Origin: Rhodanobacter humi
GTDB lineage: Bacteria > Pseudomonadota > Gammaproteobacteria > Xanthomonadales > Rhodanobacteraceae
DNA: 64,000 nt
NCBI RefSeq assembly: GCF_041107455.1
Contig: NZ_JBGBPY010000001.1
Location: 3,534,001 to 3,598,000 of the forward strand
Direction: 5' to 3'
Of the stretch, positions 1 through 64,000 are shown in pieces (within the stretch, counting starts at the first letter, position 1; the number at the start of each line of letters is the position of its first letter). The translations under genes and the position numbers were made by a program. The notes beneath the pieces were generated by a model. It saw only the letters and a program-made list of their open reading frames with translations. It did no database searches and was not told the DNA's origin.

Positions 1-2296
1 TGAACTTGATGTCCGGCTGCAGCAGCTTGTGCGTGCCCACGATCACGTCGATGTGGCCATCGGCGAGCCGCTTCAGCGCCTCGTTCACTTCCTTCGTGGA
101 CTTGAAGCGCGAGAGTACGTCCACCTTCACCGGCCAGTCGGCGAAGCGATCGGCGAAGTTGCGGTAGTGCTGCTGGGCCAGCAAGGTGGTCGGCACCAGC
201 ACGGCGACTTGTTTGCCGGCGGTGGCGGCGGCGAAGGCGGCGCGCAGCGCGACCTCGGTCTTGCCGAAGCCCACGTCGCCGCAGATCACGCGGTCCATCG
301 CGCGCGGCGCGGCGAGGTCGCGCAGCACGGCGTCGATCGCCTGTTCCTGGTCGGGCGTTTCCTCGAACGGGAAGCTGGCGCCGAATTCCTCCACCAGCTG
401 GCGGTCGATGGACAGCGACTCGCCGCCGCGCGCCTCGCGCTGGGCGTAGATCGCCAGCAGTTCGGCGGCCACGTCGCGCACCTTTTCGGCGGCTTTCTTG
501 CGCGCGCGTTCCCAGGCGTCGCCGCCCAGCGAGTGCAGTGGCGCCAGCTCCGGCGCGGTGCCGGAATAGCGGCTGACCAGGCCGAGCTGCGCCACCGGCA
601 CGTAGAGCTTGTCGCCCTTGGCGTACTCGATGACCAGGAACTCGCCCTCCATGCCGCCCAGCTCCATCGACAGCAGGCCCTGGTAGCGCCCCACGCCGTG
701 GTCCACGTGCACGATGGGCGAACCGATCGACAGCTCGGTGAGGTCGCGGATGATTGCGTCGGGATCGCGCGCCGCGCCGCGGCGCCGGCGCCGTTCGCTG
801 CGCACGCGCTCGCCGAACAGCTCGCGCTCGGTGAGCACGGTGAGCGCGGGTCTGGTCAGCGCAAAGCCCTGCTCCAGCGGGGCGATGGTGATGGCGAAGC
901 GTGCCGCCTTTGCCGTTGTAGGAGCGGCTTCAGCCGCGATTCGCTGTTTCTCGGAAGAGGTCGCGGCTGAAGCCGCTCCTACGGGTGAGTTGGCAAGGAA
1001 GCCCTGCCAGCTCGCCACTGGCTCCGGCTTCAAGCCCGCACCCGCCAGCATCTCCAGCAGCGCTTCGCGCCGTCCCGCCGAATCGGCGGCCACCAGCACG
1101 CGGCCCGGATAGCTTTCGAGGAAATGCCGCAGCGAGGTGCCCGGTTCTTCGCCCTTGCGGTTGAGCGGCAGCTCGGGCGCCGGCTGCGTGCCGGCGTCCA
1201 CCGCGTGCGCATGGCCCGGTTCCACCACTTCCACGCGCAGGCGCTTGTTGAGCTGCTCGCGCAGTTGTTCGGGCGACAGGTACAACTCGGCCGGCGGCAG
1301 CACCGGGCGCTCGATGTCGTGGGCGCGCTGGTCGTAGCGTTCGGCGGTCTGCGTCCAGAACGCCTCGCTGGCCTCGCCCGCGCCTTCGCCCAGCACGAAC
1401 AGCGCGTCGCCGGCCAAATAATCAAAAAGTGTGGCCGTACCTGCATGCGGATCCTCCGCAACACCCCGCCCATCCATGTACGGACTCTTCGCAGGGAAGA
1501 ACAGCGGCAGGTAGTACTCGATGCCGCCGGGCGTCACGCCTTCCTTCATGTCCTGGTACAGCGGGCAGCGGCGCACGTCGATCGGAAAGCGTTCGCGCAG
1601 CGCGTTGCGGAAGCCCTTGGCGGCTTCGTCGGTGAGCGGAAATTCGCGCGCGGGCAGCAGTTCCACCTTCTCCACCGTCTGCGCGGAGCGCTGCGTCTCC
1701 GGGTCGAAGCTGCGGATCGAGTCCACCTCGTCGTCGAACAGCTCGATGCGGTAGGGCTGGTCCGCGCCCATCGGGTAGATGTCGATCAGCGCACCGCGCA
1801 CGGCGAAGTCGCCCGGCTCGGCCACCTGCGGCACGTTGCGGTAGCCGCTGGCTTCCAGCCGGCGTTGCTCGGTGGCGAGGTCGAACTTCTGCCCCTTCGC
1901 CACCATCAGCCCCGCGCCGGTGATGTGCGAGCGCGGCGCGATGCGCTGCATCAGCGTGGCCACCGGCACCACCAAGACGCCGCGCTTCACGCCGGGCAGC
2001 CGGTACAGCGTGGCGATGCGCTGCGAGACGATCTCCGGGTGCGGGCTGAACGCGTCGTAGGGCAGGGTTTCCCAGTCGGGGAAATGCAGCACCGGCAGCT
2101 CGCCGGCGAACAGGCGCAACTCATCCTCAAGCGCCGAGGCGCGCTGCGTGTCGCGCGTCACCGCTACCAGCAGGCCTTCGTGCGAACGCGCCGCCTCGGC
2201 CAGCAGCAGGGCGCGCGCGGAGCCGTGCGGCGGCGTCCAGTAACGGCGCTGTTTCGGGGTGGTGGGAAGCGGGGGATGCGGAATCGGAGCGGGCAT
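1..2296 (-). CDS. mfd: Transcription-repair coupling factor Mfd, N-terminal 765 residues (runs off the window)
   Basis: Mfd is the cytoplasmic ATP-dependent translocase that removes stalled RNA polymerase from DNA lesions and recruits UvrA. The frame reads from an ATG at 2296 to the window edge. Seen in order: the UvrB-like N-terminal module, the RNA-polymerase interaction region (residues about 545-620, with YAKGDKLYVPVAQLGLVSRY), Walker A GDVGFGKTEVALR near residue 675 and VGTHKLLQ near residue 750. The C-terminal third is outside the window. Two segments are unlike E. coli Mfd. A palindromic repeat is translated in frame at residues about 439-459. About 15 extra residues (KSPYMDGRGVAEDPHAG) interrupt the PLFF...TLFDYL stretch near residue 275. 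Both stay open, so the gene looks functional. The family assignment is firm; the start is the only good ATG. Confidence 0.96.
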   Translation of the reverse strand, partial: MPAPIPHPPLPTTPKQRRYWTPPHGSARALLLAEAARSHEGLLVAVTRDTQRASALEDELRLFAGELPVLHFPDWETLPYDAFSPHPEIVSQRIATLYRLPGVKRGVLVVPVATLMQRIAPRSHITGAGLMVAKGQKFDLATEQRRLEASGYRNVPQVAEPGDFAVRGALIDIYPMGADQPYRIELFDDEVDSIRSFDPETQRSAQTVEKVELLPAREFPLTDEAAKGFRNALRERFPIDVRRCPLYQDMKEGVTPGGIEYYLPLFFPAKSPYMDGRGVAEDPHAGTATLFDYLAGDALFVLGEGAGEASEAFWTQTAERYDQRAHDIERPVLPPAELYLSPEQLREQLNKRLRVEVVEPGHAHAVDAGTQPAPELPLNRKGEEPGTSLRHFLESYPGRVLVAADSAGRREALLEMLAGAGLKPEPVASWQGFLANSPVGAASAATSSEKQRIAAEAAPTTAKAARFAITIAPLEQGFALTRPALTVLTERELFGERVRSERRRRRGAARDPDAIIRDLTELSIGSPIVHVDHGVGRYQGLLSMELGGMEGEFLVIEYAKGDKLYVPVAQLGLVSRYSGTAPELAPLHSLGGDAWERARKKAAEKVRDVAAELLAIYAQREARGGESLSIDRQLVEEFGASFPFEETPDQEQAIDAVLRDLAAPRAMDRVICGDVGFGKTEVALRAAFAAATAGKQVAVLVPTTLLAQQHYRNFADRFADWPVKVDVLSRFKSTKEVNEALKRLADGHIDVIVGTHKLLQPDIKF
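918..982. repeat. REP-like palindrome inside mfd
   Basis: The two arms are near-perfect inverted copies, GTAGGAGCGGCTTCAGCCGC at the left and its complement at the right, around a spacer of about 20 bp. The same element lies between genes at 46009-46065. Here it sits inside mfd and is translated without a stop as VGAASAATSSEK...IAAEAAPT. Confidence 0.9.
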
Positions 2297-2445
2297 GGAC
2301 TCGTTGGCGCTGGGAGCGCGAACGTCGAGCCGCGCCAGGAAAGCGGCCAAGTGTAACGCGATGCGCCTTGGTCCCTCCCCGCGATGCCCGCAGGTCGGGA
2401 TTCACCCCGACGGGTGTGGCATGGCGTGTCGGGCTGAAGCCCGAC

Positions 2446-3048
2446 CTACAGCTTCAGCGTGATCTGCGCCGTGCCCGGCTCGTCCGGCATCAGGCGCTGG
2501 GTGAAGCCAAGCTCCCGGCACAGTTCCAGCATCGGACGGTTTTCCAGCAGCACGTAGCCCCATATCTCGGCGAGGCCGCGACGGCGGCAGTCGTCGACCA
2601 GCCGCTGCATCAGCAGCGCGCCGAGGCCGATGCGGCTCCAGTCGCGCTCCACGATCACCGAGAACTCGGCACTGTCGGCCGCCTCGTCCACGTAGATGCG
2701 ACCCACGCCGCGGATCTCGGCGGGACGCACCGCTTCGTCCGCCAGCACGAGCGCGGTTTCGCGTGCCGGGTCGATGTTGCACAGGCGCTGCGCCATCGGC
2801 ATGGGCAGCTCGGACATCGCGTGCAGGAAGCGGCGGCGGATATCCTCCGGCGACAACCGGGTGAAGCAGCGCCGCAGCGCCGCGACGTCGCCCGGCTCGA
2901 TATCGCGCAACCACAGTTCGCGGCCGTCGCGCGTGCGCATGCGCTCGCCGTGGGCGGTGTGCACGGCCAAGGCGGGGGCGTAGCGCTCGCGGCTGCGCGG
3001 AGGCAGCGGCGGGTGCGGGGTGGTGGAACGCAGGCTGGCGGCAATCAT
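2446..3048 (-). CDS. GNAT-family N-acetyltransferase
   Basis: A predicted cytoplasmic acetyl-CoA-dependent N-acyltransferase of about 200 residues. The GNAT core begins at MRTRDGRELWLRDIEPGD and continues through the strand before the acetyl-CoA loop (FSVIVERDWSRIGLGALLMQ) to a C-terminal PMLELCRELGF. It resembles the acetyltransferase domain of Pat/YfiQ-type protein acetyltransferases, but has no ADP-forming CoA-ligase domain attached. The substrate is unknown. I place the start at the ATG at 3048, but it has no clear ribosome binding site; the ATG at 2940, directly before the domain, is an alternative. It lies between mfd and trmO on the same strand. Confidence 0.8.
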   Translation of the reverse strand: MIAASLRSTTPHPPLPPRSRERYAPALAVHTAHGERMRTRDGRELWLRDIEPGDVAALRRCFTRLSPEDIRRRFLHAMSELPMPMAQRLCNIDPARETALVLADEAVRPAEIRGVGRIYVDEAADSAEFSVIVERDWSRIGLGALLMQRLVDDCRRRGLAEIWGYVLLENRPMLELCRELGFTQRLMPDEPGTAQITLKL

Positions 3049-3050
3049 CT

Positions 3051-3068
3051 CAATACTTTCGCGTATTG
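3051..3068. promoter_or_regulatory. Short perfect palindrome at the GNAT gene start
   Basis: CAATAC, six bases, GTATTG lies immediately upstream of the presumed GNAT start codon at 3048. It could be an operator or part of a promoter. Arms of only six bases can occur by chance, so support is weak. Confidence 0.25.
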
Positions 3069-3147
3069 TGTGCAGTGCAGCATGATCCGGAGCCAGCTTG
3101 GATGCAAGCCTTTGCGCCGCTTTGCCGCAGTCGCGCAAACCTGCTGT

Positions 3148-3690
3148 TCAGCCCGGGTCGCCCCTGGCCGGCCGCCGTGGCCGCTTCGGACCGGGCGCGG
3201 AGTGCCGGCCCTGGGTCGCGTCGATCGCGTCGATCCAGCCTGCGCGTGCGGCGGGAAAGGCATCGGCGTAAGGCACGTAGGGCTTGATGTCCAGGATCGG
3301 CGTGCCATCCAGCAGATCCACCCCACGCACACGCAGCGCGCGTTCCTCCACCGCGACCAGCTCCACCGCGGACAGCCCGATCGCGTTGGGCCGATGCGGC
3401 GAGCGCGTGGCCAGCACACCGCGCTTGCCGCCGCCGCGCGGCGGCCGCACCTGCGGCTTCCAGCCCTCGCTGCGATGGAACACGAACAGCAGCCAGATAC
3501 GCTCGAAACCGGCGAGGTCGGCAAACGCCTCGGCCGGCAAGCCGTCCGTGAACTCGATGCGCGCCTCTGCCTCGGCGCCGCTCTCGGTGCCCGTCACCAC
3601 GGTGGACTGGTGCGGCGCGTCGATGCGCCGCGCGTAAGGCGAGCGCACGTGGGCGATGGGGCGGAAGGCGAAGGGGGCGGTTTCGTCCAT
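3148..3690 (-). CDS. trmO: tRNA-Thr (m6t6A37) methyltransferase TrmO (YaeB/TsaA family)
   Basis: TrmO uses S-adenosylmethionine to methylate t6A37 of threonine tRNA. The protein has the family signature almost in full: IAHVRSPYARR near the N-terminus, WLLFVFHR, RPPRGGGKRGVLATRSPHRP, NAIGLSAVELV, and VRGVDLLDGTPILDIKPYVP. The first 155 residues form the compact SAM-binding beta-barrel. The last 25 residues are a basic, Pro-rich low-complexity tail. At 180 residues it is shorter than E. coli TrmO (235), lacking most of the C-terminal extension, as in many short family members. The ATG at 3690 is well placed before the first conserved strand. Confidence 0.92.
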   Translation of the reverse strand: MDETAPFAFRPIAHVRSPYARRIDAPHQSTVVTGTESGAEAEARIEFTDGLPAEAFADLAGFERIWLLFVFHRSEGWKPQVRPPRGGGKRGVLATRSPHRPNAIGLSAVELVAVEERALRVRGVDLLDGTPILDIKPYVPYADAFPAARAGWIDAIDATQGRHSAPGPKRPRRPARGDPG

Positions 3691-3765
3691 GGTTCAGCGC
3701 GATGACGTGGGCTGGCGGAAACTCCAGCAGAGGTTGTCGAGGCCGGCGCCTCGATCACGCCCGCA

Positions 3766-4275
3766 TCAGCGGATGCCCACGCCCAACCCCACCCCGAAAT
3801 TGATGTTCGGATGCCCGCTGCGCATTTCCTCGGCGGTCCACACGTGCGACCGTGCGATCTGCACCAGCGGGAACACGTAGTCGGCCTCGCCGACCTTGCC
3901 GGCGCGGCTGCCGGCCAACTGGCCGTCAACGGTGATCGGTGCACCGTTGGGGTAGTTCATCGGTTCGGCGTAGCCGGGCAGCAGGGCGATGAAGCGGCCG
4001 TTGCCGCCGGCGCCGAATTTCGGCCGCTGCGAGGAATCCAGCGGATAGGCGAGGATCTCGATCTCGCTGTGGTCGGGCAGGTTGTTCACCGCCACCACGC
4101 GGCCGCCCCAGATCACCTGGCCGCGGGCGTATTGCTTGGGCGCCTGCGCCACTTGCGTGGGCGTGGCGGCGAGGGTGCCGGGCGCGGCCTTGTAGATCGG
4201 CGCGGGGGCGCAGGCGGCAAGGCTCAGCAGCAAGGCGGGGAGGGCGAGGCGGGCGGAAACGGTGGCGAGGCGCAT
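3766..4275 (-). CDS. Slp-family outer-membrane lipoprotein
   Basis: A 169-residue lipoprotein. The N-terminus MRLATVSARLALPALLLSLA ends in a lipobox (LAAC), so the mature protein should start at a lipidated Cys near residue 24. The body contains GQVIWGGRVVAVNNLPDHSE and IEILAYPLDSSQRPK, then a GRFIALLPGY segment, typical of the Slp (starvation lipoprotein) family of small outer-membrane beta proteins. The cellular role of the family is poorly defined. The start at 4275 was chosen because it opens the signal peptide; longer upstream reading passes through an intergenic repeat. It is codirectional with rlmJ, with the repeat between them. Confidence 0.85.
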   Translation of the reverse strand: MRLATVSARLALPALLLSLAACAPAPIYKAAPGTLAATPTQVAQAPKQYARGQVIWGGRVVAVNNLPDHSEIEILAYPLDSSQRPKFGAGGNGRFIALLPGYAEPMNYPNGAPITVDGQLAGSRAGKVGEADYVFPLVQIARSHVWTAEEMRSGHPNINFGVGLGVGIR

Positions 4276-4311
4276 GGCGGGCTCCGGAGCGAAGGGCCGA
4301 GGTTGCTGGCT

Positions 4312-4379
4312 CGTCATCCCGGCGAAGGCCGGAAGAGCTTCGCTGTTGTGAAGCTCTTCCCGCTTGCGCGGGAATGACG
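4312..4379. repeat. Intergenic inverted repeat (CGTCAT ... ATGACG type)
   Basis: The outer arms CGTCATCCCGGCGAAG and GCGCGGGAATGACG flank an inner GAAGAGCTTC / GAAGCTCTTC stem. Related elements occur at 28134-28270 and 29573-29685. Confidence 0.8.
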
Positions 4380-4396
4380 GCAATTGCGCTGTGAGC

Positions 4397-5332
4397 TTAA
4401 CGGCGGCGCGGCGTGGGCGATAGCCGCGTGGGCCTGGCGGGTTTCGCGGGCGCGGCGGCGGATTCGGCCGCCAGCCAGTCCAGTTTCCATTCGGCGGGGC
4501 GCTCCTGCGCAAGCAGGCGGGCCAGCGCGCGCAGCGGTTCGCGCAGGGTTTCGTCGAGCTGCCAGGGCGCGTTGACGATCGCCATGCCGGAGCCGTTGAG
4601 GCGCAGCGGCGAGTCGTCGCCGTGCACCAGCAGTTCCGCGCGCAGCACGCGCTTCGCGCCGCAGTGGCCGAGCCAGCGCAGGAAGGGTTGCACCTGGCTG
4701 CGCCGCTTGATCGGATACCAGATCGCGTAGATGCCGGTGGGCCAGCGCTGCAGCGCTTCCTTCAACGCCTGCTCGATCAGCCGGTATTCGGCCTCCTGCG
4801 CCTCGTAGGGCGGGTCGATCAGCACCAGGCCGCGCTTCTCCTGCGGCGGCAGCAGCGCCTTCAGCGCCTCGTAGCCGTTGCGTTCGTGCACGTGCATGCG
4901 CGCGTCGCGGTGGAACAGTTCGCGCAGCCGTGCGGCTTCCTCCGGATGCAGTTCGCACAGCTGCGCGCTGTCGATGTCGCGCATCGCCAGCGCGGCCTGC
5001 AGCGGCGAGCCGGGGTAGAGCTTGAGGGTCTCCTCGTTGCCGGGCACGGCGAGGATGCCGTCCAGCCAGCGGCGCAGCAGGTGCGGCAGCGCGGCGGCGG
5101 TGCGGGTGTCGACATACAGGTCGGGATAGAGCAGGCGGGCGATGCCGTCCTTGTACTCGCCGGTCTTGCCGGCCTCGGCGCCGTCCAGCGCGTAGCAGCC
5201 GCTGCCGGCATGGGTGTCGACCACGCAGAACGGCGCGGGCTTGAGCTTGAGCGCATCGATCAGCGCCAGCAGCACGGTGTGCTTGAGGACGTCGGCGAAA
5301 TTGCCCGCGTGGTAGGCATGGCGATAGTTCAT
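4397..5332 (-). CDS. rlmJ: 23S rRNA (adenine2030-N6)-methyltransferase RlmJ
   Basis: RlmJ methylates A2030 of 23S rRNA using S-adenosylmethionine. The protein opens with MNYRHAYHAGNFADVLKH, the family hallmark. It then has a SAM-binding stretch VVDTHAGSGCYALDG (about residues 37-51) and the N6-adenine methyltransferase motif IV as DPPY near residue 173 (VLIDPPYEAQEAEY). The length of 311 residues is slightly above the usual 280 because of a basic, Ala/Pro-rich C-terminal tail. The start at 5332 was preferred over in-frame starts further upstream because homologues begin at MNYRHAYH. It is divergent from copL. Confidence 0.95.
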   Translation of the reverse strand: MNYRHAYHAGNFADVLKHTVLLALIDALKLKPAPFCVVDTHAGSGCYALDGAEAGKTGEYKDGIARLLYPDLYVDTRTAAALPHLLRRWLDGILAVPGNEETLKLYPGSPLQAALAMRDIDSAQLCELHPEEAARLRELFHRDARMHVHERNGYEALKALLPPQEKRGLVLIDPPYEAQEAEYRLIEQALKEALQRWPTGIYAIWYPIKRRSQVQPFLRWLGHCGAKRVLRAELLVHGDDSPLRLNGSGMAIVNAPWQLDETLREPLRALARLLAQERPAEWKLDWLAAESAAAPAKPARPTRLSPTPRRR

Positions 5333-5430
5333 GGCGCGAGTATAGAGGCCGCGCCGCGTAAACCTCCGGCAGCCGTGTCGGAGCCTGCTCCAGAGTTGAG
5401 GTGCCGGCAGGCAGTGGATAGGCTCGCGGC

Positions 5431-5814
5431 ATGCCGTTTTCCCTGCGCCAGCTTGCCCGTTCACGTCGCCTGCGAGTGATGGCTGCGCTGGCGTGGCTGC
5501 TGCTGGTGGTCAACGCCGCGATGCCGATGGCGATGCCGGCAGGATCGCCGAACCGTGTCGCGCATGCGTTGGCCGGCACGCACACCGGGCAGGCGGCGAT
5601 GCCGCACACCGCGTGCGACGGTGGCCATGCCGGTTGTTGCGGCGGTCAGCTCGCCCCGGATTGCCACTGCGCGGCGATGAGCGGCGGCCTGCTGCTGCCG
5701 GTGTTCGCCGCCATGCCGGACGCGATGGCGATGGCCGTCGTGCCTGACCGCCCGCTGCCGCGACACGCGCCGTCGCCGACGGCCTCGCCACCGCTGCGAC
5801 CGCCGGCGGTCTGA
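5431..5814 (+). CDS. copL: CopL-like small Cys/His/Met-rich metal-binding protein
   Basis: A 127-residue protein with a hydrophobic N-terminal segment (about residues 16-32) and a metal-ligand cluster at residues 62-80 (CDGGHAGCCGGQLAPDCHC), preceded by Met-rich sequence. In Xanthomonas and Stenotrophomonas, a short protein of this composition, CopL, lies directly upstream of copAB and is needed for copper-induced expression. The position and composition match here, but such proteins are poorly conserved, so the assignment rests mainly on context. A gap of about 100 bp separates it from copA. It is probably membrane-anchored or exported. Confidence 0.65.
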   Translation: MPFSLRQLARSRRLRVMAALAWLLLVVNAAMPMAMPAGSPNRVAHALAGTHTGQAAMPHTACDGGHAGCCGGQLAPDCHCAAMSGGLLLPVFAAMPDAMAMAVVPDRPLPRHAPSPTASPPLRPPAV

Positions 5815-5918
5815 CTCCCCCAGCTTGTGCTGCGCGCGCTCGCCGCTCTGCCGGTGCGCACGAACCATGCCGCGCTCGGCAGTGCCCCGCGCGATGCCGA
5901 TGTATCCAGAGGGATTCC

Positions 5919-7730
5919 ATGAAACCGTTTGTTCCACCCGCGACCGACCTGTCGCGCCGTCGTTTCGTCCAGGGCATCGCGCTGGGCGGCGCGATTGCCG
6001 GCCTCGGTCTGCTGCGTTCGGCGAATGTCTGGGCGTCGAACGGCCTTGGCCGGCCACAGGTATTGAGCGGCACCGAGTTCGCGCTCGACATCGACGAGAC
6101 CCTGGTGAATTTCACCGGCCGGCCGCGCCTCGCCACCACCGTCAATGGCGGTGTTCCCGGTCCGACCCTGCGCTGGAAGCAAGGCACCACGGTCACGCTG
6201 CGCGTCACCAACCGCTTGCGCGTGCCCACGTCGATCCACTGGCACGGCATCATCCTGCCGTTCCGCGAGGATGGCGTGCCCGGCATCAGCTTCCCCGGCA
6301 TCGCACCGGGCGAGACCTTCACCTACCGCTTCCCGGTGCGCCAGAGCGGCACCTACTGGTATCACTCGCATTCCGGCTGGCAGGAGCAGACCGGGCTGTA
6401 CGGCCCGCTGGTGATCGAACCGGCCGGCCCGGAGCGACACCCCACCGCGCGCGATTACGTGGTGATGCTCAACGACTGGACCGACCAGAACCCCGGGCAC
6501 ATCTTCGCCACGCTGAAACGGCGGAGCGACTACTACAACTACGCGCAACCCACCGCGCCCGAATTCCTCCGCGACGTGCGCGAGCAGGGGCTGCGACGCG
6601 CGCTGGCCGAGCGCAGGATGTGGAACGGGATGCGCATGAATCCCGGCGACCTCAGCGACGTTTCCGGTTGCGCCTACACGTACCTGATGAACGGCACCGC
6701 CCCGGCCGGCAACTGGACCGGCCTGTTCAAGCCCGGCGAGAAGATCCGGCTGCGCTTCATCAACGGCTCGTCGATGACGATCTTCGACGTGCGCATTCCG
6801 GGCCTGAAGCTGACCGTGGTCAGCGCGGATGGCCAGGATGTCGAACCGGTGCCGGTGGACGAGTTTCGCATCGCGGTGGCGGAGACCTACGACGTGATCG
6901 TCGAGCCGCAGGAGGACCGGGCGTTCGCGATCTTCGCCCAGGCTATCGACCGTACCGGTTACGCGTGCGGCACGCTGGCGCCACGGCCCGGCATGCAGGC
7001 GGTGGTGCCGGCGATGGATCCGCGCATGCCGCTGGCGATGGTGGACATGATGGGCGCGATGGGATCTTCTCCCCTCTCCCCTGGGGGGAGGGTAAGGGCG
7101 GAGCGTGGCGTCGCCGGTTCCACCGAACCCTCTCCCCCAACCCCTCTTCCTCGCTCCTCAAAGCAGGGGCATCCTGCCCCTTCCCCGCGTCCGGAGGGAG
7201 AGGGAAGCGACGTTCGCCACGCCCGTACGGAATACCGCAACCCCGGCGTCGACATGCACGTGGACATGCCACGCACCAACCTCGACGACCCCGGCACCGG
7301 CCTGCGCGACAACGGTCGCCGCGTGCTCACCTACGCCGACCTGCACACGATCGGCGGCTCCATCGACCCGCGCGAACCGAGCCGCGAGATCGAGCTGCAC
7401 CTCACCGGCAACATGGAGCGCTACATGTGGTCGTTCGACGGCGTGAAGTTTTCCGACGCCAAGTCGATCCACTTCCGCAGCGGCGAGCGGCTGCGCATCG
7501 TGCTGGTCAACGACACCATGATGAACCACCCGATCCACCTGCACGGCATGTGGAGCGAACTGGAGAGGCCGGACGGGCAATTCCAGGTGCGCAAGCACAC
7601 CATCAACGTGCAACCCGCGCAGCGCATCGCCTACGGCGTGAGTGCCGACAACCTCGGGCGCTGGGCCTACCACTGCCACATGCTCTACCACATGGAGGCG
7701 GGGATGATGCGCGAGGTGGTGGTGTCATGA
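5919..7730 (+). CDS. copA: CopA-type multicopper oxidase (copper resistance), Tat-exported
   Basis: Periplasmic cuproxidase of the CopA/PcoA family, oxidising Cu(I) and binding copper. A Tat signal (RRRF at residues 13-16, then a hydrophobic stretch ending ANVWA) starts the protein. The copper sites are complete: HWHG at 107, HSHSGW at 149, HPIHLHG at 537 and HCHMLYHMEAGM at 585, which carries the type-1 Cys, His and Met. CopA homologues usually have Met-rich MDHxxMxGM repeats in the linker before the third cupredoxin domain. Here residues about 383-430 instead encode an intergenic-type repeat in frame (SSPLSPGGRVRAERG...), with only a short DMMGAM remnant before it. The stop overlaps the copB start (ATGA), so the two are translationally coupled. 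An ATTCC-ATG context with a purine-rich GAGGG serves as the ribosome binding site. Confidence 0.95.
   Translation: MKPFVPPATDLSRRRFVQGIALGGAIAGLGLLRSANVWASNGLGRPQVLSGTEFALDIDETLVNFTGRPRLATTVNGGVPGPTLRWKQGTTVTLRVTNRLRVPTSIHWHGIILPFREDGVPGISFPGIAPGETFTYRFPVRQSGTYWYHSHSGWQEQTGLYGPLVIEPAGPERHPTARDYVVMLNDWTDQNPGHIFATLKRRSDYYNYAQPTAPEFLRDVREQGLRRALAERRMWNGMRMNPGDLSDVSGCAYTYLMNGTAPAGNWTGLFKPGEKIRLRFINGSSMTIFDVRIPGLKLTVVSADGQDVEPVPVDEFRIAVAETYDVIVEPQEDRAFAIFAQAIDRTGYACGTLAPRPGMQAVVPAMDPRMPLAMVDMMGAMGSSPLSPGGRVRAERGVAGSTEPSPPTPLPRSSKQGHPAPSPRPEGEGSDVRHARTEYRNPGVDMHVDMPRTNLDDPGTGLRDNGRRVLTYADLHTIGGSIDPREPSREIELHLTGNMERYMWSFDGVKFSDAKSIHFRSGERLRIVLVNDTMMNHPIHLHGMWSELERPDGQFQVRKHTINVQPAQRIAYGVSADNLGRWAYHCHMLYHMEAGMMREVVVS
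7066..7208. repeat. Complex intergenic-type repeat embedded in copA
   Basis: The outer arms are inverted (CTTCTCCCCTCTCCC left, GGAGGGAGAGGGAAG right), with an inner GGGGCATCCTGCCCC hairpin and a CCTCTCCCCCAACCCC block. This composition is typical of xanthomonad intergenic elements. It is read in frame as about 48 residues of CopA. A small relative of its arms occurs at 21572-21592. Confidence 0.85.
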
Positions 7731-8923
7731 CGACGGATCATCGCCGCACTTCACGTGCTTGGTGCCGCCCGGTGTGGTTGGCGGCCCTGCTGCTGGCCTT
7801 GCCCCAGGCTGTTCCGGCGCAAACGGCTCCGGCGCCGTCGAGCAGCACCTCGACGATGGACATGGGCGCCATGCCCGGCATGGCGATGCCTGCCACGACG
7901 ACGAAGCCGACGAAGACGCCCGGCAAGCAAGCCGGCAAGAAACCCGCGACGGCAAAACCGACGGCATCCAGCCATGACATGCATGCCATGCCCGGCATGG
8001 CGCACGGTGCGATGTCGGGCACGCCGCCGGCGCCCGCCGTGCCAGGCGATACATCGGGCAGCATGCAAGGCATGGATCATTCGGCCATGCCAGGGATGAG
8101 CCACGCCGGCATGCCCGACGTGCAGCACGAAGAAGCAGCCCACGCCATGCATGGCGGTATGCGGGGAATGCAGGCTATGCCCGGCATGACGATGGGCCCG
8201 ATGCAAGGCGGCCGCGCACCGCCGGATGCGCGCAGCCCGGACTACTCCGACGGCGTGGGCTACGGCGACATGGCGGGCATGGAACGGCATGACGCCAAAT
8301 CGCTGGGCATGTTGCTGATCGATCAGCTGGAAGCCTTTCACGGTCTCGACGCGAACGGCCAGGCCTGGGAAGCCCAAGGCTGGTACGGCAGCGACACCAG
8401 CAAGCTGTGGGTTCGCACGGAAGGCGAGCGCAGCGGCGGCAGGCTGGAGGACGGTGATGTGGAGGCGTTCTGGAGCCACGCGGTCGCCGCGTTCTGGGAC
8501 AGCCAGCTCGGCGTGCGCCAGGACTTCGGCGCAGGCCCGGAACGGACATGGGCCGCGTTCGGCGTGCAAGGCCTGGCGCCGTACTGGTTCGAGCTGGAAG
8601 CCACCGGCTATATCGGCGCCAACGGCCGTACCGCCGCGCGCCTGCGGGCCGATTACGAACTGCTGTTCACCCAGCGGCTGATCCTGCAGCCGGAAGCCGA
8701 GGTCAACCTCTACGGCAAGGACGATCCGCAGCGCCGCATCGGCAGCGGCGTGTCCGACGTGCAGTTCGGCCTGCGCCTGCGCTACGAGTTCCACCGCCAG
8801 TTCGCGCCCTACATCGGCGTGAACTGGATCCGCCGCATCGGCACCACGGCCGACTATGCGCGGCAGGATCACCAACCCGTACTCGACTGGCAGATCGTGG
8901 CCGGCGTCCGCATCTGGTTCTGA
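7727..8923 (+). CDS. copB: CopB outer-membrane copper resistance protein
   Basis: A 398-residue outer-membrane beta-barrel of the CopB/PcoB family. A Sec signal (WLAALLLALPQAVPAQ) is followed by a long Met/His-rich copper-binding region (residues about 40-165) containing repeated MPGM, MDHSAMPGM and HAMPGMAH units. The barrel starts near YSDGVGYGDMAGMERHD and ends in RIWF, with a terminal Phe as outer-membrane assembly factors require. Family hallmarks include GWYGSDTSKLWVRTEGER, QLGVRQDFG and GIGVNWIRR-like strands. The ATG at 7727 overlaps the copA stop by four bases. The extended Met-rich region here contrasts with its loss in the adjacent CopA. Confidence 0.94.
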   Translation: MTTDHRRTSRAWCRPVWLAALLLALPQAVPAQTAPAPSSSTSTMDMGAMPGMAMPATTTKPTKTPGKQAGKKPATAKPTASSHDMHAMPGMAHGAMSGTPPAPAVPGDTSGSMQGMDHSAMPGMSHAGMPDVQHEEAAHAMHGGMRGMQAMPGMTMGPMQGGRAPPDARSPDYSDGVGYGDMAGMERHDAKSLGMLLIDQLEAFHGLDANGQAWEAQGWYGSDTSKLWVRTEGERSGGRLEDGDVEAFWSHAVAAFWDSQLGVRQDFGAGPERTWAAFGVQGLAPYWFELEATGYIGANGRTAARLRADYELLFTQRLILQPEAEVNLYGKDDPQRRIGSGVSDVQFGLRLRYEFHRQFAPYIGVNWIRRIGTTADYARQDHQPVLDWQIVAGVRIWF

Positions 8924-8932
8924 GAGGCACCC

Positions 8933-9583
8933 ATGAAAAACCCCATCGCGCACCTCATCACGATCGCCGTCACCTTGGGCGTGCTGGCTATCGGCACCGG
9001 CGCGTTCGCCTGGTCCGGTCTTTACAACATCGGCGCGGACGATCACCACACCAGGCCGGTGTTCGCGTTCCTGCAAACCCTGCGCGACCGTTCGATCCGC
9101 CTGCGCTCGGAGGATCTCACCGTGCCGAACCTCGACGATCCGCAACTGATCCTGAAAGGCGCCGGCCAGTACGCGGCGATGTGCACCGGCTGCCACCTTT
9201 CGCCTGGCGTCGACGACTCCGAGCTGCGAACCGGCATGTACCCGCAGCCGCCCAACCTCTCAAGGGTGCACGTCGATCCGAAGGAGGCGTTCTGGATCAT
9301 CAAGCACGGCATCAAGATGAGCGCGATGCCCGCCTGGGGCATGGCCGGCCACGACGATCCCACCATCTGGAGCATGGTGGCCTTCCTTGAGAAGCTGCCC
9401 GGCATGTCGCCCGCCGAATACAAGGCCATCGTGGCCAAGGCGCCGCCGGACGAGGACATGGACGATGACCACGGCGCCGCGCATGCGCACGATGCGGCGC
9501 ACATGCAGGGGATGGACATGTCCGGCCATAATCCCGAGCCAGCCGCTGCTGGCGATGCCGGACATTCGCAACATGAGCCTTGA
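8933..9583 (+). CDS. Membrane-anchored class I c-type cytochrome
   Basis: A 216-residue protein with an uncleaved or signal-type hydrophobic N-terminus (residues 6-30) and one haem-binding CTGCH motif at residues 84-88. A likely axial Met is M132 in KMSAMPAWG. The C-terminal 50 residues are rich in His, Met and Asp (AHAHDAAHMQGMDMSGH), suggesting metal binding. It starts 9 bp after copB with a GAGAGGCACCC ribosome binding region and overlaps the next gene, so it is probably co-transcribed with copLAB. It may accept electrons released by Cu(I) oxidation; that role is inferred from position only. Confidence 0.85.
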   Translation: MKNPIAHLITIAVTLGVLAIGTGAFAWSGLYNIGADDHHTRPVFAFLQTLRDRSIRLRSEDLTVPNLDDPQLILKGAGQYAAMCTGCHLSPGVDDSELRTGMYPQPPNLSRVHVDPKEAFWIIKHGIKMSAMPAWGMAGHDDPTIWSMVAFLEKLPGMSPAEYKAIVAKAPPDEDMDDDHGAAHAHDAAHMQGMDMSGHNPEPAAAGDAGHSQHEP

Positions 9584-9788
9584 GCCGATCCTGCAGAGCA
9601 CGCTGACCTGCCCGCATTGCGGTCATCAATCGGTCGAGACCATGCCGACCGATGCCTGCATCTACTTCCACGAATGCGCCGGCTGCGGCGTGCTGCTGCG
9701 GCCCCAGGCGGGCGACTGCTGCGTGTTCTGTTCCTACGGCAGCGTGCCGTGCCCGCCGGTGCAGTCGCAGAAATCCTGCTGCGGTTAG
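9573..9788 (+). CDS. GDCCVxC-domain small cysteine-rich protein
   Basis: A 71-residue Cys-rich protein with a zinc-ribbon-like TCPHCG at residues 12-17, a second CAGCG pair, and the family signature GDCCVFC at 47-53 followed by SYGSVPCPP. Members of this family are either Cys- or selenocysteine-containing; this copy has Cys at every position. The family's function is unknown, but it is often found beside mercury or copper genes. It overlaps the cytochrome gene by 11 bp, implying translational coupling and membership of the copper operon. A role in metal or thiol handling in the cytoplasm is plausible but unproven. Confidence 0.8.
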   Translation: MSLEPILQSTLTCPHCGHQSVETMPTDACIYFHECAGCGVLLRPQAGDCCVFCSYGSVPCPPVQSQKSCCG

Positions 9789-9808
9789 TGCGAGGTGAGC
9801 TCGGCGCG

Positions 9809-10753
9809 CTAGTGCGCGGCAAGCGTCACCTCGACGGTGACGTGGGCGAGTTCCTCGCGGATCGCCAGCTGTCGGCGAACCGCATCGGGTGCAAGCGGTG
9901 TCGTCGAGACCAGCGCGAGGATGCAGGCGTAACGCCCCTTGCCCACGCGCCACACGTGCAGATCGCTCACCGCGGCGGCGGGAAACCGTTCCACGATCAC
10001 GTCGCGGATTTCCTGCACCACCGGGCTGTCCATCTCGGCGTCCAGCAGGATGCCGCCGGACTGCTTCAGCAGGCCCCAGGCCCAGTTCGCCACCAGGGCG
10101 GCGCCGACGATGCCCATCGCCGGGTCGAGCCACGCCGCGCCGAGGAACTTGCCGCCCACCAGCGCGCCGATCGCCAGCACCGAGGTGGCCGCATCGGCCA
10201 CGACGTGCAGATAGGCTGAGCGCAGGTTGATGTCGTGGTGGTGCGCGTGGTCGTGATGGTCGTGCGTGTGCCCGTGATGGTGGTCGTGCCCGTGATGGCC
10301 GCCGCGCAGCAGCCATGCGCAGGTCAGGTTCACCGCCAGGCCGACCGTGGCGATCGCGATCGCGTCGTTGTAGTGGATCACGCCAGGTACGAACAGCCGC
10401 TCGACCGACTGGAACAGCATCAGCGCGGCCACCACGCCCAACAGCAGCGCGCTGCTGTAGCCGCCCAGCACCTCGATCTTCCAGGTGCCGAACGCGAAGC
10501 GGCGGTCGTCCGCAAGTCGGCGCGCCAGCGCATACGCGCCCACCGACAGGCCCAGTGCCAGCGCATGCGAACTCATGTGCCAGCCGTCGGCCAGCAGCGC
10601 CATCGAGTTCAACAGATAACCGCCGACGATCTCCACCACCATCATCACCGCGGTGATGACCACCGCGCGCAGCGTGTTGCGCTCCGCCAGCGGATTGCCC
10701 TCGTTGAACTGGTGGCTGTGCGTGTATTTCGAGATGTCGGGCAGGGCGCTCAC
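9809..10753 (-). CDS. dmeF: Co2+/Ni2+ cation-diffusion-facilitator exporter DmeF
   Basis: A CDF-family proton-coupled divalent metal exporter of the inner membrane (about 314 residues). Transmembrane segments carry the metal-site motif ADGWHMSSHALA and, after the His-rich loop, AYLHVVADAATS. The loop (about residues 150-173) is extremely His-rich (HHGHDHHHGHTHDHHDHAHH). The C-terminal cytoplasmic domain has SDLHVWRVGKG. The start is a GTG at 10753 preceded by AAGGAAAAC; homologues begin near here, at SALPDISKYTHSHQF. It is divergent from dmeR with a shared operator between them, which points to nickel/cobalt-induced expression. Confidence 0.93.
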   Translation of the reverse strand: MSALPDISKYTHSHQFNEGNPLAERNTLRAVVITAVMMVVEIVGGYLLNSMALLADGWHMSSHALALGLSVGAYALARRLADDRRFAFGTWKIEVLGGYSSALLLGVVAALMLFQSVERLFVPGVIHYNDAIAIATVGLAVNLTCAWLLRGGHHGHDHHHGHTHDHHDHAHHHDINLRSAYLHVVADAATSVLAIGALVGGKFLGAAWLDPAMGIVGAALVANWAWGLLKQSGGILLDAEMDSPVVQEIRDVIVERFPAAAVSDLHVWRVGKGRYACILALVSTTPLAPDAVRRQLAIREELAHVTVEVTLAAH

Positions 10754-10766
10754 GGTTTTCCTTGTA

Positions 10767-10787
10767 ACATACCCCCCTATGGTATGT
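10767..10787. promoter_or_regulatory. Operator for the RcnR/CsoR-type regulator (dmeR-dmeF)
   Basis: A perfect 7-bp inverted repeat, ACATACC ... GGTATGT, encloses a C-run in the gap between the divergent dmeF and dmeR genes. RcnR/DmeR-family repressors bind AT-flanked C or G tracts of this kind. It probably autoregulates dmeR and represses dmeF. Confidence 0.75.
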
Positions 10788-10807
10788 GAAACCTGCGGGA
10801 GAACGCG

Positions 10808-11074
10808 ATGGCTCATCTGGCGAAGGACAACCGAAAGCTCGTCGCGCGTGTGCGACGGATCGGCGGGCAGGTCGCCGCGCTGGAACGCGCGCTGACGCCG
10901 GACGCCGATTGCGGCGCCGTGCTGCACCAGCTGGCGGCCGTGCGCGGCGCGGTCAACGGCCTGATGCTGCAGGTGCTGGAAGGGCACCTGCGCGAGCACG
11001 TTGCGCCGGCGAACCGGCGCGGTCAGGCCGAACTGGAGCCGGTCATGGCGGTGTTGCGCAGCTACCTGAAATGA
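10808..11074 (+). CDS. dmeR: RcnR/FrmR-family metal-sensing repressor (DmeR-like)
   Basis: An 88-residue all-helical repressor of the CsoR/RcnR family. The four ligands used by E. coli RcnR to bind Ni(II)/Co(II) fall at identical positions: His3 (MAH), Cys35 (DADC), His60 and His64 (GHLREH). The conserved helix RRIGGQVAALERAL and AAVRGAVNGLM are also present. This supports nickel/cobalt sensing rather than formaldehyde (FrmR) or copper (CsoR). It is transcribed away from dmeF with the operator between them. The ATG at 10808 follows GCGGGAGAACGCG. Confidence 0.92.
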   Translation: MAHLAKDNRKLVARVRRIGGQVAALERALTPDADCGAVLHQLAAVRGAVNGLMLQVLEGHLREHVAPANRRGQAELEPVMAVLRSYLK

Positions 11075-11095
11075 CGCCGACGCGACGGGCCGCGC

Positions 11096-11737
11096 TCAGT
11101 AGGCGACGGTGATGCGCTGGCGCAGCGCGTCGTGCTTCTCGATGCGATCGAGCAGGGCGGCCGCGTAGTCGGGAACGGTGATGCGGCTGACGCCGTTGCC
11201 ATCGACCAGCAACTGGTCGCCGCCGACGCGGTACTTGCCGCTGCGCTCGCCATCCTCGATCAGCGCGGCCGGGCTGACATAGGTCCAGTCCACGTCGGCG
11301 TGGCTGGTGCGGAACACGTCCAGCGCCCGGCCCTGTGCCTCGGCCTCCGGCTTCCACGCGGCGGGGAAGTTCGGATCGTCGATCACCTTCACGCCCGGCG
11401 CGGTTTCCAGCGAACCGGCGCCGCCTACCCACAGCAGGCGCCGCACGCCGGCCTTCGGCAGGTTGTCCAGCAGGGTACGCGCGGCGGCCGGCACGCTGTC
11501 GTTGTTGCCGTCGCGTCGCGCGGACAGGCTGGCGATCACGGCGTCGCTGCCGTGCGCGGCATCGAGCCAGCCGGCGGGCCGGGCGACGTCGCCGGTGACG
11601 ACGGTCAGCCTGTCGTGGTGCGTGGCGAGGCGCGCGGGATCGCGCACGATCGCGACGACCTCGCAGCCGCGCGACAACGCCTCGTCGAGGATGCCCTGGC
11701 CGAGATGGCCGGTGGCGCCGAACAGTGCGATTTTCAT
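11096..11737 (-). CDS. NAD(P)-binding Rossmann oxidoreductase (NmrA/atypical SDR type)
   Basis: A 213-residue single-domain protein. MKIALFGATGHLGQGILDEA carries the GxxGxxG dinucleotide site of atypical short-chain dehydrogenases. VVTGDVARP, a WVGGAGSLE strand and YVSPAALIEDG follow. It belongs to the small NAD(P)H-binding group resembling YwnB and NmrA. No substrate can be inferred, and a classical YxxxK catalytic pair is not evident. It is divergent from a LysR regulator with a palindromic site between them, so that regulator probably controls it. Confidence 0.85.
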   Translation of the reverse strand: MKIALFGATGHLGQGILDEALSRGCEVVAIVRDPARLATHHDRLTVVTGDVARPAGWLDAAHGSDAVIASLSARRDGNNDSVPAAARTLLDNLPKAGVRRLLWVGGAGSLETAPGVKVIDDPNFPAAWKPEAEAQGRALDVFRTSHADVDWTYVSPAALIEDGERSGKYRVGGDQLLVDGNGVSRITVPDYAAALLDRIEKHDALRQRITVAY

Positions 11738-11820
11738 GGAATGCTCCGGAGGGGATCAACTGGCGACGCACAGCATGCGCCGGATGATTGGCGCGATAAA
11801 TCATCGCCCTGACAATTCAC

Positions 11821-11839
11821 TGTAAAGTCATGCTTTACA
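11821..11839. promoter_or_regulatory. Palindromic operator in the LysR/oxidoreductase divergon
   Basis: TGTAAAG TCATG CTTTACA is a perfect 7-bp inverted repeat located 16 bp before the LysR start codon. It fits a LysR-type binding site used for autoregulation and control of the divergent gene. Confidence 0.6.
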
Positions 11840-11854
11840 ACGTGGCGAGCGACG

Positions 11855-12772
11855 ATGGACGGGATCAATCTCAACCGGCTGGCGGTGTTCGTGGCGCTGG
11901 TGCGTGCCGGCTCGTTCACCGCGGCGGCGGCGCAGCTGGGCCTGACCAAGGCGATGGTGAGCCAGCACCTGGCGCGGCTGGAGCAGGAGCTGGGCGTGAC
12001 CCTGCTGGTGCGCAGCACGCGGTGCATGGCGCTGACCGAGGCGGGCGCAGCCTTCCATGCCGACTGCGCGCGCATCCTCGGTGAGGCCGAGGCCGCCATT
12101 GAGCGTGTCGGCGAGAACCGCGAGACGCCGCGCGGCACGCTGCGCCTCGCCGCGCCGGTGAACTACGGCGCCGCGGTGGTGGCGCCCGCGCTGGCCGGCT
12201 TCCTGCGCCTGCATCCGCAGGTGCAAGCCGAACTGGTGCTCGACGACGGGATCAGCGACCTGATCGGCGGGCGCTTCGACCTGGCGATCCGCGGCGGGCC
12301 ATTGCGCGACTCCGGCCTGCGCGCGGTGCGGCTGGCGGGCTTCCGCCAGCTGCTGGTGGCGGCGCCGGCCTATCTCGCCGCGCGCGGCACGCCGCGGCGG
12401 CCGCAGGAGCTGGCAGCGCACGACGCGGTCGTGCTGTCGGTGCTGTCCTCGCCGCTGCGCTGGAACTTCACCGCGCGCGACGGCACGCAGCAGCGCGTGC
12501 GCCTGACGCCGCGCGCACAGGCCGACAGCGCGGCGGCGGTGCACGCGATGGCGCTGGCCGGAGCGGGGCTGGCCGTGCTGCCCGACTTCATGGTGGAGGC
12601 CGACCTGCAGGCCGGCCGGCTGAAGCCATTGCTGCCTGCGCAGCGCCTGCCCGAGGGCAGTTTCCACGCGGTGTATCCGGGCCACGCGCCATCGGCGAAG
12701 GTGCGCACCTTCATCGACCATCTGCGCGCGGGCATCGCGCCGACGCCCCGGCGTCAGTCGACCATGTTGTGA
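11855..12772 (+). CDS. LysR-family transcriptional regulator
   Basis: A 305-residue LysR regulator. The N-terminal winged helix-turn-helix is clear (INLNRLAVFVALVRAGSFTAAAAQLGLTKAMVSQHLARLEQELGVTLL, residues 4-50). The C-terminal substrate domain has LDDGISDLIGGRFDLAIRGG and AGAGLAVLPDFMVEADL, typical of the CrgA/DmlR-like subgroup that often governs neighbouring NAD(P)-dependent oxidoreductases. It is divergent from the NmrA-like gene. Its 3' end overlaps the convergent EamA gene by 19 bp. Confidence 0.93.
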   Translation: MDGINLNRLAVFVALVRAGSFTAAAAQLGLTKAMVSQHLARLEQELGVTLLVRSTRCMALTEAGAAFHADCARILGEAEAAIERVGENRETPRGTLRLAAPVNYGAAVVAPALAGFLRLHPQVQAELVLDDGISDLIGGRFDLAIRGGPLRDSGLRAVRLAGFRQLLVAAPAYLAARGTPRRPQELAAHDAVVLSVLSSPLRWNFTARDGTQQRVRLTPRAQADSAAAVHAMALAGAGLAVLPDFMVEADLQAGRLKPLLPAQRLPEGSFHAVYPGHAPSAKVRTFIDHLRAGIAPTPRRQSTML

Positions 12773-13683
12773 CTCTCGGTGGTGCCGAGCAGCTCGGTCT
12801 GCCGCGGTCCGCGCCGCACGCGGTGCAGCAGGGGATGCGCAAACACCGCGGCCAGGATCACCGCCACGCCGGCGTAGAACCAGCCGTCAAGTTGCCGCTG
12901 CTCGCCGAGCAGCAGCATCGCCAGCACGATCGCGTAGACCGGCTCCAGGTTGGTCACCATCTGGGTGCCGAACGCGCTCATGTGGCGCAGCGCCACCAGC
13001 GCCAGGGTGAACGGCAACAGCGTGCAGCCGAAGGCCAGCGCCAGCAGCAACACGGCGTCGTGCGCGTCCGGCAGCACGAAGGCCGGGCCCGCGTGCGGCA
13101 GCAGCGGCGCCAGCAGGGTGAGGAAGACGGCGCCGGTGCCCAGCTCGATGCAGGTGACGGTGAGTGGGTCGCCGTGCTCCACCAGGCGCTTGTTGAGCGA
13201 GCCGAACAAGGCCACGAACAGCGCCGACAGCACGCCCACCGCGATACCGAGGCGCATGTCCGTCGGCACGCCACCCACCACCAGCGCCACGCCGGGCACC
13301 ACGGCGACGCCGATCAGCAGCTCACGCGGGTCGAAGCGGCGTTTGGCGATCCATGGCTCGACGAAGGCCAGGAACACCGGCCCCAGCGCGATGCAGGTGG
13401 CGCCCACCGAGGCGTTGGCGAGCTTGATCGCGGCATAGAACGTGAGCCAGTGCAGCGACACCAGCACGCCGATGCCGGCATAGGCCCAGCGCAGCCGCGC
13501 CGGCATCGCGCGCAGGCCGCGCCACACCCGCGGCATCAGCAGCAGCGCCAGCGTCACCAGCAGCATGCGCCACCACACCAGCGGCAGCGCGGGCAGGGAG
13601 ATCAGCCTGCCAAGGATCGCGGTGAAGCCCCACAGCAGGACGCAGAAGTGGATCTGCAGACGGGCCTTGCTGACGGACTGCAT
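12754..13683 (-). CDS. EamA/DMT-superfamily inner-membrane transporter
   Basis: A 309-residue protein with about ten predicted transmembrane helices in two EamA repeats. The first repeat begins LQIHFCVLLWGFTAILGRLISL and includes WWRMLLVTLALLL. The second includes GVLSALFVALFGSLNKRLVEHG and ends in VTNLEPVYAIVLAMLLLGEQ. Family members export amino acids or other small metabolites, but the substrate cannot be read from sequence. It is transcribed alone, convergent with the LysR gene. Confidence 0.9.
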   Translation of the reverse strand: MQSVSKARLQIHFCVLLWGFTAILGRLISLPALPLVWWRMLLVTLALLLMPRVWRGLRAMPARLRWAYAGIGVLVSLHWLTFYAAIKLANASVGATCIALGPVFLAFVEPWIAKRRFDPRELLIGVAVVPGVALVVGGVPTDMRLGIAVGVLSALFVALFGSLNKRLVEHGDPLTVTCIELGTGAVFLTLLAPLLPHAGPAFVLPDAHDAVLLLALAFGCTLLPFTLALVALRHMSAFGTQMVTNLEPVYAIVLAMLLLGEQRQLDGWFYAGVAVILAAVFAHPLLHRVRRGPRQTELLGTTESHNMVD

Positions 13684-13745
13684 GGATGCGGTGTGTCGGG
13701 AGGAGGAACCGGCATTCTAGCGTCGCGGCCTGCATGCCGCCGTGC

Positions 13746-14546
13746 TCAGTGGCGTGACTCGTCTTCCGCATCCTCCGGGTGGGCCTGCCAGTAGCCGGTG
13801 GCCTTGATCCAGTCCTTCGGCACGCCGCGTTGGTCCAGCCATTGGCGCATCGCGCGGACGCGGCGCGATTCGGCGGCGATCCAGTAGAACGTGTCGCCTT
13901 CGGTGGCGGGCAGTTCCTGCAGCGCACGTTCCAGCAGTTCGCCGTGTTCGGCGCCGTCGCGTGCGAGCCAGCGGATCTCGACTTCGCCGCGCGAGGACAA
14001 CGACTGGCGGTCGGCGGCCTCGGGAATCTCGATCAGCGCGGTGGCACGCGCGCCGGCGGGCAGTTCCTCCAGCCAGCGGCCGATCGCGGGCAGGGCGGTC
14101 TCGTCGCCCATCAGCACGTAGCGGTCGAAGTCGTCCGCGATCACGTGGGAACCGCGCGGGCCGCCGGCAGCCAGGCACTGCCCCGGCGCGGCTTGCATGG
14201 CCCAGTTCGACGCGGGGCCGTCGCCGTGCAGCACGAAGTCGATCAGCAGCTCGCCGCGCGCGGCGTCGTGGCGGCGCGGGGTGTAGTCGCGCATCGGCGA
14301 AGGTTCGCGGCCGGCAGGGAATTCCGGGCCGTTGGGCCCGAGCACGGGCAGCACCAGTTCACCGTCGCGGTTGGGGAAGAACAGCTTCACATGGTCGTCG
14401 GGCGCGGCGCTCAGGAAGCCGTGCAGCCCGGGGCCGCCTAACGTCATCCGCCGCATGTGCGGGGAGAGAGGCTCGACGCGCAGCACGGCCAGTGTGCGCA
14501 GCGCGACGTCGTGGCGCAGGCGCCGGTGGATGTGGGATGCCATCAC
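13746..14546 (-). CDS. Siderophore-interacting ferric reductase (YqjH/ViuB family)
   Basis: An FAD-binding, NAD(P)H-dependent ferric-siderophore reductase of 266 residues. The FAD-binding domain has the family signature RDYTPRR (about residues 88-94) and IDFVLHGDGPASNWA. The NAD(P) domain has MGDETALPAIGRWLE and the C-terminal KATGYWQAHPED, typical of the SIP family. It should release iron from ferric chelates in the cytoplasm. It lies 83 bp downstream of a PadR regulator with a His-rich N-terminus, as in the E. coli yqjH/yqjI pair, so iron/nickel control is likely. The start is either of two adjacent ATGs (14546 or 14543). Confidence 0.9.
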   Translation of the reverse strand: MMASHIHRRLRHDVALRTLAVLRVEPLSPHMRRMTLGGPGLHGFLSAAPDDHVKLFFPNRDGELVLPVLGPNGPEFPAGREPSPMRDYTPRRHDAARGELLIDFVLHGDGPASNWAMQAAPGQCLAAGGPRGSHVIADDFDRYVLMGDETALPAIGRWLEELPAGARATALIEIPEAADRQSLSSRGEVEIRWLARDGAEHGELLERALQELPATEGDTFYWIAAESRRVRAMRQWLDQRGVPKDWIKATGYWQAHPEDAEDESRH

Positions 14547-14629
14547 GGGATACCTCGTGGGGAGCGGGCGCGTGGCGATGGCTGGCGCGCGGGGGAGCGC
14601 CGTCGTGGGGCGCGGCGGCGTGGCGTGGT

Positions 14630-15271
14630 TCAGTCCTGCGGCCGGCCGGCGGCGATCTCGCTGGCGGCGCGTTCGAGGACCGCGGCCACGCGTTCGGCTT
14701 CGGCCTTGTCCCAGCTCGTGCGCATCAGCAGGGCGTGCTTCAGCGCATGCATGGCCTTGCGCACACGCATCGGCGCAGCCATCTTCGCCGCGAGCTTCGC
14801 GCTGTGCTCGGTGCGCGCGGTCGCGGCGTCCACCGCGGCGCGGTTCTCGTCGAGGAAGGCGCGGCCCTCGGCGGTGATCGCGTACAGCTTGCGGTTGCCC
14901 GCTTCGCTCTCCACCTGCGCGTAGCCCATGTCTTCCAGCATGGACAAGGTGGGGTAGATCGCGCCGGGGCTGGGCGTGTACTGACCGTGGAACATCTCCT
15001 CGATCATGCGGATCAGCTCGTAGCCGTGGCGCGGCTGCTGCTCGATCAGCGCCAGCAGCAGCAGCTTGAGGTCGCCGTGGCCGAACATGCGGCCGCCGCC
15101 GCGCCGACCGCCGCCGCGCAGCCCGCCCCAGCCGCCGAAGTCGGCGCCGCCGCGTGGCTCGTCGAACGGTCCGTGGCGGCCGGCATGGCAGCCGTGCTCG
15201 CCGCTCTCCATGTCGAAGGCGTGGAAGCCGTGGTGAGGGTGGTGCCTGAAATGATGGAACAGCGAATGCAT
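14630..15271 (-). CDS. PadR-family regulator with His-rich metal-binding N-terminus (YqjI-like)
   Basis: A 213-residue regulator. Residues 1-40 are rich in His (MHSLFHHFRHHPHHGFHAF) plus GEHGCHAGRH, followed by a Gly/Arg-rich linker. The PadR winged-helix domain begins at GDLKLLLLALIEQQPRHGYELIRMIEEM and includes SPGAIYPTLSMLEDMGY. The C-terminal helix forms the dimer interface. E. coli YqjI has the same architecture and is a nickel-responsive repressor of the ferric reductase gene yqjH; that gene's homologue lies directly downstream here. The ATG at 15271 opens the His-rich region; a longer in-frame start lies within the presumed operator and is unlikely. Confidence 0.88.
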   Translation of the reverse strand: MHSLFHHFRHHPHHGFHAFDMESGEHGCHAGRHGPFDEPRGGADFGGWGGLRGGGRRGGGRMFGHGDLKLLLLALIEQQPRHGYELIRMIEEMFHGQYTPSPGAIYPTLSMLEDMGYAQVESEAGNRKLYAITAEGRAFLDENRAAVDAATARTEHSAKLAAKMAAPMRVRKAMHALKHALLMRTSWDKAEAERVAAVLERAASEIAAGRPQD

Positions 15272-15286
15272 GCGCACGACTGACTC

Positions 15287-15318
15287 CGATATATCGAAAG
15301 TGTTCTCACGATATATCG
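15287..15318. promoter_or_regulatory. Double CGATATATCG operator upstream of the YqjI-like gene
   Basis: Two identical self-complementary 10-mers, CGATATATCG at 15287-15296 and 15309-15318, lie 22 bp apart and 16 bp before the start codon. Two helical turns of spacing fits two dimers on one DNA face. Autoregulation by the PadR protein is the likely use. Confidence 0.75.
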
Positions 15319-15356
15319 TAGATATGTCTTTCGCAAGAGCATGCAACGCGCCGCTC

Positions 15357-15517
15357 GTGCAGGAGCACCCTGTGCGCGACGGGTGGGATGGAAGGAGTGA
15401 GTTAAGAGGAGTGAGAAGTGAGAGAGGAGCGGGATGCAGCGCGGCCTTGGCTTTCCCTATCTACTCACTTCTCTTCACTCACTCCTCGCCCTTCGCGCAC
15501 AGGGTGCGCTCCTGCAC
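15357..15517. repeat. Long composite inverted repeat (GCACCCTGTGCGCGA family)
   Basis: The outer arms GTGCAGGAGC-ACCCTGTGCGCGA and their complement enclose a second pair built from GAGTGAGTTAAGAGGAGTGA and CTCACTTCTCTTCACTCACT. The outer arms match the element at 54181-54250. It fills the gap between two genes. Confidence 0.85.
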
Positions 15518-15522
15518 AGGCT

Positions 15523-16098
15523 TCAGCCCCGACGGCGGATGCGCCAGACCCAGGCCGGCGGCAGGTTGAGCCAGGCGCCGCCGACGCGTTCCGCTTCCAG
15601 CCCCAGCCGCTGCCGCAGCGCGCGCGGCACCGGGCAGCGCAGGCCGTAGGTGAACTGGTAGAGCACGCCGTCGGGCTGCAGCTGGCGCTCGAACACGCCC
15701 TCGACGATGGCGGCGACCTTGTCGGCGGGGATCGACAGCAGCGGCAGGCCGCTGATCACGGCACTCGCACGCTCGTCGCCGAACAGCGACGAGGCGTGGC
15801 CCAGCCCGGCGGCATCCATGCGCAGCACGCGCGCGTGCGGATAGCGCTGCGCCAGCGCGCCGGCCAGCACCGGATCGGTCTCCACCAGCACCAGCCGGTG
15901 TCCGGGCAGGCCGCGTTCCAGCAGGGCACGGGTGAACACGCCGGTGCCGGGGCCCAGTTCGATCACCGGGCCGTGCGCGTGGTCGACGTGGGCGGTCATC
16001 AGCCGCGCCAGCGCGGGGCCGGACGGCGCCAGCGCACCGACGCTGCGTGGATCACGCAACCAGGCGCGCAGCAGATGCAGATGGTCGTTCAGTGGCAT
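15523..16098 (-). CDS. Class I SAM-dependent methyltransferase (phospholipid N-methyltransferase-like)
   Basis: A 191-residue methyltransferase. The N-terminus HLLRAWLRDPRSVGALAPSG and motif I VIELGPGTGVFTRALLERG (about residues 44-62) match the small PmtA-like group annotated as phosphatidylethanolamine N-methyltransferases, also related to rRNA dimethyladenosine transferases. Later motifs include LVLVETDP and AVISGLPLLSIP. Lipid methylation is therefore possible but not proven. It is a single gene, with a large repeat downstream and no obvious partner. Confidence 0.75.
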   Translation of the reverse strand: MPLNDHLHLLRAWLRDPRSVGALAPSGPALARLMTAHVDHAHGPVIELGPGTGVFTRALLERGLPGHRLVLVETDPVLAGALAQRYPHARVLRMDAAGLGHASSLFGDERASAVISGLPLLSIPADKVAAIVEGVFERQLQPDGVLYQFTYGLRCPVPRALRQRLGLEAERVGGAWLNLPPAWVWRIRRRG

Positions 16099-16280
16099 CG
16101 ATGGCGGGCCGCTCGGCGCATGGCGGTCACCATAACCGGAACGGCCAAACCGGATGTTCGGATACGGTTATGCCGCCGTGTCCGTCGTCACGCTCGCGGT
16201 GTCACCGGCTTGCCGCCGCCACGCGCCGGAATTTCGCGGGAATGGCTCAGCGGGGCCGATGTTCGCGACGGCACGCCATG

Positions 16281-17213
16281 TCACAACGGCTTCCCGTCCA
16301 CCCGCACCGGCGCGTGGATGTCGCAGATGCCCAGCTTGCCCACTGGCGTGGGATAGAACGCGTTGTGGCCATGGCGTGCGGCGTCGATCAGCGCGGCGAA
16401 GCTGGCGCTGCCGGTGTGCAGCACCTGGATGTTTTCACGCTGCGCGGGCGGCAGATCGGCGGCGAGCTTCACCGACAGGATGGGCGTGCGTTCGCCGGCC
16501 TTTTCGTAGAAGCCCATCGGCCCGGTGCCGCGCGGCAGTGCCGACAGGTACTGCATGCCTTGCAGCACACGGCCGGCCACGGCCAGGTTGTGGTCCAGCC
16601 GGCGCGGCGCCTGGCCGATGACGGCGTACAGCGCGCTGCCGTTGCCGCTGTCGGGAGCCACGTCGCGCGCCACGCCGACCATGCCGTAGCACTGCACCAG
16701 CCACTCCTTGCCCTTGGCCGGGTCGCGCGCCACCGGGAAGCCCCCGGAGAAGCCGACCTGCGGCGCATAGACGTCGCCGTCGGGCAGTGGCGTCCACGGC
16801 TGCCTGGTGTCGATCGGGCGGGTGAATTCCGGCGGCAAGGTGGCCTTGGCCTTGCCCAGCGAATGCATCTTCGCCTTGTCGCCACCGTCGTCGCCGTTCG
16901 GGTCGTCCCACTGGGTGACGAAGTTGTCCTGCACGCGCACGATGGCGAGGCCGTCGAAGTAGCCCTGGCGCACCAGGGTGCGGATGTTCGCCGCGTGCAA
17001 CGGGGTGAAGTCCGGCGCCAGCTCGATCACCACGCGGCCGGCGGGCAGTTGCATGTAGAGCAGGTTGGTCGGATCGGGCGTGCGCCACTCGGAAGGCTTC
17101 GAGGCCGCCAGGATGTCCTTCGCGCTGGGCGTTGGCTTGTCCTGCGCGGCGAAGGTTTGTGTCGCTGCGAAGGCGAGCCCCATCGCGATGGCGGCGGCAA
17201 GGTGATGGCGCAT
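16281..17213 (-). CDS. Periplasmic cyclophilin-type peptidyl-prolyl isomerase
   Basis: A 310-residue protein with a Sec signal (HHLAAAIAMGLAFAATQTFAA). The cyclophilin domain has GRVVIELAPDFTPLHAANIRTLVRQGYFDGLAIVRVQDNFVTQW, but also a long insertion relative to PpiA, from the NGDDGGDKAKMHSLGKAKATLPPEF segment to GFSGGFPVARD. The C-terminal half retains SALYAVIGQAPRRLDHNLAVAGRVL. It probably assists folding of exported proteins; catalytic activity is uncertain because the domain is divergent. The start at 17213 was chosen because it begins the signal peptide. Confidence 0.82.
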   Translation of the reverse strand: MRHHLAAAIAMGLAFAATQTFAAQDKPTPSAKDILAASKPSEWRTPDPTNLLYMQLPAGRVVIELAPDFTPLHAANIRTLVRQGYFDGLAIVRVQDNFVTQWDDPNGDDGGDKAKMHSLGKAKATLPPEFTRPIDTRQPWTPLPDGDVYAPQVGFSGGFPVARDPAKGKEWLVQCYGMVGVARDVAPDSGNGSALYAVIGQAPRRLDHNLAVAGRVLQGMQYLSALPRGTGPMGFYEKAGERTPILSVKLAADLPPAQRENIQVLHTGSASFAALIDAARHGHNAFYPTPVGKLGICDIHAPVRVDGKPL

Positions 17214-17273
17214 GCTGGTCTCCCCGGATGGCTGGCGTCGCGGCACGGTAGCAGGAGCCGGCTCGCGTGTGCG

Positions 17274-18200
17274 CTATTTGCGGAAGCGCACGAAGGCGCG
17301 CTTGGCCAGGTACAGCAGGTGGCCGGTGAGGCCGGCATCCTGGGCCTGGCGCAGCGCCGTGTTCTCGGCGTAGAGCAGGCGGATGTGCCCGTCGCGCTGC
17401 TCGATCAGCTGCCGGATCTCGGCCACGTCGCCGCGCGACAGCGTGCGGCCCTCATCCAGGTGCGGCGGCAGCTGGCGGCTCACGTAATACGTGGTGTGGC
17501 GCGGCGCGGTTTCCGCGGCGGGGCGATCCCTGGTGTAGAAGTACAGCGCGATGGAGCGGCGGGTGAGCGCGGCATGCTCCGGCGGCAGCTCGATCCGGTT
17601 GAATGCGTGCCAGGAGCGCTCGGAGGTCTCGAAGATCACGCAGCGGTTGAACGCAGGCGCCACCGAACGCGCGGGGCGCGCATCGGCGTGCGGGTCGCGG
17701 AACAGTTCCAGGCAGCCGCCCCACGACTCCTCCCACTGCGGGTTGAGGTAGACGATGAGGTTGAGCCGCCGGTGCCAGCGTTCGCTGGGGTGGTAGTTGA
17801 AATCCACGTGCGGGTCCAGGCTCATCCCGTCGCGGTTCTCGTGGGTGCCGCCGCCGAGATACCAGGGGTCGTAGATCAGGCCTTCGATGCCGGTGAGCTT
17901 GCCTACCGCTTCGAGGAATCCGGGGCTCTGGATCGCGTCGTCGAGCCGCTGCCAGACCGGGCCGAGCTGGCGGATCTTCGCCAGCGTGGACTTGCCGCCC
18001 GGCTTGCCGTCGTCGCCCACCGCGTTGCCGCGCTCGAAGGCGGGGAAGTTGTCCAGCAGCGCCGCGGCGAAATCCGGGGCGAGGAAATCGTCGATCACCA
18101 CGTGCGGGAATGGCGCCGCCGAGACGAACTCGTTACGGCAGGCCTCGGCGCATTCCAGCACGCGCGGATGGATGATCGACAGTTCCGTTGAACCCTGCAT
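17274..18200 (-). CDS. 2-oxoglutarate/Fe(II)-dependent oxygenase (prolyl-4-hydroxylase-like)
   Basis: A 308-residue protein. The oxygenase core includes FPHVVIDDFLAPDFAAALLDNFP and the iron-binding HxD in LDPHVDFNYHP, then LIVYLNPQWEESWGGCLELF. The distal His is in the SWHAFNRIE region, followed by RRSIALYFYTRDRP, with an Arg for 2-oxoglutarate. The last 60 residues form a helical, probably coiled-coil segment (IRQLIEQRDGHIRLLYAEN) seen in carbohydrate- or cell-envelope-associated members. The substrate is unknown. The ATG at 18200 is preferred over an earlier in-frame ATG at 18230, which lacks homologous sequence. Confidence 0.82.
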   Translation of the reverse strand: MQGSTELSIIHPRVLECAEACRNEFVSAAPFPHVVIDDFLAPDFAAALLDNFPAFERGNAVGDDGKPGGKSTLAKIRQLGPVWQRLDDAIQSPGFLEAVGKLTGIEGLIYDPWYLGGGTHENRDGMSLDPHVDFNYHPSERWHRRLNLIVYLNPQWEESWGGCLELFRDPHADARPARSVAPAFNRCVIFETSERSWHAFNRIELPPEHAALTRRSIALYFYTRDRPAAETAPRHTTYYVSRQLPPHLDEGRTLSRGDVAEIRQLIEQRDGHIRLLYAENTALRQAQDAGLTGHLLYLAKRAFVRFRK

Positions 18201-18266
18201 GCGTCTTCCCGGCGGCGAATGACCCGCCATTCTACTTGGCTTGAGGCCGCGCTCCGCGGCGCGCGC

Positions 18267-19661
18267 TCACTTCCCGCCGAGCGCAGGCTTGCCGGCGCGC
18301 CGGCGCTTCCACGCGTAGCCGATCCCCAGCAGCACGAACCACACCGGGCTGGCCAGCAGGGCGGCGCGGGTGTCGGATTGCAGGCACAGCAGCACCAGCA
18401 CGAACGCGAAGAACGCCAGGCAGACCCAGCACATGACCACGCCGCCCGGCATCTTGTACGCCGAGTCCGCGTGCTGCTGCGGGCGCTGGCGCCGGTAGGC
18501 CATGTAGGCGCACAGGATCAGCGACCACACGAACATGAACAGCACCGCAGACAGCGTGGTGACCAGGGTGAACGCCGTCATCAGGTTGGGCACGAGGTAG
18601 ATCAGCGCCGCGCCCAGCAGCAGGCAGAAGCAGGAGAACAGCAGGCCCAGCGAGGGCACCGCCGCCTTGGACAGGCGCGCGAACGCCTTCGGCGCGTGGT
18701 TCTCGCCGGCCAGGCCGTACAACATGCGGCTGGTGGAGAAGATGCCGCTGTTCGCCGAGGAGGTGGCCGAGGTCAGCACCACGAAGTTGATCAGGCTGGC
18801 CGCGGCGGGGATGCCGGCCAGCACGAACAGCTCCACGAACGGACTCTTGTCCGCCTCCACCAGCCGCCACGGCGTCACCGCCATGATCGCCGCCAGCGCG
18901 AGCACGTAGAAGATGATGATACGCACCGGGATCGAGTTGATCGCCTTGGGCAGGTTGCGCCGCGGGTCCGCGGTCTCGGCCGCGGTGGTGCCCACCAGTT
19001 CGATGCCGACGAAGGCGAACACCGCGATCTGGAAACCGGCGAAGAAACCGCTCAATCCGTGCGGGAAGAGGCCGCCGTCGTTCCACAGGTTGGCCAGCGA
19101 AGCCTTGTTGCCGGCCGGCGAGTGGAAGCCCCAGGCCACAAGCGCGAAGCCGACCAGCACCAGCGCGATGATCGCCACGATCTTGATCAGCGCGAACCAG
19201 AATTCCAGCTCGCCGAACATCCGCACCGTCGCCAGGTTCAGGCTGAGCAGCAGCAGCACGCACAGCAGCGCCGGTATCCACGGCGCCAGGTGCGGCAGCC
19301 AGAACTGCACGTAGGCGGCGATCGCGATCACCTCGGCGATCGCGGTGACGATCCAGCAGAACCAGTACGTCCAGCCGCAGAAGAAGCCGGCCCACGGCCC
19401 CAGCAGGTCGGTGGAGAAGTCGATGAACGACTTGTATTCCAGATTCGACAACAGCAGCTCGCCCATCGCGCGCATCACGAAGAACAGCATCACGCCGATG
19501 ATGAGGTAGACCAGCAGGATCGACGGCCCGGCCAGGCTGATCGTCTTGCCCGAGCCCATGAACAGCCCGGTGCCGATGGCGCCGCCCAGCGCGATCAATT
19601 GCAGGTGGCGGTTGGAGAGGCTGCGCCTCAGGTGCTCCGGTTGCTGCGTGGATGCGGTCAT
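18267..19661 (-). CDS. cycA: D-serine/D-alanine/glycine:proton symporter CycA
   Basis: A 464-residue amino-acid permease of the APC family with twelve predicted transmembrane helices. It is highly similar to E. coli CycA along its length: SNRHLQLIALGGAIGTGLFM, SGKTISLAGPSILLVY, RAMGELLLSNLEYKSFIDF, WTYWFCWIVTAIAEV, VFAFVGIELVGTTAAET and ANSGIFSTSRMLYGLA. It imports glycine, D-alanine and D-serine. The start at 19661 matches the homologue's N-terminus. It is divergent from a PadR regulator gene across a gap of about 110 bp. Confidence 0.95.
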   Translation of the reverse strand: MTASTQQPEHLRRSLSNRHLQLIALGGAIGTGLFMGSGKTISLAGPSILLVYLIIGVMLFFVMRAMGELLLSNLEYKSFIDFSTDLLGPWAGFFCGWTYWFCWIVTAIAEVIAIAAYVQFWLPHLAPWIPALLCVLLLLSLNLATVRMFGELEFWFALIKIVAIIALVLVGFALVAWGFHSPAGNKASLANLWNDGGLFPHGLSGFFAGFQIAVFAFVGIELVGTTAAETADPRRNLPKAINSIPVRIIIFYVLALAAIMAVTPWRLVEADKSPFVELFVLAGIPAAASLINFVVLTSATSSANSGIFSTSRMLYGLAGENHAPKAFARLSKAAVPSLGLLFSCFCLLLGAALIYLVPNLMTAFTLVTTLSAVLFMFVWSLILCAYMAYRRQRPQQHADSAYKMPGGVVMCWVCLAFFAFVLVLLCLQSDTRAALLASPVWFVLLGIGYAWKRRRAGKPALGGK

Positions 19662-19770
19662 GCGGGCGCCGAGGTCGTGGACGGGTCGCCACGATAGAAG
19701 AAAGCCCCGATTCCCGCCAATGGCGCGTGCACATGACTTCCGGCGCATGCACTAGGTCGAAGTCAACACT

Positions 19771-20172
19771 ATGCTTCAGTCCAAGCTAAGCAGCAGTGCA
19801 GGCGAGTGCGTGGACGAGATCGACGGCCAACTGAAGAAATTCCAGAAGGAGCTGTCCGCCGGCACCGTGTCGCTGGTGCTGCTGGCGGTGCTGGGGCAGT
19901 CGCGCCAGCCGTTGTACGGCTACCAGATCGCCAAGCGGCTGGAGGAGGCGGGCGAGGGCGTGCTGGCCGGCAAGCAGAGCGCGCTGTACCCGGTGCTGCG
20001 CAACCTGGAGGGCGCGGGCCTGCTGGCCAGCGAGGTGGAGCCTTCGGTGAGCGGCCCGCCGCGTCGCTATTACCGCATCACGAAATTGGGTCGCGAGGTG
20101 CTGCGCGAGTGGGTTGCCGCGTGGAGCGCCACCCGCGATTCCGTCGACAAGCTGTTGCAGGGAGAGTGGTGA
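19771..20172 (+). CDS. PadR-family transcriptional regulator
   Basis: A 133-residue PadR regulator. The winged helix covers LSAGTVSLVLLAVLGQSRQPLYGYQIAKRLEEAGEGVL and KQSALYPVLRNLEGAGLLASE, with the wing PPRRYYRITKLGREVL. Its stop overlaps the start of the next gene (ATGA), an arrangement typical of PadR-HAAS pairs in which the regulator controls the downstream membrane protein. The start is the first ATG; no strong ribosome binding site is visible, and a GTG at about 19810 is an alternative. Confidence 0.9.
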   Translation: MLQSKLSSSAGECVDEIDGQLKKFQKELSAGTVSLVLLAVLGQSRQPLYGYQIAKRLEEAGEGVLAGKQSALYPVLRNLEGAGLLASEVEPSVSGPPRRYYRITKLGREVLREWVAAWSATRDSVDKLLQGEW

Positions 20173-21107
20173 TGAACGCATCGAGCCAGCATCCGCCGCG
20201 CACCATCGCGGAATACCTCGAACAATTGCGCGCCGCGCTGCGCGGCGCCGACCCCGCGCTGATCCAGGACGCGCTGTACGACGCCGAGGAACACCTGCGC
20301 GCCGAACTCTACGAGCGCCCCGGCCGCGACGAGGCCGCGATGCTCGAACACGTGGTGGAGAGCTACGGCGCGCCGGACGAGGTGGCCGAGATCTACCGCG
20401 ACCAGGAGATCAGGATCCAGCGCGCGATCCGCCCGCCGCCGCCGCCGAAGCGGCGCTCGGCCGCCGGCCACTTCTTCGGCGTGATCGCCGACCCGCGCGC
20501 CTGGGGCGCGCTGTTCTACCTGCTGTTCGGCCTGGTCACCGGCATCGCGTATTTCACTTGGGTGGTCGCCGGCCTCTCGATGTCGGCGGGTTTCTCGGTA
20601 CTCATCATCGGCCTGCCATTCATCGTGCTGTTCTTCGGCAGCGTGCGTGGACTGGCCTTGCTGGAAGGGCGCCTGGTGGAAACCATGCTGGGCGTGCGCA
20701 TGCCGCGCCGGCCGCCGTACCCGCAGAAGCACATGTCGTTGTTCCAGCGCATCGGCGCGATGTTCACCGACCCGCGCAGCTGGAGCTCGATGCTGTACGC
20801 GCTGCTGTTGCTGCCGCTGGGCATCTTCTACTTCACGCTGATCGTGACCTGGCTCGCCGTGTCGTTGAGCTTCATCGCTGCACCCATCCTGAAGCTGGTC
20901 GCCGTGCTGGGGCATTGGGACGTGGGCACCTGCGTCGGCGCGCCCGAGTGGATCTGCGGCGGCGTCGAATGGTTGAGCGGCTGGGGCGGCGCGACCGTGC
21001 TGTGCCTGCTGGGCCTGCTGCTGTTCTTCCTGCTGCTGCACGTGGTGCGTGGCCTGGGTTACCTGCACGGCCAGCTCGCCAAGCACCTGCTGGTGCAGAG
21101 GGCGTGA
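20172..21107 (+). CDS. HAAS-domain sensor-like membrane protein
   Basis: A 311-residue protein. An N-terminal HAAS (DUF1700-like) domain at residues 10-75 (IAEYLEQLRAALRGADPAL ... DEVAEIYRDQE) is joined to a membrane portion with two related halves. Each half has a ADPRAW/TDPRSW motif followed by two transmembrane helices, and another pair of helices ends the protein. HAAS proteins are generally encoded beside a PadR repressor and are thought to be its partner or target, but their function is unknown. Here the PadR gene overlaps by four bases. Confidence 0.83.
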   Translation: MNASSQHPPRTIAEYLEQLRAALRGADPALIQDALYDAEEHLRAELYERPGRDEAAMLEHVVESYGAPDEVAEIYRDQEIRIQRAIRPPPPPKRRSAAGHFFGVIADPRAWGALFYLLFGLVTGIAYFTWVVAGLSMSAGFSVLIIGLPFIVLFFGSVRGLALLEGRLVETMLGVRMPRRPPYPQKHMSLFQRIGAMFTDPRSWSSMLYALLLLPLGIFYFTLIVTWLAVSLSFIAAPILKLVAVLGHWDVGTCVGAPEWICGGVEWLSGWGGATVLCLLGLLLFFLLLHVVRGLGYLHGQLAKHLLVQRA

Positions 21108-21109
21108 CC

Positions 21110-21556
21110 ATGGCGATGGAGAACGCGCTGGGCTTGCTGGTTGGCGAATGGGAAGGTGATGAGACCATCGCCACCACGCGTTGGGGTGAAGGTGGCCAGG
21201 CGCGGGGATGCTTTTCCGCCCGCCTGGATCTCGGCGGTCGCGCGCTGCTGCACGACTACCGCGAAGAGCGCGACGGCAAACCCGCGTTGCAGGCGCACGC
21301 CGTGTTCACCGCCGGCCCCGGGCACGACGAGTACGCGCTCTACTGGTTCGACAGTTACGGCTTCGTGCCCGCGCAACCGGCGCCGGGGCACTGGGACGGC
21401 GCGCGGCTGGTGTTCCTGCGCAGTTCGCCGCGCGGGCAGACAAGGCACACCTATGCCTTCCGCGACGATGCCTGCGAGCTGACGCTGGAGAGCTCGTTCG
21501 ACGGCGGCGTGCACTGGGAGCTGGTGATGCAGGGCTGCTATCGGCGTATCAGGTAG
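21110..21556 (+). CDS. DUF1579-family protein
   Basis: A 148-residue soluble beta-rich protein of unknown function. Recognisable elements are LGLLVGEWEGDETIATTRWGEGG near the N-terminus, ALLHDYREERDGKPALQAHAVF and YALYWFDSYG, which are features of the DUF1579/THAP4-like lipocalin fold. It starts two bases after the HAAS gene, so it is likely the third gene of the PadR operon. Nothing in the sequence shows a cofactor or substrate. Confidence 0.75.
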   Translation: MAMENALGLLVGEWEGDETIATTRWGEGGQARGCFSARLDLGGRALLHDYREERDGKPALQAHAVFTAGPGHDEYALYWFDSYGFVPAQPAPGHWDGARLVFLRSSPRGQTRHTYAFRDDACELTLESSFDGGVHWELVMQGCYRRIR

Positions 21557-21571
21557 CCATCAGCTCTGCTC

Positions 21572-21592
21572 CCTCCCCTGCGTGCGGGGAGG
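21572..21592. terminator. GC-rich hairpin after the PadR operon
   Basis: CCTCCCC and GGGGAGG can pair around a 7-base loop just after the DUF1579 stop. There is no U-run, so it may be a repeat fragment or a weak terminator. Confidence 0.35.
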
Positions 21593-21688
21593 CTGGAGTG
21601 GGTGCTTTCGATGACCCATGGCGGTTGACCCCGCCGGGCGAGCTTCCTACGCTGCCCCGGCGCACCTGTGCGCTCATCGGGGAACACC

Positions 21689-23491
21689 ATGCGCTTCCGT
21701 CGCTGCTGGCTTCCGGCTTTTCTCCTGGCGTCGCTGGCGGCCACCGCCGCCGACGCGCCGATCAAGGGCTTCCCGCCCGCGCTGACGCCCGCCGACCTGG
21801 TATTGCGCGACGCCAGCATCGCCACGCTCGATCCGCTGCAGCCGCACGCGCAGGCGCTGGCGGTGAAGGACGGCAAGATCGCCGCGCTGGGCAGCGACGA
21901 AGCCATCGCGCACTACATCGGTCCGCACACCAAGGTGCTGGACCTGCACGGCGCCTTCGTCACCCCCGGTTTCATCGAGGGCCACGGCCACCTGATGGAC
22001 ACCGGCGACTCGCTGATGCAGCTCAACGTGGGCATGGCGCCGAACTGGGACGCCATCGTGGCGATGGTCAAGGCCGCGGTGGCCAAGGCCAAGCCGGGCG
22101 AGTGGATCGTCGGCCAGGGCTGGCAGCAGAGCAAATGGAACAAGGTGCCGCAGCCCAACATCGACGGCCTGCCGCTGCCGGCCAGCCTCGACGCGGTGTC
22201 GCCGAACAACCCCGTGCTGCTCGCGCACACCAGCGGCCATGCGATCTACGCGAACGCCGCGGCACTGAAGCTTGCCGGCATTACGCGCGACACGCCCGAT
22301 CCCGTCGGCGGCAGCATCGTGCGCGACGCGCAGGGCAACGCCATCGGCGCGCTGCGCGACACCGCGGGCGACGCGGTGTACGCCGCCTACAACCGCTACC
22401 TCGCCAGCCTGCCGCCGCAGGAGCTGGCCGCGCGCAGGGAGCAGTCGCTGAAGCTCGCCATGCAGAACGAGGTGAGCAAGGGCATCACCGGCTTCGTCGA
22501 CATGGGCCAGGACTTCCAGACGATCGATTGGCTGAAGCAGCAGGCGGCCAAGGGCTTCCCACTGCGTCTGTACGTCAACGTCGGCGTGCTGGACGTCGCC
22601 AGCCTCGACAAGAACCTCGCCAGGTACCGCACGATCGGCTACGCCGACGACCACTTCACCGTGCGCGGCGTGGGCGAGGATGTGTCCGATGGCGCGCTGG
22701 GCACGCACAGCGCGTGGTTCTTGAAGCCTTACAACGACGCGCCGGGCGTCACCGGCAAGAACGTCACGCCGATGGCCACGCTGGCGCAGATCGCGCGCAT
22801 CGCCGCGCGCGACGGTTTCCAGGTGTCGATCCACGCGATCGGCGACCGCGCGAACCGCGAAGTGCTGGACATGTACCAGCAGATCTTCGACGAATACCCC
22901 GCCGCGCACGCGCTGCGCTGGCGCATCGAACACGCGCAGCACCTGGCGCCTGCCGACATCCCGCGCTTCGCGCAGATGGGCGTGATCGCCTCGATGCAGT
23001 CCATCCACGCCTGCTCGGACGCGCCCTACGTGGTGCCCCACCTCGGCGAGCAGCGAGCGAAGGAGGGCGCCTACGTGTGGCACACGCTGATCGAGAGCGG
23101 CGTGATGGTGCTGGACGGCAGCGACACCCCGGTGGAAGACACCAACCCCATCGCCGGCTTCTACTGCGCGGCAACCCGCGACAACGGCCGCGGCCAGCGC
23201 TTCTTCCCCGCCCAGGACAAGACGCGCATGCAGGCGCTGCGCTCCTACACCTGGAACAACGCCTACGCGCTGTTCGAGGACCACCAACTCGGCTCACTCA
23301 GCCCCGGCAAACTCGCCGACCTGGTGGTGTTCTCCGGCAACCTGCTGACCATCCCCGACGACCAGATCCTGCGCACGCGGGTGCTGTACACGGTGGTGGG
23401 GGGCAAGGTGGTGTATCAGCGAAAGGGGGCCGAGACGTGGCGCAGCGGGCAGCTGTTCGAAGCCATGCCGGAGTTTGATCATGTGAATTGA
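21689..23491 (+). CDS. Secreted amidohydrolase (YtcJ/amidohydrolase-3 family)
   Basis: A 600-residue metal-dependent hydrolase with a Sec signal (RFRRCWLPAFLLASLAATAA). The N-terminal composite domain has LVLRDASIATLDPLQPHAQALAV, and the metal-binding motif is GHGH (FVTPGFIEGHGHL). Further ligands are likely in FQVSIHAIGDRANREVL and WRIEHAQHL, with a late Asp in VLDGSDTPVEDTNP. The C-terminus returns to the composite domain (LADLVVFSGNLL). Members hydrolyse N-acyl or imide bonds; the substrate here is unknown. The ATG at 21689 begins the signal peptide and follows GGGGAACACC; a GTG seven codons upstream is in frame but less likely. Confidence 0.88.
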   Translation: MRFRRCWLPAFLLASLAATAADAPIKGFPPALTPADLVLRDASIATLDPLQPHAQALAVKDGKIAALGSDEAIAHYIGPHTKVLDLHGAFVTPGFIEGHGHLMDTGDSLMQLNVGMAPNWDAIVAMVKAAVAKAKPGEWIVGQGWQQSKWNKVPQPNIDGLPLPASLDAVSPNNPVLLAHTSGHAIYANAAALKLAGITRDTPDPVGGSIVRDAQGNAIGALRDTAGDAVYAAYNRYLASLPPQELAARREQSLKLAMQNEVSKGITGFVDMGQDFQTIDWLKQQAAKGFPLRLYVNVGVLDVASLDKNLARYRTIGYADDHFTVRGVGEDVSDGALGTHSAWFLKPYNDAPGVTGKNVTPMATLAQIARIAARDGFQVSIHAIGDRANREVLDMYQQIFDEYPAAHALRWRIEHAQHLAPADIPRFAQMGVIASMQSIHACSDAPYVVPHLGEQRAKEGAYVWHTLIESGVMVLDGSDTPVEDTNPIAGFYCAATRDNGRGQRFFPAQDKTRMQALRSYTWNNAYALFEDHQLGSLSPGKLADLVVFSGNLLTIPDDQILRTRVLYTVVGGKVVYQRKGAETWRSGQLFEAMPEFDHVN

Positions 23492-23576
23492 GGGGCGGAG
23501 TGATGGTTGGCTCAAGGGATTGAGCTCGGCATCTCTTACCTTTCACCTGTGTCGAATCTCAGTCTGGAAATTTCAC

Positions 23577-23674
23577 GTTCGCCCTGAGCGTAGGCGCGCA
23601 GCGCCGGAGTCGAAGGGCACCGCGACGCGGTGCTTCGACTTCGCCTGCTGTCGCAGGCTACGCTCAGCACGAAC
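23577..23674. repeat. Intergenic inverted repeat (TTCGCCCTGAGCG type)
   Basis: The arms GTTCGCCCTGAGCGTAGGCG and CGCTCAGCACGAAC flank an inner AGTCGAAGGGCACCGCG / CGCGGTGCTTCGACTTCG stem. It is the same family as 49161-49263. It ends within the relic reading frame described next. Confidence 0.85.
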
Positions 23675-23746
23675 GGGGTAGGGGAACTTGCGGCACTGCA
23701 GGATGATTTCTGGGCGGACGTGGAAGCATGGGAGGCCAAAGCATGA
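23594..23746 (+). pseudogene. Truncated 3' end of a gene coupled to the downstream HTH protein
   Basis: An open frame ending at a TGA that overlaps the next ATG by four bases encodes ELAALQDDFWADVEAWEAKA as its last 20 residues. Its upstream part is made of the intergenic repeat and then hits stops (23585, 23591), with no good start codon. The four-base overlap is typical of toxin-antitoxin operons. The neighbour's HTH type is often paired with a TumE-like toxin, so this may be the toxin's remnant. The toxin identity is inferred. Confidence 0.5.
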
Positions 23747-24081
23747 AAACCGTGACCCTGGGCGTTTCCTCGCGTGCCGCCAGCAAGCGGCGCCTCGCTG
23801 CTGCGCTGGCCGGACAGGCACAGGGCGAGTTCATCACCTTCGCCACGGTCGAGCTGCTGTGGAAGGTGCTCACCGCCAAGCGCTGGGAAATCCTGCGCGC
23901 CATGACCGGGCAGGGCGAGCTGTCCATCCGCGAAGTGGCGCGCCGCGTGGAGCGCGACGTGAAGAGCGTGCACGGCGACGTCACTGCCTTGATCGACGCA
24001 GGCGTGCTCGAACGCACGGCGCAGGGCGTGTGCTTCCCTTACGACGCCGTGCATGTGGATTTCACTTTGAAGGCGGCTTGA
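23743..24081 (+). CDS. Winged-helix DNA-binding protein, antitoxin-like (HVO_A0114 type)
   Basis: A 112-residue protein. MKTVTLGVSSRAASKRRLAA is followed by FITFATVELLWKVLTAKRWEILRAM and a winged helix-turn-helix with LSIREVARRVERDVKSVHGDVTALIDAGVLER. This is the layout of archaeal/bacterial HVO_A0114-type regulators, which commonly act as the DNA-binding antitoxin partner of a small toxin. The ATG at 23743 overlaps the stop of the relic frame. If that was the toxin, this is a solitary antitoxin; it may still act as a repressor. Confidence 0.75.
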   Translation: MKTVTLGVSSRAASKRRLAAALAGQAQGEFITFATVELLWKVLTAKRWEILRAMTGQGELSIREVARRVERDVKSVHGDVTALIDAGVLERTAQGVCFPYDAVHVDFTLKAA

Positions 24082-24144
24082 GGCACTGCGCCCAGACATT
24101 GTCCCTGACATCTTTTTCTTGACCATGTTTTCGGGAGATCGAAC

Positions 24145-24501
24145 ATGTCGCCTCTGCACATTTGGCTCAACCAGATCTTTGGTGATCCTACTATTGCGTT
24201 GGTAGTCGGCATCCTAGGGGGAGGCATGATCGGCTACGGCGTCAGCTGGTGGTTCGCGCGTGGCAGTAGCAAAGAACTGCGCAGCCAGATTAAAGAACTT
24301 CGGGCAAAGGTCGAGCTACCAGCTCGCATGCTTGAGGCGCAAGGGCAAGGGCAGAAGGTCACACTGAATCGCAATGAGGAGGGTGAAGTTACAGGCTTGG
24401 TGCATCACGCGACCCTGCATGATGGAATTCAAATTGGCGTGCAGGTGCTCGGCGCTACCGTCACGACCGTCAAACCGGAGGATTCATCATTGGCGCCATA
24501 A
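24145..24501 (+). CDS. Hypothetical protein with one N-terminal transmembrane helix
   Basis: An unrecognised 118-residue protein. Residues 17-40 form a Gly-rich transmembrane helix (ALVVGILGGGMIGYGVSWWF), followed by a charged, possibly coiled-coil stretch (SSKELRSQIKELRAKVELPA) and a beta-rich tail. The codon and base composition is visibly less GC-rich than the flanking genes, suggesting recent acquisition. The ATG at 24145 follows TTTTCGGGAGATCGAAC. There is no partner with a recognisable function. Confidence 0.6.
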   Translation: MSPLHIWLNQIFGDPTIALVVGILGGGMIGYGVSWWFARGSSKELRSQIKELRAKVELPARMLEAQGQGQKVTLNRNEEGEVTGLVHHATLHDGIQIGVQVLGATVTTVKPEDSSLAP

Positions 24502-24527
24502 AATGAGGGACAACGTGCCCTGCCCGC

Positions 24528-24604
24528 TCAGTGGCTCCTCACATCCGGCACCATAAACCCATGCGCGCCGTAGTCGCCGGCTCGGGGCCATGCCAACGCG
24601 GGGA
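24528..24604 (-). pseudogene. Fragment duplicating the 3' end of the DUF6348-like gene at 25621-26277
   Basis: Read on the minus strand, this stretch encodes ALAWPRAGDYGAHGFMVPDV and then RSH-stop. The intact gene 1.1 kb away ends LAWPLGGDYGAHGFVVMDVR then DY-stop. The DNA just beyond both stops is also similar. Upstream of the fragment the match fades and frames change, so it is a decayed partial paralogue. The 24502-24873 gap otherwise shows no gene I can support. Confidence 0.6.
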
Positions 24605-24873
24605 AATGAGCGGGAACAATGCCTGACGTGGGAATGGTTGGGAGGCGGTGGGTGCTGATGGCGGGCGGCGCGATACGGTTGGGGCACGGCTCGCCAACCG
24701 CACTTCGATCTTCCCGCTATTGCGCAGCACGCAGTACAGTGGGGCAACAACCGAGGTAAGTGAACCTGCCCGCGTTTTTGCAGCGAACCTCGCCGCTCTG
24801 CGGTCAGGATGCAGGTACACAGCTCAAACGCCAGACTCACATTTGCTCTTTCTGGACGGTTAAGGGGGATGTC

Positions 24874-25590
24874 GTGGCTCATGAATCGCAAGAATCGACA
24901 CGAAATCGTCGAAGCAACAATGCGCTGGTCTGCGTAGTCATAGGCGCACTTGCAGGTGTGTGGTTGATGGTCTTTTCCCACACAGGGAGCACAGACGTAG
25001 CCACCCAGTCGCTGGGAGCGACGATTGGTTGTGCGGCGATACTCGCACTGGCAAGTTACGGATTGTGCTCACTCACGAAACAACATACCCCATGGGTATA
25101 CGCGCTAGCCACGATCCTGGTCGCCATATTGGCTGGAGTTGGTATGCGAATAAGCCTGCATGATCGTGTTGCATCAGCTGCCGCAGAGACTACCCAACTG
25201 ACGTCAGTTGATTCATCCATGGTGTCAGCTACTTCTTCGGCACCTGCGTCGCCGGAGCCTGCTAGTGGGCAAACTATATCGACGTTGGGTCTGCCTTCGG
25301 GTTATCACATCGTTGCGCCAGCTGTGACAATTGCGCCACATGCTGCTGAAGGGATCCCAGATGACCTCAATTGGAGTACGTCCGTTGGTGAAGCGCAGAC
25401 TGGCGACGATTGGGACTTCGTTGAGCCGGCGTTCGTTGCGCAGCATCCTGATATTAGTTACGGTCAGAACAAGCAGATCATGCAGGAGAATCTGAAACGT
25501 TTCGCTAATCCACAACTTTCAAACATCAAACTCTTGGAGGCCGCGTACGCCGCCTCACGTGAGGATAGCCGCTGGGCCACCACCCAGTAA
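24874..25590 (+). CDS. Hypothetical membrane protein
   Basis: An unrecognised protein of 238 residues. Three hydrophobic segments follow a short charged N-terminus: NALVCVVIGALAGVWLMVFS, a LGATIGCAAILALASYGLCS segment and WVYALATILVAILAGVGM. Then comes a Ser/Thr/Ala-rich linker and a soluble, acidic C-terminal region with many Gln/Asn residues. Base composition is lower in GC than its neighbours. The start is taken as a GTG at 24874 because TTAAGGGGGATGTC provides a good ribosome binding site; further upstream the frame runs into the duplicated fragment region. It lies between the two copies of the DUF6348-like sequence. Confidence 0.55.
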   Translation: MAHESQESTRNRRSNNALVCVVIGALAGVWLMVFSHTGSTDVATQSLGATIGCAAILALASYGLCSLTKQHTPWVYALATILVAILAGVGMRISLHDRVASAAAETTQLTSVDSSMVSATSSAPASPEPASGQTISTLGLPSGYHIVAPAVTIAPHAAEGIPDDLNWSTSVGEAQTGDDWDFVEPAFVAQHPDISYGQNKQIMQENLKRFANPQLSNIKLLEAAYAASREDSRWATTQ

Positions 25591-25620
25591 AAAGCCTGCA
25601 AAAAGGTGTGTGCCACCCAC

Positions 25621-26277
25621 TCAATAATCCCGCACATCCATCACCACAAACCCATGCGCGCCGTAGTCGCCGCCCAGCGGCCACGCCAAGGTGGCCAGCG
25701 CATCGGTCCCCGCCTTCCATGGCTCGTTGTCGAGCAGGACTTCGCAGCGCGCTTCGCCATCGGTTGTCCGGCGGTACACCAGACGTAGCCAGTGCAGTTC
25801 GGGCGTCAAGGCTTCGCGCTGCAGCGCGGACTCGATCGCTGCCGGCACCTGTTCCAGCATCTCCAGGTCGGTGATGTCCGCACCGTGCAGCGCGAAGGGG
25901 CCGGCGAACACGTCCCAAGTGCGTATGCCGATCTCCCATGACGTGATTGTCAGCTTGCGGTCGTCGGTGACGTACCAGCAGGCGGCGAGCAGCGGATGGA
26001 GCGCGCTGTGCTCGAACGCGCGCAGGGCGGCCATGCAGCCGTCCGTGCCGCCACCGTGGCCGGCGAAGCTTTCCTCGATACTGCGTTCCTCGCTCAGCAC
26101 CACGTCGATATCGAGGTGACCCGGCGCGCCGGCCGCGCCTTCCTGCCACTGGGCGCGCACGGTAGGGAAGTCGCCGTCGGTGGTCAGCCAGCCGTCCTCG
26201 TCGGCATCGAGCTGCACGTCGTGCCGCTCGAAGAGTCGCAACAGGTATTTCTGCAGTGCCGCGCTATCCATCGTCAT
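25621..26277 (-). CDS. DUF6348-like protein
   Basis: A 218-residue soluble protein with LQKYLLRLFERHDVQLDADE at the N-terminus, LDIDVVLSEERSIEESFAGH, ALHPLLAACWY and TSWEIGIRTWDVFAGPFALHG. This arrangement is that of DUF6348, a family of unknown function. The start codon overlaps the stop of the upstream metallopeptidase gene (ATGA at 26274-26277), so the two are coupled. A degraded copy of its 3' end lies at 24528-24604. Confidence 0.65.
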   Translation of the reverse strand: MTMDSAALQKYLLRLFERHDVQLDADEDGWLTTDGDFPTVRAQWQEGAAGAPGHLDIDVVLSEERSIEESFAGHGGGTDGCMAALRAFEHSALHPLLAACWYVTDDRKLTITSWEIGIRTWDVFAGPFALHGADITDLEMLEQVPAAIESALQREALTPELHWLRLVYRRTTDGEARCEVLLDNEPWKAGTDALATLAWPLGGDYGAHGFVVMDVRDY

Positions 26278-26807
26278 TCCCGTGGGTCGGTGGCGTGTGT
26301 TGAAGGCAATTCGGTCGCGGGCAACTCGCGCCAGGTGAGGTACAGGCGCAGGTCGAATTCCCGCTGGTGGTAGTCCGGCAGCATGTACTCGCACAGCTGG
26401 TAGAACGCCTTGTTGTGCTCGGTTTCCTTCAGGTGCGCCAGCTCGTGCACCACGATCATCCGCAGGAACTCCGACGCGGCAGCCTTGAACAGGCTGGCCA
26501 CGCGGATCTCCTTTTTCGCCTTGAGCCGTGTGCCCTGCACGCGCGAGATCGCGGTGTGCAGGCCCAGCGCCCGCTGCACCACGTCGAGCTTGCTGTCGTA
26601 CAGCACCTTGTCGATGCCCGGCGCGGTCTTCAGGTGCTGCTGTTTCAGCGCGGCCACGTAGGCGTACAGCGCCTTGTCGCTTTGCACGTCGTGGCGGCCC
26701 GGATAGCGCGTGGCCAGATGTTCGCCAAGGCGCTGCTGCGCGATCAGCTGGCGCACCTTGTCCTGCAGGGCAGGCGGGTACGCCTGGAGATACTTCAACG
26801 GGGTCAT
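26274..26807 (-). CDS. YgjP-like zinc metallopeptidase
   Basis: A 177-residue protein of the YgjP/DUF45 group. The zinc-binding HELAH is at residues 121-125 (LRMIVVHELAHLKETEHNKA), with the third ligand at H131. The conserved AFYQLCEYMLPDYHQREFDLRLYL tail follows. The N-terminal half, with WLSTRV-like features absent, is helical and more divergent than in short YgjP proteins. The family is related to minigluzincin peptidases; its substrate is unknown. It is translationally coupled to the downstream DUF6348-like gene. Confidence 0.83.
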   Translation of the reverse strand: MTPLKYLQAYPPALQDKVRQLIAQQRLGEHLATRYPGRHDVQSDKALYAYVAALKQQHLKTAPGIDKVLYDSKLDVVQRALGLHTAISRVQGTRLKAKKEIRVASLFKAAASEFLRMIVVHELAHLKETEHNKAFYQLCEYMLPDYHQREFDLRLYLTWRELPATELPSTHATDPRE

Positions 26808-27027
26808 CGGCGCATTCTCGCATTGCGCCGATGCGCAGGTATCGGGCGAAAGCCGTCACGCGGAAGCAGATACGGGCGGAAGATCGTGGTGGCCGCGCAG
26901 ATGCATCGAGGCCATCGGAACATCCCGGCTCTGCCAGCGCTGCGCCATGCATCGACACCTGCGGTGGCTTGCAGGCAGCGAAGGCGAGGAGTACAAACAT
27001 GCAACGGTATATAACGAGGTATGTATC

Positions 27028-28005
27028 ATGGCTACCGATGTTTTGCGCGAGCTTGGGCCTGCCTACCTGGGCAGTCGCCTCAAACGTCTCGGCGAGCGCA
27101 TGCAGGCGGGTGCGGCGCGACTCACCACGGATGCGGGCTTGCCGATGCAACCCAGCCACATGCCCCTGCTTTCCGCGCTGGATGGGCAGGCGTTGACGGT
27201 GGGGGAGCTGGTGCAGGCCGTGGGCACGAGCCAGCCCGGCGTCACGCGTGGCGTGCGCCAGCTGGTCGAGATGGGGTTGGTGCAATCGCAGCAAGGTGTC
27301 GATCAGCGCAAGCGCTCGGTGTCGCTGACGCCAGCCGGAGTCACCGCGCTGGCGCGCGCCCGTTTGCACGTCATACCGGCGGTGGAGGATGCCGTTCATG
27401 CCTTGATGGATGGCGGGCTCGACGCCTTCATGGAGCAGATCAGCCAACTGGAAAACGTGTTGTCCGCGGCGCCCATCGATGTCCTCGCCGCACGCAGCAG
27501 CCGCGAAGTCCTCACGATCCGCGAGTACGACGACACGCTCGCCGGGGAGTTCCGCGACATCAATGCCGAGTGGATCAATGCCATGTTCCACCTCGAAGCG
27601 GTCGACAACGAAGTCCTGAACCATCCGCGCGAGAAGATCATCGACGCCGGTGGCGCGATCCTTTTCGTCGAGGCGCGCGGGTTGGGCATCGTCGGCGCGT
27701 GCGCGCTGCTGCGCTCCGGCCCGGGCGCCTATGAGCTGACCAAGATGGGTGTGCGCGAGAGTGCGCGCGGCCTGAAGGCCGGCGAGTTCCTCTTGGCCGA
27801 GATCGTCCGTCGCGCCATGGCCATGCATGCCGATCCCCTGTATTTGCTCACCAACAAGCGTTGCGCCGCCGCCGTGCATCTGTACGAGAAGCTCGGCTTT
27901 CGGCACGACAAGGAAATCATGGCCCGGTACGGCGCCGAGTACGAACGCTGCGACGTCGCGATGCGGTACTTCCCGGACGCTCCGAAACAGACTGCGGGTT
28001 TGTAA
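27028..28005 (+). CDS. MarR-GNAT fusion: transcriptional regulator with acetyltransferase domain
   Basis: A 325-residue two-domain protein. Residues about 1-150 are a MarR winged helix (MPLLSALDGQALTVGELVQA, SQPGVTRGVRQLVEMGLVQS, the wing VDQRKRSVSLTPAG). Residues about 165-320 form a GNAT domain (LTIREYDDTLAGEFRDINAEW, GIVGACALLR, a YELTKMGVRESARGLKAGEFLL acetyl-CoA loop and LYEKLGFRHDKEI). Such fusions exist in several proteobacteria; the ligand and acetyl acceptor are unknown. The ATG at 27028 follows AACGAGGTATGTATC. Confidence 0.88.
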   Translation: MATDVLRELGPAYLGSRLKRLGERMQAGAARLTTDAGLPMQPSHMPLLSALDGQALTVGELVQAVGTSQPGVTRGVRQLVEMGLVQSQQGVDQRKRSVSLTPAGVTALARARLHVIPAVEDAVHALMDGGLDAFMEQISQLENVLSAAPIDVLAARSSREVLTIREYDDTLAGEFRDINAEWINAMFHLEAVDNEVLNHPREKIIDAGGAILFVEARGLGIVGACALLRSGPGAYELTKMGVRESARGLKAGEFLLAEIVRRAMAMHADPLYLLTNKRCAAAVHLYEKLGFRHDKEIMARYGAEYERCDVAMRYFPDAPKQTAGL

Positions 28006-28133
28006 GTGTTCCAGGGCACGCGGTGCGTCGCGGTGGCGACGTCCGCAACTGTGGCGGCATCTGCGTCCGATCCTCCCGGCCGGCGGCGGCAATCCGTAGC
28101 GCGCAACGACGCTGGAGATGCTCTGATTTTGCT

Positions 28134-28270
28134 CGTCATCCCGGCGAAGCGCTTTTCAACAGCCGAAGGGCTGGTCAAGCCGGGATCCAGTGCCTTCAAG
28201 TCATTGAAGGCAAGAGCACTGGATGACCAGACCTGCGTCTGTTGAATACCCTGCTTTCGCAGGAATGACG
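28134..28270. repeat. Composite CGTCAT...ATGACG intergenic repeat
   Basis: The outer ends are CGTCATCCCGGCGAAG and CTTTCGCAGGAATGACG. The middle has an AGTGCCTTCAAGTCATTGAA / GGCAAGAGCACT hairpin. It fills most of the 307-bp gap between the MarR-GNAT and DUF1501 genes, where I see no gene. Confidence 0.75.
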
Positions 28271-28312
28271 AACAAGAGGCCGATTGTTCAGACCTGCCTC
28301 GGCATGGCGCGC

Positions 28313-29512
28313 TCACACCAGTCGCAAGTCCCTGGCCTTCGCCTGCGGAAACACCGTCTGCAACTGGTTCGGGTTCAGTCCCCACAGCCGCGCGAACATC
28401 CCGCCCAGCACGTCGCGGTAGTCGTTGAGGACGGGGTAGTCGCGGTTCTGGAACAGGGTCGCCTGCGTGACCGCCATCTGCTCGCCGGCGATCCGGCCGC
28501 CGGCGACCTTGCCGCCCAGCACCCAGTGCACGGTGCCATGGCCGTGGTCGGTGCCGCGGTCGCCGTTCTCGCGGAAGGTGCGGCCGAATTCGGAGAGCAC
28601 CACCACGGTGGTGTCGTTCCAGGCGTCGCCCAGCGCGTCGGCGTAGGCGGCGAGGCCTTCGGCTAGGTTCTTCAAATTGTTGGCGAGGCCGCCCTTGGTG
28701 CTGCCCTGGTTGACGTGGGTGTCCCAGCCGCCCACGTCGACGAAGCCGAGGCGGTACTGGTCGCGCATCAAGGTGGCGATGCGCCGTGTCTCGGCGGCGA
28801 AGTTGTGCGCGCTGGGGGCGCCGCGGCTGGCCGCCACCATCTCGTCGCGCAGATCCTTCGAGATGGATTGCGGAAGCGCGAGGCCATCGGCGCTGGCCTG
28901 GGCCAGCGCGGTGCCCTTGTACATGCCGGCAAGGATCGCCGCCTGGCGTTCGTCGAAGTGCGCCTTGGGATCGGCCTTCAGCGCGATGTTGGGAATGTCG
29001 CGCGCCGCACCCTGGAACGACAGCGGCAGGTTGTCGGTGAAGGCGATGGCCGGCACGCCGGTGAGCACGCCTGACAATCGTGCGAGGAAGCCGGAGCGGT
29101 AGTTGCCGCTCACGCCAACCGGCTGGCCGCGTTCGATGTGGTCCTGCGTCTCGAAGTGGCTGCGCGAGAGGTCGTTGGTGCCGGCGAAGGGAATGAAGGC
29201 GAGCTGCTTCTTCTGCCACAGCGGGTAGAGCGAGTCGCGCACCACCGGGTTGAGGCCCCAGTTTGCGTCCAGCGCCACGGCGCTGTCGGGATCATTCGCG
29301 TCGGGGCGCTTGATCGCGAGCGTGGGTCGCGAGGCGTAGTAGAAGTCGCTGCCGCAGGGCACCAGCAGGTTGTTGCAGTCGTAGCCGCCGCGCAGGAACA
29401 CCAGCAGGAAGCGTGGCGTATTCGCGGGCGCGGCGAACAGGCGGCCGGAGAACGACAGCGTGGAAGCGGCGGCTGCGCCGGCGGTGGCAAGCAGGAATTC
29501 GCGGCGGTTCAT
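28313..29512 (-). CDS. DUF1501 family protein, Tat-exported
   Basis: A 399-residue protein with a Tat-type signal (MNRREFLLATAGAAAASTLS). The body has FLLVFLRGGYDCNNLLVPCG, FETQDHIERG, FVDVGGWDTHVNQG and VVVLSEFGRTFRENGDRGTDHGHG. These are hallmarks of DUF1501, which belongs to the alkaline-phosphatase/sulfatase-like superfamily; the conserved Asp/His clusters probably bind metal. The substrate is unknown. It is downstream of a DUF1800 gene on the same strand, the usual pairing of these families, separated by a 220-bp gap holding a repeat. The start at 29512 begins the signal. Confidence 0.9.
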   Translation of the reverse strand: MNRREFLLATAGAAAASTLSFSGRLFAAPANTPRFLLVFLRGGYDCNNLLVPCGSDFYYASRPTLAIKRPDANDPDSAVALDANWGLNPVVRDSLYPLWQKKQLAFIPFAGTNDLSRSHFETQDHIERGQPVGVSGNYRSGFLARLSGVLTGVPAIAFTDNLPLSFQGAARDIPNIALKADPKAHFDERQAAILAGMYKGTALAQASADGLALPQSISKDLRDEMVAASRGAPSAHNFAAETRRIATLMRDQYRLGFVDVGGWDTHVNQGSTKGGLANNLKNLAEGLAAYADALGDAWNDTTVVVLSEFGRTFRENGDRGTDHGHGTVHWVLGGKVAGGRIAGEQMAVTQATLFQNRDYPVLNDYRDVLGGMFARLWGLNPNQLQTVFPQAKARDLRLV

Positions 29513-29572
29513 GGCGGATATCTCGATGATGGTTTGGCGTCCCCTGCTTGCAGCCATGCCCCGACTCTGAAT

Positions 29573-29685
29573 GACGTCATTCCCGCGAACGCGGGAGGCG
29601 ACTCACAACAGCGCAAAGCGCTGGTCATCCATTTCCGGTCTAGCCGAAGATCAACATGGATGCCCGCGTTCGCGGGCATGACGTC
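29573..29685. repeat. Inverted repeat GACGTCATTCCCGCG...CGCGGGCATGACGTC
   Basis: The ends are inverted copies, each itself palindromic (CCCGCGAACGCGGG and CCCGCGTTCGCGGG), separated by about 65 bp. The element lies between the DUF1800 and DUF1501 genes. Confidence 0.85.
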
Positions 29686-29734
29686 TCGGCAGATGGCTTG
29701 GGTACGGGGCATGGCTGTGTGCAGGGAAGGGGCG

Positions 29735-31333
29735 TCAGCGATAGTTGAAGTCGGGCGAAGACAGCAGGAAGGTGTTCCATTCCATCGGCGACTTCGCCTT
29801 GGCGAGCGCGTCGCGGGTGGCATCGGAGAGTCGTGGTGCGATCGCGTCGCGGTACAGCGTGGAGCCTTGCAGGTCGGGCGCGCCGGGTGGTGGGTCGTTC
29901 GCGGCATTCGCGTCGCCGCCGTCATCCACGAACAGCCGGTTGCGGCCGCTGCCGATCACGCGGGCGAAATCGAAGCGCTTGCTCAGCTGGCCCGAGCCGG
30001 TCCAGCTCGCCGAATCCAGCGGCCAGCCGTCCGGCGTGATGCGCCCGTACAGCGGCTCGCCCATCTGGCGCAGCCAGTTCACCAGCGGCGCGGCGTTGGG
30101 GATGGGCTGGCCGTCGTAGGTGAGGCGCATCGCCGAAACCAGGAAGCGCGTCGGGTCCTTGAACTTTTGCCCGCCCACCGCGGCGGCCTCCTTCGACAGC
30201 ATCATCGTGCGCAGCACCGCAGCGATGTCGCCGTCCGTGCGCTGGAAGGTCTGCGCCATCGCGTCCACCAAGATGGGCGAGGGCTTGTCGGCGATGAAGT
30301 ACTCCGCGAGCTGCTGCGAGACGAAGTGCGCACAAGCGGGCTGCTGCGTGATGAGGTCCACCGCCTGCTCGATCTCGGCGTAGCCGCTGCCTTTGATCGT
30401 CTGGCCGAGGAAGCTCTTGTCGCCGTAGTCGTGCTGGCGCGAGTTGAACTGGAACAGGCCCTCGCGCACGACGCCGGGCGGCATGCGCGCGAAGCGGCCC
30501 TCGCGCGCGGCGAGCCTGGGTGGCACGATGCCGGCGCCGGTGAGCACGCGCATCAGCTGCTGCACGTCGGCCTGGGTGTAGCCCGAACCCACGCCCAGCG
30601 TGTGCAGCTCCATCAGCTCGCGCGCGTAGTTCTCGTTGGTCTTGTCCTTGACGTTGTGCACGTTGTCGAGAAACACCAGCATGGCCGGGCTCTTCAGCGT
30701 GGCCATCACCAGATCCTTGAACTTGCCCAGCGCACGCGGGCGTATCACGTTTTCCTCGTAGTCGGCGGCGAACACGCGCACCGGACCCTTGTTCGCGTAC
30801 ACGCTGAAGTGGTTCAGCCAGAACCACACCAACTGCTCCTTGAGCTGGTCACCGCCGTAGATCGCGTGCAGCAGCTCGGCCTGCGCGGCCTGCTGTTCGA
30901 GCCCTCGGCGATATTGCGCAAGCGCCTTCTTCGCAGTGTCCTTGGCCGGGCCAGCGGGCGTGTCCTTGTACTGCTTCTGGCGCTCGCGGAAATCTGCCCA
31001 CAACTCGGGCAGCGGCGTGTTCACCACGGACAAGGCGCGGATCTGCGCGGCGACCTGTGGCGGCAGCGTGTCGTCGCCGCCGGCCAACTGTTCGTCGAGG
31101 AAGCGCGTGCGGCCGAGCTGGCGGTAATGCGCCAGCGTGGCGCTGTCCAGGCCGAAACCGTCGCGGCGCAGCCAGGCGATGTCGGAGAGACTCAGCCCAT
31201 CCACCTTCGCGGTGACGGTGGATGTTGGCATGCGCTGCTGCGGCGTGCTTTGGCCGGCGCAGGCCAGTACCGGCAGGCAGGTCAGCAACAGGCCCAGTGC
31301 GAGGCTGCGGCGGCGTGGCGGTGCGGCAGGCAT
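29735..31333 (-). CDS. DUF1800 family secreted protein
   Basis: A 532-residue exported protein with a Sec signal (RRRSLALGLLLTCLPVLACAG). Characteristic stretches are LSLSDIAWLRRDGFGLDSAT, LVWFWLNHFSVYANKGPVR, NENYARELMELHTLGVGSGYTQ and DVQQLMRVLTGAGI. DUF1800 proteins are nearly always encoded next to DUF1501 proteins, as here. The pair is thought to act together in the envelope, but the biochemical role is unknown. No regulator lies in the immediate neighbourhood. Confidence 0.9.
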   Translation of the reverse strand: MPAAPPRRRSLALGLLLTCLPVLACAGQSTPQQRMPTSTVTAKVDGLSLSDIAWLRRDGFGLDSATLAHYRQLGRTRFLDEQLAGGDDTLPPQVAAQIRALSVVNTPLPELWADFRERQKQYKDTPAGPAKDTAKKALAQYRRGLEQQAAQAELLHAIYGGDQLKEQLVWFWLNHFSVYANKGPVRVFAADYEENVIRPRALGKFKDLVMATLKSPAMLVFLDNVHNVKDKTNENYARELMELHTLGVGSGYTQADVQQLMRVLTGAGIVPPRLAAREGRFARMPPGVVREGLFQFNSRQHDYGDKSFLGQTIKGSGYAEIEQAVDLITQQPACAHFVSQQLAEYFIADKPSPILVDAMAQTFQRTDGDIAAVLRTMMLSKEAAAVGGQKFKDPTRFLVSAMRLTYDGQPIPNAAPLVNWLRQMGEPLYGRITPDGWPLDSASWTGSGQLSKRFDFARVIGSGRNRLFVDDGGDANAANDPPPGAPDLQGSTLYRDAIAPRLSDATRDALAKAKSPMEWNTFLLSSPDFNYR

Positions 31334-31499
31334 GCGTCCATTCTCCGGCGAGGGTGTCGGGTGGCTTCAACGGCGAGGATGCCGCAGCGGATGACCATGC
31401 CGCCGTGACGCATCGGGCGGATTCGCTGGCGATTCATCTTTCGCAGCAACTTGCGTGACGGTGCGCCGGTTACCATGCGCTCCCCGCCGGAGCGATGCG

Positions 31500-32108
31500 A
31501 TGCCCAAGACCTACGACCGCGCCTATTTCGACAAGTGGTACCGCGACCCCGCACATGCGGTGGGGTCGCCGGCCGAGCTCAGACGCAAGGTCGCGATGGT
31601 GGTGGCGCAGGCGGAGTACTACCTCGGCCGGCCGATCCGCAACGTGCTGGACGTGGGCTGCGGTGAAGGCACCTGGCGCGCGCCGTTGCGTGCGCTCAGG
31701 CCCGGCCTCGACTACCGCGGGCTGGACGCCAGCGAGTACGCGGTGGCGCGTTACGGGCGCAGCCGCAACCTCGGCCTCGCGCGCTTCGGCCAGCTCGAAC
31801 ACCTGCGCTTCGACACGCGCTTCGACCTGATCGTGTGCACCGACGTGCTGCACTACCTGAAGCGAGCGGAGATCCGTGCGGGCCTCATCGGCATAGCCGA
31901 AATGCTGGAAGGCATCGCCTTCCTCGAACTCTTCACCAGCCACGACGACGTGGACGGCGACCACCACGGTTTCGTGGCGCGCGCACCGGGCTGGTATCTG
32001 CACGAGTTCGGCGAGGTGGGCCTGCTGCCGTGCGGCTCGCACTGCTACCTCGGGCCGCGACTGGAGCGGCATATCGCGGCGCTGGAGCGGGCGCAGATGC
32101 CCGCGTGA
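31500..32108 (+). CDS. Class I SAM-dependent methyltransferase
   Basis: A 202-residue methyltransferase. Motif I is NVLDVGCGEGTWRAPLRAL (about residues 48-66), followed by DYRGLDASEYAV with an acidic ribose-binding residue and FDLIVCTDVLHYL as motif IV. The opening KTYDRAYFDKWYRDPAHAVG is shared with small-molecule and sugar methyltransferases. The substrate is unknown. The ATG at 31500 is preferred to an upstream GTG because homologous sequence starts there. It is convergent with the porin gene across a hairpin. Confidence 0.82.
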   Translation: MPKTYDRAYFDKWYRDPAHAVGSPAELRRKVAMVVAQAEYYLGRPIRNVLDVGCGEGTWRAPLRALRPGLDYRGLDASEYAVARYGRSRNLGLARFGQLEHLRFDTRFDLIVCTDVLHYLKRAEIRAGLIGIAEMLEGIAFLELFTSHDDVDGDHHGFVARAPGWYLHEFGEVGLLPCGSHCYLGPRLERHIAALERAQMPA

Positions 32109-32113
32109 TCGTT

Positions 32114-32143
32114 CTCCCCTCTCCCACTTGTGGGAGAGGGGAG
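32114..32143. terminator. Bidirectional hairpin between convergent genes
   Basis: CTCCCCTCTCCCA CTTG TGGGAGAGGGGAG forms a perfect 13-bp stem with a 4-base loop between the methyltransferase and the porin. No long T-tract follows, so it may be a repeat unit co-opted as a terminator. Confidence 0.55.
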
Positions 32144-32150
32144 CGAGGTG

Positions 32151-33479
32151 TCAGAACTCCACGTGCGCACGCAACCCCGCGAATGCCGCCGGCCCACGGT
32201 CGCGGTTGTAGCCCGGATGGCGAATCCACTGGAAATCGGGGCTGAGCGTGAGGTGCGCGAACGGCGCGTAGCTGTAATACAGCTCGAAGATTTCCTCGTG
32301 CGCGTAGTTCAGCTTGCCATCACCCAGCACGAAGCCGCTGCCGCCGGCTTCGAGATAGTCGCGGTGCGCGGGTGACAGCGCGTTGAGCGCGAAGCCCATG
32401 CCGAGATGGTCGGCGCTGCGGCCCCAGTGCACGCCGGAGAGCTGGAAGCCGAAGCTTGCGGTGCGGTCCACCTCGGTGAACACGAAGGATTCGGTGTGGC
32501 CGTCGTTCCAGCCTGCGCGGGCGAACAGGCCGGTGTCGCCGCCGTCGGCCAGCGGCAGTTCGCCGTTGACGACGAAGCCGAACTTGCGGCGGCCGGGGGC
32601 GTCGTCGGCGTGCACGTCCGGCGTGGTGCCGGTGGCCAGCGCCTGCGCAAGGGCATCGCGGTAGTTGCCCATGCGCGCGATGTTGCGGAAGGCGAGCAGG
32701 CGCAGTACCCAGCCATCGGGTTGCGGATGCAGGCTCAGTTGCAGCTGCTCGCCGCGTGCGTGGAACAGGTCGCTTTCCAGCCGCTGGCCGTTCGCCTCGT
32801 ACGGCATGCGGTAGACGCCGTAGCGCAGCGTCCAGGTCGGGTTGACCCAGGCCAGCATCAGGCCGTCGGTGTAGCCGCGGGTGTCGGCGGCGAAGTCCCA
32901 ACTGGTGGCGTTGAACAGGCCCCAGTTCATGAACTGGATGCGTGTGCCGTTGGCGTAGCGGTTGCGGTCGAAGTCGTCGTTGACCGCCAGCTTCCCCAGC
33001 TTCACGTCGAGGCGCCGGGTGGCCTGCGTGCCGGGCAGGTGGTCCTGGCTGCGTTCCACCGTTTCGCTGTCCACGCCCAGCGGCAGCGACCATTGCAGGT
33101 AGCGCCGCGCCACGTAGGCGCCGCGGCCCAGCCCGGCCACGCCGGCGCGGATCACGTCGCCGTTGGTGAGGCCACCCAGGCCGGTGGCGCCGCTGACACC
33201 TTCGCCGCGGAACATCTCCACGTCGAAGTAGAACGCCAGGTGCCACGGCAGCGCCACGCCGAAGTAGGCGCCGAAGGTATGCGAGCGTTCGGTGTCGCCC
33301 TGCGGGTGCAGGCTCATCGCGCCGGCGTACGGCGAATGCACGCGGCCCTGGTGCTGGTCGACGAAGGTGTACTGCGCGCCCAGCCATTGCGGGACGAACA
33401 GCGGCGCATCATCGGCATGCGCGGTGCCGGCCAGCGCGAGCGCGCCGGCGAGCAGCAGGGGAAGGGAGGTCGGGCGCAT
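32151..33479 (-). CDS. OprB-type carbohydrate-selective porin
   Basis: A 442-residue outer-membrane barrel with a Sec signal (LPLLLAGALALAGTAHA). The body has AQYTFVDQHQGRVHSPYAGA, the LKLGKLAVNDDFDRNRYANG region, WGLFNATSWDFAADTRGYTDG, FARAGWNDGHTESF and HLTLSPDFQWIRHPGYNRDRGP, ending in HVEF with a C-terminal Phe. These are features of the OprB family, which admits sugars across the outer membrane. It is a single gene, separated from the RND operon by repeats. Confidence 0.88.
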   Translation of the reverse strand: MRPTSLPLLLAGALALAGTAHADDAPLFVPQWLGAQYTFVDQHQGRVHSPYAGAMSLHPQGDTERSHTFGAYFGVALPWHLAFYFDVEMFRGEGVSGATGLGGLTNGDVIRAGVAGLGRGAYVARRYLQWSLPLGVDSETVERSQDHLPGTQATRRLDVKLGKLAVNDDFDRNRYANGTRIQFMNWGLFNATSWDFAADTRGYTDGLMLAWVNPTWTLRYGVYRMPYEANGQRLESDLFHARGEQLQLSLHPQPDGWVLRLLAFRNIARMGNYRDALAQALATGTTPDVHADDAPGRRKFGFVVNGELPLADGGDTGLFARAGWNDGHTESFVFTEVDRTASFGFQLSGVHWGRSADHLGMGFALNALSPAHRDYLEAGGSGFVLGDGKLNYAHEEIFELYYSYAPFAHLTLSPDFQWIRHPGYNRDRGPAAFAGLRAHVEF

Positions 33480-33505
33480 GGTGTGTGGCTGGTTCCTTCT
33501 CCGCG

Positions 33506-33588
33506 CGTCATGCCTGCGCAGGCAGGCATCCAGTGTCCTGGTTTCGACGGGTAGGTGTCACTGGGCCCCGGCGTGCGCCGGGGCGACG
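33506..33588. repeat. Composite repeat reaching into the outer-membrane-factor gene
   Basis: Two palindromic units (GCCTGCGCAGGCAGGC at 33513 and CCCCGGCGTGCGCCGGGG at 33566) are joined head to head by CCAGTG/CACTGG. The right-hand unit lies inside the reading frame of the RND outer-membrane factor and encodes its final VAPAHAGAQ and stop. Confidence 0.8.
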
Positions 33589-35048
33589 GCGGTTTCCCGA
33601 TGTTCCCACCAGCCGCCACCCAGCGCCTGGTACAGCGCGACGGTGTCACCGTAGCGGCTGGCCTGCGCCTGCACCAGCGCGACGACGGCTTGCTGCTGCG
33701 CCTGTTCGGCCTGCAGCACGGCGAGGTGGTCCACGTCGCCCAGCGCGAACTGGCGTTGCGCGATGGCGAGGCTGCGCACGGCAGCCTGTTCGGCGAGCTG
33801 CGCCGCGGCCAGCCCGTCGGCGTCGGACTTCAGCGCGTACAGACTGTCGGCCACGTTCTGCAGCGCGGCTATCACGGTGCCGCGGTATTGCGCCTTCGCC
33901 GCATCCAGCGCGGCTTCGGCGGCGCGCTGCTGGTGCTTCAGGCTGCCGGCGTCGAACAGCGGCTGGCTGACATCGGCGGCAAGGTTCCAGAACACCGTGC
34001 CGTGGCTGAACAGGTCGCTGATCTTCGTGGGCGAGCTGCCCGCATTGGCGCTCAGCGTGAACCTGGGCAGGCGGTTCGCCTCGGCCACGCCCACCTGCGC
34101 GCTGGCCGCGTGCAGCTGTGCCGCGGCGGCGCGCACGTCGGGGCGTTGTTCCACCAGCCGCGAGGGCAGGCTGAGCGGCAGCTCGGCAGGCAGGTGCAGG
34201 TCGGCGAGGGCCAGCGTGGTGTCGGGCTGATCGGCAGGCGCACGACCGAGCAGCGCGGCCAGCGCGTCGTCCTGCAGCGCGAGCTGTTTCTGCAGCGGCG
34301 GCAGCGTGGCCTGCGCCTGCGCCAGCGTAGCCTGCTGCGCGGCAACCGCCGCCTCCGGCACGGCGCCCAGCGCGAACTGGCGGCGCAGCGAATCCAGCGT
34401 CTGCCGCTGGCTGTCGACGATGGCCTGCGTGGCGGCGATCTGCGCGCGCAGGCTGCCGGCGTTGATCGCGCCGACCGCCACGTTCGAAGCGAGGCTGAGC
34501 TTGGTGGCTTCGAGCTGGTAGCGCTGCACGTCGGTCTGCGCGCGCAAGGCTTCGAGCTGGCGGCGGCTGCCGCCGAACAGGTCGGGCGCCCACGACACGC
34601 TGAGCTGGGCCGTGTGCAAGGTGTAGTAGTCGTAGCCCGAGGCGGCGGGGCTGGCCAGCGTGCCGGCAACGCGCTGGCGGCTCACGTTGTAGTCCGCGCT
34701 TGCGCTGGGATACAGCGCGCCACGGCCGGCGGCCTGCGCCTCCTGTGCTTGGCGCAGCGCGGCCTGCGCCGCGGCGAGGCCGGGGTTGGCCTGGAGCGCC
34801 TGCGCGATCAGCGCGTCGAGCTGCTCCGAGTGGAACAGCATCCACCATTGCGCCGGCACGTCCTGTCCGGCGACGAGGCGCTGGGCATCGTCGCCGCTGC
34901 CCAGCGTGGCGGGCAGGGGCTGCGCGGTGTAGCGCGCGACCTTGGGCGGAGTGGGGCGGTGGAAGTCGGGGCCGACCATGCAGCCGGCGAGCAGCGCCGC
35001 GCCGAGCACGAGCAGCGAGCGAAAGGAGTGAATGGCGAGTGTCTTCAT
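33558..35048 (-). CDS. RND efflux outer-membrane factor (NodT family lipoprotein)
   Basis: The TolC-like trimeric exit duct of the efflux system, 496 residues. A lipoprotein signal ends LLAGC (about residue 22), then MVGPDFHRPTPPKV, the usual start of NodT-family mature proteins. Two outer-membrane factor repeats follow, with LPSRLVEQRPDVRAAAAQLH and a long helical hairpin region. The last residues (HRETAVAPAHAGAQ) come from an intergenic repeat that has replaced the original 3' end; family members normally end shortly after the ALGGGW motif, which is present. It is third in the operon, 49 bp after the pump. Confidence 0.92.
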   Translation of the reverse strand: MKTLAIHSFRSLLVLGAALLAGCMVGPDFHRPTPPKVARYTAQPLPATLGSGDDAQRLVAGQDVPAQWWMLFHSEQLDALIAQALQANPGLAAAQAALRQAQEAQAAGRGALYPSASADYNVSRQRVAGTLASPAASGYDYYTLHTAQLSVSWAPDLFGGSRRQLEALRAQTDVQRYQLEATKLSLASNVAVGAINAGSLRAQIAATQAIVDSQRQTLDSLRRQFALGAVPEAAVAAQQATLAQAQATLPPLQKQLALQDDALAALLGRAPADQPDTTLALADLHLPAELPLSLPSRLVEQRPDVRAAAAQLHAASAQVGVAEANRLPRFTLSANAGSSPTKISDLFSHGTVFWNLAADVSQPLFDAGSLKHQQRAAEAALDAAKAQYRGTVIAALQNVADSLYALKSDADGLAAAQLAEQAAVRSLAIAQRQFALGDVDHLAVLQAEQAQQQAVVALVQAQASRYGDTVALYQALGGGWWEHRETAVAPAHAGAQ

Positions 35049-35097
35049 CGGAACACCTGGTGGCGGCGCGCACGGCGAGCGGCGCGCCGCGTGGCTA

Positions 35098-38000
35098 TCA
35101 ATGGGCGATGCCCTGGGTGGGCGCGGGCGAGGCGGTGCGCGGCGGGTACTTGCGCTCGATCCAGCGTTCCAGCGCGTAGTACAGCGCCGGCAACAGGTAC
35201 AGCGTGAGCAGGGTGGCGATGGCAAGGCCGCCCACCACCACGGTGGCGAGGCCGCGCTGCACGTCGGTGCCGATGCCGGTGGCGAGCGCGGCGGGCAGCA
35301 TGCCGAAGCTGGCCACGGTGGCGGTCATCAGCACCGGGCGGAAGCGCTCGGCGGCACCTTCCACCACCGCCGATGCCAGCGCCATGCCTTGCGCGCGCAG
35401 CCGGTTGATGTTGGCCACCATGATGATGCCGTTCTGCACCGCCACGCCGAACAGCGCGATGAAGCCCACCGCGGTGGCGATGTTCAGCGTCTCGCCGCGC
35501 ACATGCAGCGCGATCAGCCCGCCCAGCGTGGCCAGCGGCACCACGCCCAGCACCAGCAGCGACTGGCGCAGCCGGCCGAACTCGGCCAGCAGCAGCACCG
35601 CCATGATCGCCATCACCATGCCCAGCACCACGATCAGCCGCGCCTGCGCACGCTCGGCCTCCTGGAAGGTGCCGGCCCATTGCAAGCGGTAGGTCTGCGG
35701 GTCGTAGTGCAGCTTCTGCGCGATCAGCGCCTGCGCCTCGTCCACCAGCTTCGACAGCGCCAGCTGGTGGTTCTCCACGGTGATCGACAGCTGGCGCTTG
35801 CCGCCCTCGTGGGCGATCGTGCCCTCGCCGGTCTGGTAGCCGATGTGCGCCACCAGCGACAGCGGAATCTGCGCGCCGCTGGCCGTGGTCAGCGGCAGCT
35901 TGCCGATGGCCTCGACGTTGTTCGCCACGGCATTGGAAACGCGCGCGGTGACGTTGTAGATGCGGTCGCCCACGTAGACCTGGGTGATCGGCGCGCCGCC
36001 GATCGCGGTCTGGATCAGGCCGCTGATGTCGGCGACGTTGACGCCGTAGCGCGCCGCGGCGGCGCGGTCGGCCTTGATGACGAGTTGCGGGATCGGCGGC
36101 TCCTGGAAGATCGCCGCCTCGGTGCCGGAGATGGTCTTGAGCTGGTCCACGATCTGCCCGCCGAGGCGACGCATCTGCTTGAAATCCTGCCCGTAGACGT
36201 ACAGCACCAGCGCGCTGTGCGCGCCGCTGATCATGTCGTTCTCGCCGTCGCTGATCGGCTGGCTGATGCCGATGCTCATGCCGGGCAACTCACGATCCAG
36301 CCGCGCCTGGAAGCGCTGCACGAAGGCATCCTTGCTCTCGTGGCCGGGCCAGCTGTCGTAGGGCTTCAGGCCCACCGCCACCTCGACGTGCGAGGGCGTC
36401 CACGGATCGGTGCCGGTGTCGTTGCGGCCGAGCTGGGTGACCACGTAGGAGACTTCGGGGAAGGAGCGCACCACGCGTCGCAAGTCGCCGGCCATCGCGC
36501 TGGCCTCATCCAGCGACAGGCCGCTGGGCATCTGCACCTGCAGCCACAGCGAACCTTCGTCCAGCGTGGGCAGGAAGGCGCGGCCCAGGGTGGCGCCCAG
36601 CACGACCACCGCCACCAGCGCGAGGCCGGTGGCGAGGTAGGCCACGCGCAGGTGCTGCAGCAGCTTGCCCAGCGTGGATTTGAAGCCGGCGTGCAGCTTT
36701 TCCAGCGGCCGGTTGTGGAACGGCTTGCGCGGCTTGCGCAGCGCGAGGTACGCCAGCCCCGGGACCAGGGTGATCGTGCACAGCAGCGCGGCCAGCAGCG
36801 CATAGCCCACGGTGAAGGCCATCGGCCGGAACAGCTTGCCCTCGGCGTGCTCGAACGCGAACAGCGGCAGGTAGGCGGTGACGATGATCAGGGTGGCGAA
36901 GAAGATCGGCTTGCCGACCTGGGCGGTGGCCGCCATCACGTCGGACGCGGCCAGCTCCTCGTGCGGCTTGGCCTCGCGACGCAGCAGGATCGCCTCGGTG
37001 ACCACGATGGCGCCGTCCACGATCACGCCGAAGTCGATCGCGCCGATCGAGAACAGGTTCACGCTCATGCCGGTGAGGTGCATCAGGATGAACACCGTGA
37101 CCAGCGACAGCGGGATCACCGTGGCCGTCACCAGCGCCGCGCGCGCGCTGCCCAGGAACAGGATCAGCACGATCAGCACCAGGCCCACGCCTTCCATCAC
37201 GGTGTGGAACACCTTGTCGGTGGTGGCCTGCACCAGGTCGTCGCGGTCGAGGTAGGGCACGATCTTCACGCCCTGCGGCGCGAGCTGCTTGTTGAGTTCG
37301 TCCACCTTCGCGTGCAGGTCCACCAGTACCTTGGACGGGTTCTGGTACTTCAGCAGGTCGACGATGCCCTCGACGGTGTCGGGGTTGTTGTCCTTGCCGA
37401 GGATGCCCTCGCGCACCTGGTGGCCGTAGCGCAGTTCGCCCAGCTCGCGCACCAGCACCGGCACGCCGTGCGCCTGGGTCACCACGATGTCGCCCAGGTC
37501 CTTGAGCGAATGCACCATGCCGATGCCGCGCACGATGTAGCTCTGCTCGCCGCGGCTGATGCGGCCGCCGCCGGCGTTGGCGGTGTTCGCGGAGATCGCC
37601 GCCGTCACCTGCGCCACGCTGACGCCGTAGCGCAGCAGCGCGGCCGGATCGAGCACCAGCTGGAATTCCTTGGTGAAGCCGCCGAAGTTGTCCACGTTCG
37701 CCACGCCGGGCACGGACTGCAGCGCGGGGATCACCGTCCAGGTGTTGAGCTCGGACAGCTGCATCAGGTTCTGCGTGTCCGACTCCAGCGTGTAGCGGTA
37801 GATCTCGCCGGCCGGGCCGGAGACGGGATCGAGACCGGGCGTGATGCCGGGCGGCAGCTGCGCCTGGGCGATGCGCTCCATCACCCGCTGGCGTTCCCAG
37901 TAATCCTCGCTGCCGCCCTTGAACACCAGGGTGATCAGCGACAGGCCGAAGGTGCTGCTGGAGCGCATGTGCACCAGGCCCGGCGTGCCGGCCAGCGCGC

Positions 38001-38211
38001 GTTCCAGCGGCGTGGTGATCTGCTGCTCGATCTCCTCGGCGGCGAGGCCGGGCACCTGGGTGGTGACCTGGGCGGTGACGGCACCGAGCTCCGGGTAGGC
38101 CTCGATGGAAAGCTGGGTCCACGAGTAGTAACCGAAGATCGCCACCAGCACCGTGACCACCAGGAACAGCGTGCGCTTGTGGAAGCAGAACTCGATGATG
38201 CGGTCAATCAT
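35098..38211 (-). CDS. Heavy-metal-efflux RND pump (CzcA/CusA family)
   Basis: An inner-membrane proton-driven pump of 1037 residues, the usual length. It begins MIDRIIEFCFHKRTLFLVVT and contains the heavy-metal RND signature DFGVIVDGAIVVTEAILLRR in transmembrane helix 4, with the proton-relay acidic residue, plus two periplasmic porter domains (ITTPLERALAGTPGLVHMRS; LDEGSLWLQVQMPSGLSLDE). The exact metal cannot be set from sequence: ligand positions of CusA are not all recognisable (SDGENDMISGAHS corresponds to one). It overlaps the adaptor gene by eight bases and precedes the outer-membrane factor, giving the order adaptor-pump-duct. Confidence 0.94.
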   Translation of the reverse strand: MIDRIIEFCFHKRTLFLVVTVLVAIFGYYSWTQLSIEAYPELGAVTAQVTTQVPGLAAEEIEQQITTPLERALAGTPGLVHMRSSSTFGLSLITLVFKGGSEDYWERQRVMERIAQAQLPPGITPGLDPVSGPAGEIYRYTLESDTQNLMQLSELNTWTVIPALQSVPGVANVDNFGGFTKEFQLVLDPAALLRYGVSVAQVTAAISANTANAGGGRISRGEQSYIVRGIGMVHSLKDLGDIVVTQAHGVPVLVRELGELRYGHQVREGILGKDNNPDTVEGIVDLLKYQNPSKVLVDLHAKVDELNKQLAPQGVKIVPYLDRDDLVQATTDKVFHTVMEGVGLVLIVLILFLGSARAALVTATVIPLSLVTVFILMHLTGMSVNLFSIGAIDFGVIVDGAIVVTEAILLRREAKPHEELAASDVMAATAQVGKPIFFATLIIVTAYLPLFAFEHAEGKLFRPMAFTVGYALLAALLCTITLVPGLAYLALRKPRKPFHNRPLEKLHAGFKSTLGKLLQHLRVAYLATGLALVAVVVLGATLGRAFLPTLDEGSLWLQVQMPSGLSLDEASAMAGDLRRVVRSFPEVSYVVTQLGRNDTGTDPWTPSHVEVAVGLKPYDSWPGHESKDAFVQRFQARLDRELPGMSIGISQPISDGENDMISGAHSALVLYVYGQDFKQMRRLGGQIVDQLKTISGTEAAIFQEPPIPQLVIKADRAAAARYGVNVADISGLIQTAIGGAPITQVYVGDRIYNVTARVSNAVANNVEAIGKLPLTTASGAQIPLSLVAHIGYQTGEGTIAHEGGKRQLSITVENHQLALSKLVDEAQALIAQKLHYDPQTYRLQWAGTFQEAERAQARLIVVLGMVMAIMAVLLLAEFGRLRQSLLVLGVVPLATLGGLIALHVRGETLNIATAVGFIALFGVAVQNGIIMVANINRLRAQGMALASAVVEGAAERFRPVLMTATVASFGMLPAALATGIGTDVQRGLATVVVGGLAIATLLTLYLLPALYYALERWIERKYPPRTASPAPTQGIAH

Positions 38212-39346
38212 GGATCAGCACTCCGCCCGCCACGACCACGCGGTCGCCGGCCTTGAGGCCCTTGAGCACGCGCGCGCCGGCGTTCTCGTCGTAGCTCAGT
38301 TCCACCGTGCGGCGCTCGAACGTCCACGGCGCCACCTCGACGAACACCGTGGTGCTGTCGTTGTTCATCAGCAGCGCCGACTCGGGCACGAACACCTGCG
38401 CGGGCTGCTGCACGGCCACGCTGGCGCGGGCGTACATGTTGGGCTTCAGCGCGTGGTCGGCGTTGTCGAAGGCGATGCGGACCTTGTCGCGGCGGGTGTC
38501 GGGATCGAGCACGGCGCTGACCGACGCCACCGTGCCGCGGAACACGCGGTCCGGATACGCCGGCACGCTGGCGCTGGCGGCCTGGCCTTTCGCGACCTGG
38601 CCCAGCTCGTTCTCCGGCACCTGCGCGGTGATCCAGACCTTGTCGATGTTGGCGATGGTCATCAGCGCCGCGGTGGGATCGTTGACGAACATGCCCGGAG
38701 CGATGGACAGCGCGGTGATCGTGCCGCCGATCGGCGCGCGCATCTGCATCGGTCGCGCGCCGGTCTGGGCGTCCGCACTGCCGCCCAACGCCACCAGCCG
38801 GGTCTGCGCGCGGCGGTATTCGGCCTGCGCCTGCGTCACGCCGCTCTGCGCGGCTTCCAGGTCCTTCACTGCGGCGCCGCCGGCCTGCTGCACGCCGCGG
38901 GCGCGATCCAGCGTCTTCTGCGCGAGGCTCAGCGCGTCACGTGCCTTGTCCGTGTCGGCATAGGCCTGGGCGAGGTCGCCGGAGTCGATCACCGCCAGCA
39001 ACTGGCCGCGCTCGACGCGGTCGCCGAGGTCGACCTTCAATGCCACCACGCGCCCGGCGAGCGCGGGCAGCACGTTGGCCATGTGCGCGGGATCGGCCTC
39101 GACGGTAGCGGGGAAATCCAGCGCGTGAGGCGCCTGGTGCAGCTCGACCGGCGCGACCTTCAGCCGCTGGCGCAGCGGTGAGTCGGCCGGCACCTCGATG
39201 CGCGATCCGTGCTGGACGAAGGCGGGTGCGGCCTCGTGCTCGCCCGCATCGTGCGAGCAGCCGCCGAGCAGGCAGGCGAGGGCGAGGGCGAGGGCGAGGG
39301 CGAGCGTGCAGGCGGCGACGCGCGGGCGGGAAACGTGGTGGGACAT
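38204..39346 (-). CDS. RND periplasmic adaptor (membrane-fusion lipoprotein)
   Basis: The CzcB/CusB-type adaptor linking pump and duct, about 380 residues. The N-terminus is a hydrophobic signal with lipobox LLGGC. The lipoyl halves are VLPALAGRVVALKVDLGDRV and RAPIGGTITALSIAPGMFVN, enclosing an alpha-hairpin (QAYADTDKARDALSLAQKTL). The beta-barrel domain has IANIDKVWITAQVPENELGQ. A His/Asp/Glu cluster (SHDAGEHEAAP) follows the lipidated Cys and may bind metal. The start is set at 39346; an ATG three codons earlier (39355) is equally possible. The long gap upstream presumably carries the operon promoter. Confidence 0.92.
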   Translation of the reverse strand: MSHHVSRPRVAACTLALALALALACLLGGCSHDAGEHEAAPAFVQHGSRIEVPADSPLRQRLKVAPVELHQAPHALDFPATVEADPAHMANVLPALAGRVVALKVDLGDRVERGQLLAVIDSGDLAQAYADTDKARDALSLAQKTLDRARGVQQAGGAAVKDLEAAQSGVTQAQAEYRRAQTRLVALGGSADAQTGARPMQMRAPIGGTITALSIAPGMFVNDPTAALMTIANIDKVWITAQVPENELGQVAKGQAASASVPAYPDRVFRGTVASVSAVLDPDTRRDKVRIAFDNADHALKPNMYARASVAVQQPAQVFVPESALLMNNDSTTVFVEVAPWTFERRTVELSYDENAGARVLKGLKAGDRVVVAGGVLIHD

Positions 39347-40199
39347 GGCTTGCATCCGTGGCGGCCGGGCGGGCGGCGGCGGATGCAAGCGGGCACTCAG
39401 CCGTGCATCACGCCGGGCGCCGTGGCCCGGTGGGAGGTGGATTCGTCGGGGATGCGCCCGGACGGGGCGCGGAGGGAGGTCGACTGTCGCTGGGCATCAG
39501 GGGCCTCCATGATCCGTGGCATGGCGAAGTGCATCGTGCCGCGCGCAGGTGGCGGACAGATGGCAGGCACGCCCGAACGCGCGACGCGTTGACGTCGCGC
39601 ACGATGTTCTTGAACGCGTTGTTCCTGAGCGCGTTGTTCTTGATACAGGGAAGCGGTGAAGCAGCATGGGCTCGCCTCTGCATGCGCCCGCGGCGCATGG
39701 GGGCGGCCCGTTCCTCAGTCGAGGAAAGCGCGGGCCGACCGCTGGCGGTCGCAGGCGTTCATCGGGTTGTGCAACGCCGGCATCCGCAAGGGTTTGCGGT
39801 CGCCGACGCATCGACTGGGAATACTGTCCATTTCTCGCTGGAAGTGGCCAAGGAAGCCGTCAGCCGGGCTGAGGGCGCGCGCACTGTAGTTGCGGGCCGG
39901 CGGGCTGTCAACGCGTTTGGATGAGCCATCGCGGGGGCCGGCGCATCGTCGCGGACAGGCATGGCGCAGCACCGCAATCCGGCGGGTGAATCGCGGCTGA
40001 GGGGGTGGGGTGCCGACCTGTCCGCGGAGGGTGGAACACTGTGCGGCGGTCATCATTGCGCAACGCCGGGGGCGAACGCCTCCGCTGCCACGACGCGCTT
40101 TCTTGCGCCTCCGGCTTTGCCTGCCGGCACACCATGCTGCGTCAGAAAACGCGTCTTGCTTCGTACCCGGTGGCTTGCATCGCCGGGATCGCGCGCCGC
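39347..40199. other. Long intergenic region upstream of the RND operon
   Basis: About 850 bp between the adaptor gene and the AIM24 gene. Open frames exist on both strands, but none has a convincing start, signal peptide or family resemblance. A 15-bp tandem repeat at 39605-39644 is the only structure I recognise. The region may hold the efflux promoter and regulatory sites. Confidence 0.5.
39605..39644. repeat. 15-bp tandem repeat upstream of the RND operon
   Basis: TGTTCTTGAACGCGT, TGTTCCTGAGCGCGT and a partial TGTTCTTGAT follow one another directly, about 260 bp before the adaptor start. The period is constant with few mismatches. Confidence 0.7.
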
Positions 40200-40970
40200 C
40201 TAGTTGTTGTCGCCGCCCAATATCGAGCCGACGACACCGCCGAGCAGGCCGGCACCGATGCCGGTCGAGGCCGCCCGGTTGCCTTCGCGCGGCAGGTATT
40301 CGGCGATCTGATGGGCCAGGCGCGAGATCGGCAAGGTCTGCAACCACACCGTGCCGGGCCCGGTGAGCGATGCGAGGAAGATGCCGTCCCCACCAAATAT
40401 GGCATTGCGGATGCCGGGCACGGTGGTGATCTGGAAGCTCACCGAGGCCTGGAAGGCGCCGACGTGGCCGGGGTGCACGCGCAGCGTCTCGCCGGGGGCC
40501 AGGTCCTTCTGGATGAGTTCGCCGGACAGCTCCAACCAAGCCGTGCCGCTGCCGCCGATGTGCTGCAGCAGGAAGCCGCTGCCGCCGAAGATGCCGGCAC
40601 CCAGCGACTGCTGGAAGCCCACGCCGATGCTGACCTGCGGCGTGGCACAGAGGAAGCCGTGACGATGCACCATGTATTCGCGGCCCGGCGCCACCGGCAC
40701 CGGCACGATATGGCCGGGCACCTTGGTGGCGAACGCCACGGTGCCGGGGGATTGCACGGCGCGGTAGTCCGTCATGAACAGGCTGCCGCCGCCGACCACG
40801 CGCTTGAACATGCCGAGCAGGCCGCCACCGCCGCCCATCTGGGTATGCGTGGTCATCTGCACCGAAGCGCTCATCCACGACAACTCGCCGCTTTCGGCGA
40901 ACACGCTTTCGCCGGGATCGAGCTGCACTTCGAGCACGGGCATGGTCGTGCCCTGGATATGTGTCTGCAT
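40200..40970 (-). CDS. AIM24/TIGR00266 family protein
   Basis: A 256-residue protein of the AIM24 (mitochondrial biogenesis-like) family. Seen features are VLEVQLDPGESVFAESGELSWM, GGGGLLGMFKRVVGGGSLFM, GFLLQHIGGSGTAWLELSGE and RVHPGHVGAFQASVSFQI, followed by a Gly-rich tail. The fold is a double-stranded beta-helix like tryptophan-RNA-binding proteins; the bacterial role is unknown. The ATG at 40970 is preferred because upstream residues are not conserved and GAAGAGATTGCC gives a ribosome binding site. Confidence 0.9.
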   Translation of the reverse strand: MQTHIQGTTMPVLEVQLDPGESVFAESGELSWMSASVQMTTHTQMGGGGGLLGMFKRVVGGGSLFMTDYRAVQSPGTVAFATKVPGHIVPVPVAPGREYMVHRHGFLCATPQVSIGVGFQQSLGAGIFGGSGFLLQHIGGSGTAWLELSGELIQKDLAPGETLRVHPGHVGAFQASVSFQITTVPGIRNAIFGGDGIFLASLTGPGTVWLQTLPISRLAHQIAEYLPREGNRAASTGIGAGLLGGVVGSILGGDNN

Positions 40971-41098
40971 GGCAATCTCTTCGGACGAGGATGGGGCGGG
41001 GCGATCCGTCCGCGTGCGCAGTCGCGGTCGCATGCTTCGATGAAGATGCGCTGCATCCTACGCTTCCGCATCGTCGCTCGTAAGCACTCCCATCAACC

Positions 41099-41124
41099 CG
41101 AAGGCCACCTTGCGGCGGCCTTCG
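41099..41124 (-). terminator. Hairpin after typA
   Basis: CGAAGGCC and GGCCTTCG pair around a 10-base loop 25 bp beyond the typA stop. There is only a short T-rich tail, so termination may be weak. Confidence 0.5.
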
Positions 41125-41148
41125 GTTGCATTGCGTCGAACGACTTGC

Positions 41149-42978
41149 TCAGCCGCCGCGCGAGGCGCGCTTGCGGTCGTTCTCGGTGAGGTGCTTCTTG
41201 CGCAGGCGGATTTCCTTCGGCGTCACCTCGACCAGCTCGTCGTCGTCGATGAAGTCCAGCGCCTGCTCCAGCGAGAACTTGGTGGCCGGGGTCAGCTGGA
41301 TCGCATCGTCCTTGCCCGAGGCGCGCATGTTGGTGAGCGGCTTGGGCTTGATCGCGTTGACGGTGAGGTCGTTGTCCTTGGCGTGGATGCCGACCAACTG
41401 GCCCTCATACACGTTGTCGCCTTCGGCGGCGAACAGCTTGCCGCGTTCCTGCAGCGGGCCCAGCGAGTAGGCAGGCGTGGTGCCGCCGGCGTTCGCGATC
41501 ATCACGCCGTTGAGGCGCTTGGCGATCTGGCCTTCTTCCTTCGGGCCGTAATGGTCGAACACGTGGAACAGCAGGCCCGAGCCCTGGGTGAGGGTCTTGA
41601 ACGCGTTCTGGAAGCCGATCAGGCCGCGCGCCGGGATCATGTACTCCAGACGCACGCGGCCCTTGCCGTCCGGCTCCATGTTCTTGAGCTGGCCCTTGCG
41701 CACGCCGAGGCGCTCCATCACCGGACCCTGGTGGGTTTCCTCCACGTCGACCACCAACTGCTCGATCGGCTCCATCTTCTGGCCGTCGATCTCCTTGATG
41801 ATCACTTCCGGACGCGACACGGCCAGTTCGTAGCCCTCGCGGCGCATGTTCTCGATCAGCACCGACAGGTGCAGCTCGCCGCGGCCGGAAACCAGGAACT
41901 TGTCGGCGTCCGAACCCTGCTCGACCTTCAGCGCCACGTTGTGCACCTGCTCGCGGTCGAGGCGATCCTTGAGCTGGCGGCTGGTGAGGAACTTGCCGCC
42001 GCTGAGGTCCTTGTTGCCGGCGAACGGCGAGTTGTTGACCTGGAAGGTCATCGAGATGGTCGGCTCGTCCACCGTCAGCGCCGGCAGCGCCTCGGGGGCG
42101 TCCAGCGCGGTGACGGTGTCGGAGATGGTCAGCTCGGCGATGCCGGAGATGGCCACGATGTCGCCGGCCTCGGCGCTGTCCTGCTCGATGCGTTCCAGGC
42201 CCATGAAGCCGAGCACCTGCAGCACCTTGCCTTGGCGCTTCTTGCCCTCGCGGTTGATCACCGCCACCGGCATGTTCTTCTTCAGCGTGCCGCGCTGGAT
42301 GCGGCCGATGCCGATCACGCCCACGAAGTTGTTGTAGTCCAGCTGGCTGATGCGCATCTGGAACGGGCCTTCCGGATCGACCTCGGGCTTGGGCGTGTGC
42401 TGCATGATCGCCTGGTACAGCGGCGTCATGTCGCCCTCGCGCACGTTCTCGTCGAGGCTGGCGTAGCCGTTCAGGGCCGAGGCGTAGACGATCGGGAAAT
42501 CCATCTGCTCCGGCGTGGCGCCGAGGCGGTCGAACAGGTCCCACACCTGTTCCACCACCCACTCGGGGCGCGCGCCGGGGCGATCGATCTTGTTGATCAC
42601 CACGATCGGCTTGAAGCCCATCGCAAACGCCTTCTGCGTCACGAAGCGCGTCTGCGGCATCGGGCCGTCCATCGCGTCGACCAGGATCAGCACGGTGTCG
42701 ACCATCGACAGCACGCGCTCCACCTCGCCGCCGAAGTCGGCGTGGCCCGGGGTGTCGACGATGTTGATGCGGTTGCCGTTCCACTTGATCGCGGTGTTCT
42801 TGGCCAGGATGGTGATGCCGCGCTCCTTTTCCTGGTCGTTCGAGTCCATCACGCGCTCGGCCAGTACGGTGCGCTCGCTGAGCGTGCCGGACTGCTTCAG
42901 CAGCTGGTCGACGAGGGTGGTCTTGCCGTGGTCGACGTGGGCGACGATGGCGATATTGCGCAGGTTTTCGATGGACAT
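41149..42978 (-). CDS. typA: Ribosome-associated GTPase TypA/BipA
   Basis: A translational GTPase of 609 residues involved in ribosome assembly and stress adaptation. The G motifs are all present: [10 protein letters not shown] (G1), RGITI (G2), [15 protein letters not shown] (G3) and [10 protein letters not shown] (G4). EF-G-like domains III and V follow ([20 protein letters not shown]), then the BipA-specific C-terminal domain with [14 protein letters not shown] and [20 protein letters not shown]. The length equals the family norm. The ATG at 42978 matches homologues ([20 protein letters not shown]). Confidence 0.98.
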
Positions 42979-43160
42979 GGGATCGGCTCGGGCGATGCGG
43001 GGATCGTCGCGCAGGTTTTTGAAGGGCGAATCGGTCGATTATACGCGCTTGGATGACGATTTGCCCGCGTTTCCGATCGATCCGGCGGGCTGCGCTATCC
43101 TTGGCGATCCACGCGCCGTGCCTGCGGCGCACCGATCCTGTCCAACGCCGAGGAATGCCC

Positions 43161-43670
43161 ATGGCCATCCAAGTCACCCTGCACACCAACCGCGGCCCGA
43201 TCCGCCTGCGCCTGCACGACGACAAGGCGCCGCTGACCGTGGCGAATTTCGTGAACCTGGCCAAGCGCGGCTACTACGACGGCCTGTCGTTCCATCGCGT
43301 GATCGCCGACTTCATGGTCCAGGGCGGTTGCCCGGAAGGCAGCGGTCGCGGTGGCCCGGGCTACAAGTTCGAGGACGAGTTCCATCCCTCGCTGCGCCAC
43401 GACAAGCCCGGCGTGTTGTCGATGGCGAACGCCGGCCCGCGCACCAACGGCAGCCAGTTCTTCATCACCCACGGCGCCACGCCGTGGCTGGACGGCAAGC
43501 ACAGCGTGTTCGGCGAAGTGATCGATGCGAATGACCAACAGGTAGTCGACGCGATCCGCCAGAACGACGTCATCGAGAAGGTCACGGTCGAGGGCGACGT
43601 GGACGCGCTGCTGGCGGCCAAGGCCGACCGCGTGAAGGAATGGAACAGCGTGCTCGATCAGCGCGGCTGA
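43161..43670 (+). CDS. ppiB: Cytoplasmic peptidyl-prolyl cis-trans isomerase B
   Basis: A single-domain cyclophilin of 169 residues without a signal peptide. Conserved stretches are [66 protein letters not shown] and the [12 protein letters not shown] loop. The catalytic Arg is in FHRVI. It accelerates proline isomerisation in the cytoplasm. Either of two ATGs two codons apart could be used; 43161 begins [10 protein letters not shown] strong terminator follows. Confidence 0.95.
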
Positions 43671-43693
43671 TCCGCGACAGGTGTCACCCCTGC

Positions 43694-43722
43694 AAGCCAC
43701 CGCCTTGGTGCGGTGGCTTTTT
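43694..43722 (+). terminator. Rho-independent terminator of ppiB
   Basis: AAGCCACCGC CTTGGT GCGGTGGCTT forms a 10-bp stem, and the 3' arm runs into TTTTT. Confidence 0.9.
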
Positions 43723-43819
43723 CACGCGCCGGTCACGACAGAAACCGCGTGCGATCCATAGAATCGACGGGTCGCGCGCGACAACTGCGTTCGGCTTCCA
43801 TCATCCAAGGAGAGCAGCC

Positions 43820-44233
43820 ATGTCATTACTCGGTAGTTTGCTCGGCGGCGGCGGTCAGGCCGGCGGTTCGGATCTGGTGTCGGTGGCGGGTCAGCTGATC
43901 CAGCAGGCGGGCGGCGTGCAGGGGCTGGCCGGCATGCTGCACCAGGGCGGGCTCGGCGAAGCCGTGCAGTCGTGGGTGGGCAACGGCGCCAATCAGGCGG
44001 TGTCCGGCGATCAGCTCAACCAGGCGTTGCAGAGCGGTGGCCTGGGTTCGGTGCTGCAGGAGGCGGCCGGCAAGCTGGGCATGGACCAGGGCCAGCTGTC
44101 CGGTGCGCTGGCGCAGGTGTTGCCGCATGTGGTCGACCATCTGACTCCCGGCGGCCAGGTGCCGGCGCAGGGGCAGGGTGGTGGTTTCGATCTCGGCTCG
44201 CTGGCGGGGCTGGCCGGCAAGCTGTTCGGCTGA
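43820..44233 (+). CDS. YidB/DUF937-family protein
   Basis: A 137-residue Gly/Gln/Ala-rich protein. SLLGSLLGGGGQAGGSDLVS, then IQQAGGVQGLAGMLHQGGLGEAVQSWVGNGANQAVSG, and ALQSGGLGSVLQEAAGKLGM match the YidB (DUF937) family of small helical proteins. The function is unknown. There is no signal peptide. The ATG at 43820 follows CCAAGGAGAGCAGCC, a strong ribosome binding site. Confidence 0.85.
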   Translation: MSLLGSLLGGGGQAGGSDLVSVAGQLIQQAGGVQGLAGMLHQGGLGEAVQSWVGNGANQAVSGDQLNQALQSGGLGSVLQEAAGKLGMDQGQLSGALAQVLPHVVDHLTPGGQVPAQGQGGGFDLGSLAGLAGKLFG

Positions 44234-44294
44234 GCTTCGCCGACACGTCATGAGGTCGTGTGGGCGAGGCATGCCCCGCCCGCACGACCGCGTC

Positions 44295-44552
44295 TCACGA
44301 GGAGGCGCTGGGCTTGAACAGCACGTGGTAGATCGCGAGCAGGATGATCGCGCCCACGATCGAAGCGATGAAATGCACGAAGCCGTGCGCGGGCCACCAG
44401 CCCAGGTTCTCGCCCACCCAGGTGGCGAGGATCGAGCCCACGATGCCGATGACGATGGTGATGATGAAGCCGACCGAGTCCTTGCCGCCGCGGATGAACT
44501 TGGCGATGACGCCGACGATGAAGCCGATGATGATGACCCAGAGCCAATGCAT
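44295..44552 (-). CDS. GlsB/YeaQ/YmgE family stress-response membrane protein
   Basis: An 85-residue protein with three predicted transmembrane helices (WLWVIIIGFIVGVIAKFI; GFIITIVIGIVGSILATWVG; FIASIVGAIILLAIYHVLF). The Gly-rich pattern and size are those of the transglycosylase-associated GlsB/YeaQ family, induced by envelope or acid stress in several bacteria. The ATG at 44552 begins the first helix; a longer in-frame extension upstream has no family similarity. Confidence 0.9.
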   Translation of the reverse strand: MHWLWVIIIGFIVGVIAKFIRGGKDSVGFIITIVIGIVGSILATWVGENLGWWPAHGFVHFIASIVGAIILLAIYHVLFKPSASS

Positions 44553-44797
44553 ATCCGTGTGTCCCCATGCGTGGTTGATGAAGTCCCCTGGATAGTGCGG
44601 AAGCCGCGCCTCCCTGCGGCTCCTGCCGCGCACCGTGCTGAAGGCGTGGCAGCGTGGGCATCATGCCATCCGCGAACATGGGCATGCATCCACGGATCGT
44701 GATGACGCAAGCTTTTGCGGGGGCCTCGGGGGATGCGATACCCCATGCTAAAATCGCCGGGTTTGCCGCTTCCGTCCCCCACGAACCCGAGGAAGTC

Positions 44798-45997
44798 ATG
44801 CCCCAGCTCGCCCAGCGTGTCGGCCGCGCCAAGCCCAGCGCGATCATGCTCATCGCCGCCAAGGCGAAGCAGCTCAAGGCCGCCGGCCGCGACATCATCA
44901 GCTTCTCCATCGGCGTGCCGAACTTCCTGCCCGGCGAACACGTGTACGCGGCGGCGCGCGAGGCGCTCAGCCACGACAGCGGCCAGTACGGCAGCAACCG
45001 TGGCGCCGAGCCGCTGCTGGACGCGTTCCTGAAGCACATCGAGGCGCTGGGTTTCACCGGTTACGGCCACGCCAACCTGTCGGTGGGCATCGGCGCCAAG
45101 CAGGTGCTTTACAACCTGGCCGAGGCGCTGCTGGACGAGGGCGACGAGATCGCCTTCGCCGCGCCGTACTGGACCACCTACCGCGACATCGCCGACATCG
45201 TGGGCGCGCAGGCCAACGTGCTGCATTGCGGCCCCGAGCAGCATTACAAGCTCACCCCGACGCAGCTCGACGCCGCACTGGCGCGCAAGCCGAAGGTGTT
45301 CCTGTTCAACAACCCGTCCAACCCGACGGGCATGGTCTACACGCGCGAGGAAATCGCCGCGCTGGCTGAGGTGCTGGCGAAGCATCCGGACACCTGGATC
45401 ATCACCGACGACATCTACAACTCGATGGTGTTCGACGGCATCGGCTACCACAACTTCGTGTTCGCGAAGCCTGAACTGCGCGAGCGGCTGGTCTTCGTCG
45501 ACTCGGTGTCCAAGACCTACGGCATGCCGGGCTGGCGCGTGGGCCTGCTGGCCGGGCCGGAGCCGGTGGCCAAGGCGGTCACCACGCTCAACTCCAACCA
45601 CATCACCAGCGTGCCGGAAGTGATTACCGCGGCCGCGGTGGCCGCGTTCACCGGCCCGCAGGACATCCCGCAGGCCAAGTGCGCCGAATTCGCGGCGCGC
45701 CGCGACACCGTGGTTGCCGCGCTCAATGCGATCCCGGGCGTGATCTGCCCGCGGCCGCAGGGCGCGTTCTACGCGTTCCCCGACATTTCGGTGGCGTTCG
45801 GCAAGAGCCACCACGGCACGAAGATTTCCAGCGACGTGGAGTTCTGCGCCGCGCTGCTGGAAGCCAAGGGCGTGGCCTGCGTGCCGGGCTCGGCCTTCGG
45901 TGAGCCGCATGCCCTGCGGATTTCCTATACCTGCCCGGCCGCCCAGCTGGCGCCCGGACTCGCGCGCATTGCCGAGTTCTTTGCCGAGCTGACGTGA
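44798..45997 (+). CDS. PLP-dependent class I/II aminotransferase (aspartate aminotransferase-like)
   Basis: A 399-residue fold-type I aminotransferase. It has FSIGVPNFLPGEHVYAAARE, the VFLFNNPSNPTGMVYTREEI stretch with the conserved NPTG, DDIYNSMVFDG and the PLP-binding Lys in VDSVSKTYGMPGWRVGLLAG. The C-terminal Arg that binds the substrate carboxylate is in ALRISYTC. This matches the AspC-like subgroup Ib/Ig that accepts aspartate or related amino acids. The start at 44798 follows GAGGAAGTC. A palindromic repeat separates it from mdh. Confidence 0.9.
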   Translation: MPQLAQRVGRAKPSAIMLIAAKAKQLKAAGRDIISFSIGVPNFLPGEHVYAAAREALSHDSGQYGSNRGAEPLLDAFLKHIEALGFTGYGHANLSVGIGAKQVLYNLAEALLDEGDEIAFAAPYWTTYRDIADIVGAQANVLHCGPEQHYKLTPTQLDAALARKPKVFLFNNPSNPTGMVYTREEIAALAEVLAKHPDTWIITDDIYNSMVFDGIGYHNFVFAKPELRERLVFVDSVSKTYGMPGWRVGLLAGPEPVAKAVTTLNSNHITSVPEVITAAAVAAFTGPQDIPQAKCAEFAARRDTVVAALNAIPGVICPRPQGAFYAFPDISVAFGKSHHGTKISSDVEFCAALLEAKGVACVPGSAFGEPHALRISYTCPAAQLAPGLARIAEFFAELT

Positions 45998-46008
45998 ACA
46001 CATCAACT

Positions 46009-46065
46009 GTAGGAGCGGCTTCAGCCGCGACAGGCAAGAAGCATCGCGGCTGAAGCCGCTCCTAC
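46009..46065. repeat. REP-like palindrome between aminotransferase and mdh
   Basis: GTAGGAGCGGCTTCAGCCGC and its complement enclose a spacer of about 17 bp. The arms are identical to those of the element inside mfd at 918-982. Confidence 0.9.
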
Positions 46066-46099
46066 TAAAAGCTGAGCATTCCACCAAGGAGTCAACCCC

Positions 46100-47083
46100 A
46101 TGAAAGCCCCCGTTCGAGTTGCCGTTACCGGCGCCGCCGGCCAGATCGGCTACGCCCTGCTGTTCCGCATCGCCGCCGGCGACATGCTGGGCCCCGACCA
46201 GCCGGTGATCCTGCACCTGCTGGAAATCACGCCGGCGCTGCCCGCGCTGCAGGGCGTGGTGATGGAACTCAACGACTGCGCGTTCCCGACCCTGGCCGGC
46301 GTGGTCGCCACCGACGACGTCAACGTGGCCTTCAAGGACGTGGACTACGCGCTGCTGGTCGGTGCCCGCCCGCGCGGCCCGGGCATGGAGCGCAAGGACC
46401 TCTTGGAAGCGAACGGCGCGATCTTCGCCCCGCAGGGCAAGGCGCTGAACGACCACGCCAAGCGCGACGTGAAGGTGCTGGTGGTCGGCAACCCGGCCAA
46501 CACCAATGCGCTGATCGCGCAGCAGAACGCGCCCAGCCTGGATCCGAAGTGCTTCACCGCGATGGTGCGCCTGGACCACAACCGCGCCAAGAGCCAGCTG
46601 GCCGAGAAGACCGGCAAGCACAACACCGACGTCCGCAAGATGACGATCTGGGGCAACCACAGCTCCACCCAGTACCCCGACCTGCACCACGCCACCGTGG
46701 ACGGCAAGCCGGCGCTGAGCCTGGTCGACCAGGCGTGGTACGAGAGCGATTTCATCCCCACCGTGCAGCAGCGCGGCGCGGCCATCATCAAGGCGCGCGG
46801 CGCTTCCTCCGCCGCCTCGGCCGCCTCGGCCGCGATCGACCACATGCGCACCTGGGCGCAGGGCACCGCGGAAGGCGACTGGGTGTCGATGGGCATCCCG
46901 TCCGACGGCTCCTACGGCATCGCGCCGGGCGTGATCTTCGGCTACCCGGTGACGGTGAAGGACGGCAAGTACGCCATCGTGCAGGGCCTGGCGATCAACG
47001 CGTTCTCGCAGGCGCGCATCGATGCCACCCACAAGGAACTGCGCGAGGAACGCGCAGGCGTCGAGCATCTGTTCGCGAAGTAA
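46100..47083 (+). CDS. mdh: Malate dehydrogenase
   Basis: An NAD-dependent TCA-cycle enzyme of 327 residues of the cytoplasmic/Thermus-like MDH class. Seen are [19 protein letters not shown] (NAD-binding), [19 protein letters not shown] with the substrate Arg residues, [27 protein letters not shown], and the catalytic His in [33 protein letters not shown] is near the C-terminus. A ribosome binding site (AAGGAG) precedes the ATG, and a hairpin terminator follows. It is close to the prp genes, whose pathway yields succinate and pyruvate. Confidence 0.97.
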
Positions 47084-47110
47084 ACAGGCGCGGCGCGTTT
47101 GCTCGAAGGG

Positions 47111-47135
47111 GAAGGGCGGCCTGGCCGCCCTTCTT
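47111..47135 (+). terminator. Hairpin terminator of mdh
   Basis: GAAGGGCGGCC and GGCCGCCCTTC form an almost perfect stem followed by TTCGTTT. Confidence 0.75.
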
Positions 47136-47249
47136 CGTTTCAGCGCAGGGATGGGCCGTGTTGCCGCCACGATGCCTGCGACCATCGTCGCGCTGCCCAA
47201 GCGGCGATACCGCGATTAGGCTTGAAACGGGTCGGCGCGGGAGGCGGGC

Positions 47250-49145
47250 ATGGACTACGAATCGTTCTACCGGCAGTCGGTCGAGCAGCCGGAACTGTTC
47301 TGGGCCGAGCAGGCGCGGCGCATCCATTGGGAGACGCCACCGCGGCAGATCCTCGACCAGTCGAAGCCGCCGTTCCGCCGCTGGTTCGTGGGCGGCACCA
47401 CCAACCTCTGTTACAACGCCGTGGACCGGCATCTCGCCGAACGCGCGGAGCAACTGGCGCTGGTGGCGGTGTCCAGCGAGACGGACAGCACGCGCGAGTT
47501 CACGTATCGCGAGTTGCATCGCGAGGTGAACACGTTCGCCGCGGTGCTGCAGTCGCTGGACGTGGGGCGCGGCGACCGCGTGGTGATCTACCTGCCGAAC
47601 ATCGCCGAGGCGGTGTTCGCGATGCTGGCGTGCGCGCGCATCGGCGCGATCCACTCGGTGGTGTTCGGCGGCTTCGCGGCGCACAACCTCGCGTTGCGCA
47701 TCGACGATGCACAGCCGAAGCTCTTGATCTGCGCCGACGCGGGCATGCGTGCGGGCAAGGTGATTCCGTACAAACCGCTGGTGGACGCGGCGCTGAACGA
47801 GGCCTCGGCGCCGCCGCCGAAGGTGCTGGTGGTGGATCGCGGGCTCGATCCGCAGATGACCCGCATCAAGGATCGCGACGTGGACTACACCGAACTTCGC
47901 GCGAAGCATGACGGCGCCGCGGTGCCGGTGGCCTGGCTGGAGTCGAACGAGCCGAGCTACCTGCTCTACACCTCGGGCACCACCGGCAAGCCGAAGGGCG
48001 TGCAGCGCGACACTGGCGGCTACGCGGTGGCGATGGCGATGTCGATCCGCTGCATCTTCGATATCGCGCCGGGGCAGGTGATGTTCTCCACCTCCGACGT
48101 GGGCTGGGCGGTGGGGCATTCCTACAACGTCTACGGCCCGCTGATCGGCGGCGCCACCTCGCTGTTGTACGAAGGCCTGCCCACGCGGCCCGATCCGGGC
48201 GTGTGGTGGGGGCTGTGCGAGAAGTACGGCGTGCACAGCATGTTCTCCTCGCCCACCGCGATCCGCGTGCTGAAGAAGCAGGACGCGCGCTTCCTGCACG
48301 CGCACGACCTGTCGCAGCTGAAGTGGCTGTTCCTCGCCGGCGAGCCGCTGGACGAACCCACCTCGCATTGGATCAACACGGAACTGGGCGTGCCGGTGGT
48401 CGACAACTACTGGCAGACCGAAACCGGCTGGCCCGCGATCACGCTGATGCCAGGTCTGGACATGAAACCCGCCAAGCTCGGCTCGCCCGGCCTGCCGGCG
48501 CCCGGCTACAAGATGAAGGTGATCGACGAGAACACCGGCAAGGAAGTGCCCGCCGGCGAGAAGGGCGTGCTGGTGCTGGAACCGCCGCTGCCGCCGGGCT
48601 GCCTCAGCACGATCTGGCGCGACGACGACCGCTACGTGCACAGCTACTTCAGCCACTTCCGCGAACTGCTGTACAGCTCGCTGGACTGGGCGATTCGCGA
48701 TGCGGACGGCTACACCTTCATCCTCGGCCGCACCGACGACGTGATCAACGTGGCCGGGCATCGCCTGGGCACACGCGAGATCGAGGAATCCGTGGCCGGC
48801 CACCCGGCGGTGGCCGAGGCGGCGGTGGTAGGCGTGCGCGACGAACTGAAAGGCCAGGTGCCGGTGGTGTTCGCCACGCTGAAACAGGACGCCGGCGCGG
48901 GCGCCGCCGAGGTGGCGCGCGGCATGCAGCAGTGCGTGGTGGACCAGCTCGGCAGCGTGGCGAAACCGGCGCGGGTGTATGTGGTGGGCGCGTTGCCCAA
49001 GACGCGCTCGGGCAAGCTGCTGCGCCGCTCGCTGCAGGCCCTGGCCGAGCAGCGCGATCCGGGCGATCTCTCCACGCTGGACGATCCGGCGGCGCTGGAG
49101 GAGATCCGCAAGGCGCTGGAACGCGGGCCGGATCAGGGAAGTTGA
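47250..49145 (+). CDS. prpE: Propionate-CoA ligase PrpE
   Basis: An AMP-forming acyl-CoA synthetase of 631 residues that activates propionate for the 2-methylcitrate cycle. Features: MDYESFYRQSVEQPELFWAE at the N-terminus, the P-loop YTSGTTGKPKGVQRDTGGYA, STSDVGWAVGHSYNVYGPL, DNYWQTETGWPAITL and the hinge/C-terminal DVINVAGHRLGTREIEE with the catalytic Lys in PKTRSGKLLRRSL. GWAVGHSYNVYGPL separates PrpE from acetyl-CoA synthetase (usually WVTGHSY). Other steps of the pathway are at prpB, prpC and prpD in this window, though not adjacent. It is probably a single-gene transcript. Confidence 0.93.
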   Translation: MDYESFYRQSVEQPELFWAEQARRIHWETPPRQILDQSKPPFRRWFVGGTTNLCYNAVDRHLAERAEQLALVAVSSETDSTREFTYRELHREVNTFAAVLQSLDVGRGDRVVIYLPNIAEAVFAMLACARIGAIHSVVFGGFAAHNLALRIDDAQPKLLICADAGMRAGKVIPYKPLVDAALNEASAPPPKVLVVDRGLDPQMTRIKDRDVDYTELRAKHDGAAVPVAWLESNEPSYLLYTSGTTGKPKGVQRDTGGYAVAMAMSIRCIFDIAPGQVMFSTSDVGWAVGHSYNVYGPLIGGATSLLYEGLPTRPDPGVWWGLCEKYGVHSMFSSPTAIRVLKKQDARFLHAHDLSQLKWLFLAGEPLDEPTSHWINTELGVPVVDNYWQTETGWPAITLMPGLDMKPAKLGSPGLPAPGYKMKVIDENTGKEVPAGEKGVLVLEPPLPPGCLSTIWRDDDRYVHSYFSHFRELLYSSLDWAIRDADGYTFILGRTDDVINVAGHRLGTREIEESVAGHPAVAEAAVVGVRDELKGQVPVVFATLKQDAGAGAAEVARGMQQCVVDQLGSVAKPARVYVVGALPKTRSGKLLRRSLQALAEQRDPGDLSTLDDPAALEEIRKALERGPDQGS

Positions 49146-49160
49146 CGGGCGTAAGGGGGA

Positions 49161-49263
49161 CCCTTCGACTCTGGCCCTGCGGGCCTACGCTCAGGGCGAA
49201 CGGTTGGTTGGGGATTTCCTCATCCCGTTCGCCCTGAGCGTAGCGCAGCGAAGTCGAAGGGCA
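49161..49263. repeat. Inverted repeat CCCTTCGACT...AGTCGAAGGG
   Basis: The arms CCCTTCGACTCTGGC...GCTCAGGGCGAACG and GTTCGCCCTGAGCGTAGCGC...AGTCGAAGGGC are inverted copies flanking about 20 bp. It belongs to the same family as 23577-23674. It lies between the convergent prpE and ahpF genes. Confidence 0.9.
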
Positions 49264-49322
49264 GGGCGACACAGTGGGGATCGCCCTGCCGGCGGCTTGC
49301 TTCTGGTGCGAAAGACGAGGTG

Positions 49323-50909
49323 TCAGGCAGCGGCTGTTTCCGCCGCCGGCGCCGAGCTGCGGATCAGGTGATCGAACGCCCCCAGCGCGGCAGTGGAACC
49401 GGCGCCCATCGCGATCACGATCTGCTTGTACGGCACCGTGGTGGCGTCGCCGGCGGCGAACACGCCGGGCAGCGAAGTCTGGCCGCGGGCGTCGATCACG
49501 ATCTCGCCGCGCGGGCTGAGTTCCAACGTGCCCTTCAGCCACTCGGTGTTCGGCAGCAGGCCGATCTGCACGAAGATGCCTTCGAGGGTCAGGCTGTGCA
49601 TCACGCCGTCGTTGCGGTCCTTCCAGACCAGACCGGTGACTTTCTGGCCGTCGCCCAGTACCTCGGTGGTCTGTGCGCTGACGATCACCTCCACGTTGGG
49701 CAGGCTGCGCAGCTTGCGCTGCAGCACCTCGTCGGCGCGCAGTTGGTGGTCGAACTCGATCAGGGTGACATGGGCCACGAGGCCGGCCAGGTCGATCGCC
49801 GCCTCCGCGCCGGAGTTGCCGCCGCCGATCACCGCCACACGCTTGCCCTTGAACAGCGGGCCGTCGCAGTGCGGGCAGTAGGCCACGCCCTTGTTGCGGT
49901 AATCGTTCTCGCCGGGCACGCCCATCTGCCGCCAGCGCGCGCCGGTGGAGATCACCACGGACTTGGCCTTGAGGCTGGCGCCGTTCTCCAGCGCCACCTC
50001 GATCAGACCGCTGGCCGATTCCGCGGCGGGCACCAGCTGGGTGGCGCGCTGCAGGTTCATGATGTCCACGTCGTAGTTGCGAACGTGGTTTTCCAGCGCG
50101 GCGCCCAGCTTGGAGCCTTCGGTGTAGTCCACCGAGATGAAGTTTTCGATCGCCATGGTGTCCAGCACCTGGCCGCCAAAGCGCTCGGCGGCCACGCCGG
50201 TGCGAATGCCCTTGCGCGCGGCGTAGATCGCCGCCGCGGCGCCGGCCGGGCCACCGCCGACCACCAGCACGTCGAAGGCGTCCTTGGTCTTGATCGCCGC
50301 GGCGGCGCGTGCGGCGGCGCCGGTGTCGAGCTTGGCGACGATCTGTTCCAGGCTCATGCGGCCCTGGTCGAAGACCTCGCCGTTCAAGTACACCGTGGGC
50401 ACCGACATGATCTGGCGGCGCTCCACTTCGTCCTGGTACAGCGCGCCGTCGATGGCGACGTGCCGGATGTTCGGGTTCAGTACGCTCATCAGGTTGAGCG
50501 CCTGCACCACGTCCGGGCAGTTCTGGCAGGACAGCGAGAAATACGTCTCGAAACGGAACTCGCCCTCCAGCGCCTGCACCTGCGCGATGGTTTCGGCCGC
50601 GGCCTTGGACGGATGTCCGCCCACCTGCAGCAGCGCCAGCACCAGCGAGGTGAACTCGTGGCCCAGCGGGATGCCGGCGAAGCGCACGCCGATGTCGGTG
50701 CCGGTGCGGTTGATCGCGAAGGAAGGCTTGCGCGTCTCGCTGTCGTCGCGGCGCAGGGAGATCTTGTCGCTCATTGCGGCGATCTCGTGCAGCAGTTCGT
50801 CCAGCTCGCGTGACTTCGCGCCGTCGTCCAGCGCGGCGACGAGTTCGATCGGCTGGGTGAGTTTTTCCAGGTAGCCCGCGAGCTGGGCCTTGATGGCTGC
50901 ATCAAGCAT
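49323..50909 (-). CDS. ahpF: Alkyl hydroperoxide reductase subunit F
   Basis: An NADH-dependent flavoprotein disulfide reductase of 528 residues that recharges AhpC. The N-terminal tandem thioredoxin-fold domain has the CxxC in [22 protein letters not shown]. The FAD domain has [25 protein letters not shown], the redox CPHC ([20 protein letters not shown]) and [20 protein letters not shown]. The ATG at 50909 begins [20 protein letters not shown], as in homologues. It is downstream of ahpC on the same strand, separated by 176 bp with a strong hairpin. Confidence 0.96.
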
Positions 50910-51038
50910 GGTGACCACTCCGGTGGCGATGGGGAAAGGGAGAGAGGCTTGTGGCAGCGGCCGGCGCGTGGGGAGGGCGGCTGCGGAGGGGGAGCGAAGC
51001 CGGGCGCAGGCCGCTGGCACAAGCATCCTCGGGGGGAG

Positions 51039-51059
51039 CCCGGGCGCGGTGCGCCCGGG
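51039..51059 (-). terminator. Intergenic hairpin between ahpC and ahpF
   Basis: CCCGGGCGC GGT GCGCCCGGG is a perfect 9-bp stem with a 3-base loop. No U-run follows in the direction of transcription, so it may attenuate or protect the ahpC message rather than terminate it. Confidence 0.55.
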
Positions 51060-51085
51060 TCCGGTGTTGCGGGTGAAGCGGCGGA

Positions 51086-51649
51086 TCAGATCTTGCCGAC
51101 CAGGTCCAGCGAGGGCGCCAGGGTCTTCTCGCCTTCCTGCCACTTGGCCGGGCACACTTCGCCCGGGTGGCTGGCGACGTACTGCGCGGCCTTCACCTTG
51201 CGCAGCAGTTCCTTGGCGTCGCGGCCGATGCCGCCAGCGGTGATCTCGACGATCTGGATCTTGCCCTGCGGGTCGACCACGAAGCTGCCGCGGTCGGCCA
51301 GGCCGGCGTCCTCGATCAGCACCTCGAAGTTGCGGCTGATCGCATGGGTCGGGTCGCCGACCATGGTGTAGCCGATCTTCCTGATCGCGTCGGAAGTGTC
51401 GTGCCACGCCTTGTGCGAGAAATGCGTGTCGGTCGAGACGCTGTAGATCTCCACGCCCAGCTTCTGGAACTCGGCATAGTGGTCGGCCAGGTCTTCCAAC
51501 TCGGTCGGGCAGACGAAGGTGAAGTCGGCCGGGTAGAAGAACACCACGGACCACTTGCCCTTGAGGTCGGCCTCGGTCACTTCGACGAACTGGCCAGCCT
51601 TGAACGCCTGGGCCTTGAACGGCTTCACTTCGGTATTGATCAAAGACAC
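51086..51649 (-). CDS. ahpC: Alkyl hydroperoxide reductase subunit C (peroxiredoxin)
   Basis: A typical 2-Cys peroxiredoxin of 187 residues, the same length as E. coli AhpC. The peroxidatic Cys is in [20 protein letters not shown] (about residue 47), and the resolving Cys is in [14 protein letters not shown] (about 166). The start codon is a GTG at 51649 ([15 protein letters not shown] follows), with GGAGACTACAAA as ribosome binding site. Upstream in-frame ATGs lack homology. It reduces hydrogen and organic peroxides in the cytoplasm and is recharged by AhpF. OxyR control is expected in this group, but I see only a poor match to its site. Confidence 0.96.
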
Positions 51650-51803
51650 TTTGTAGTCTCCGTTGGTGGTGGAAGGGTGTATCGATGGGCTCAATTGTAG
51701 GGGTCGTAGACGATTAGTCCAATTGATAGTTGGCATGGACACGATTGTTGCGGGCTATGGCGCAGGTCGCGCGGCCCGGTGGGTTCGTGCTTGCGAGCGG
51801 GAC

Positions 51804-53120
51804 TCAGGGCGCGGCGGCGAAGCGCTGGCGCAGCTGCTGGTCGACCACCGTGGCGGTGACGATGTCGCTGCCCACGTTCACCGTGGTGCGCGCCATGTCG
51901 AGGATGCGGTCCACGCCGATCACGATGCCGATGCCTTCCGGCGGTATGCCGAAGGTGGCGAGCAGGCCCGCGATCAGCGGCAGGGAACCGCCGGGGATGC
52001 CGGCCACCGCCACCGCGCTCAGCACCGCGAGCAGCATCAGGATGGCCTGATGCGCGAGACCGAGTTCCACGCCGAAGGCCTGCGCCACGAACAGCACCAC
52101 GCAACCTTCGAACAGCGCGGTGCCGCTCATGTTCATGGTGGCGCCCAACGGCAGCACGAAGCCGGCCGTGCTGGGCGCCAGCTTCAGCTCGTCGTGCGCC
52201 ACCGCGAGCGAGGCGGGCAGGCAGGCGTTGCTGGAACTGGTGGAGAACGCGGCGATCAGCAGCGAGCGGATCTGGCGGAAATATTCCCGCGGCGAGCGTC
52301 GGGCCAGGAAGCGGATCCACAGCGACATGGTGCCGAACAGATGCAGCGCCAGCGCCGCCATGCAACCCGCCACGAACACCGACAGCGCCAGCAGCACGTC
52401 CACGCCCACCTTGACGATCACGCTGTAGATCATCGCCGGCACCGCCAGCGGCGCCAGCTGCAGCGCGAAGCCCACGATCCGTGTCATCAGGTCGGTGACC
52501 GTGTCCAGTGCCAGCTGCACGCGCTTGCGCTGCTTCCCCGGCAGCTGGGTGGCGGCCGCGCCCACCAGGATCGCGAACAGGATCAGCGGCAGCACCTCGC
52601 CCAGCGCGTCGCGGCTGGAGCCCGCCACCGCGCCGACCAGGTTGCGCGGCATGAACATCTCCACCAGCGTGGCCAGGCTCATGCCGGGTTGGGTGGCTTC
52701 GCGGGAGATGGCCTGCTGCGCCTTGTTGCCGTATTCGGCCATCAGCTGGGTGCGCGCGGCGGCGTCCAGGTGGTGGCCGGGCTGCAAGGTGTTCATCAGC
52801 ACGAGGCCGATCGCCACCGCGATCGCCATGTTGGCGAAGAACAGCGCGAACGTGCGTCCGGCCAGCGGGCCCAGCCGGTCGAGCCGGCCGAGCTGGGTCA
52901 CGCCGGAGGCCAGCGAGGTGAATACCAGCGGGATCACCACGAAGAACAGCAGGCGCAGGAAGATCTGCCCGAACGGGTCGAATACCGCGCCGGAGATCTT
53001 CTGCATCAAGGCCAGGGTCGGCGGATGCAACTGGCCGATGCCGAGCGTGGCCACCGCGGCTGCCACGCCGATCACCAGGCCCCACAGGATGCGTTTTGCG
53101 AGTGTCGTCGTCGTGCTCAT
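51804..53120 (-). CDS. Dicarboxylate/amino acid:cation symporter (DAACS family)
   Basis: A 438-residue inner-membrane sodium- or proton-coupled symporter of the GltP/DctA family. The two hairpin signatures are STSSSNACLPASLAVAHDEL and the transport-site strand FVLPLGATMNMSGTALFEGC, followed by GIPGGSLPLIAGLLATFGIP and DRILDMARTTVNVGSDIVTA. These residues bind acidic substrates such as glutamate, aspartate or C4-dicarboxylates; the exact substrate is not set by sequence. The start at 53120 begins MSTTTTLAKRILWGLVIG, where homologous sequence starts. Confidence 0.92.
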   Translation of the reverse strand: MSTTTTLAKRILWGLVIGVAAAVATLGIGQLHPPTLALMQKISGAVFDPFGQIFLRLLFFVVIPLVFTSLASGVTQLGRLDRLGPLAGRTFALFFANMAIAVAIGLVLMNTLQPGHHLDAAARTQLMAEYGNKAQQAISREATQPGMSLATLVEMFMPRNLVGAVAGSSRDALGEVLPLILFAILVGAAATQLPGKQRKRVQLALDTVTDLMTRIVGFALQLAPLAVPAMIYSVIVKVGVDVLLALSVFVAGCMAALALHLFGTMSLWIRFLARRSPREYFRQIRSLLIAAFSTSSSNACLPASLAVAHDELKLAPSTAGFVLPLGATMNMSGTALFEGCVVLFVAQAFGVELGLAHQAILMLLAVLSAVAVAGIPGGSLPLIAGLLATFGIPPEGIGIVIGVDRILDMARTTVNVGSDIVTATVVDQQLRQRFAAAP

Positions 53121-53284
53121 CCGTCCGACTGTACGGTGTGGTCGCGGCCACGTCACGCAGGATTTTTCGATGCCCCGCCAGCCCTTGTGATGGTGTACCC
53201 GGGGCGTCGAGCGGGGCTGCGACCAAGGTGCAGGCGTGGCTTCTTGCCGGGCTGGGCTAAAATGGGCGCTTTGACGGAGGCCAC

Positions 53285-54169
53285 ATGACACAGCCAGCCA
53301 CTGCGGGCGCCCGTTTCCGCGCCGCGCTTGCCGCCGAATCCCCGTTGCAGGTGATCGGCGCGATCACCGCCTACGCCGGCCTGATGGCCAAACGGGTGGG
53401 TTACCGGGCGCTGTACCTGTCCGGCGGCGGCGTGGCCGCCAATTCGCTGGGCATGCCGGACCTGGGCATCTCGACGATGGAAGACGTGCTCACCGACGCA
53501 CGCCGCATCGTCGACGCCACGGGCCTGCCGCTGCTGGTCGACATCGACACCGGTTGGGGCGGCGCGTTCAACATCGCGCGCACCATCCGCAACTTCGAGC
53601 GCATCGGCGTGGCCGCGGTGCACATCGAGGATCAGGTGGGCCAGAAGCGCTGCGGTCATCGCCCCGGCAAGGAAGTGGTGCCGAAGGAGGAGATGGTCGA
53701 TCGCGTGAAGGCCGCGGTGGACGCGCGTACCGATCCCGGCTTCGTGATCATGGCGCGCACCGACGCGGCAGCGGTGGAGGGCCTCGACGCGGCGATCGAG
53801 CGTGCGGTGGCCTACGTCGAGGCCGGCGCCGACATGATCTTCCCCGAGGCGATGAAGACGCTGGACGACTACCGCAGGTTCAAGGCGGCGGTGCAGGTGC
53901 CGATCCTGGCCAACCTCACCGAGTTCGGTTCCACCCCGTTCTTCACCACCGACGAGCTGCGTTCGGCCGACGTGGACATCGCGTTGTACTGCTGCGGCGC
54001 CTACCGCGCCATGAACAAGGCGGCGCTGGGCTTCTACGAGACGGTGCGCCGCGAGGGCACGCAGAAGCACATCATCGATCGCCTGCAGACGCGCGAGGAG
54101 CTGTACGACTTCCTGGGCTACCACGCCTACGAGGACAAGCTCGACGCGCTGTTTTCCAACAAGAGCTGA
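53285..54169 (+). CDS. prpB: 2-methylisocitrate lyase PrpB
   Basis: PrpB cleaves 2-methylisocitrate to succinate and pyruvate. The 294-residue protein has the isocitrate-lyase superfamily features [60 protein letters not shown] with the catalytic KRCGH, and [20 protein letters not shown]. It is followed by a palindromic repeat and then prpC in the same direction. The ATG at 53285 follows GACGGAGGCCAC. Confidence 0.96.
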
Positions 54170-54180
54170 CACGCGGTCGC

Positions 54181-54250
54181 TGTAGGAGCGCACCCTGTGC
54201 GCGATGACGCTTTTCGCGAAGAGCTTTCGCGCACAGGGTGCGCTCCTACA
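54181..54250. repeat. REP-like palindrome between prpB and prpC
   Basis: TGTAGGAGCGCACCCTGTGC and its complement flank a spacer of about 20 bp. The GTAGGAGCG ends match the mfd/mdh elements, while the inner arms match 15357-15517. Confidence 0.9.
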
Positions 54251-54299
54251 CGCTCCGTTTTCCGCCGTTTCGCAATCCCTGCACCCCAGGAGACACCCC

Positions 54300-55445
54300 A
54301 TGAGCGAGCAAGTCCTTCCCAAGGCCAAGAAATCGGTCGCCCTGTCCGGCGTGGCCGCCGGCAACACCGCGCTGTGTACGGTGGGCCGCAGCGGCAACGA
54401 CCTGCACTACCGCGGCTACGACATCCATGACCTGGCGGCGAAGGGCTGCTTCGAGGAAGTGGCGCATCTCCTGGTTTACGGCGTGTTGCCGAACTGGACC
54501 GAACTGCAGAATTACAAGGCCAGGCTGAAGCGCCTGCGCGGCCTGCCGGCGCCGGTGAAGAGCGCGCTGGAACTGCTGCCCGCCGCCACCCACCCGATGG
54601 ACGTGCTGCGCACCGGCTGCTCGGTGCTGGGTACCGTGCTGCCGGAGAAGGACGACCACAACGTCACCGGCGCCCGCGACATCGCCGACCGCCTGATGGC
54701 CAGCTTCGGCTCGATGCTGCTGTACTGGTACCACTTCAGCCACAACGGCAAGCGCGTCGAGACCGCGACCGACGACGACTCCATCGCCGCGCACTTCCTG
54801 CACGTGCTGCACGGCAGGAAGCCCAGCGAGCTGCACGCGAACGCGCTGGACAAGTCGCTGGTGCTGTACGCCGAGCACGAGTTCAACGCCAGCACCTTCA
54901 CCGCCCGTGTGATCGCCGGCACCGGTTCGGACATGTATTCGGCGCTCACCGGCGCGATCGGCGCGCTGCGCGGCCCCAAGCACGGCGGCGCGAACGAGGT
55001 GGCGATGGAGATCATCGCGCGCTACCGCAACGCGAACGACGCGGAAGCCGACATCCGCGCTCGCGTCGAGCGCAAGGAAATCATCATCGGCTTCGGCCAT
55101 CCGGTGTACACGGTGTCCGATCCGCGCAACGAGATCATCAAGGAGATCTCGCGCAAGCTGTGCACGGACGGCGGCAACCCGACCCTGTTCGAGGTTTCCG
55201 AGCGGATCGAGAAGGTGATGGGTGAGGTCAAGAAGATGTTTCCCAACCTCGATTGGTTCTCCGCCAGCGCATATCACATGATGGGCGTGCCGACCGCGAT
55301 GTTCACGCCGCTGTTCGTGATCGCGCGCACCTCCGGCTGGAGCGCGCACGTGATCGAGCAGCGCGAGGACGGCAAGATCATCCGCCCCAGCGCGAACTAC
55401 ACCGGCCCGGAAGACCGGGTCTACGTGCCGATCGACAAGCGCTGA
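54300..55445 (+). CDS. prpC: 2-methylcitrate synthase PrpC
   Basis: A citrate-synthase-family enzyme of 381 residues condensing propionyl-CoA with oxaloacetate. It has [20 protein letters not shown] and [15 protein letters not shown] near the N-terminus, where prpC-type enzymes start. The catalytic residues are in [20 protein letters not shown] (His), [13 protein letters not shown] (His) and the C-terminal Asp region, with [31 protein letters not shown] precedes the ATG at 54300. The repeat between it and prpB probably leaves them in one transcript. A strong terminator follows. Confidence 0.95.
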
Positions 55446-55468
55446 AGCGTCGGCAGTCCGAAACAGGG

Positions 55469-55492
55469 AGGGAGCCGCGAGGCTCCCTTTTT
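55469..55492 (+). terminator. Rho-independent terminator of prpC
   Basis: AGGGAGCC GCGA GGCTCCCT is a perfect 8-bp stem followed by TTTTC. Confidence 0.9.
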
Positions 55493-55953
55493 CGTGGGTG
55501 TGATGAGCGTTCGCGCTGCCGGCGCCTGCGCTCGTTACAGGTGTTGCAGATCTGATACAGGCCTCGACATCACGAATCCCTGGGCTCCGGAGCCTTGTTC
55601 TGCAGCATCGGAGGAGATGAGGCGGCAATCCCGCCCGATGCAACCTGTAACGCGGCTGGAACAGTGCATGCAGCGGCCTGATGCCACGTTGCCGATGCAA
55701 TGACCCCAACTGACTGATTTGCAGATGAATTATTCGCGCATGTCCGCTTGGCATTGCCCTTGCCAGTTCAGCTTGCTGCACACGCAAGACTAGGCGGGAT
55801 AGCCCAAGTCAACCAGGGGATTCCCGAGCACAACCGCAATCCGGCACAAGCCGGGAAGTGGCGGCGGTGTCTGGCGCTGCAGGCAACCGGTTCCGGCATC
55901 AGCCGGAATTGACGATGCAAGTCCTGATCGGGCTTTTCCAAGGAGAACGAACC
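55493..55953 (+). other. Long leader/regulatory region of the secretion cluster
   Basis: About 460 bp without a convincing gene. It holds GTTACAGG (55534-55541) and its exact complement CCTGTAAC (55644-55651), a further GATACAGG at about 55553, a sigma-54-like box at 55748, and a strong AAGGAGAACG ribosome binding site just before the first gene. The TACAGG motifs could be activator sites. Confidence 0.5.
55748..55764 (+). promoter_or_regulatory. Sigma-54-like promoter of the secretion cluster
   Basis: TTGGCATTGCCCTTGCC has GG and GC spaced 12 bp apart, as in the -24/-12 consensus TGGCAC-N5-TTGC. A transcript from here would carry a leader of about 180 bases before the first gene of the cluster. 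Confidence 0.5.
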
Positions 55954-56856
55954 ATGCGCAAGACACTCATCGCTACCGCTATCTGCCTGGGCCTGGGTTT
56001 CAGCATCTCGGCCATGGCCGACCACAACCATCAGACCAACGCCGGCGGCACCAACGCCCAGGACAGCTCGGCGGCGCTGCAGAACGTGGCCAACCAGAAC
56101 AACTCCAACAACACCAGCAATTCGAACAACACCAGCAGTTCCAACAACACCACGACCACGCTCAACACCGTTGTGGCGAACAGCGTGCTCAATGGTTCGG
56201 TATCGGGCGTCGGCGTCTCCGGCATCGGCAACAGCGCGATGAACTCGGGCAACGCCAATGGCGGTCACGGCGGGCTCGGCTTGGGCGTGGGTGCCACCTC
56301 TGCCCCGGGCGGCAACGGCGGCGATGCGCACAGCCATAGCGGTGACGGCGGAGCGGGGCTGGGCCTGAGCGCCGCGGTAGGCGGCTCCAACTCGGCTGAT
56401 GGCGGCAACAGCAACGGCAGCGCTGGCGACGGCACGAACGGCAGTCTGGCGGCGAACGGTGGTCACCATGGTTCGGGCAATGGTGGCAACGGTGGTAACA
56501 ACTCGAGTTCGGCCGGTGGCGGCAACGGCTCATGGGCAGGCGGCGCAGGCGGCAGCGGCTCCGCCGACGCGAGCAGCGGCTCGGGCTCGGGCACGGGCGG
56601 CAACAGCGGCGATAGCGCCAGCATGGGCGGCGCGGGCGGCGCCGGTGGCACGGGCGGCTCGGGCATGGGCGCGGGCGGCATGGGCGGCGCTGGCGGGACG
56701 GCCGCGGCGGATGCCGGCAGTTTCGACATGTCCAACCAGATGACCGGTACGGCCGTGGGCGCAGCCGGCATCGCAGTGATCGCGCAGAACAGCGGCGCGG
56801 CGGCACTGGTGCAGCAGAGCGTGAATGTGCAGGCCAACCTCACGGTCGGCCACTGA
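55954..56856 (+). CDS. Secreted Gly/Ser/Asn-rich low-complexity protein (candidate fibre subunit)
   Basis: A 300-residue exported protein I do not recognise as a named family. A Sec signal (TLIATAICLGLGFSISAMA) is followed by an Asn/Thr/Ser-rich stretch (NQNNSNNTSNSNN..., residues about 45-70). Then come TLNTVVANSVLNGSVSGVGV, a long Gly/Ser/Ala-rich core (about residues 95-260) with GGNGG, GGAGG and GGTGGSG runs, and a hydrophobic C-terminus VIAQNSGAAALVQQSVNVQA. The mature protein has no Cys. Composition suits an extended or amyloid-like fibre, but it lacks the FapB/FapC CxxC. First gene of the cluster, with an excellent ribosome binding site. Confidence 0.8.
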   Translation: MRKTLIATAICLGLGFSISAMADHNHQTNAGGTNAQDSSAALQNVANQNNSNNTSNSNNTSSSNNTTTTLNTVVANSVLNGSVSGVGVSGIGNSAMNSGNANGGHGGLGLGVGATSAPGGNGGDAHSHSGDGGAGLGLSAAVGGSNSADGGNSNGSAGDGTNGSLAANGGHHGSGNGGNGGNNSSSAGGGNGSWAGGAGGSGSADASSGSGSGTGGNSGDSASMGGAGGAGGTGGSGMGAGGMGGAGGTAAADAGSFDMSNQMTGTAVGAAGIAVIAQNSGAAALVQQSVNVQANLTVGH

Positions 56857-57012
56857 TGGAACCTCCCGCGGTGGGGCGCGAACGCCCCACCGCGGCTTTG
56901 CGGCGACTGCGTGCCACGAGGGAGCCGGAAGTGGGCAGCCATGCATGGGCAGCCGTGCGTGACACCCGACGGCGTCCTCCGCGACAGGCAGTCGCGGCGG
57001 GAGTACAGAATC

Positions 57013-57420
57013 ATGCGAACGTTCCGATTCGGTTGCGGGTTCCTGCTGTTGCTTTGCGTCGCAAGTCTTGATGCGCTGGCGACGGACGCGCCGCGGTCTG
57101 CCGTGCCGGCGCCCCGGACGGGCGTCACGACAGCGGTCGTGGCGGCACCGGCGCAGTCCGCCTATGTCGACGGCCTGGGCGCCAGCGTCAGCGGTTCCAC
57201 CCTGGCGCGGTCGCGCGGCGGCATCGAGACGACCACGGAGACCATGACGCTCAACGGCTCGGTGGACCACAACACCGATAACCATGTGGTGACCGGATCC
57301 AACCTGATCGACGGTGGCGCGTTCAGTGGTGCGGTCGGCTTGCCGACGGTGATCCAGAACACCGGCAACAACGTGCTGATCCAGACCGGCGTCATCGTCA
57401 ACGTGCAGTTCAAGCCATGA
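57013..57420 (+). CDS. Small secreted protein with double-glycine site and VIQN motif
   Basis: An unrecognised 135-residue exported protein. A Sec signal (RFGCGFLLLLCVASLDALA) precedes a linker with ASVSGSTLARSRGG, ending in Gly69-Gly70. This fits a bacteriocin-leader consensus (hydrophobic at -12, Ser -11, Leu -7, GG at -2/-1). The remaining 65 residues are Thr/Asn-rich (TMTLNGSVDHNTDNHVVTGS) and end in VIQNTGNNVLIQTGVIVNVQ. The ATG at 57013 has GGGAGTACAGAATC before it. The stop overlaps the start of the C39 peptidase gene by four bases, so the two are translationally coupled. Confidence 0.8.
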   Translation: MRTFRFGCGFLLLLCVASLDALATDAPRSAVPAPRTGVTTAVVAAPAQSAYVDGLGASVSGSTLARSRGGIETTTETMTLNGSVDHNTDNHVVTGSNLIDGGAFSGAVGLPTVIQNTGNNVLIQTGVIVNVQFKP

Positions 57421-58106
57421 GCAGGATGCTCCCGGCGCTTGCGATCGTGCTGGCGCTGGCCTGGCCCGGCGGCCTACTGGCCGGATCGGTGGAGATCAAC
57501 GGCGGTACGGGCTCGACCTACACGCTGCATCTGACCACCTTCAAGGAAGCGAAATTCAGGAACACCGTCCGGCAGAAGTACGACTTCAGTTGCGGCTCCG
57601 CCGCCGTGGCCACCTTGCTGACCTACCAGTACGGCTATCCGGTCACCGAGCAGGCGGCATTCGCGCAGATGTACGCACACGGCGACCGCGTCAGGATCAA
57701 CAAGGAAGGCTTCTCCCTGCTGGACATCAAGAGCTACCTGCAGACGCTCGGTTTCGAGGCCGACGGCTTCCGCCTGCCGCTGGACAAGCTCGCCCAGGAG
57801 CACCTGCCGGCGATCGTGCTGATCGTGGTGAATCGCTACCACCATTTCGTGGTCGTCAAGGGCCTGCTGGACGGTCGCGTGCTGGTGGGCGATCCCGCCT
57901 TGGGCACGCGCTCGATCCCGCGCGAACGGTTCGAAAAAATGTGGCAGGACAAGTTGCTGTTCGTGATTCACAACCGGCGCGATGAAGCGCACTTCAACCT
58001 GGTCAGCGACTGGCGCGCGGCGCCTCTTGCGCCGCTGGGCATGGGCATCGACCGACGCCTGATGGATTACACCACCATGCCGAAGTTCGGGCCCGGGCAG
58101 TACTGA
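57417..58106 (+). CDS. Exported C39-family cysteine peptidase (FapD-like)
   Basis: A 229-residue papain-like peptidase with a Sec signal (LPALAIVLALAWPGGLLAG) and a single C39 domain, not fused to an ABC transporter. The catalytic Cys59 is in QKYDFSCGSAAVATLLTY, His142/143 in NRYHHFVVVKG, and Asp159 in VGDPALG. This is the layout of FapD, the peptidase of the Pseudomonas Fap functional amyloid operon. C39 domains cleave after Gly-Gly; the genes on both sides encode proteins with such a site, so they are candidate substrates. It should act in the periplasm. Confidence 0.88.
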   Translation: MSRMLPALAIVLALAWPGGLLAGSVEINGGTGSTYTLHLTTFKEAKFRNTVRQKYDFSCGSAAVATLLTYQYGYPVTEQAAFAQMYAHGDRVRINKEGFSLLDIKSYLQTLGFEADGFRLPLDKLAQEHLPAIVLIVVNRYHHFVVVKGLLDGRVLVGDPALGTRSIPRERFEKMWQDKLLFVIHNRRDEAHFNLVSDWRAAPLAPLGMGIDRRLMDYTTMPKFGPGQY

Positions 58107-58116
58107 GGTGATGGTG

Positions 58117-58935
58117 ATGCAAAGCAAGAATCCAAAATCGAGAACGGGTCTGCGAGTCGTATTGCCCCTGTGCCTGCTCGGCAGCGCAGGCGTCGCCCAT
58201 GCCATGCCTGGAAGCGAGGCAGGCAATGCCCCCCAGCCACAACCATCAGCGGCGCCGTCGGCGGATCAGGCACAGGCCGATATCGCCGGCCTCGGGCAGC
58301 CGGTCAGTGACGCCAACCTCGACCATGCGCGTGGCGGTTTCGATCTCGGCGGCGGCTTGGTGGCCTCGTTCGGCCTGCAGGAGGAGACCTACATCAACGG
58401 CCTCCTGGTGATGTCCACGAGCATCAATATCCCGGACATCAGCAAGATCACGCAGCAACAGGCCGCCGCTCTGGCATCGACGCTCGACGGCTTGAACCTC
58501 GTGCAGAACGGACCGGGCAACGGAGCCGTTCCCGGCAAGGCAGCCACCGCGCCTCATGCCGGTTCGATCGCCCAGTCATCCAGCCCTCCGGCGGCAGTGG
58601 CCGGATCGAACGCATCGAACGGCGCCGTCGTCGCGCATGTTCCGAATCAGCCGAGCACCATCACGCCCGCCATGGATGCGCCAGCGGAAGCGGTTGGCGT
58701 GCCCGCGCCCGGTGCCGGCGGCGTGGGTTCGGCAGCCACCCGGAACAACCCGGGCGTCTCAGCCGCGCTCACGCAGGGCGGGGGACTGGCACAAGTCATT
58801 CAGAACACCTTGAACAATCAATCCATCCAGACCCTGACCACGCTCAACGTCTCGGTGAACACGTTGCAGGCGCTGCGCCAGATGAATCTGCAGAGCACCT
58901 TGCAGTCGGCGCAAATGCTCTCGTTCGGGCATTGA
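58117..58935 (+). CDS. Secreted protein with double-glycine site and VIQN motif
   Basis: An unrecognised exported protein of 272 residues. A Sec signal (LRVVLPLCLLGSAGVAHA) is followed by QPVSDANLDHARGG, ending in Gly73-Gly74. This fits the double-glycine leader pattern (Val -12, Ser -11, Leu -7). FDLGGGLVASFGLQEETYIN, an Ala/Pro-rich middle and VIQNTLNNQSIQTLTTLNVS follow. The C-terminal NLQSTLQSAQMLSFGH is amphipathic. Several starts are possible (GTG 58108, ATG 58111, ATG 58117); 58117 best fits the GAGGTG ribosome binding site. It is 10 bp after the C39 gene and upstream of the barrel gene. Confidence 0.78.
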   Translation: MQSKNPKSRTGLRVVLPLCLLGSAGVAHAMPGSEAGNAPQPQPSAAPSADQAQADIAGLGQPVSDANLDHARGGFDLGGGLVASFGLQEETYINGLLVMSTSINIPDISKITQQQAAALASTLDGLNLVQNGPGNGAVPGKAATAPHAGSIAQSSSPPAAVAGSNASNGAVVAHVPNQPSTITPAMDAPAEAVGVPAPGAGGVGSAATRNNPGVSAALTQGGGLAQVIQNTLNNQSIQTLTTLNVSVNTLQALRQMNLQSTLQSAQMLSFGH

Positions 58936-59009
58936 GTGTCTTGCGAACGTCGCCTGCGCATGCCTGATGGTGCCGAAGTCTCCCAAGATCGGTTAGACAA
59001 GGAGCTGAA

Positions 59010-60422
59010 ATGGAACGCAAAAGTCGGCAATGGGCATGCGCGGCCAGTTGCGCCGGGTTGATGGCGTTCGGTGGCTGGGCAAGCGCGCAGGAAGCATCGC
59101 CGCCCGCGTCGCCCGCCGAGGCGGGACATGGGTCGTCCGCCGACGCAGGGCATGACGATCCATCGTCTCCCGCGACGGTGCGCCAGCGCTTGCAGCAGCA
59201 GGATGCGGAGATCGACGCGATGCGCCACCAGATCGATGCGCAGATGGCGCAGCTCAAGCTGATGCGCCAGCAGCTGGCCCAGCAAGCGGCCGACTATGCA
59301 TCGCTGCGTCATGCGGTCGGCATGCGCGAGCTGGAACAACAGCGTGGCGGCAACCTGCAAACGACAGGGGTGAATTCGCCGACGCAGCCCATGCCGGTCG
59401 CATCCGCCGTGCAAACGGTGACGGCCGCCCACCCGCAGGAGGTCGGCCAGGCGCCGCCGAAGGACGCCCGTCCGCCCGAGGTGGCCCCCATCACCAATCA
59501 GCCCGGCGTGCTGACGCCGAGGCACAGCTTCGTGCTGGAGCCCTCGTACCAGTTCGGCTACTCCGCCGCCAACCAGGTCGATCTGGTGGGCTACACCATC
59601 ATCCCGGCCATCCTGATCGGCCTGATAGACATCCGCACGGTGCGCACCACCAGCCATACCGTGACGCTCACCGGGCGCTATGGCCTCACCAATCGCCTCG
59701 AACTGGAGGTGCGCGTGCCCTATGTCTGGGAGGGCAGCAACATCGTCAGCCGCGAAGTGTTCACCGGCACGGCGACGAACAACGTGCTGAACTCCAGCGG
59801 CAGCGGCATCGGCGACATCGAGGCCACCGCGCGCTACCAGTTCAACGACGGCGGCGCGGACAAGCCGTATTACATCGGCTGGCTCCGTTTCAAATCCCGT
59901 ACGGGCCAGGATCCCTTCGACGTGCGCACCGACTGCCAGACGCGCTGTATCGAGAATGTCACCGGCACGGGCCTGCCGCTGGAGTTGCCGACCGGCTCGG
60001 GCTTCTATTCCCTGCAGCCCGGACTCACCTGGCTGCTGCCGTCCGATCCCGTGGTGATCTTCGGCAACCTCAGCTACATGTACAACTTCGAACGGCACAA
60101 CGTGTCCGAGAACCTCGTGGTCGGCAAGCAGTTCATCGGCAACGTGAAGGTGGGCAATGTCGCCGATGCCAGCATCGGCGTCGGTTTCGCGATGAACGAC
60201 AAGGTGTCGTTGAGCCTCGGTTACGACCAGAGCTTCATCGGCGTGACTCGCGAGGCTGGCACCAAGGTGCCAGGTTCGACCAAGATCTGGCTGGGCTCGC
60301 TGCTGGTGGGCGGCTCCTATCGCATCAACCCCAAGCGGACCTTGAACTTCACGCTGGGCGTCGGCGTGACCCGCGATACGCCCGACGTGCTGATGACGGT
60401 GCGCATGCCGATGGCGTTCTGA
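59010..60422 (+). CDS. FapF-like outer-membrane transporter: coiled coil plus beta-barrel
   Basis: A 470-residue exported protein. A Sec signal (residues 1-27, ending ASA) precedes a coiled coil at residues about 57-110 (RQRLQQQDAEIDAMRHQIDA...). A Pro/Val-rich linker follows, then a beta-barrel of about 260 residues with SFVLEPSYQFGYSAANQVDL, HTVTLTGRYGLTNRLELEVR and LNFTLGVGVTRDTPDV, ending MPMAF with a C-terminal Phe. FapF of Pseudomonas has this architecture: a trimeric periplasmic coiled coil gating a barrel that secretes amyloid subunits. It is the last gene of the cluster. An AAGGAGCTGAA ribosome binding site precedes the ATG. Confidence 0.85.
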   Translation: MERKSRQWACAASCAGLMAFGGWASAQEASPPASPAEAGHGSSADAGHDDPSSPATVRQRLQQQDAEIDAMRHQIDAQMAQLKLMRQQLAQQAADYASLRHAVGMRELEQQRGGNLQTTGVNSPTQPMPVASAVQTVTAAHPQEVGQAPPKDARPPEVAPITNQPGVLTPRHSFVLEPSYQFGYSAANQVDLVGYTIIPAILIGLIDIRTVRTTSHTVTLTGRYGLTNRLELEVRVPYVWEGSNIVSREVFTGTATNNVLNSSGSGIGDIEATARYQFNDGGADKPYYIGWLRFKSRTGQDPFDVRTDCQTRCIENVTGTGLPLELPTGSGFYSLQPGLTWLLPSDPVVIFGNLSYMYNFERHNVSENLVVGKQFIGNVKVGNVADASIGVGFAMNDKVSLSLGYDQSFIGVTREAGTKVPGSTKIWLGSLLVGGSYRINPKRTLNFTLGVGVTRDTPDVLMTVRMPMAF

Positions 60423-60438
60423 GGGGATTGCCGGCCGG

Positions 60439-61113
60439 TCAGGTTGCTGCGGGTCGACACCGACGCCGCCGCAGCCAACCGCCGCCGCAGACCCCGACCA
60501 CCAGCGTCGCGTCGAGCAGGTATTTGACCCAGGCATGCGTCGCGAACCAGCCCGACCACAGGTGGTCGTGGGCAATCATGCGCGCCGCGGTCCAGGCGAT
60601 CGCGCCGGCGCCGAGGTAGACGATGACGGGGAAGCGCTCGATCAGCTTCAGGATCAGGGTCGAACCCCACACCACCAGCGGCACGCTGACGGCCAGGCCG
60701 AGCACCACCAGCAGCAGGTCGCCACGCGATGCGCCGGCGATCGCCAGCACGTTGTCCAGCCCCATCAGCGCGTCGGCGACGACGATGGTGCGCAGCGCGG
60801 CCCAGAAGCCGTCGGCGGCGGCGACGTCGTGCGATGCCTCGTCCTGCTTCAGCAGCTTCCAGGCGATCGGCAGCAGCAACAGGCCGCCGGCCAGCATCAG
60901 GCCCGGCAACTCCAGCAGCCAGACCACCACGGCGGTGAGCGCGATGCGCACGGCGACGGCGCCGAAGCTGCCCCAGAACACGGCCTTCTTCTGCAGCGGC
61001 GGAGGCAGCTTGCGCGCGGCCAGCGCGATCACGATGGCGTTGTCGCCGGCCAGCACCAGGTCGAGCAGGATGATGGTGGACAGGCCGGAGAGAAAGCTGG
61101 CTGGGAATTCCAT
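60439..61113 (-). CDS. TerC-family membrane protein (YjbE/Alx-like), probable Mn2+ exporter
   Basis: A 224-residue integral membrane protein with about seven helices. The TerC signature is complete: IILLDLVLAGDNAIVIALAA with DNA, then KKAVFWGSFGAVAVRI and VVADALMGLDNVLAIAGASR with the second DN. TerC proteins next to a yybP-ykoY riboswitch (see 61168-61290) are manganese exporters in other bacteria. The ATG at 61113 begins MEFPASFLSGLSTIILLDL, the usual N-terminus; a further ATG 24 bases upstream is unlikely. It is convergent with the FapF-like gene. Confidence 0.93.
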   Translation of the reverse strand: MEFPASFLSGLSTIILLDLVLAGDNAIVIALAARKLPPPLQKKAVFWGSFGAVAVRIALTAVVVWLLELPGLMLAGGLLLLPIAWKLLKQDEASHDVAAADGFWAALRTIVVADALMGLDNVLAIAGASRGDLLLVVLGLAVSVPLVVWGSTLILKLIERFPVIVYLGAGAIAWTAARMIAHDHLWSGWFATHAWVKYLLDATLVVGVCGGGWLRRRRCRPAAT

Positions 61114-61167
61114 GCGAGGGTCCGACGCGCCGAGCACATGCAGCGACGACGGACGCGCGCAGGACCG

Positions 61168-61290
61168 TCGTCACCGCAAAAGTCTCGTTCGCGACATCGG
61201 CCGCCGCGGTGTCCGGAGCGAGGCATCGCTCGTGATGACGAACACCGCACGGATGCATGACCGCATCCGGAACTACTCCCCTTTGGGTGG
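61168..61290 (-). ncRNA. yybP-ykoY manganese riboswitch upstream of terC
   Basis: On the minus strand the leader reads AAAGGGGAGTAG..., then a P2-like GC stem (GGATGCGGTCATGCATCC), a central CGTCATCACG and finally GAACGAGACTTTTGCGGTG, about 55 bp before the terC start. The GGGGAGTAG and GAGACTTTTGC ends with a central GTCA are hallmarks of the yybP-ykoY Mn2+-sensing aptamer. It should increase terC expression when Mn2+ is high. Exact boundaries are approximate. Confidence 0.82.
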
Positions 61291-61398
61291 TAGTCCGGCC
61301 ATTTTCGTGGCGGCCGGGGCAGGGGTCAAGCGCGCTGCGCTCCTGCCGGTGACGTGCGCCGGATACAATGGGCGTTTCTCCTCGCCGCGAGAACCGTC

Positions 61399-62850
61399 AT
61401 GAGCGCCCACGACATCCGTTCCGCCGTCCGCCCCGATCCCGACCAGCCGATGGTCGACATCGCCGACTACGTGGCCGACTGCCGGATCGAATCGAAGGAG
61501 GCCTACGACACCGCTCGCTACATGCTGCTGGACTCGCTGGCCACCGCGATGATGGCGATGAAGTTCCCCGAGTGCGTGAAGCACCTCGGGCCGCTGGTAC
61601 CGGGCGCCACGTTGCCGGGCGGCGCGCGCGTGCCGGGCACCAGCCACGAGCTGGACCCGGCGCAGGCCGCGTTCGCGATCGGCACGCAGATCCGCTGGCT
61701 GGACTTCAACGACACCTGGCTGGCGGCCGAGTGGGGTCATCCGTCGGACAACCTCGGCGCCATTCTCGCCGTGGCCGACTGGCTGGGTCGCAAGGCCGAG
61801 CGCGAGGGCGGCCGGGCGCTGACCGTGCGCGACGTGCTGGGCTACGCGATCAAGGCGCACGAGATCCAGGGCTGCTACGCGCTGAGGAACAGCTTCAACC
61901 GCGTCGGCCAGGACCACGTGATCCTGGTACGGCTGGCTTCCACCGCGGTGGCCACGCACATGCTGGGCGGCGACAAGGAGCAGATCGTCACCGCCGTGTC
62001 GCACAGCTGGATCGACAACGGCGCGCTGCGCGCCTACCGCCACGCGCCGAACACCGGGCCGCGCAAGAGCTGGGCCGCGGGTGACGCCTGCCGCCGCGCC
62101 GTCACCCATGCGATCAACGCGGTGTACCGCGGCGTAGTCGGTTATCCGTCGGCGCTGTCGGCGAAGACCTGGGGCTATTACGACGTGGCCTTCAAGGGCA
62201 AGCCGTTCGAGTTCGAGCGCCCGTTCGGCAGTTACGTGATGGAGAACGTGCTGTTCAAGATCAGCTTCCCGGCCGAGTTCCACGCGCAGACCGCGGTGGA
62301 ATGCGCGATGCAGCTGCACGGCCAGGTCGCCGGCAAGCTGGACCAGATCGAAAAGGTGGCGATCGAGACCCAGGAAGCCGGTTGCCGCATCATCGACAAG
62401 ACCGGCCCGCTGGCCAACTACGCCGATCGCGACCACTGCATCCAGTACATGGTGGCGTTGCCGCTGATCTTCGGCCGCCTCACCGCGGACGACTACAACG
62501 ACGACGTGGCCGCCGATCCGCGCATCGACGCGCTGCGCGAGAAGATGACGGTGAGCGAGAACCCGCAGTTCACCCGGGACTACTTCGACCCCGACAAGCG
62601 CTACATCGGCAATTCGGTGCAGGTGTTCTTCAAGGACGGCAGCAGCACCGGGAAGGTGTCCATCGACTATCCGATCGGCCACCGCAAACGCCGCGCCGAG
62701 GGCATCCCGGTGCTGCTGAAGAAATTCGAGGCGGCCATGCGCAGCCATCTGCCGGCGCACAAGGTCAGGGCGATCCTCGAAGCCAGCCGCGATCCGGCGC
62801 AACTGGACGCGATGCCGATCCAGCAGTTCCTCGGCTTGTTCACGCTCTGA
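61399..62850 (+). CDS. prpD: 2-methylcitrate dehydratase PrpD
   Basis: PrpD dehydrates 2-methylcitrate toward 2-methylaconitate in propionate breakdown. The 483-residue MmgE/PrpD-family protein has DIADYVADCRIESKEAYDTA, a RWLDFNDTWLAAEWGHPSDN active-site stretch, SWIDNGALRAYRHAPNTGPR and KSWAAGDACRRAVTHAINAV. These are hallmark PrpD sequences. It stands apart from prpE, prpB and prpC, between terC and an OmpA gene, with no cis-encoded aconitase or AcnD in the window. The ATG at 61399 follows CGCGAGAACCGTC. Confidence 0.95.
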   Translation: MSAHDIRSAVRPDPDQPMVDIADYVADCRIESKEAYDTARYMLLDSLATAMMAMKFPECVKHLGPLVPGATLPGGARVPGTSHELDPAQAAFAIGTQIRWLDFNDTWLAAEWGHPSDNLGAILAVADWLGRKAEREGGRALTVRDVLGYAIKAHEIQGCYALRNSFNRVGQDHVILVRLASTAVATHMLGGDKEQIVTAVSHSWIDNGALRAYRHAPNTGPRKSWAAGDACRRAVTHAINAVYRGVVGYPSALSAKTWGYYDVAFKGKPFEFERPFGSYVMENVLFKISFPAEFHAQTAVECAMQLHGQVAGKLDQIEKVAIETQEAGCRIIDKTGPLANYADRDHCIQYMVALPLIFGRLTADDYNDDVAADPRIDALREKMTVSENPQFTRDYFDPDKRYIGNSVQVFFKDGSSTGKVSIDYPIGHRKRRAEGIPVLLKKFEAAMRSHLPAHKVRAILEASRDPAQLDAMPIQQFLGLFTL

Positions 62851-62912
62851 ATACGCACTGGCGGCAAATCTCGCCAAGGCTTGTGCTGCCTGGCAATAAC
62901 AGACAGCGCAAA

Positions 62913-62943
62913 TTGTCACAGACCATCTGTAACGTGTTATATT
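62913..62943 (+). promoter_or_regulatory. Candidate sigma-70 promoter of the OmpA-family gene
   Basis: TTGTCA and TATATT lie 19 bp apart in an AT-rich stretch about 95 bp before the start codon. An ACAGACCATCTGT palindrome falls between the boxes and could be an operator. The spacing is longer than ideal. Confidence 0.4.
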
Positions 62944-63038
62944 TGTGTAAAGACGAATGGATCAATCCGGTTCGAGCGAGAGTCGCCGCATCGGAAAGCC
63001 GTTGCGATTGTTTCAATACCAAAAAAGGGAGAGACCTG

Positions 63039-64000
63039 ATGAAGCACAAGGGCCTTTATTTCATGGTTGCCCTGGCCTTGGGCGGCGTGGGTGCCGTCCA
63101 TGCGCAGGACAACACGGCGACGACCGCGGCCAGCAGCGACAACGCTGCCGCACCGGCATGGCCGAACGGCTTCGATGACCGCTGGTACATCGCGCCGACC
63201 ATCGGCGGCTACTACAACGACACGGACCGCAACACCCACAGCCGCCAGTTCTACTATGGCCTCGGCGTGGGCAAGTTCATTTCGTCCAACACCTCGCTGG
63301 ATCTGTTCTTCGACCGTACCAAGCGCAAGATCGACCACAACGCCGGCAACTGGGCCAGCAACAACGTGGGCGTCGCCGTGCGCTACTACCTGGGCAGCAC
63401 CGCGTGGCGCCCCTACCTGCTGGCGGGCGTGATGGGCAGCCATCACAAGAACCCGGCGGACAGCGGCTGGGATCCGGCGGCCGAACTGGGCCTGGGTCTG
63501 TCCAAGTCGGTGACCGACAGCTCCGACGTGCGCGTGGAAGGCGGTTACCGCTACGACTGGGACAACAAGAGCCAGCCGAGCAAGAGCGGCTACGGCGACT
63601 GGTTCCTGGGCCTGAGCATCGTGTCGCGCTTCGGCGCGGTGCCGGCCGCTCCGGCTCCGGCGGCTGCGCCGCCGCCGGCTCCGGCCCCGGCTCCGGTGGA
63701 AGCGCCCGCGCCGCAGAAGGTGGTGATCGACCTGCGTGGCGTGAACTTCAAGTTCGACTATCCGAAGAAGGGCCAGGTGCACGCGTCGGAAATCGACAAG
63801 GCGCTGGCCGTGCCGACGTCGGACTCGATCGCGATCCTGGATCAGGCGGTGGATACGCTGAAGCGCTATCCGGACGTGCACGTGACGGTGGCGGGTTACA
63901 CTGACTCGAAGGGCAAGCCGGACTACAACCAGGCGCTGTCGGAGCGTCGTGCGCAGATCGTGTACGACTACCTGACCAGCCACGGCGTCACCGCGAACCG
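63039..64000 (+). CDS. OmpA-family outer-membrane porin (runs off the window)
   Basis: An OprF/OmpA-type protein, 320 residues visible. A Sec signal (KHKGLYFMVALALGGVGAVHA) is followed by an eight-stranded barrel domain (RWYIAPTIGGYYNDTDRNTH, YYGLGVGKFISSNTSLDLFF, RPYLLAGVMGSHH). A Pro/Ala linker (residues about 205-225) leads to an OmpA-like peptidoglycan-binding domain (VVIDLRGVNFKFDYPKKGQV, VTVAGYTDSKGKPDYNQALS, ERRAQIVYDYL). The C-terminus is cut by the window edge. It anchors the outer membrane to peptidoglycan and forms a small pore. AAAAGGGAGAGACCTG precedes the ATG. Confidence 0.93.
   Translation, partial: MKHKGLYFMVALALGGVGAVHAQDNTATTAASSDNAAAPAWPNGFDDRWYIAPTIGGYYNDTDRNTHSRQFYYGLGVGKFISSNTSLDLFFDRTKRKIDHNAGNWASNNVGVAVRYYLGSTAWRPYLLAGVMGSHHKNPADSGWDPAAELGLGLSKSVTDSSDVRVEGGYRYDWDNKSQPSKSGYGDWFLGLSIVSRFGAVPAAPAPAAAPPPAPAPAPVEAPAPQKVVIDLRGVNFKFDYPKKGQVHASEIDKALAVPTSDSIAILDQAVDTLKRYPDVHVTVAGYTDSKGKPDYNQALSERRAQIVYDYLTSHGVTAN

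Follow-up and report, generated by a model that had tools for sequence, protein, structure and literature searches.

Predicted double-glycine-type leaders behind the Sec signals of two proteins encoded with an exported C39 peptidase and a FapF-type barrel in Rhodanobacter humi

The window, a 64,000-nucleotide stretch of Rhodanobacter humi DNA, contains a five-gene plus-strand operon at 55954–60422 with the order A-B-C39-D-barrel (genes A to E; C is the C39 peptidase). As judged from sequence, the Sec signal of two of the exported proteins, B and D, is followed by another leader, of double-glycine type, and D is FapE-like; both features are new with respect to the original prediction. Leaders of this type are the kind cut by C39 peptidases. 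We propose that the operon probably encodes a FapD/FapF-type secretion system that depends on Sec and works in two steps, with leader removal by C and exit through E. All five proteins would reach the periplasm via Sec, as suggested by their signal sequences. There, C would recognise the leaders at the N-termini of B and D, whose residues −12 and −7 would dock in its groove, and would cut both proteins after Gly-Gly. Trimming would license B and D, together with the glycine-rich A, to exit via E, the coiled-coil barrel, and all three may then assemble at the surface into a fibre or matrix through a common C-terminal Q/N module. The same logic would apply to Fap, with FapD cutting FapE at R-G-R/K, and more tentatively to Fil, with FilB cutting FilA at G-Q.

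The consecutive plus-strand genes of the original prediction, for three Sec-exported proteins, a C39 peptidase and a coiled-coil barrel, were all present in the order given; only the cluster start, placed at 55748, proved to be about 200 bp too early. Genes B and C overlap by 4 bp, and no promoters or terminators were found in a scan of 55440–60560. By eye, all five proteins have a basic N-terminal stretch, then a hydrophobic core, and then a site where cleavage is plausible.

Table 1. Genes of the operon and predicted leaders of B and D (window coordinates)
Feature	Product	Position	Strand	Description
Gene A	P0001, 300 aa	55954..56856	+	Sec-exported, Gly/Asn/Ser-rich
Gene B	P0002, 135 aa	57013..57420	+	Sec-exported; predicted double-glycine-type leader, then one Q/N-rich module
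Leader of B, −15 to −1		57178..57222	+	ends Arg-Gly-Gly; predicted cut after Gly70
Gene C	P0003, 229 aa	57417..58106	+	exported stand-alone C39 cysteine peptidase
Gene D	P0004, 272 aa	58117..58935	+	Sec-exported, FapE-like by sequence; predicted double-glycine-type leader; C-terminal module resembling that of B
Leader of D, −15 to −1		58294..58338	+	ends ..PVSDANLDHARGG; predicted cut after Gly74
Gene E	P0005, 470 aa	59010..60422	+	outer-membrane barrel of FapF kind

The gene set is kept together in relatives. Among the best 80 of 160 loci found through similarity to C alone, B, D and E were each encoded in 80 and A in 79; in the locus without A (L145), C lies only 462 bases from the contig end. 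This co-occurrence is not chance, and the synteny check, set beforehand as a possible refutation, left the predicted conservation standing. The cluster is common to soil bacteria such as Rhodanobacter and Cupriavidus, and members of the lineage include Rhodanobacter, Dyella, Luteibacter, Ralstonia, Cupriavidus, Paraburkholderia, Pandoraea and Variovorax, among others. In counts over 182 loci the window is present twice (as itself and as L001), as are some genomes that were retrieved a second time; for the leaders, distinct sequences were counted. In Cupriavidus metallidurans, a C homologue was seen in a plasmid collection, with no annotated gene under the match.

Protein A has conserved ends and a variable, GG-rich middle of low complexity (16 A rows); its family matches were sub-threshold, and its C-terminal block reads AQNSGAAALVQQSVNVQANL. 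The Q/N-rich module of B reads VIQNTGNNVLIQT..NV. A C-terminal Q/N motif is common to A, B and D (hhalign, 91% with E 1.1e-6 for A-B and 97.2% for D-B), and one Q/N-X10-Q/N spacing, matched by eye, is kept in B and D. Spacing of this type is described for curli and Fap repeats (PMC5135000). CxxC is absent from P0001, P0002 and P0004 as read from their sequences, in agreement with the original prediction. The accompanying claim that FapB/FapC repeats are missing held at the sensitivity of hhalign, where similarity was not significant (B-FapB 11.8%, A-FapB 0.4%, A-FapC 10.5%), with the qualification that A, B and D do share a Q/N motif of their own. A is likely the main fibre or matrix subunit. 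An amyloid fibre as the product is put forward tentatively. Alternatively, no fibre would be formed, A being a secreted glycine-rich adhesin or matrix protein, while B and D would assist secretion and remain on the cell surface. The conserved ends and low-complexity middle of A would suit such a role, as would the lack of a significant match to Fap repeats, whereas the C-terminal module common to all three proteins and the repeat-type spacing in B and D speak against it; we consider this alternative less likely than not.

In the proposed mechanism, assembly of A, B and D into a fibre or matrix would follow the processing of B and D. The window copies of both have Val at −12, Leu at −7 and the glycine pair, and at these positions fit the C39 double-glycine rule. 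In published form, that rule places Leu(−12)-X3-Glu(−8)-Leu(−7) ahead of the double Gly, and the groove of LahT150 holds substrate residues −4, −7 and −12 (PMC6363468). Position −4 is Ser in B and Ala in D, weaker than the usual Val/Leu/Ile; the commonest residues there among relatives are Met, Leu, Val and Ile (Tyr too in B). The leader ends in GG in 103 of 104 distinct B proteins, the exception (L081) reading SGSG, and in all 109 distinct D proteins (107 RGG, 2 CGG), with Leu at −7. In the tabulated leaders, from which the two CGG rows were omitted (n = 107 for D), Leu occupies −7 in 97/103 B and 107/107 D and Val occupies −12 in 74/103 and 95/107, respectively. L64, G69 and G70 of B are among 13 invariant columns in an alignment of 42 B proteins (P0002 plus 41 hand-picked from 72 distinct B). 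Across loci L062–L181, the pattern [LIVM]x4[LM]xx[LIVMA]xGG was present in 94/120 D and 70/118 B, against 5/118 A, 7/120 E and 64/3,666 other ORFs. The pattern with RG[GRK], counted over all loci, was found in 0/120 A and 0/163 E; the 58 'other' ORFs carrying it are, by eye, mostly FapE or D copies in overlapping loci. The structure model of B (mean pLDDT 54.5) is uninformative except for a short helix (61–67) right before Gly-Gly. Taken from these leaders, cleavage of B and D by C is probable.

The view of D as an unrelated replacement subunit is not supported by comparison with FapE. With the whole protein and its signal peptide included, the match of D to FapE covered the signal and the leader (hhalign 93.6%, E 2e-7). 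With signals removed, the alignment with 54 FapE persisted over the leader and the residues just after it (64.6%, E 6e-5; reversed control 0.1%), as it did with 8 Pseudomonas-type FapE (55.9%, E 1e-4; reversed control 0.2%). In the signal-free alignment RGG falls on RGR, and SFG[LI]-like residues lie beyond the site in both. The alignment spans the leader and the next ~15 residues, not the rest, and P0004 has no NCBIfam match. An HMM of D detected FapE of Fap-like loci at the leader stretch (best 6e-6), and no Pseudomonas FapE was among its matches up to E = 1; the link of D to Pseudomonas FapE is drawn from the signal-free hhalign and FapE-FapE homology, not from the D HMM. A also matched FapE (76.4% over 29 columns), with no double-glycine-type leader seen in A, and this match probably stems from the signal alone. 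By its sequence over this stretch, D is probably related to FapE.

A leader at equal spacing was found in 54/54 positional FapE (49 RGR, 4 RGK and 1 TGK). The set was derived from 138 HMM hits, of which 101 adjoined a C39 gene and were not truncated; 62 were distinct, and 54 were kept once 6 window-type and 2 D-type proteins of other families had been set aside. Because the HMM contains the leader and the counting pattern demands an aromatic residue after it, leaderless FapE may have been missed. In a looser count the motif was present in 62/89 distinct hits; the 27 others are by eye mostly FapB-like or truncated ORFs, one (L200) being a FapE with TGK. The FilA leader ends in GQ, and among 35 FilA ORFs selected by GQxG, Met/Leu at −12 and Asp at −10 occur in all 35 and Leu at −7 in 34. 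Arg or Lys at −1, as in FapE, is unusual for a C39 enzyme, and no acidic residue to account for it was found in Fap at any of 6 lineage-specific positions; the exact cut in FapE is therefore unsure. FapE is the sole Fap protein reported with complete N-terminal processing, and the active-site Cys of FapD is needed for secretion (PMC5557850).

Two further lines were set aside. A position matrix built from the B and D leaders, for which some B windows were heuristically picked and themselves low-scoring, gave a mixed blind outcome on Fap and Fil loci: FapE ranked first in 22/54 and in the top two in 37, fell outside the top four in 5/6 Pseudomonas-type fap loci (L223–L227), and two of six FilA-type proteins ranked first. 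FapA, which reads PLGDADFARVSGG in L228 and SSG, ASG or TSG elsewhere, was rejected as a second FapD substrate, as published mass spectrometry peptides span it throughout (PMC5557850).

The N-terminal stretch shared by B, D and FapE could instead be a targeting tag that docks to the barrel or coiled coil, with the peptidase acting elsewhere, for example on the barrel linker. The odd Arg/Lys at −1 would fit, as would the likeness of D and FapE beyond the site, which cleavage alone would not require; one FapF-type ORF (L231 6585–8000) has a leader-like stretch near residue 92, and Rouse et al. propose the FapE N-terminus as a possible FapF targeting sequence and the FapF linker as a possible site of FapD cleavage (PMC5557850). 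However, the −12, −7, −2 spacing is that of C39 substrates (PMC6363468), and A and E mostly do without the leader pattern, though passage through the barrel is expected for A as well. We consider a targeting tag unlikely and retain cleavage of the leaders by C.

C matches Peptidase_C39 with 82.7 bits against a cut-off of 22. It scored 130.9 bits (E 4.1e-38) with the FapD model, under the NCBIfam cut-off of 330, which 0/197 genomes of its own family passed, Fap-like ones included; C is, on these scores, a FapD homologue rather than an equivalog. With the FilB model it reached 131.9 bits (E 2.8e-38; cut-off 475). Q53, C59, H143 and D159 are invariant in 49 proteins and, as in other C39 enzymes, are taken to be the catalytic residues. 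C is homologous to the LahT150 enzyme (3e-9; Foldseek on the C model, 1.3e-5), and the core of the model (residues 61–200, pLDDT about 90 or more) matches the peptidase domains of ComA, PCAT1 and LahT150; residues 49–55, before the active Cys, have pLDDT below 50 and the C-terminal tail helix about 45. Read by eye, tails of FapD follow about P[VI]xDxELxDFGF and those of window-lineage C about G[IV]xRxxLxxI[TV][LM]P, and the tail of C fits the leader in its spacing; a regular expression for the FapD-like tail matched 3/107 distinct window-lineage tails. Exported C39 peptidases may be self-inhibited by a C-terminal tail that imitates the leader spacing and has no cleavable glycine pair.

E scored 164.2 bits (E 4.2e-48) with the FapF model, under the NCBIfam cut-off of 700, which again 0/197 genomes of its own family passed, and 60.9 bits (E 1.3e-16; cut-off 630) with the FilC model. 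It matched solved FapF at 2.5e-33 (phmmer), with 29% identity to FapF over 415 aligned columns. A coiled-coil-like stretch at about residues 57–110 (by eye) is followed by a linker, and a PTG motif is present. Barrel and peptidase were thus correctly predicted as relatives of FapF and FapD, and the check for an unrelated porin family returned FapF instead. Secretion through E is likely.

In the trees of C and E, the Fap clade (98 and 99, respectively, with 23 rows each) and a Fil-type clade (99 in both) exclude the window proteins, which by these trees form a lineage apart from Fap and Acinetobacter-type Fil. Of the predicted divergent Fap relative with swapped subunits, the homology of C and E to FapD and FapF stands, but the cluster is not a Fap operon with exchanged subunits, its proteins belonging to a separate lineage in both trees. 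That the operon is a true if divergent Fap operon making ordinary Fap amyloid, with A as FapC, B as FapB and D as FapE, is very unlikely: C and E are homologues of FapD and FapF, D resembles FapE and B aligns with part of FapB at the low probability given above, but both trees place C and E outside the Fap clade, their scores lie far below the Fap cut-offs, the similarity of A to FapC is not significant, CxxC is lacking, and barrels of the Fap-like and of the window type occur together in 12/197 genomes of the own family (counted by hand, types assigned by score).

More generally, substrates of exported C39 peptidases may carry a Sec signal followed by a double-glycine-type leader with a final residue that has drifted between lineages (G here, R/K in FapE, Q in FilA), a rule whose truth we regard as evenly poised. 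A literature search found no published statement of two leaders in series for outer-membrane secretion. If true, the rule would identify what FapD cuts and would unite Fap, Fil and the window system in one secretion class. FapD is needed for Fap amyloid secretion (PMC5557850); its substrate is called undetermined in one account (PMC6173800), and another considers the FapE N-terminus to be processed by it (PMC12822426), with no site given in the passages concerned. Since canonical Gly-Gly is retained in the window lineage, alignment makes it possible to recognise the degenerate sites of FapE and FilA, and the FapE leader so placed gives a precise one-residue prediction for the FapD cut. The window system adds a widespread further lineage of such secretion systems, and the leader offers a simple route to more substrates of exported C39 peptidases.

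Compared with known systems, the proposed secretion system shares with Pseudomonas Fap the exported C39 peptidase (FapD), the coiled-coil barrel with a PTG motif (FapF) and a FapE-like protein with equal leader spacing. It differs in having no FapA match, CxxC or significant FapB/FapC repeat, in leaders that end GG rather than G-R/K, in a second leader-bearing protein (B) ahead of the peptidase, and in its gene order and separate clade. The Fil 'putative pilus' (FilA, FilB and FilC of Acinetobacter and relatives) likewise has an exported C39 peptidase and a barrel, and the FilA leader, ending GQ, has similar spacing; however, A, B and D matched none of the Fil models, FilA included, and are not DUF6160, unlike the FilA-type proteins of L246. 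With the C39 domains of ABC exporters (ComA, PCAT1, LahT), C has catalytic residues, fold and leader spacing in common, whereas the window peptidase is stand-alone and exported, and the predicted leader lies behind a Sec signal on proteins that would need to cross the outer membrane.

The exported C39 peptidase C matched the Pfam Peptidase_C39 model with 82.7 bits (cut-off 22) and, among NCBIfam models, FilB at 2.8e-38 and FapD at 4.1e-38, both far below the model cut-offs. The outer-membrane barrel E matched FapF at 4.2e-48 and FilC at 1.3e-16 in NCBIfam, aligned to the solved FapF at 2.5e-33 and shared 29% identity over 415 columns with a Pseudomonas-type FapF. C and E are homologous to FapD and FapF of the Pseudomonas amyloid system, a kinship already proposed in the original prediction. 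In an alignment of 49 peptidases (C and the products of 48 loci fetched by similarity to it), Q53, C59, H143 and D159 of C were among the invariant columns. The AlphaFold model of C, with pLDDT of about 90 or more for core residues 61-200 and below 50 for residues 49-55 and the tail, resembled most closely the solved peptidase domains of ComA, PCAT1 and LahT150. Of the 104 distinct barrels in the window lineage, 97 carried the PTG motif.

Coordinates of the adjacent genes A to E in the window
Gene	Position	Strand	Remark
A	55954-56856	+	one of five adjacent genes
B	57013-57420	+	adjacent to A and C
C	57417-58106	+	adjacent to B and D
D	58117-58935	+	adjacent to C and E
E	59010-60422	+	last of the five genes

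The window occupies C1:3534001-3598000 of a 4.15 Mb genome, in which C was the sole C39 match (E <= 0.001); the C protein of Rhodanobacter sp. C06 is 96% identical. The secretion genes split a presumed methylcitrate locus, with genes that we take to encode methylisocitrate lyase and 2-methylcitrate synthase at 53285-55445 and, on the opposite flank (60439-62850), presumably TerC-like and PrpD-like genes.

Among 197 genomes of the host family, the FapD model matched in 129, a count that includes ABC-transporter domains, and the FapF model in 109; in a sample of the phylum, FapF matched in 42 of 398. Hand counts of the FapF-model rows, with barrels told apart by score, gave 39 genomes whose barrel was Fap-like (E of 3e-109 or lower), 81 with a barrel in the score range of E (6e-50 to 5e-38, one a fragment) and 12 with both. 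Of the window-type loci, forty were selected by hand among family genomes matching both models, and 80 more were the best 80 of 160 found by similarity to C alone, from Rhodanobacter, Dyella, Luteibacter, Frateuria, Fulvimonas, Ralstonia, Cupriavidus, Paraburkholderia, Pandoraea, Variovorax, Rhodoferax and others. B, D and E were found in 80/80 of the latter and A in 79/80, which agrees with the joint conservation that the original prediction required; A to E form a conserved gene set. The order ABCDE was seen in 92 of 182 loci, ABCD with E on the opposite strand in 12 (mainly Ralstonia), ACBDE in 8, because the longest ORF was taken, and five rarer orders in ten together; the remaining 60 were Fap-like loci fetched for comparison.

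A double-glycine-type leader is present behind the Sec signal of B and D, and in FapE. A hydrophobic residue at -7 together with GG was found in 103/104 distinct B, the exception (locus L081) reading SGSG, and in 109/109 distinct D, with 107 RGG and 2 CGG sites. Thirteen columns were invariant in 42 aligned B; three belong to the leader (Leu -7 and both Gly), and six of the other ten fall in the IQN..LIQ module. In loci L062-L181 a strict pattern (hydrophobic -12, Leu/Met -7, hydrophobic or Ala -4, GG) was met by 94/120 D and 70/118 B, and by 5/118 A, 7/120 E, 1/120 C and 64/3,666 other ORFs. In the LahT150 complex a hydrophobic groove holds leader residues -4, -7 and -12, and ComA recognizes Leu(-12)-X3-Glu(-8)-Leu(-7) ahead of the double Gly (PMC6363468). 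The weak -4 residues of the window copies count against the proposed cutting by C. No description of the leader of B, D or FapE was found in the openly available article passages and among the papers listed by literature searches. In a distant relative, a B-like protein (L259 2149-2595) keeps the C-terminal Q/N module and lacks Gly-Gly (..SLDELGDNRAK..), which is a natural loss. The C-terminal tail of FapD-type peptidases (e.g. L223 4258-4998) copies the leader spacing (P[VI]xDxELxDFGF) but has no Gly pair that could be cut, and window-lineage peptidases such as C end in a weaker form of it; this tail could be a built-in pseudo-substrate.

The link to FapE was seen in both directions. An HMM of D picked up the ORF flanked by fapD and fapF in loci of the Fap-like kind (6e-6, 9e-6, others weaker), aligning RGGF with RGRF/RGRY, Pseudomonas FapE being absent among the matches listed, and an HMM of FapE found six D proteins (5e-5 to 9e-4). 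In hhalign, whole D reached 93.6% (E 2e-7) with 54 FapE across signal and leader. Since A also reached 76.4% with FapE (over 29 columns), probably owing to its signal, the D comparison was repeated with signals removed, yielding 64.6% (E 6e-5; reversed control 0.1%) with the 54 FapE and 55.9% (E 1e-4; reversed control 0.2%) with 8 Pseudomonas-type FapE. Both alignments placed RGG on RGR, a register somewhat favoured by cutting the pieces relative to the site, and reached, some 15 residues further along, a common FG[LIV]-type stretch. The leader occurred in 54/54 FapE of the positional set (49 RGR, 4 RGK, 1 TGK); a 62-sequence set, which includes 7 RGG rows, showed prevailing L/V/I at -12, Asp -10 (55), Glu -8 (45) and Leu/Met -7 (54/7). 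The Arg/Lys at -1 of FapE, for which the enzyme has no obvious partner residue, and the mixed outcome of a blind matrix test of the leader on Fap and Fil loci also count against the proposed mechanism. In FapE of L223 the RGR site (residues 39-41) lies inside the FapE stretch discussed by Rouse et al. (PMC5557850). Among reviews, one of 2016 mentioned that FapF has a double-glycine motif (PMC5135000), one of 2018 described the FapD substrate as yet to be determined and reported fapD-fapF pairs in five more phyla (PMC6173800), and the FapE N-terminus is thought to be processed by FapD according to a 2025 review (PMC12822426). FapA also has a leader-like stretch, with SGG in L228 5666-6142 and SSG or ASG in L223 2444-2893 and L225 5600-6055, despite which peptides throughout FapA appear in published data (PMC5557850). 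In a FapF-type barrel ORF (L231 6585-8000), the sequence LAPDDLVTMRGRY around residue 92 resembles a leader; it lies in the part before the barrel, where FapD cleavage was suggested (PMC5557850).

For FilA of the Acinetobacter-type putative pilus system, 30 loci returned for the family of genome G199 gave 35 ORFs chosen by GQxG near the N-terminus; all had Met/Leu at -12 and Asp at -10 (35 each), with Leu/Met at -7 (34/1). Position -4 was mostly Ala or Thr, and the case for a leader akin to that of B, D and FapE is therefore weaker than for FapE. A C39 active-site motif lay within the fetched stretch in 27/30 of these FilA loci. FilA-type proteins of L246 and L245 matched the FilA model under its cut-off, and two of L246 matched DUF6160 over cut-off. 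Tandem arrays of FilA-type genes were seen, for example five genes at G949:C7:45352-51008 and four at G961:C7:59539-63426, and ORFs of about 800-890 aa likewise matched the N-terminus of FilA; the GQ leader may therefore be shared by several different exported proteins. Fil-type C39/barrel clusters were also seen in genomes of the family that has the Pseudomonas-type fap loci (L241, L245, L253), with a FilA-like protein whose leader ends in GQ in L245 and L253 and a canonical fap operon alongside in the genome of L241 (G254).

A, B and D have a common C-terminal module (D-B 97.2%, E 2.8e-11; A-B 91%, E 1.1e-6; hhalign), and in 16 rows A was conserved at both ends, with a middle part that is GG-rich and variable. 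Neither A nor B gave a significant hhalign profile match to FapB or FapC. The structure model of B was of low confidence, as expected for a disordered or assembly-dependent protein, but also for a shallow alignment. The sequences suggest an order of events in which C would cut the leader from B and D, the products would leave through the barrel E, and a fibre or matrix would be built from A together with B and D.

Quick maximum-likelihood trees of 79 peptidases and 74 barrels, unrooted, with long branches flagged and SH-aLRT supports only, recovered a Fap clade (98 and 99, respectively), a Fil-type clade (99 in both trees) and a window clade (98 with 36 rows and 99 with 35 rows), around which more distant relatives were placed. 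L231 had its barrel inside and its peptidase outside the Fap clade. The window system is a lineage separate from both Fap and Fil.
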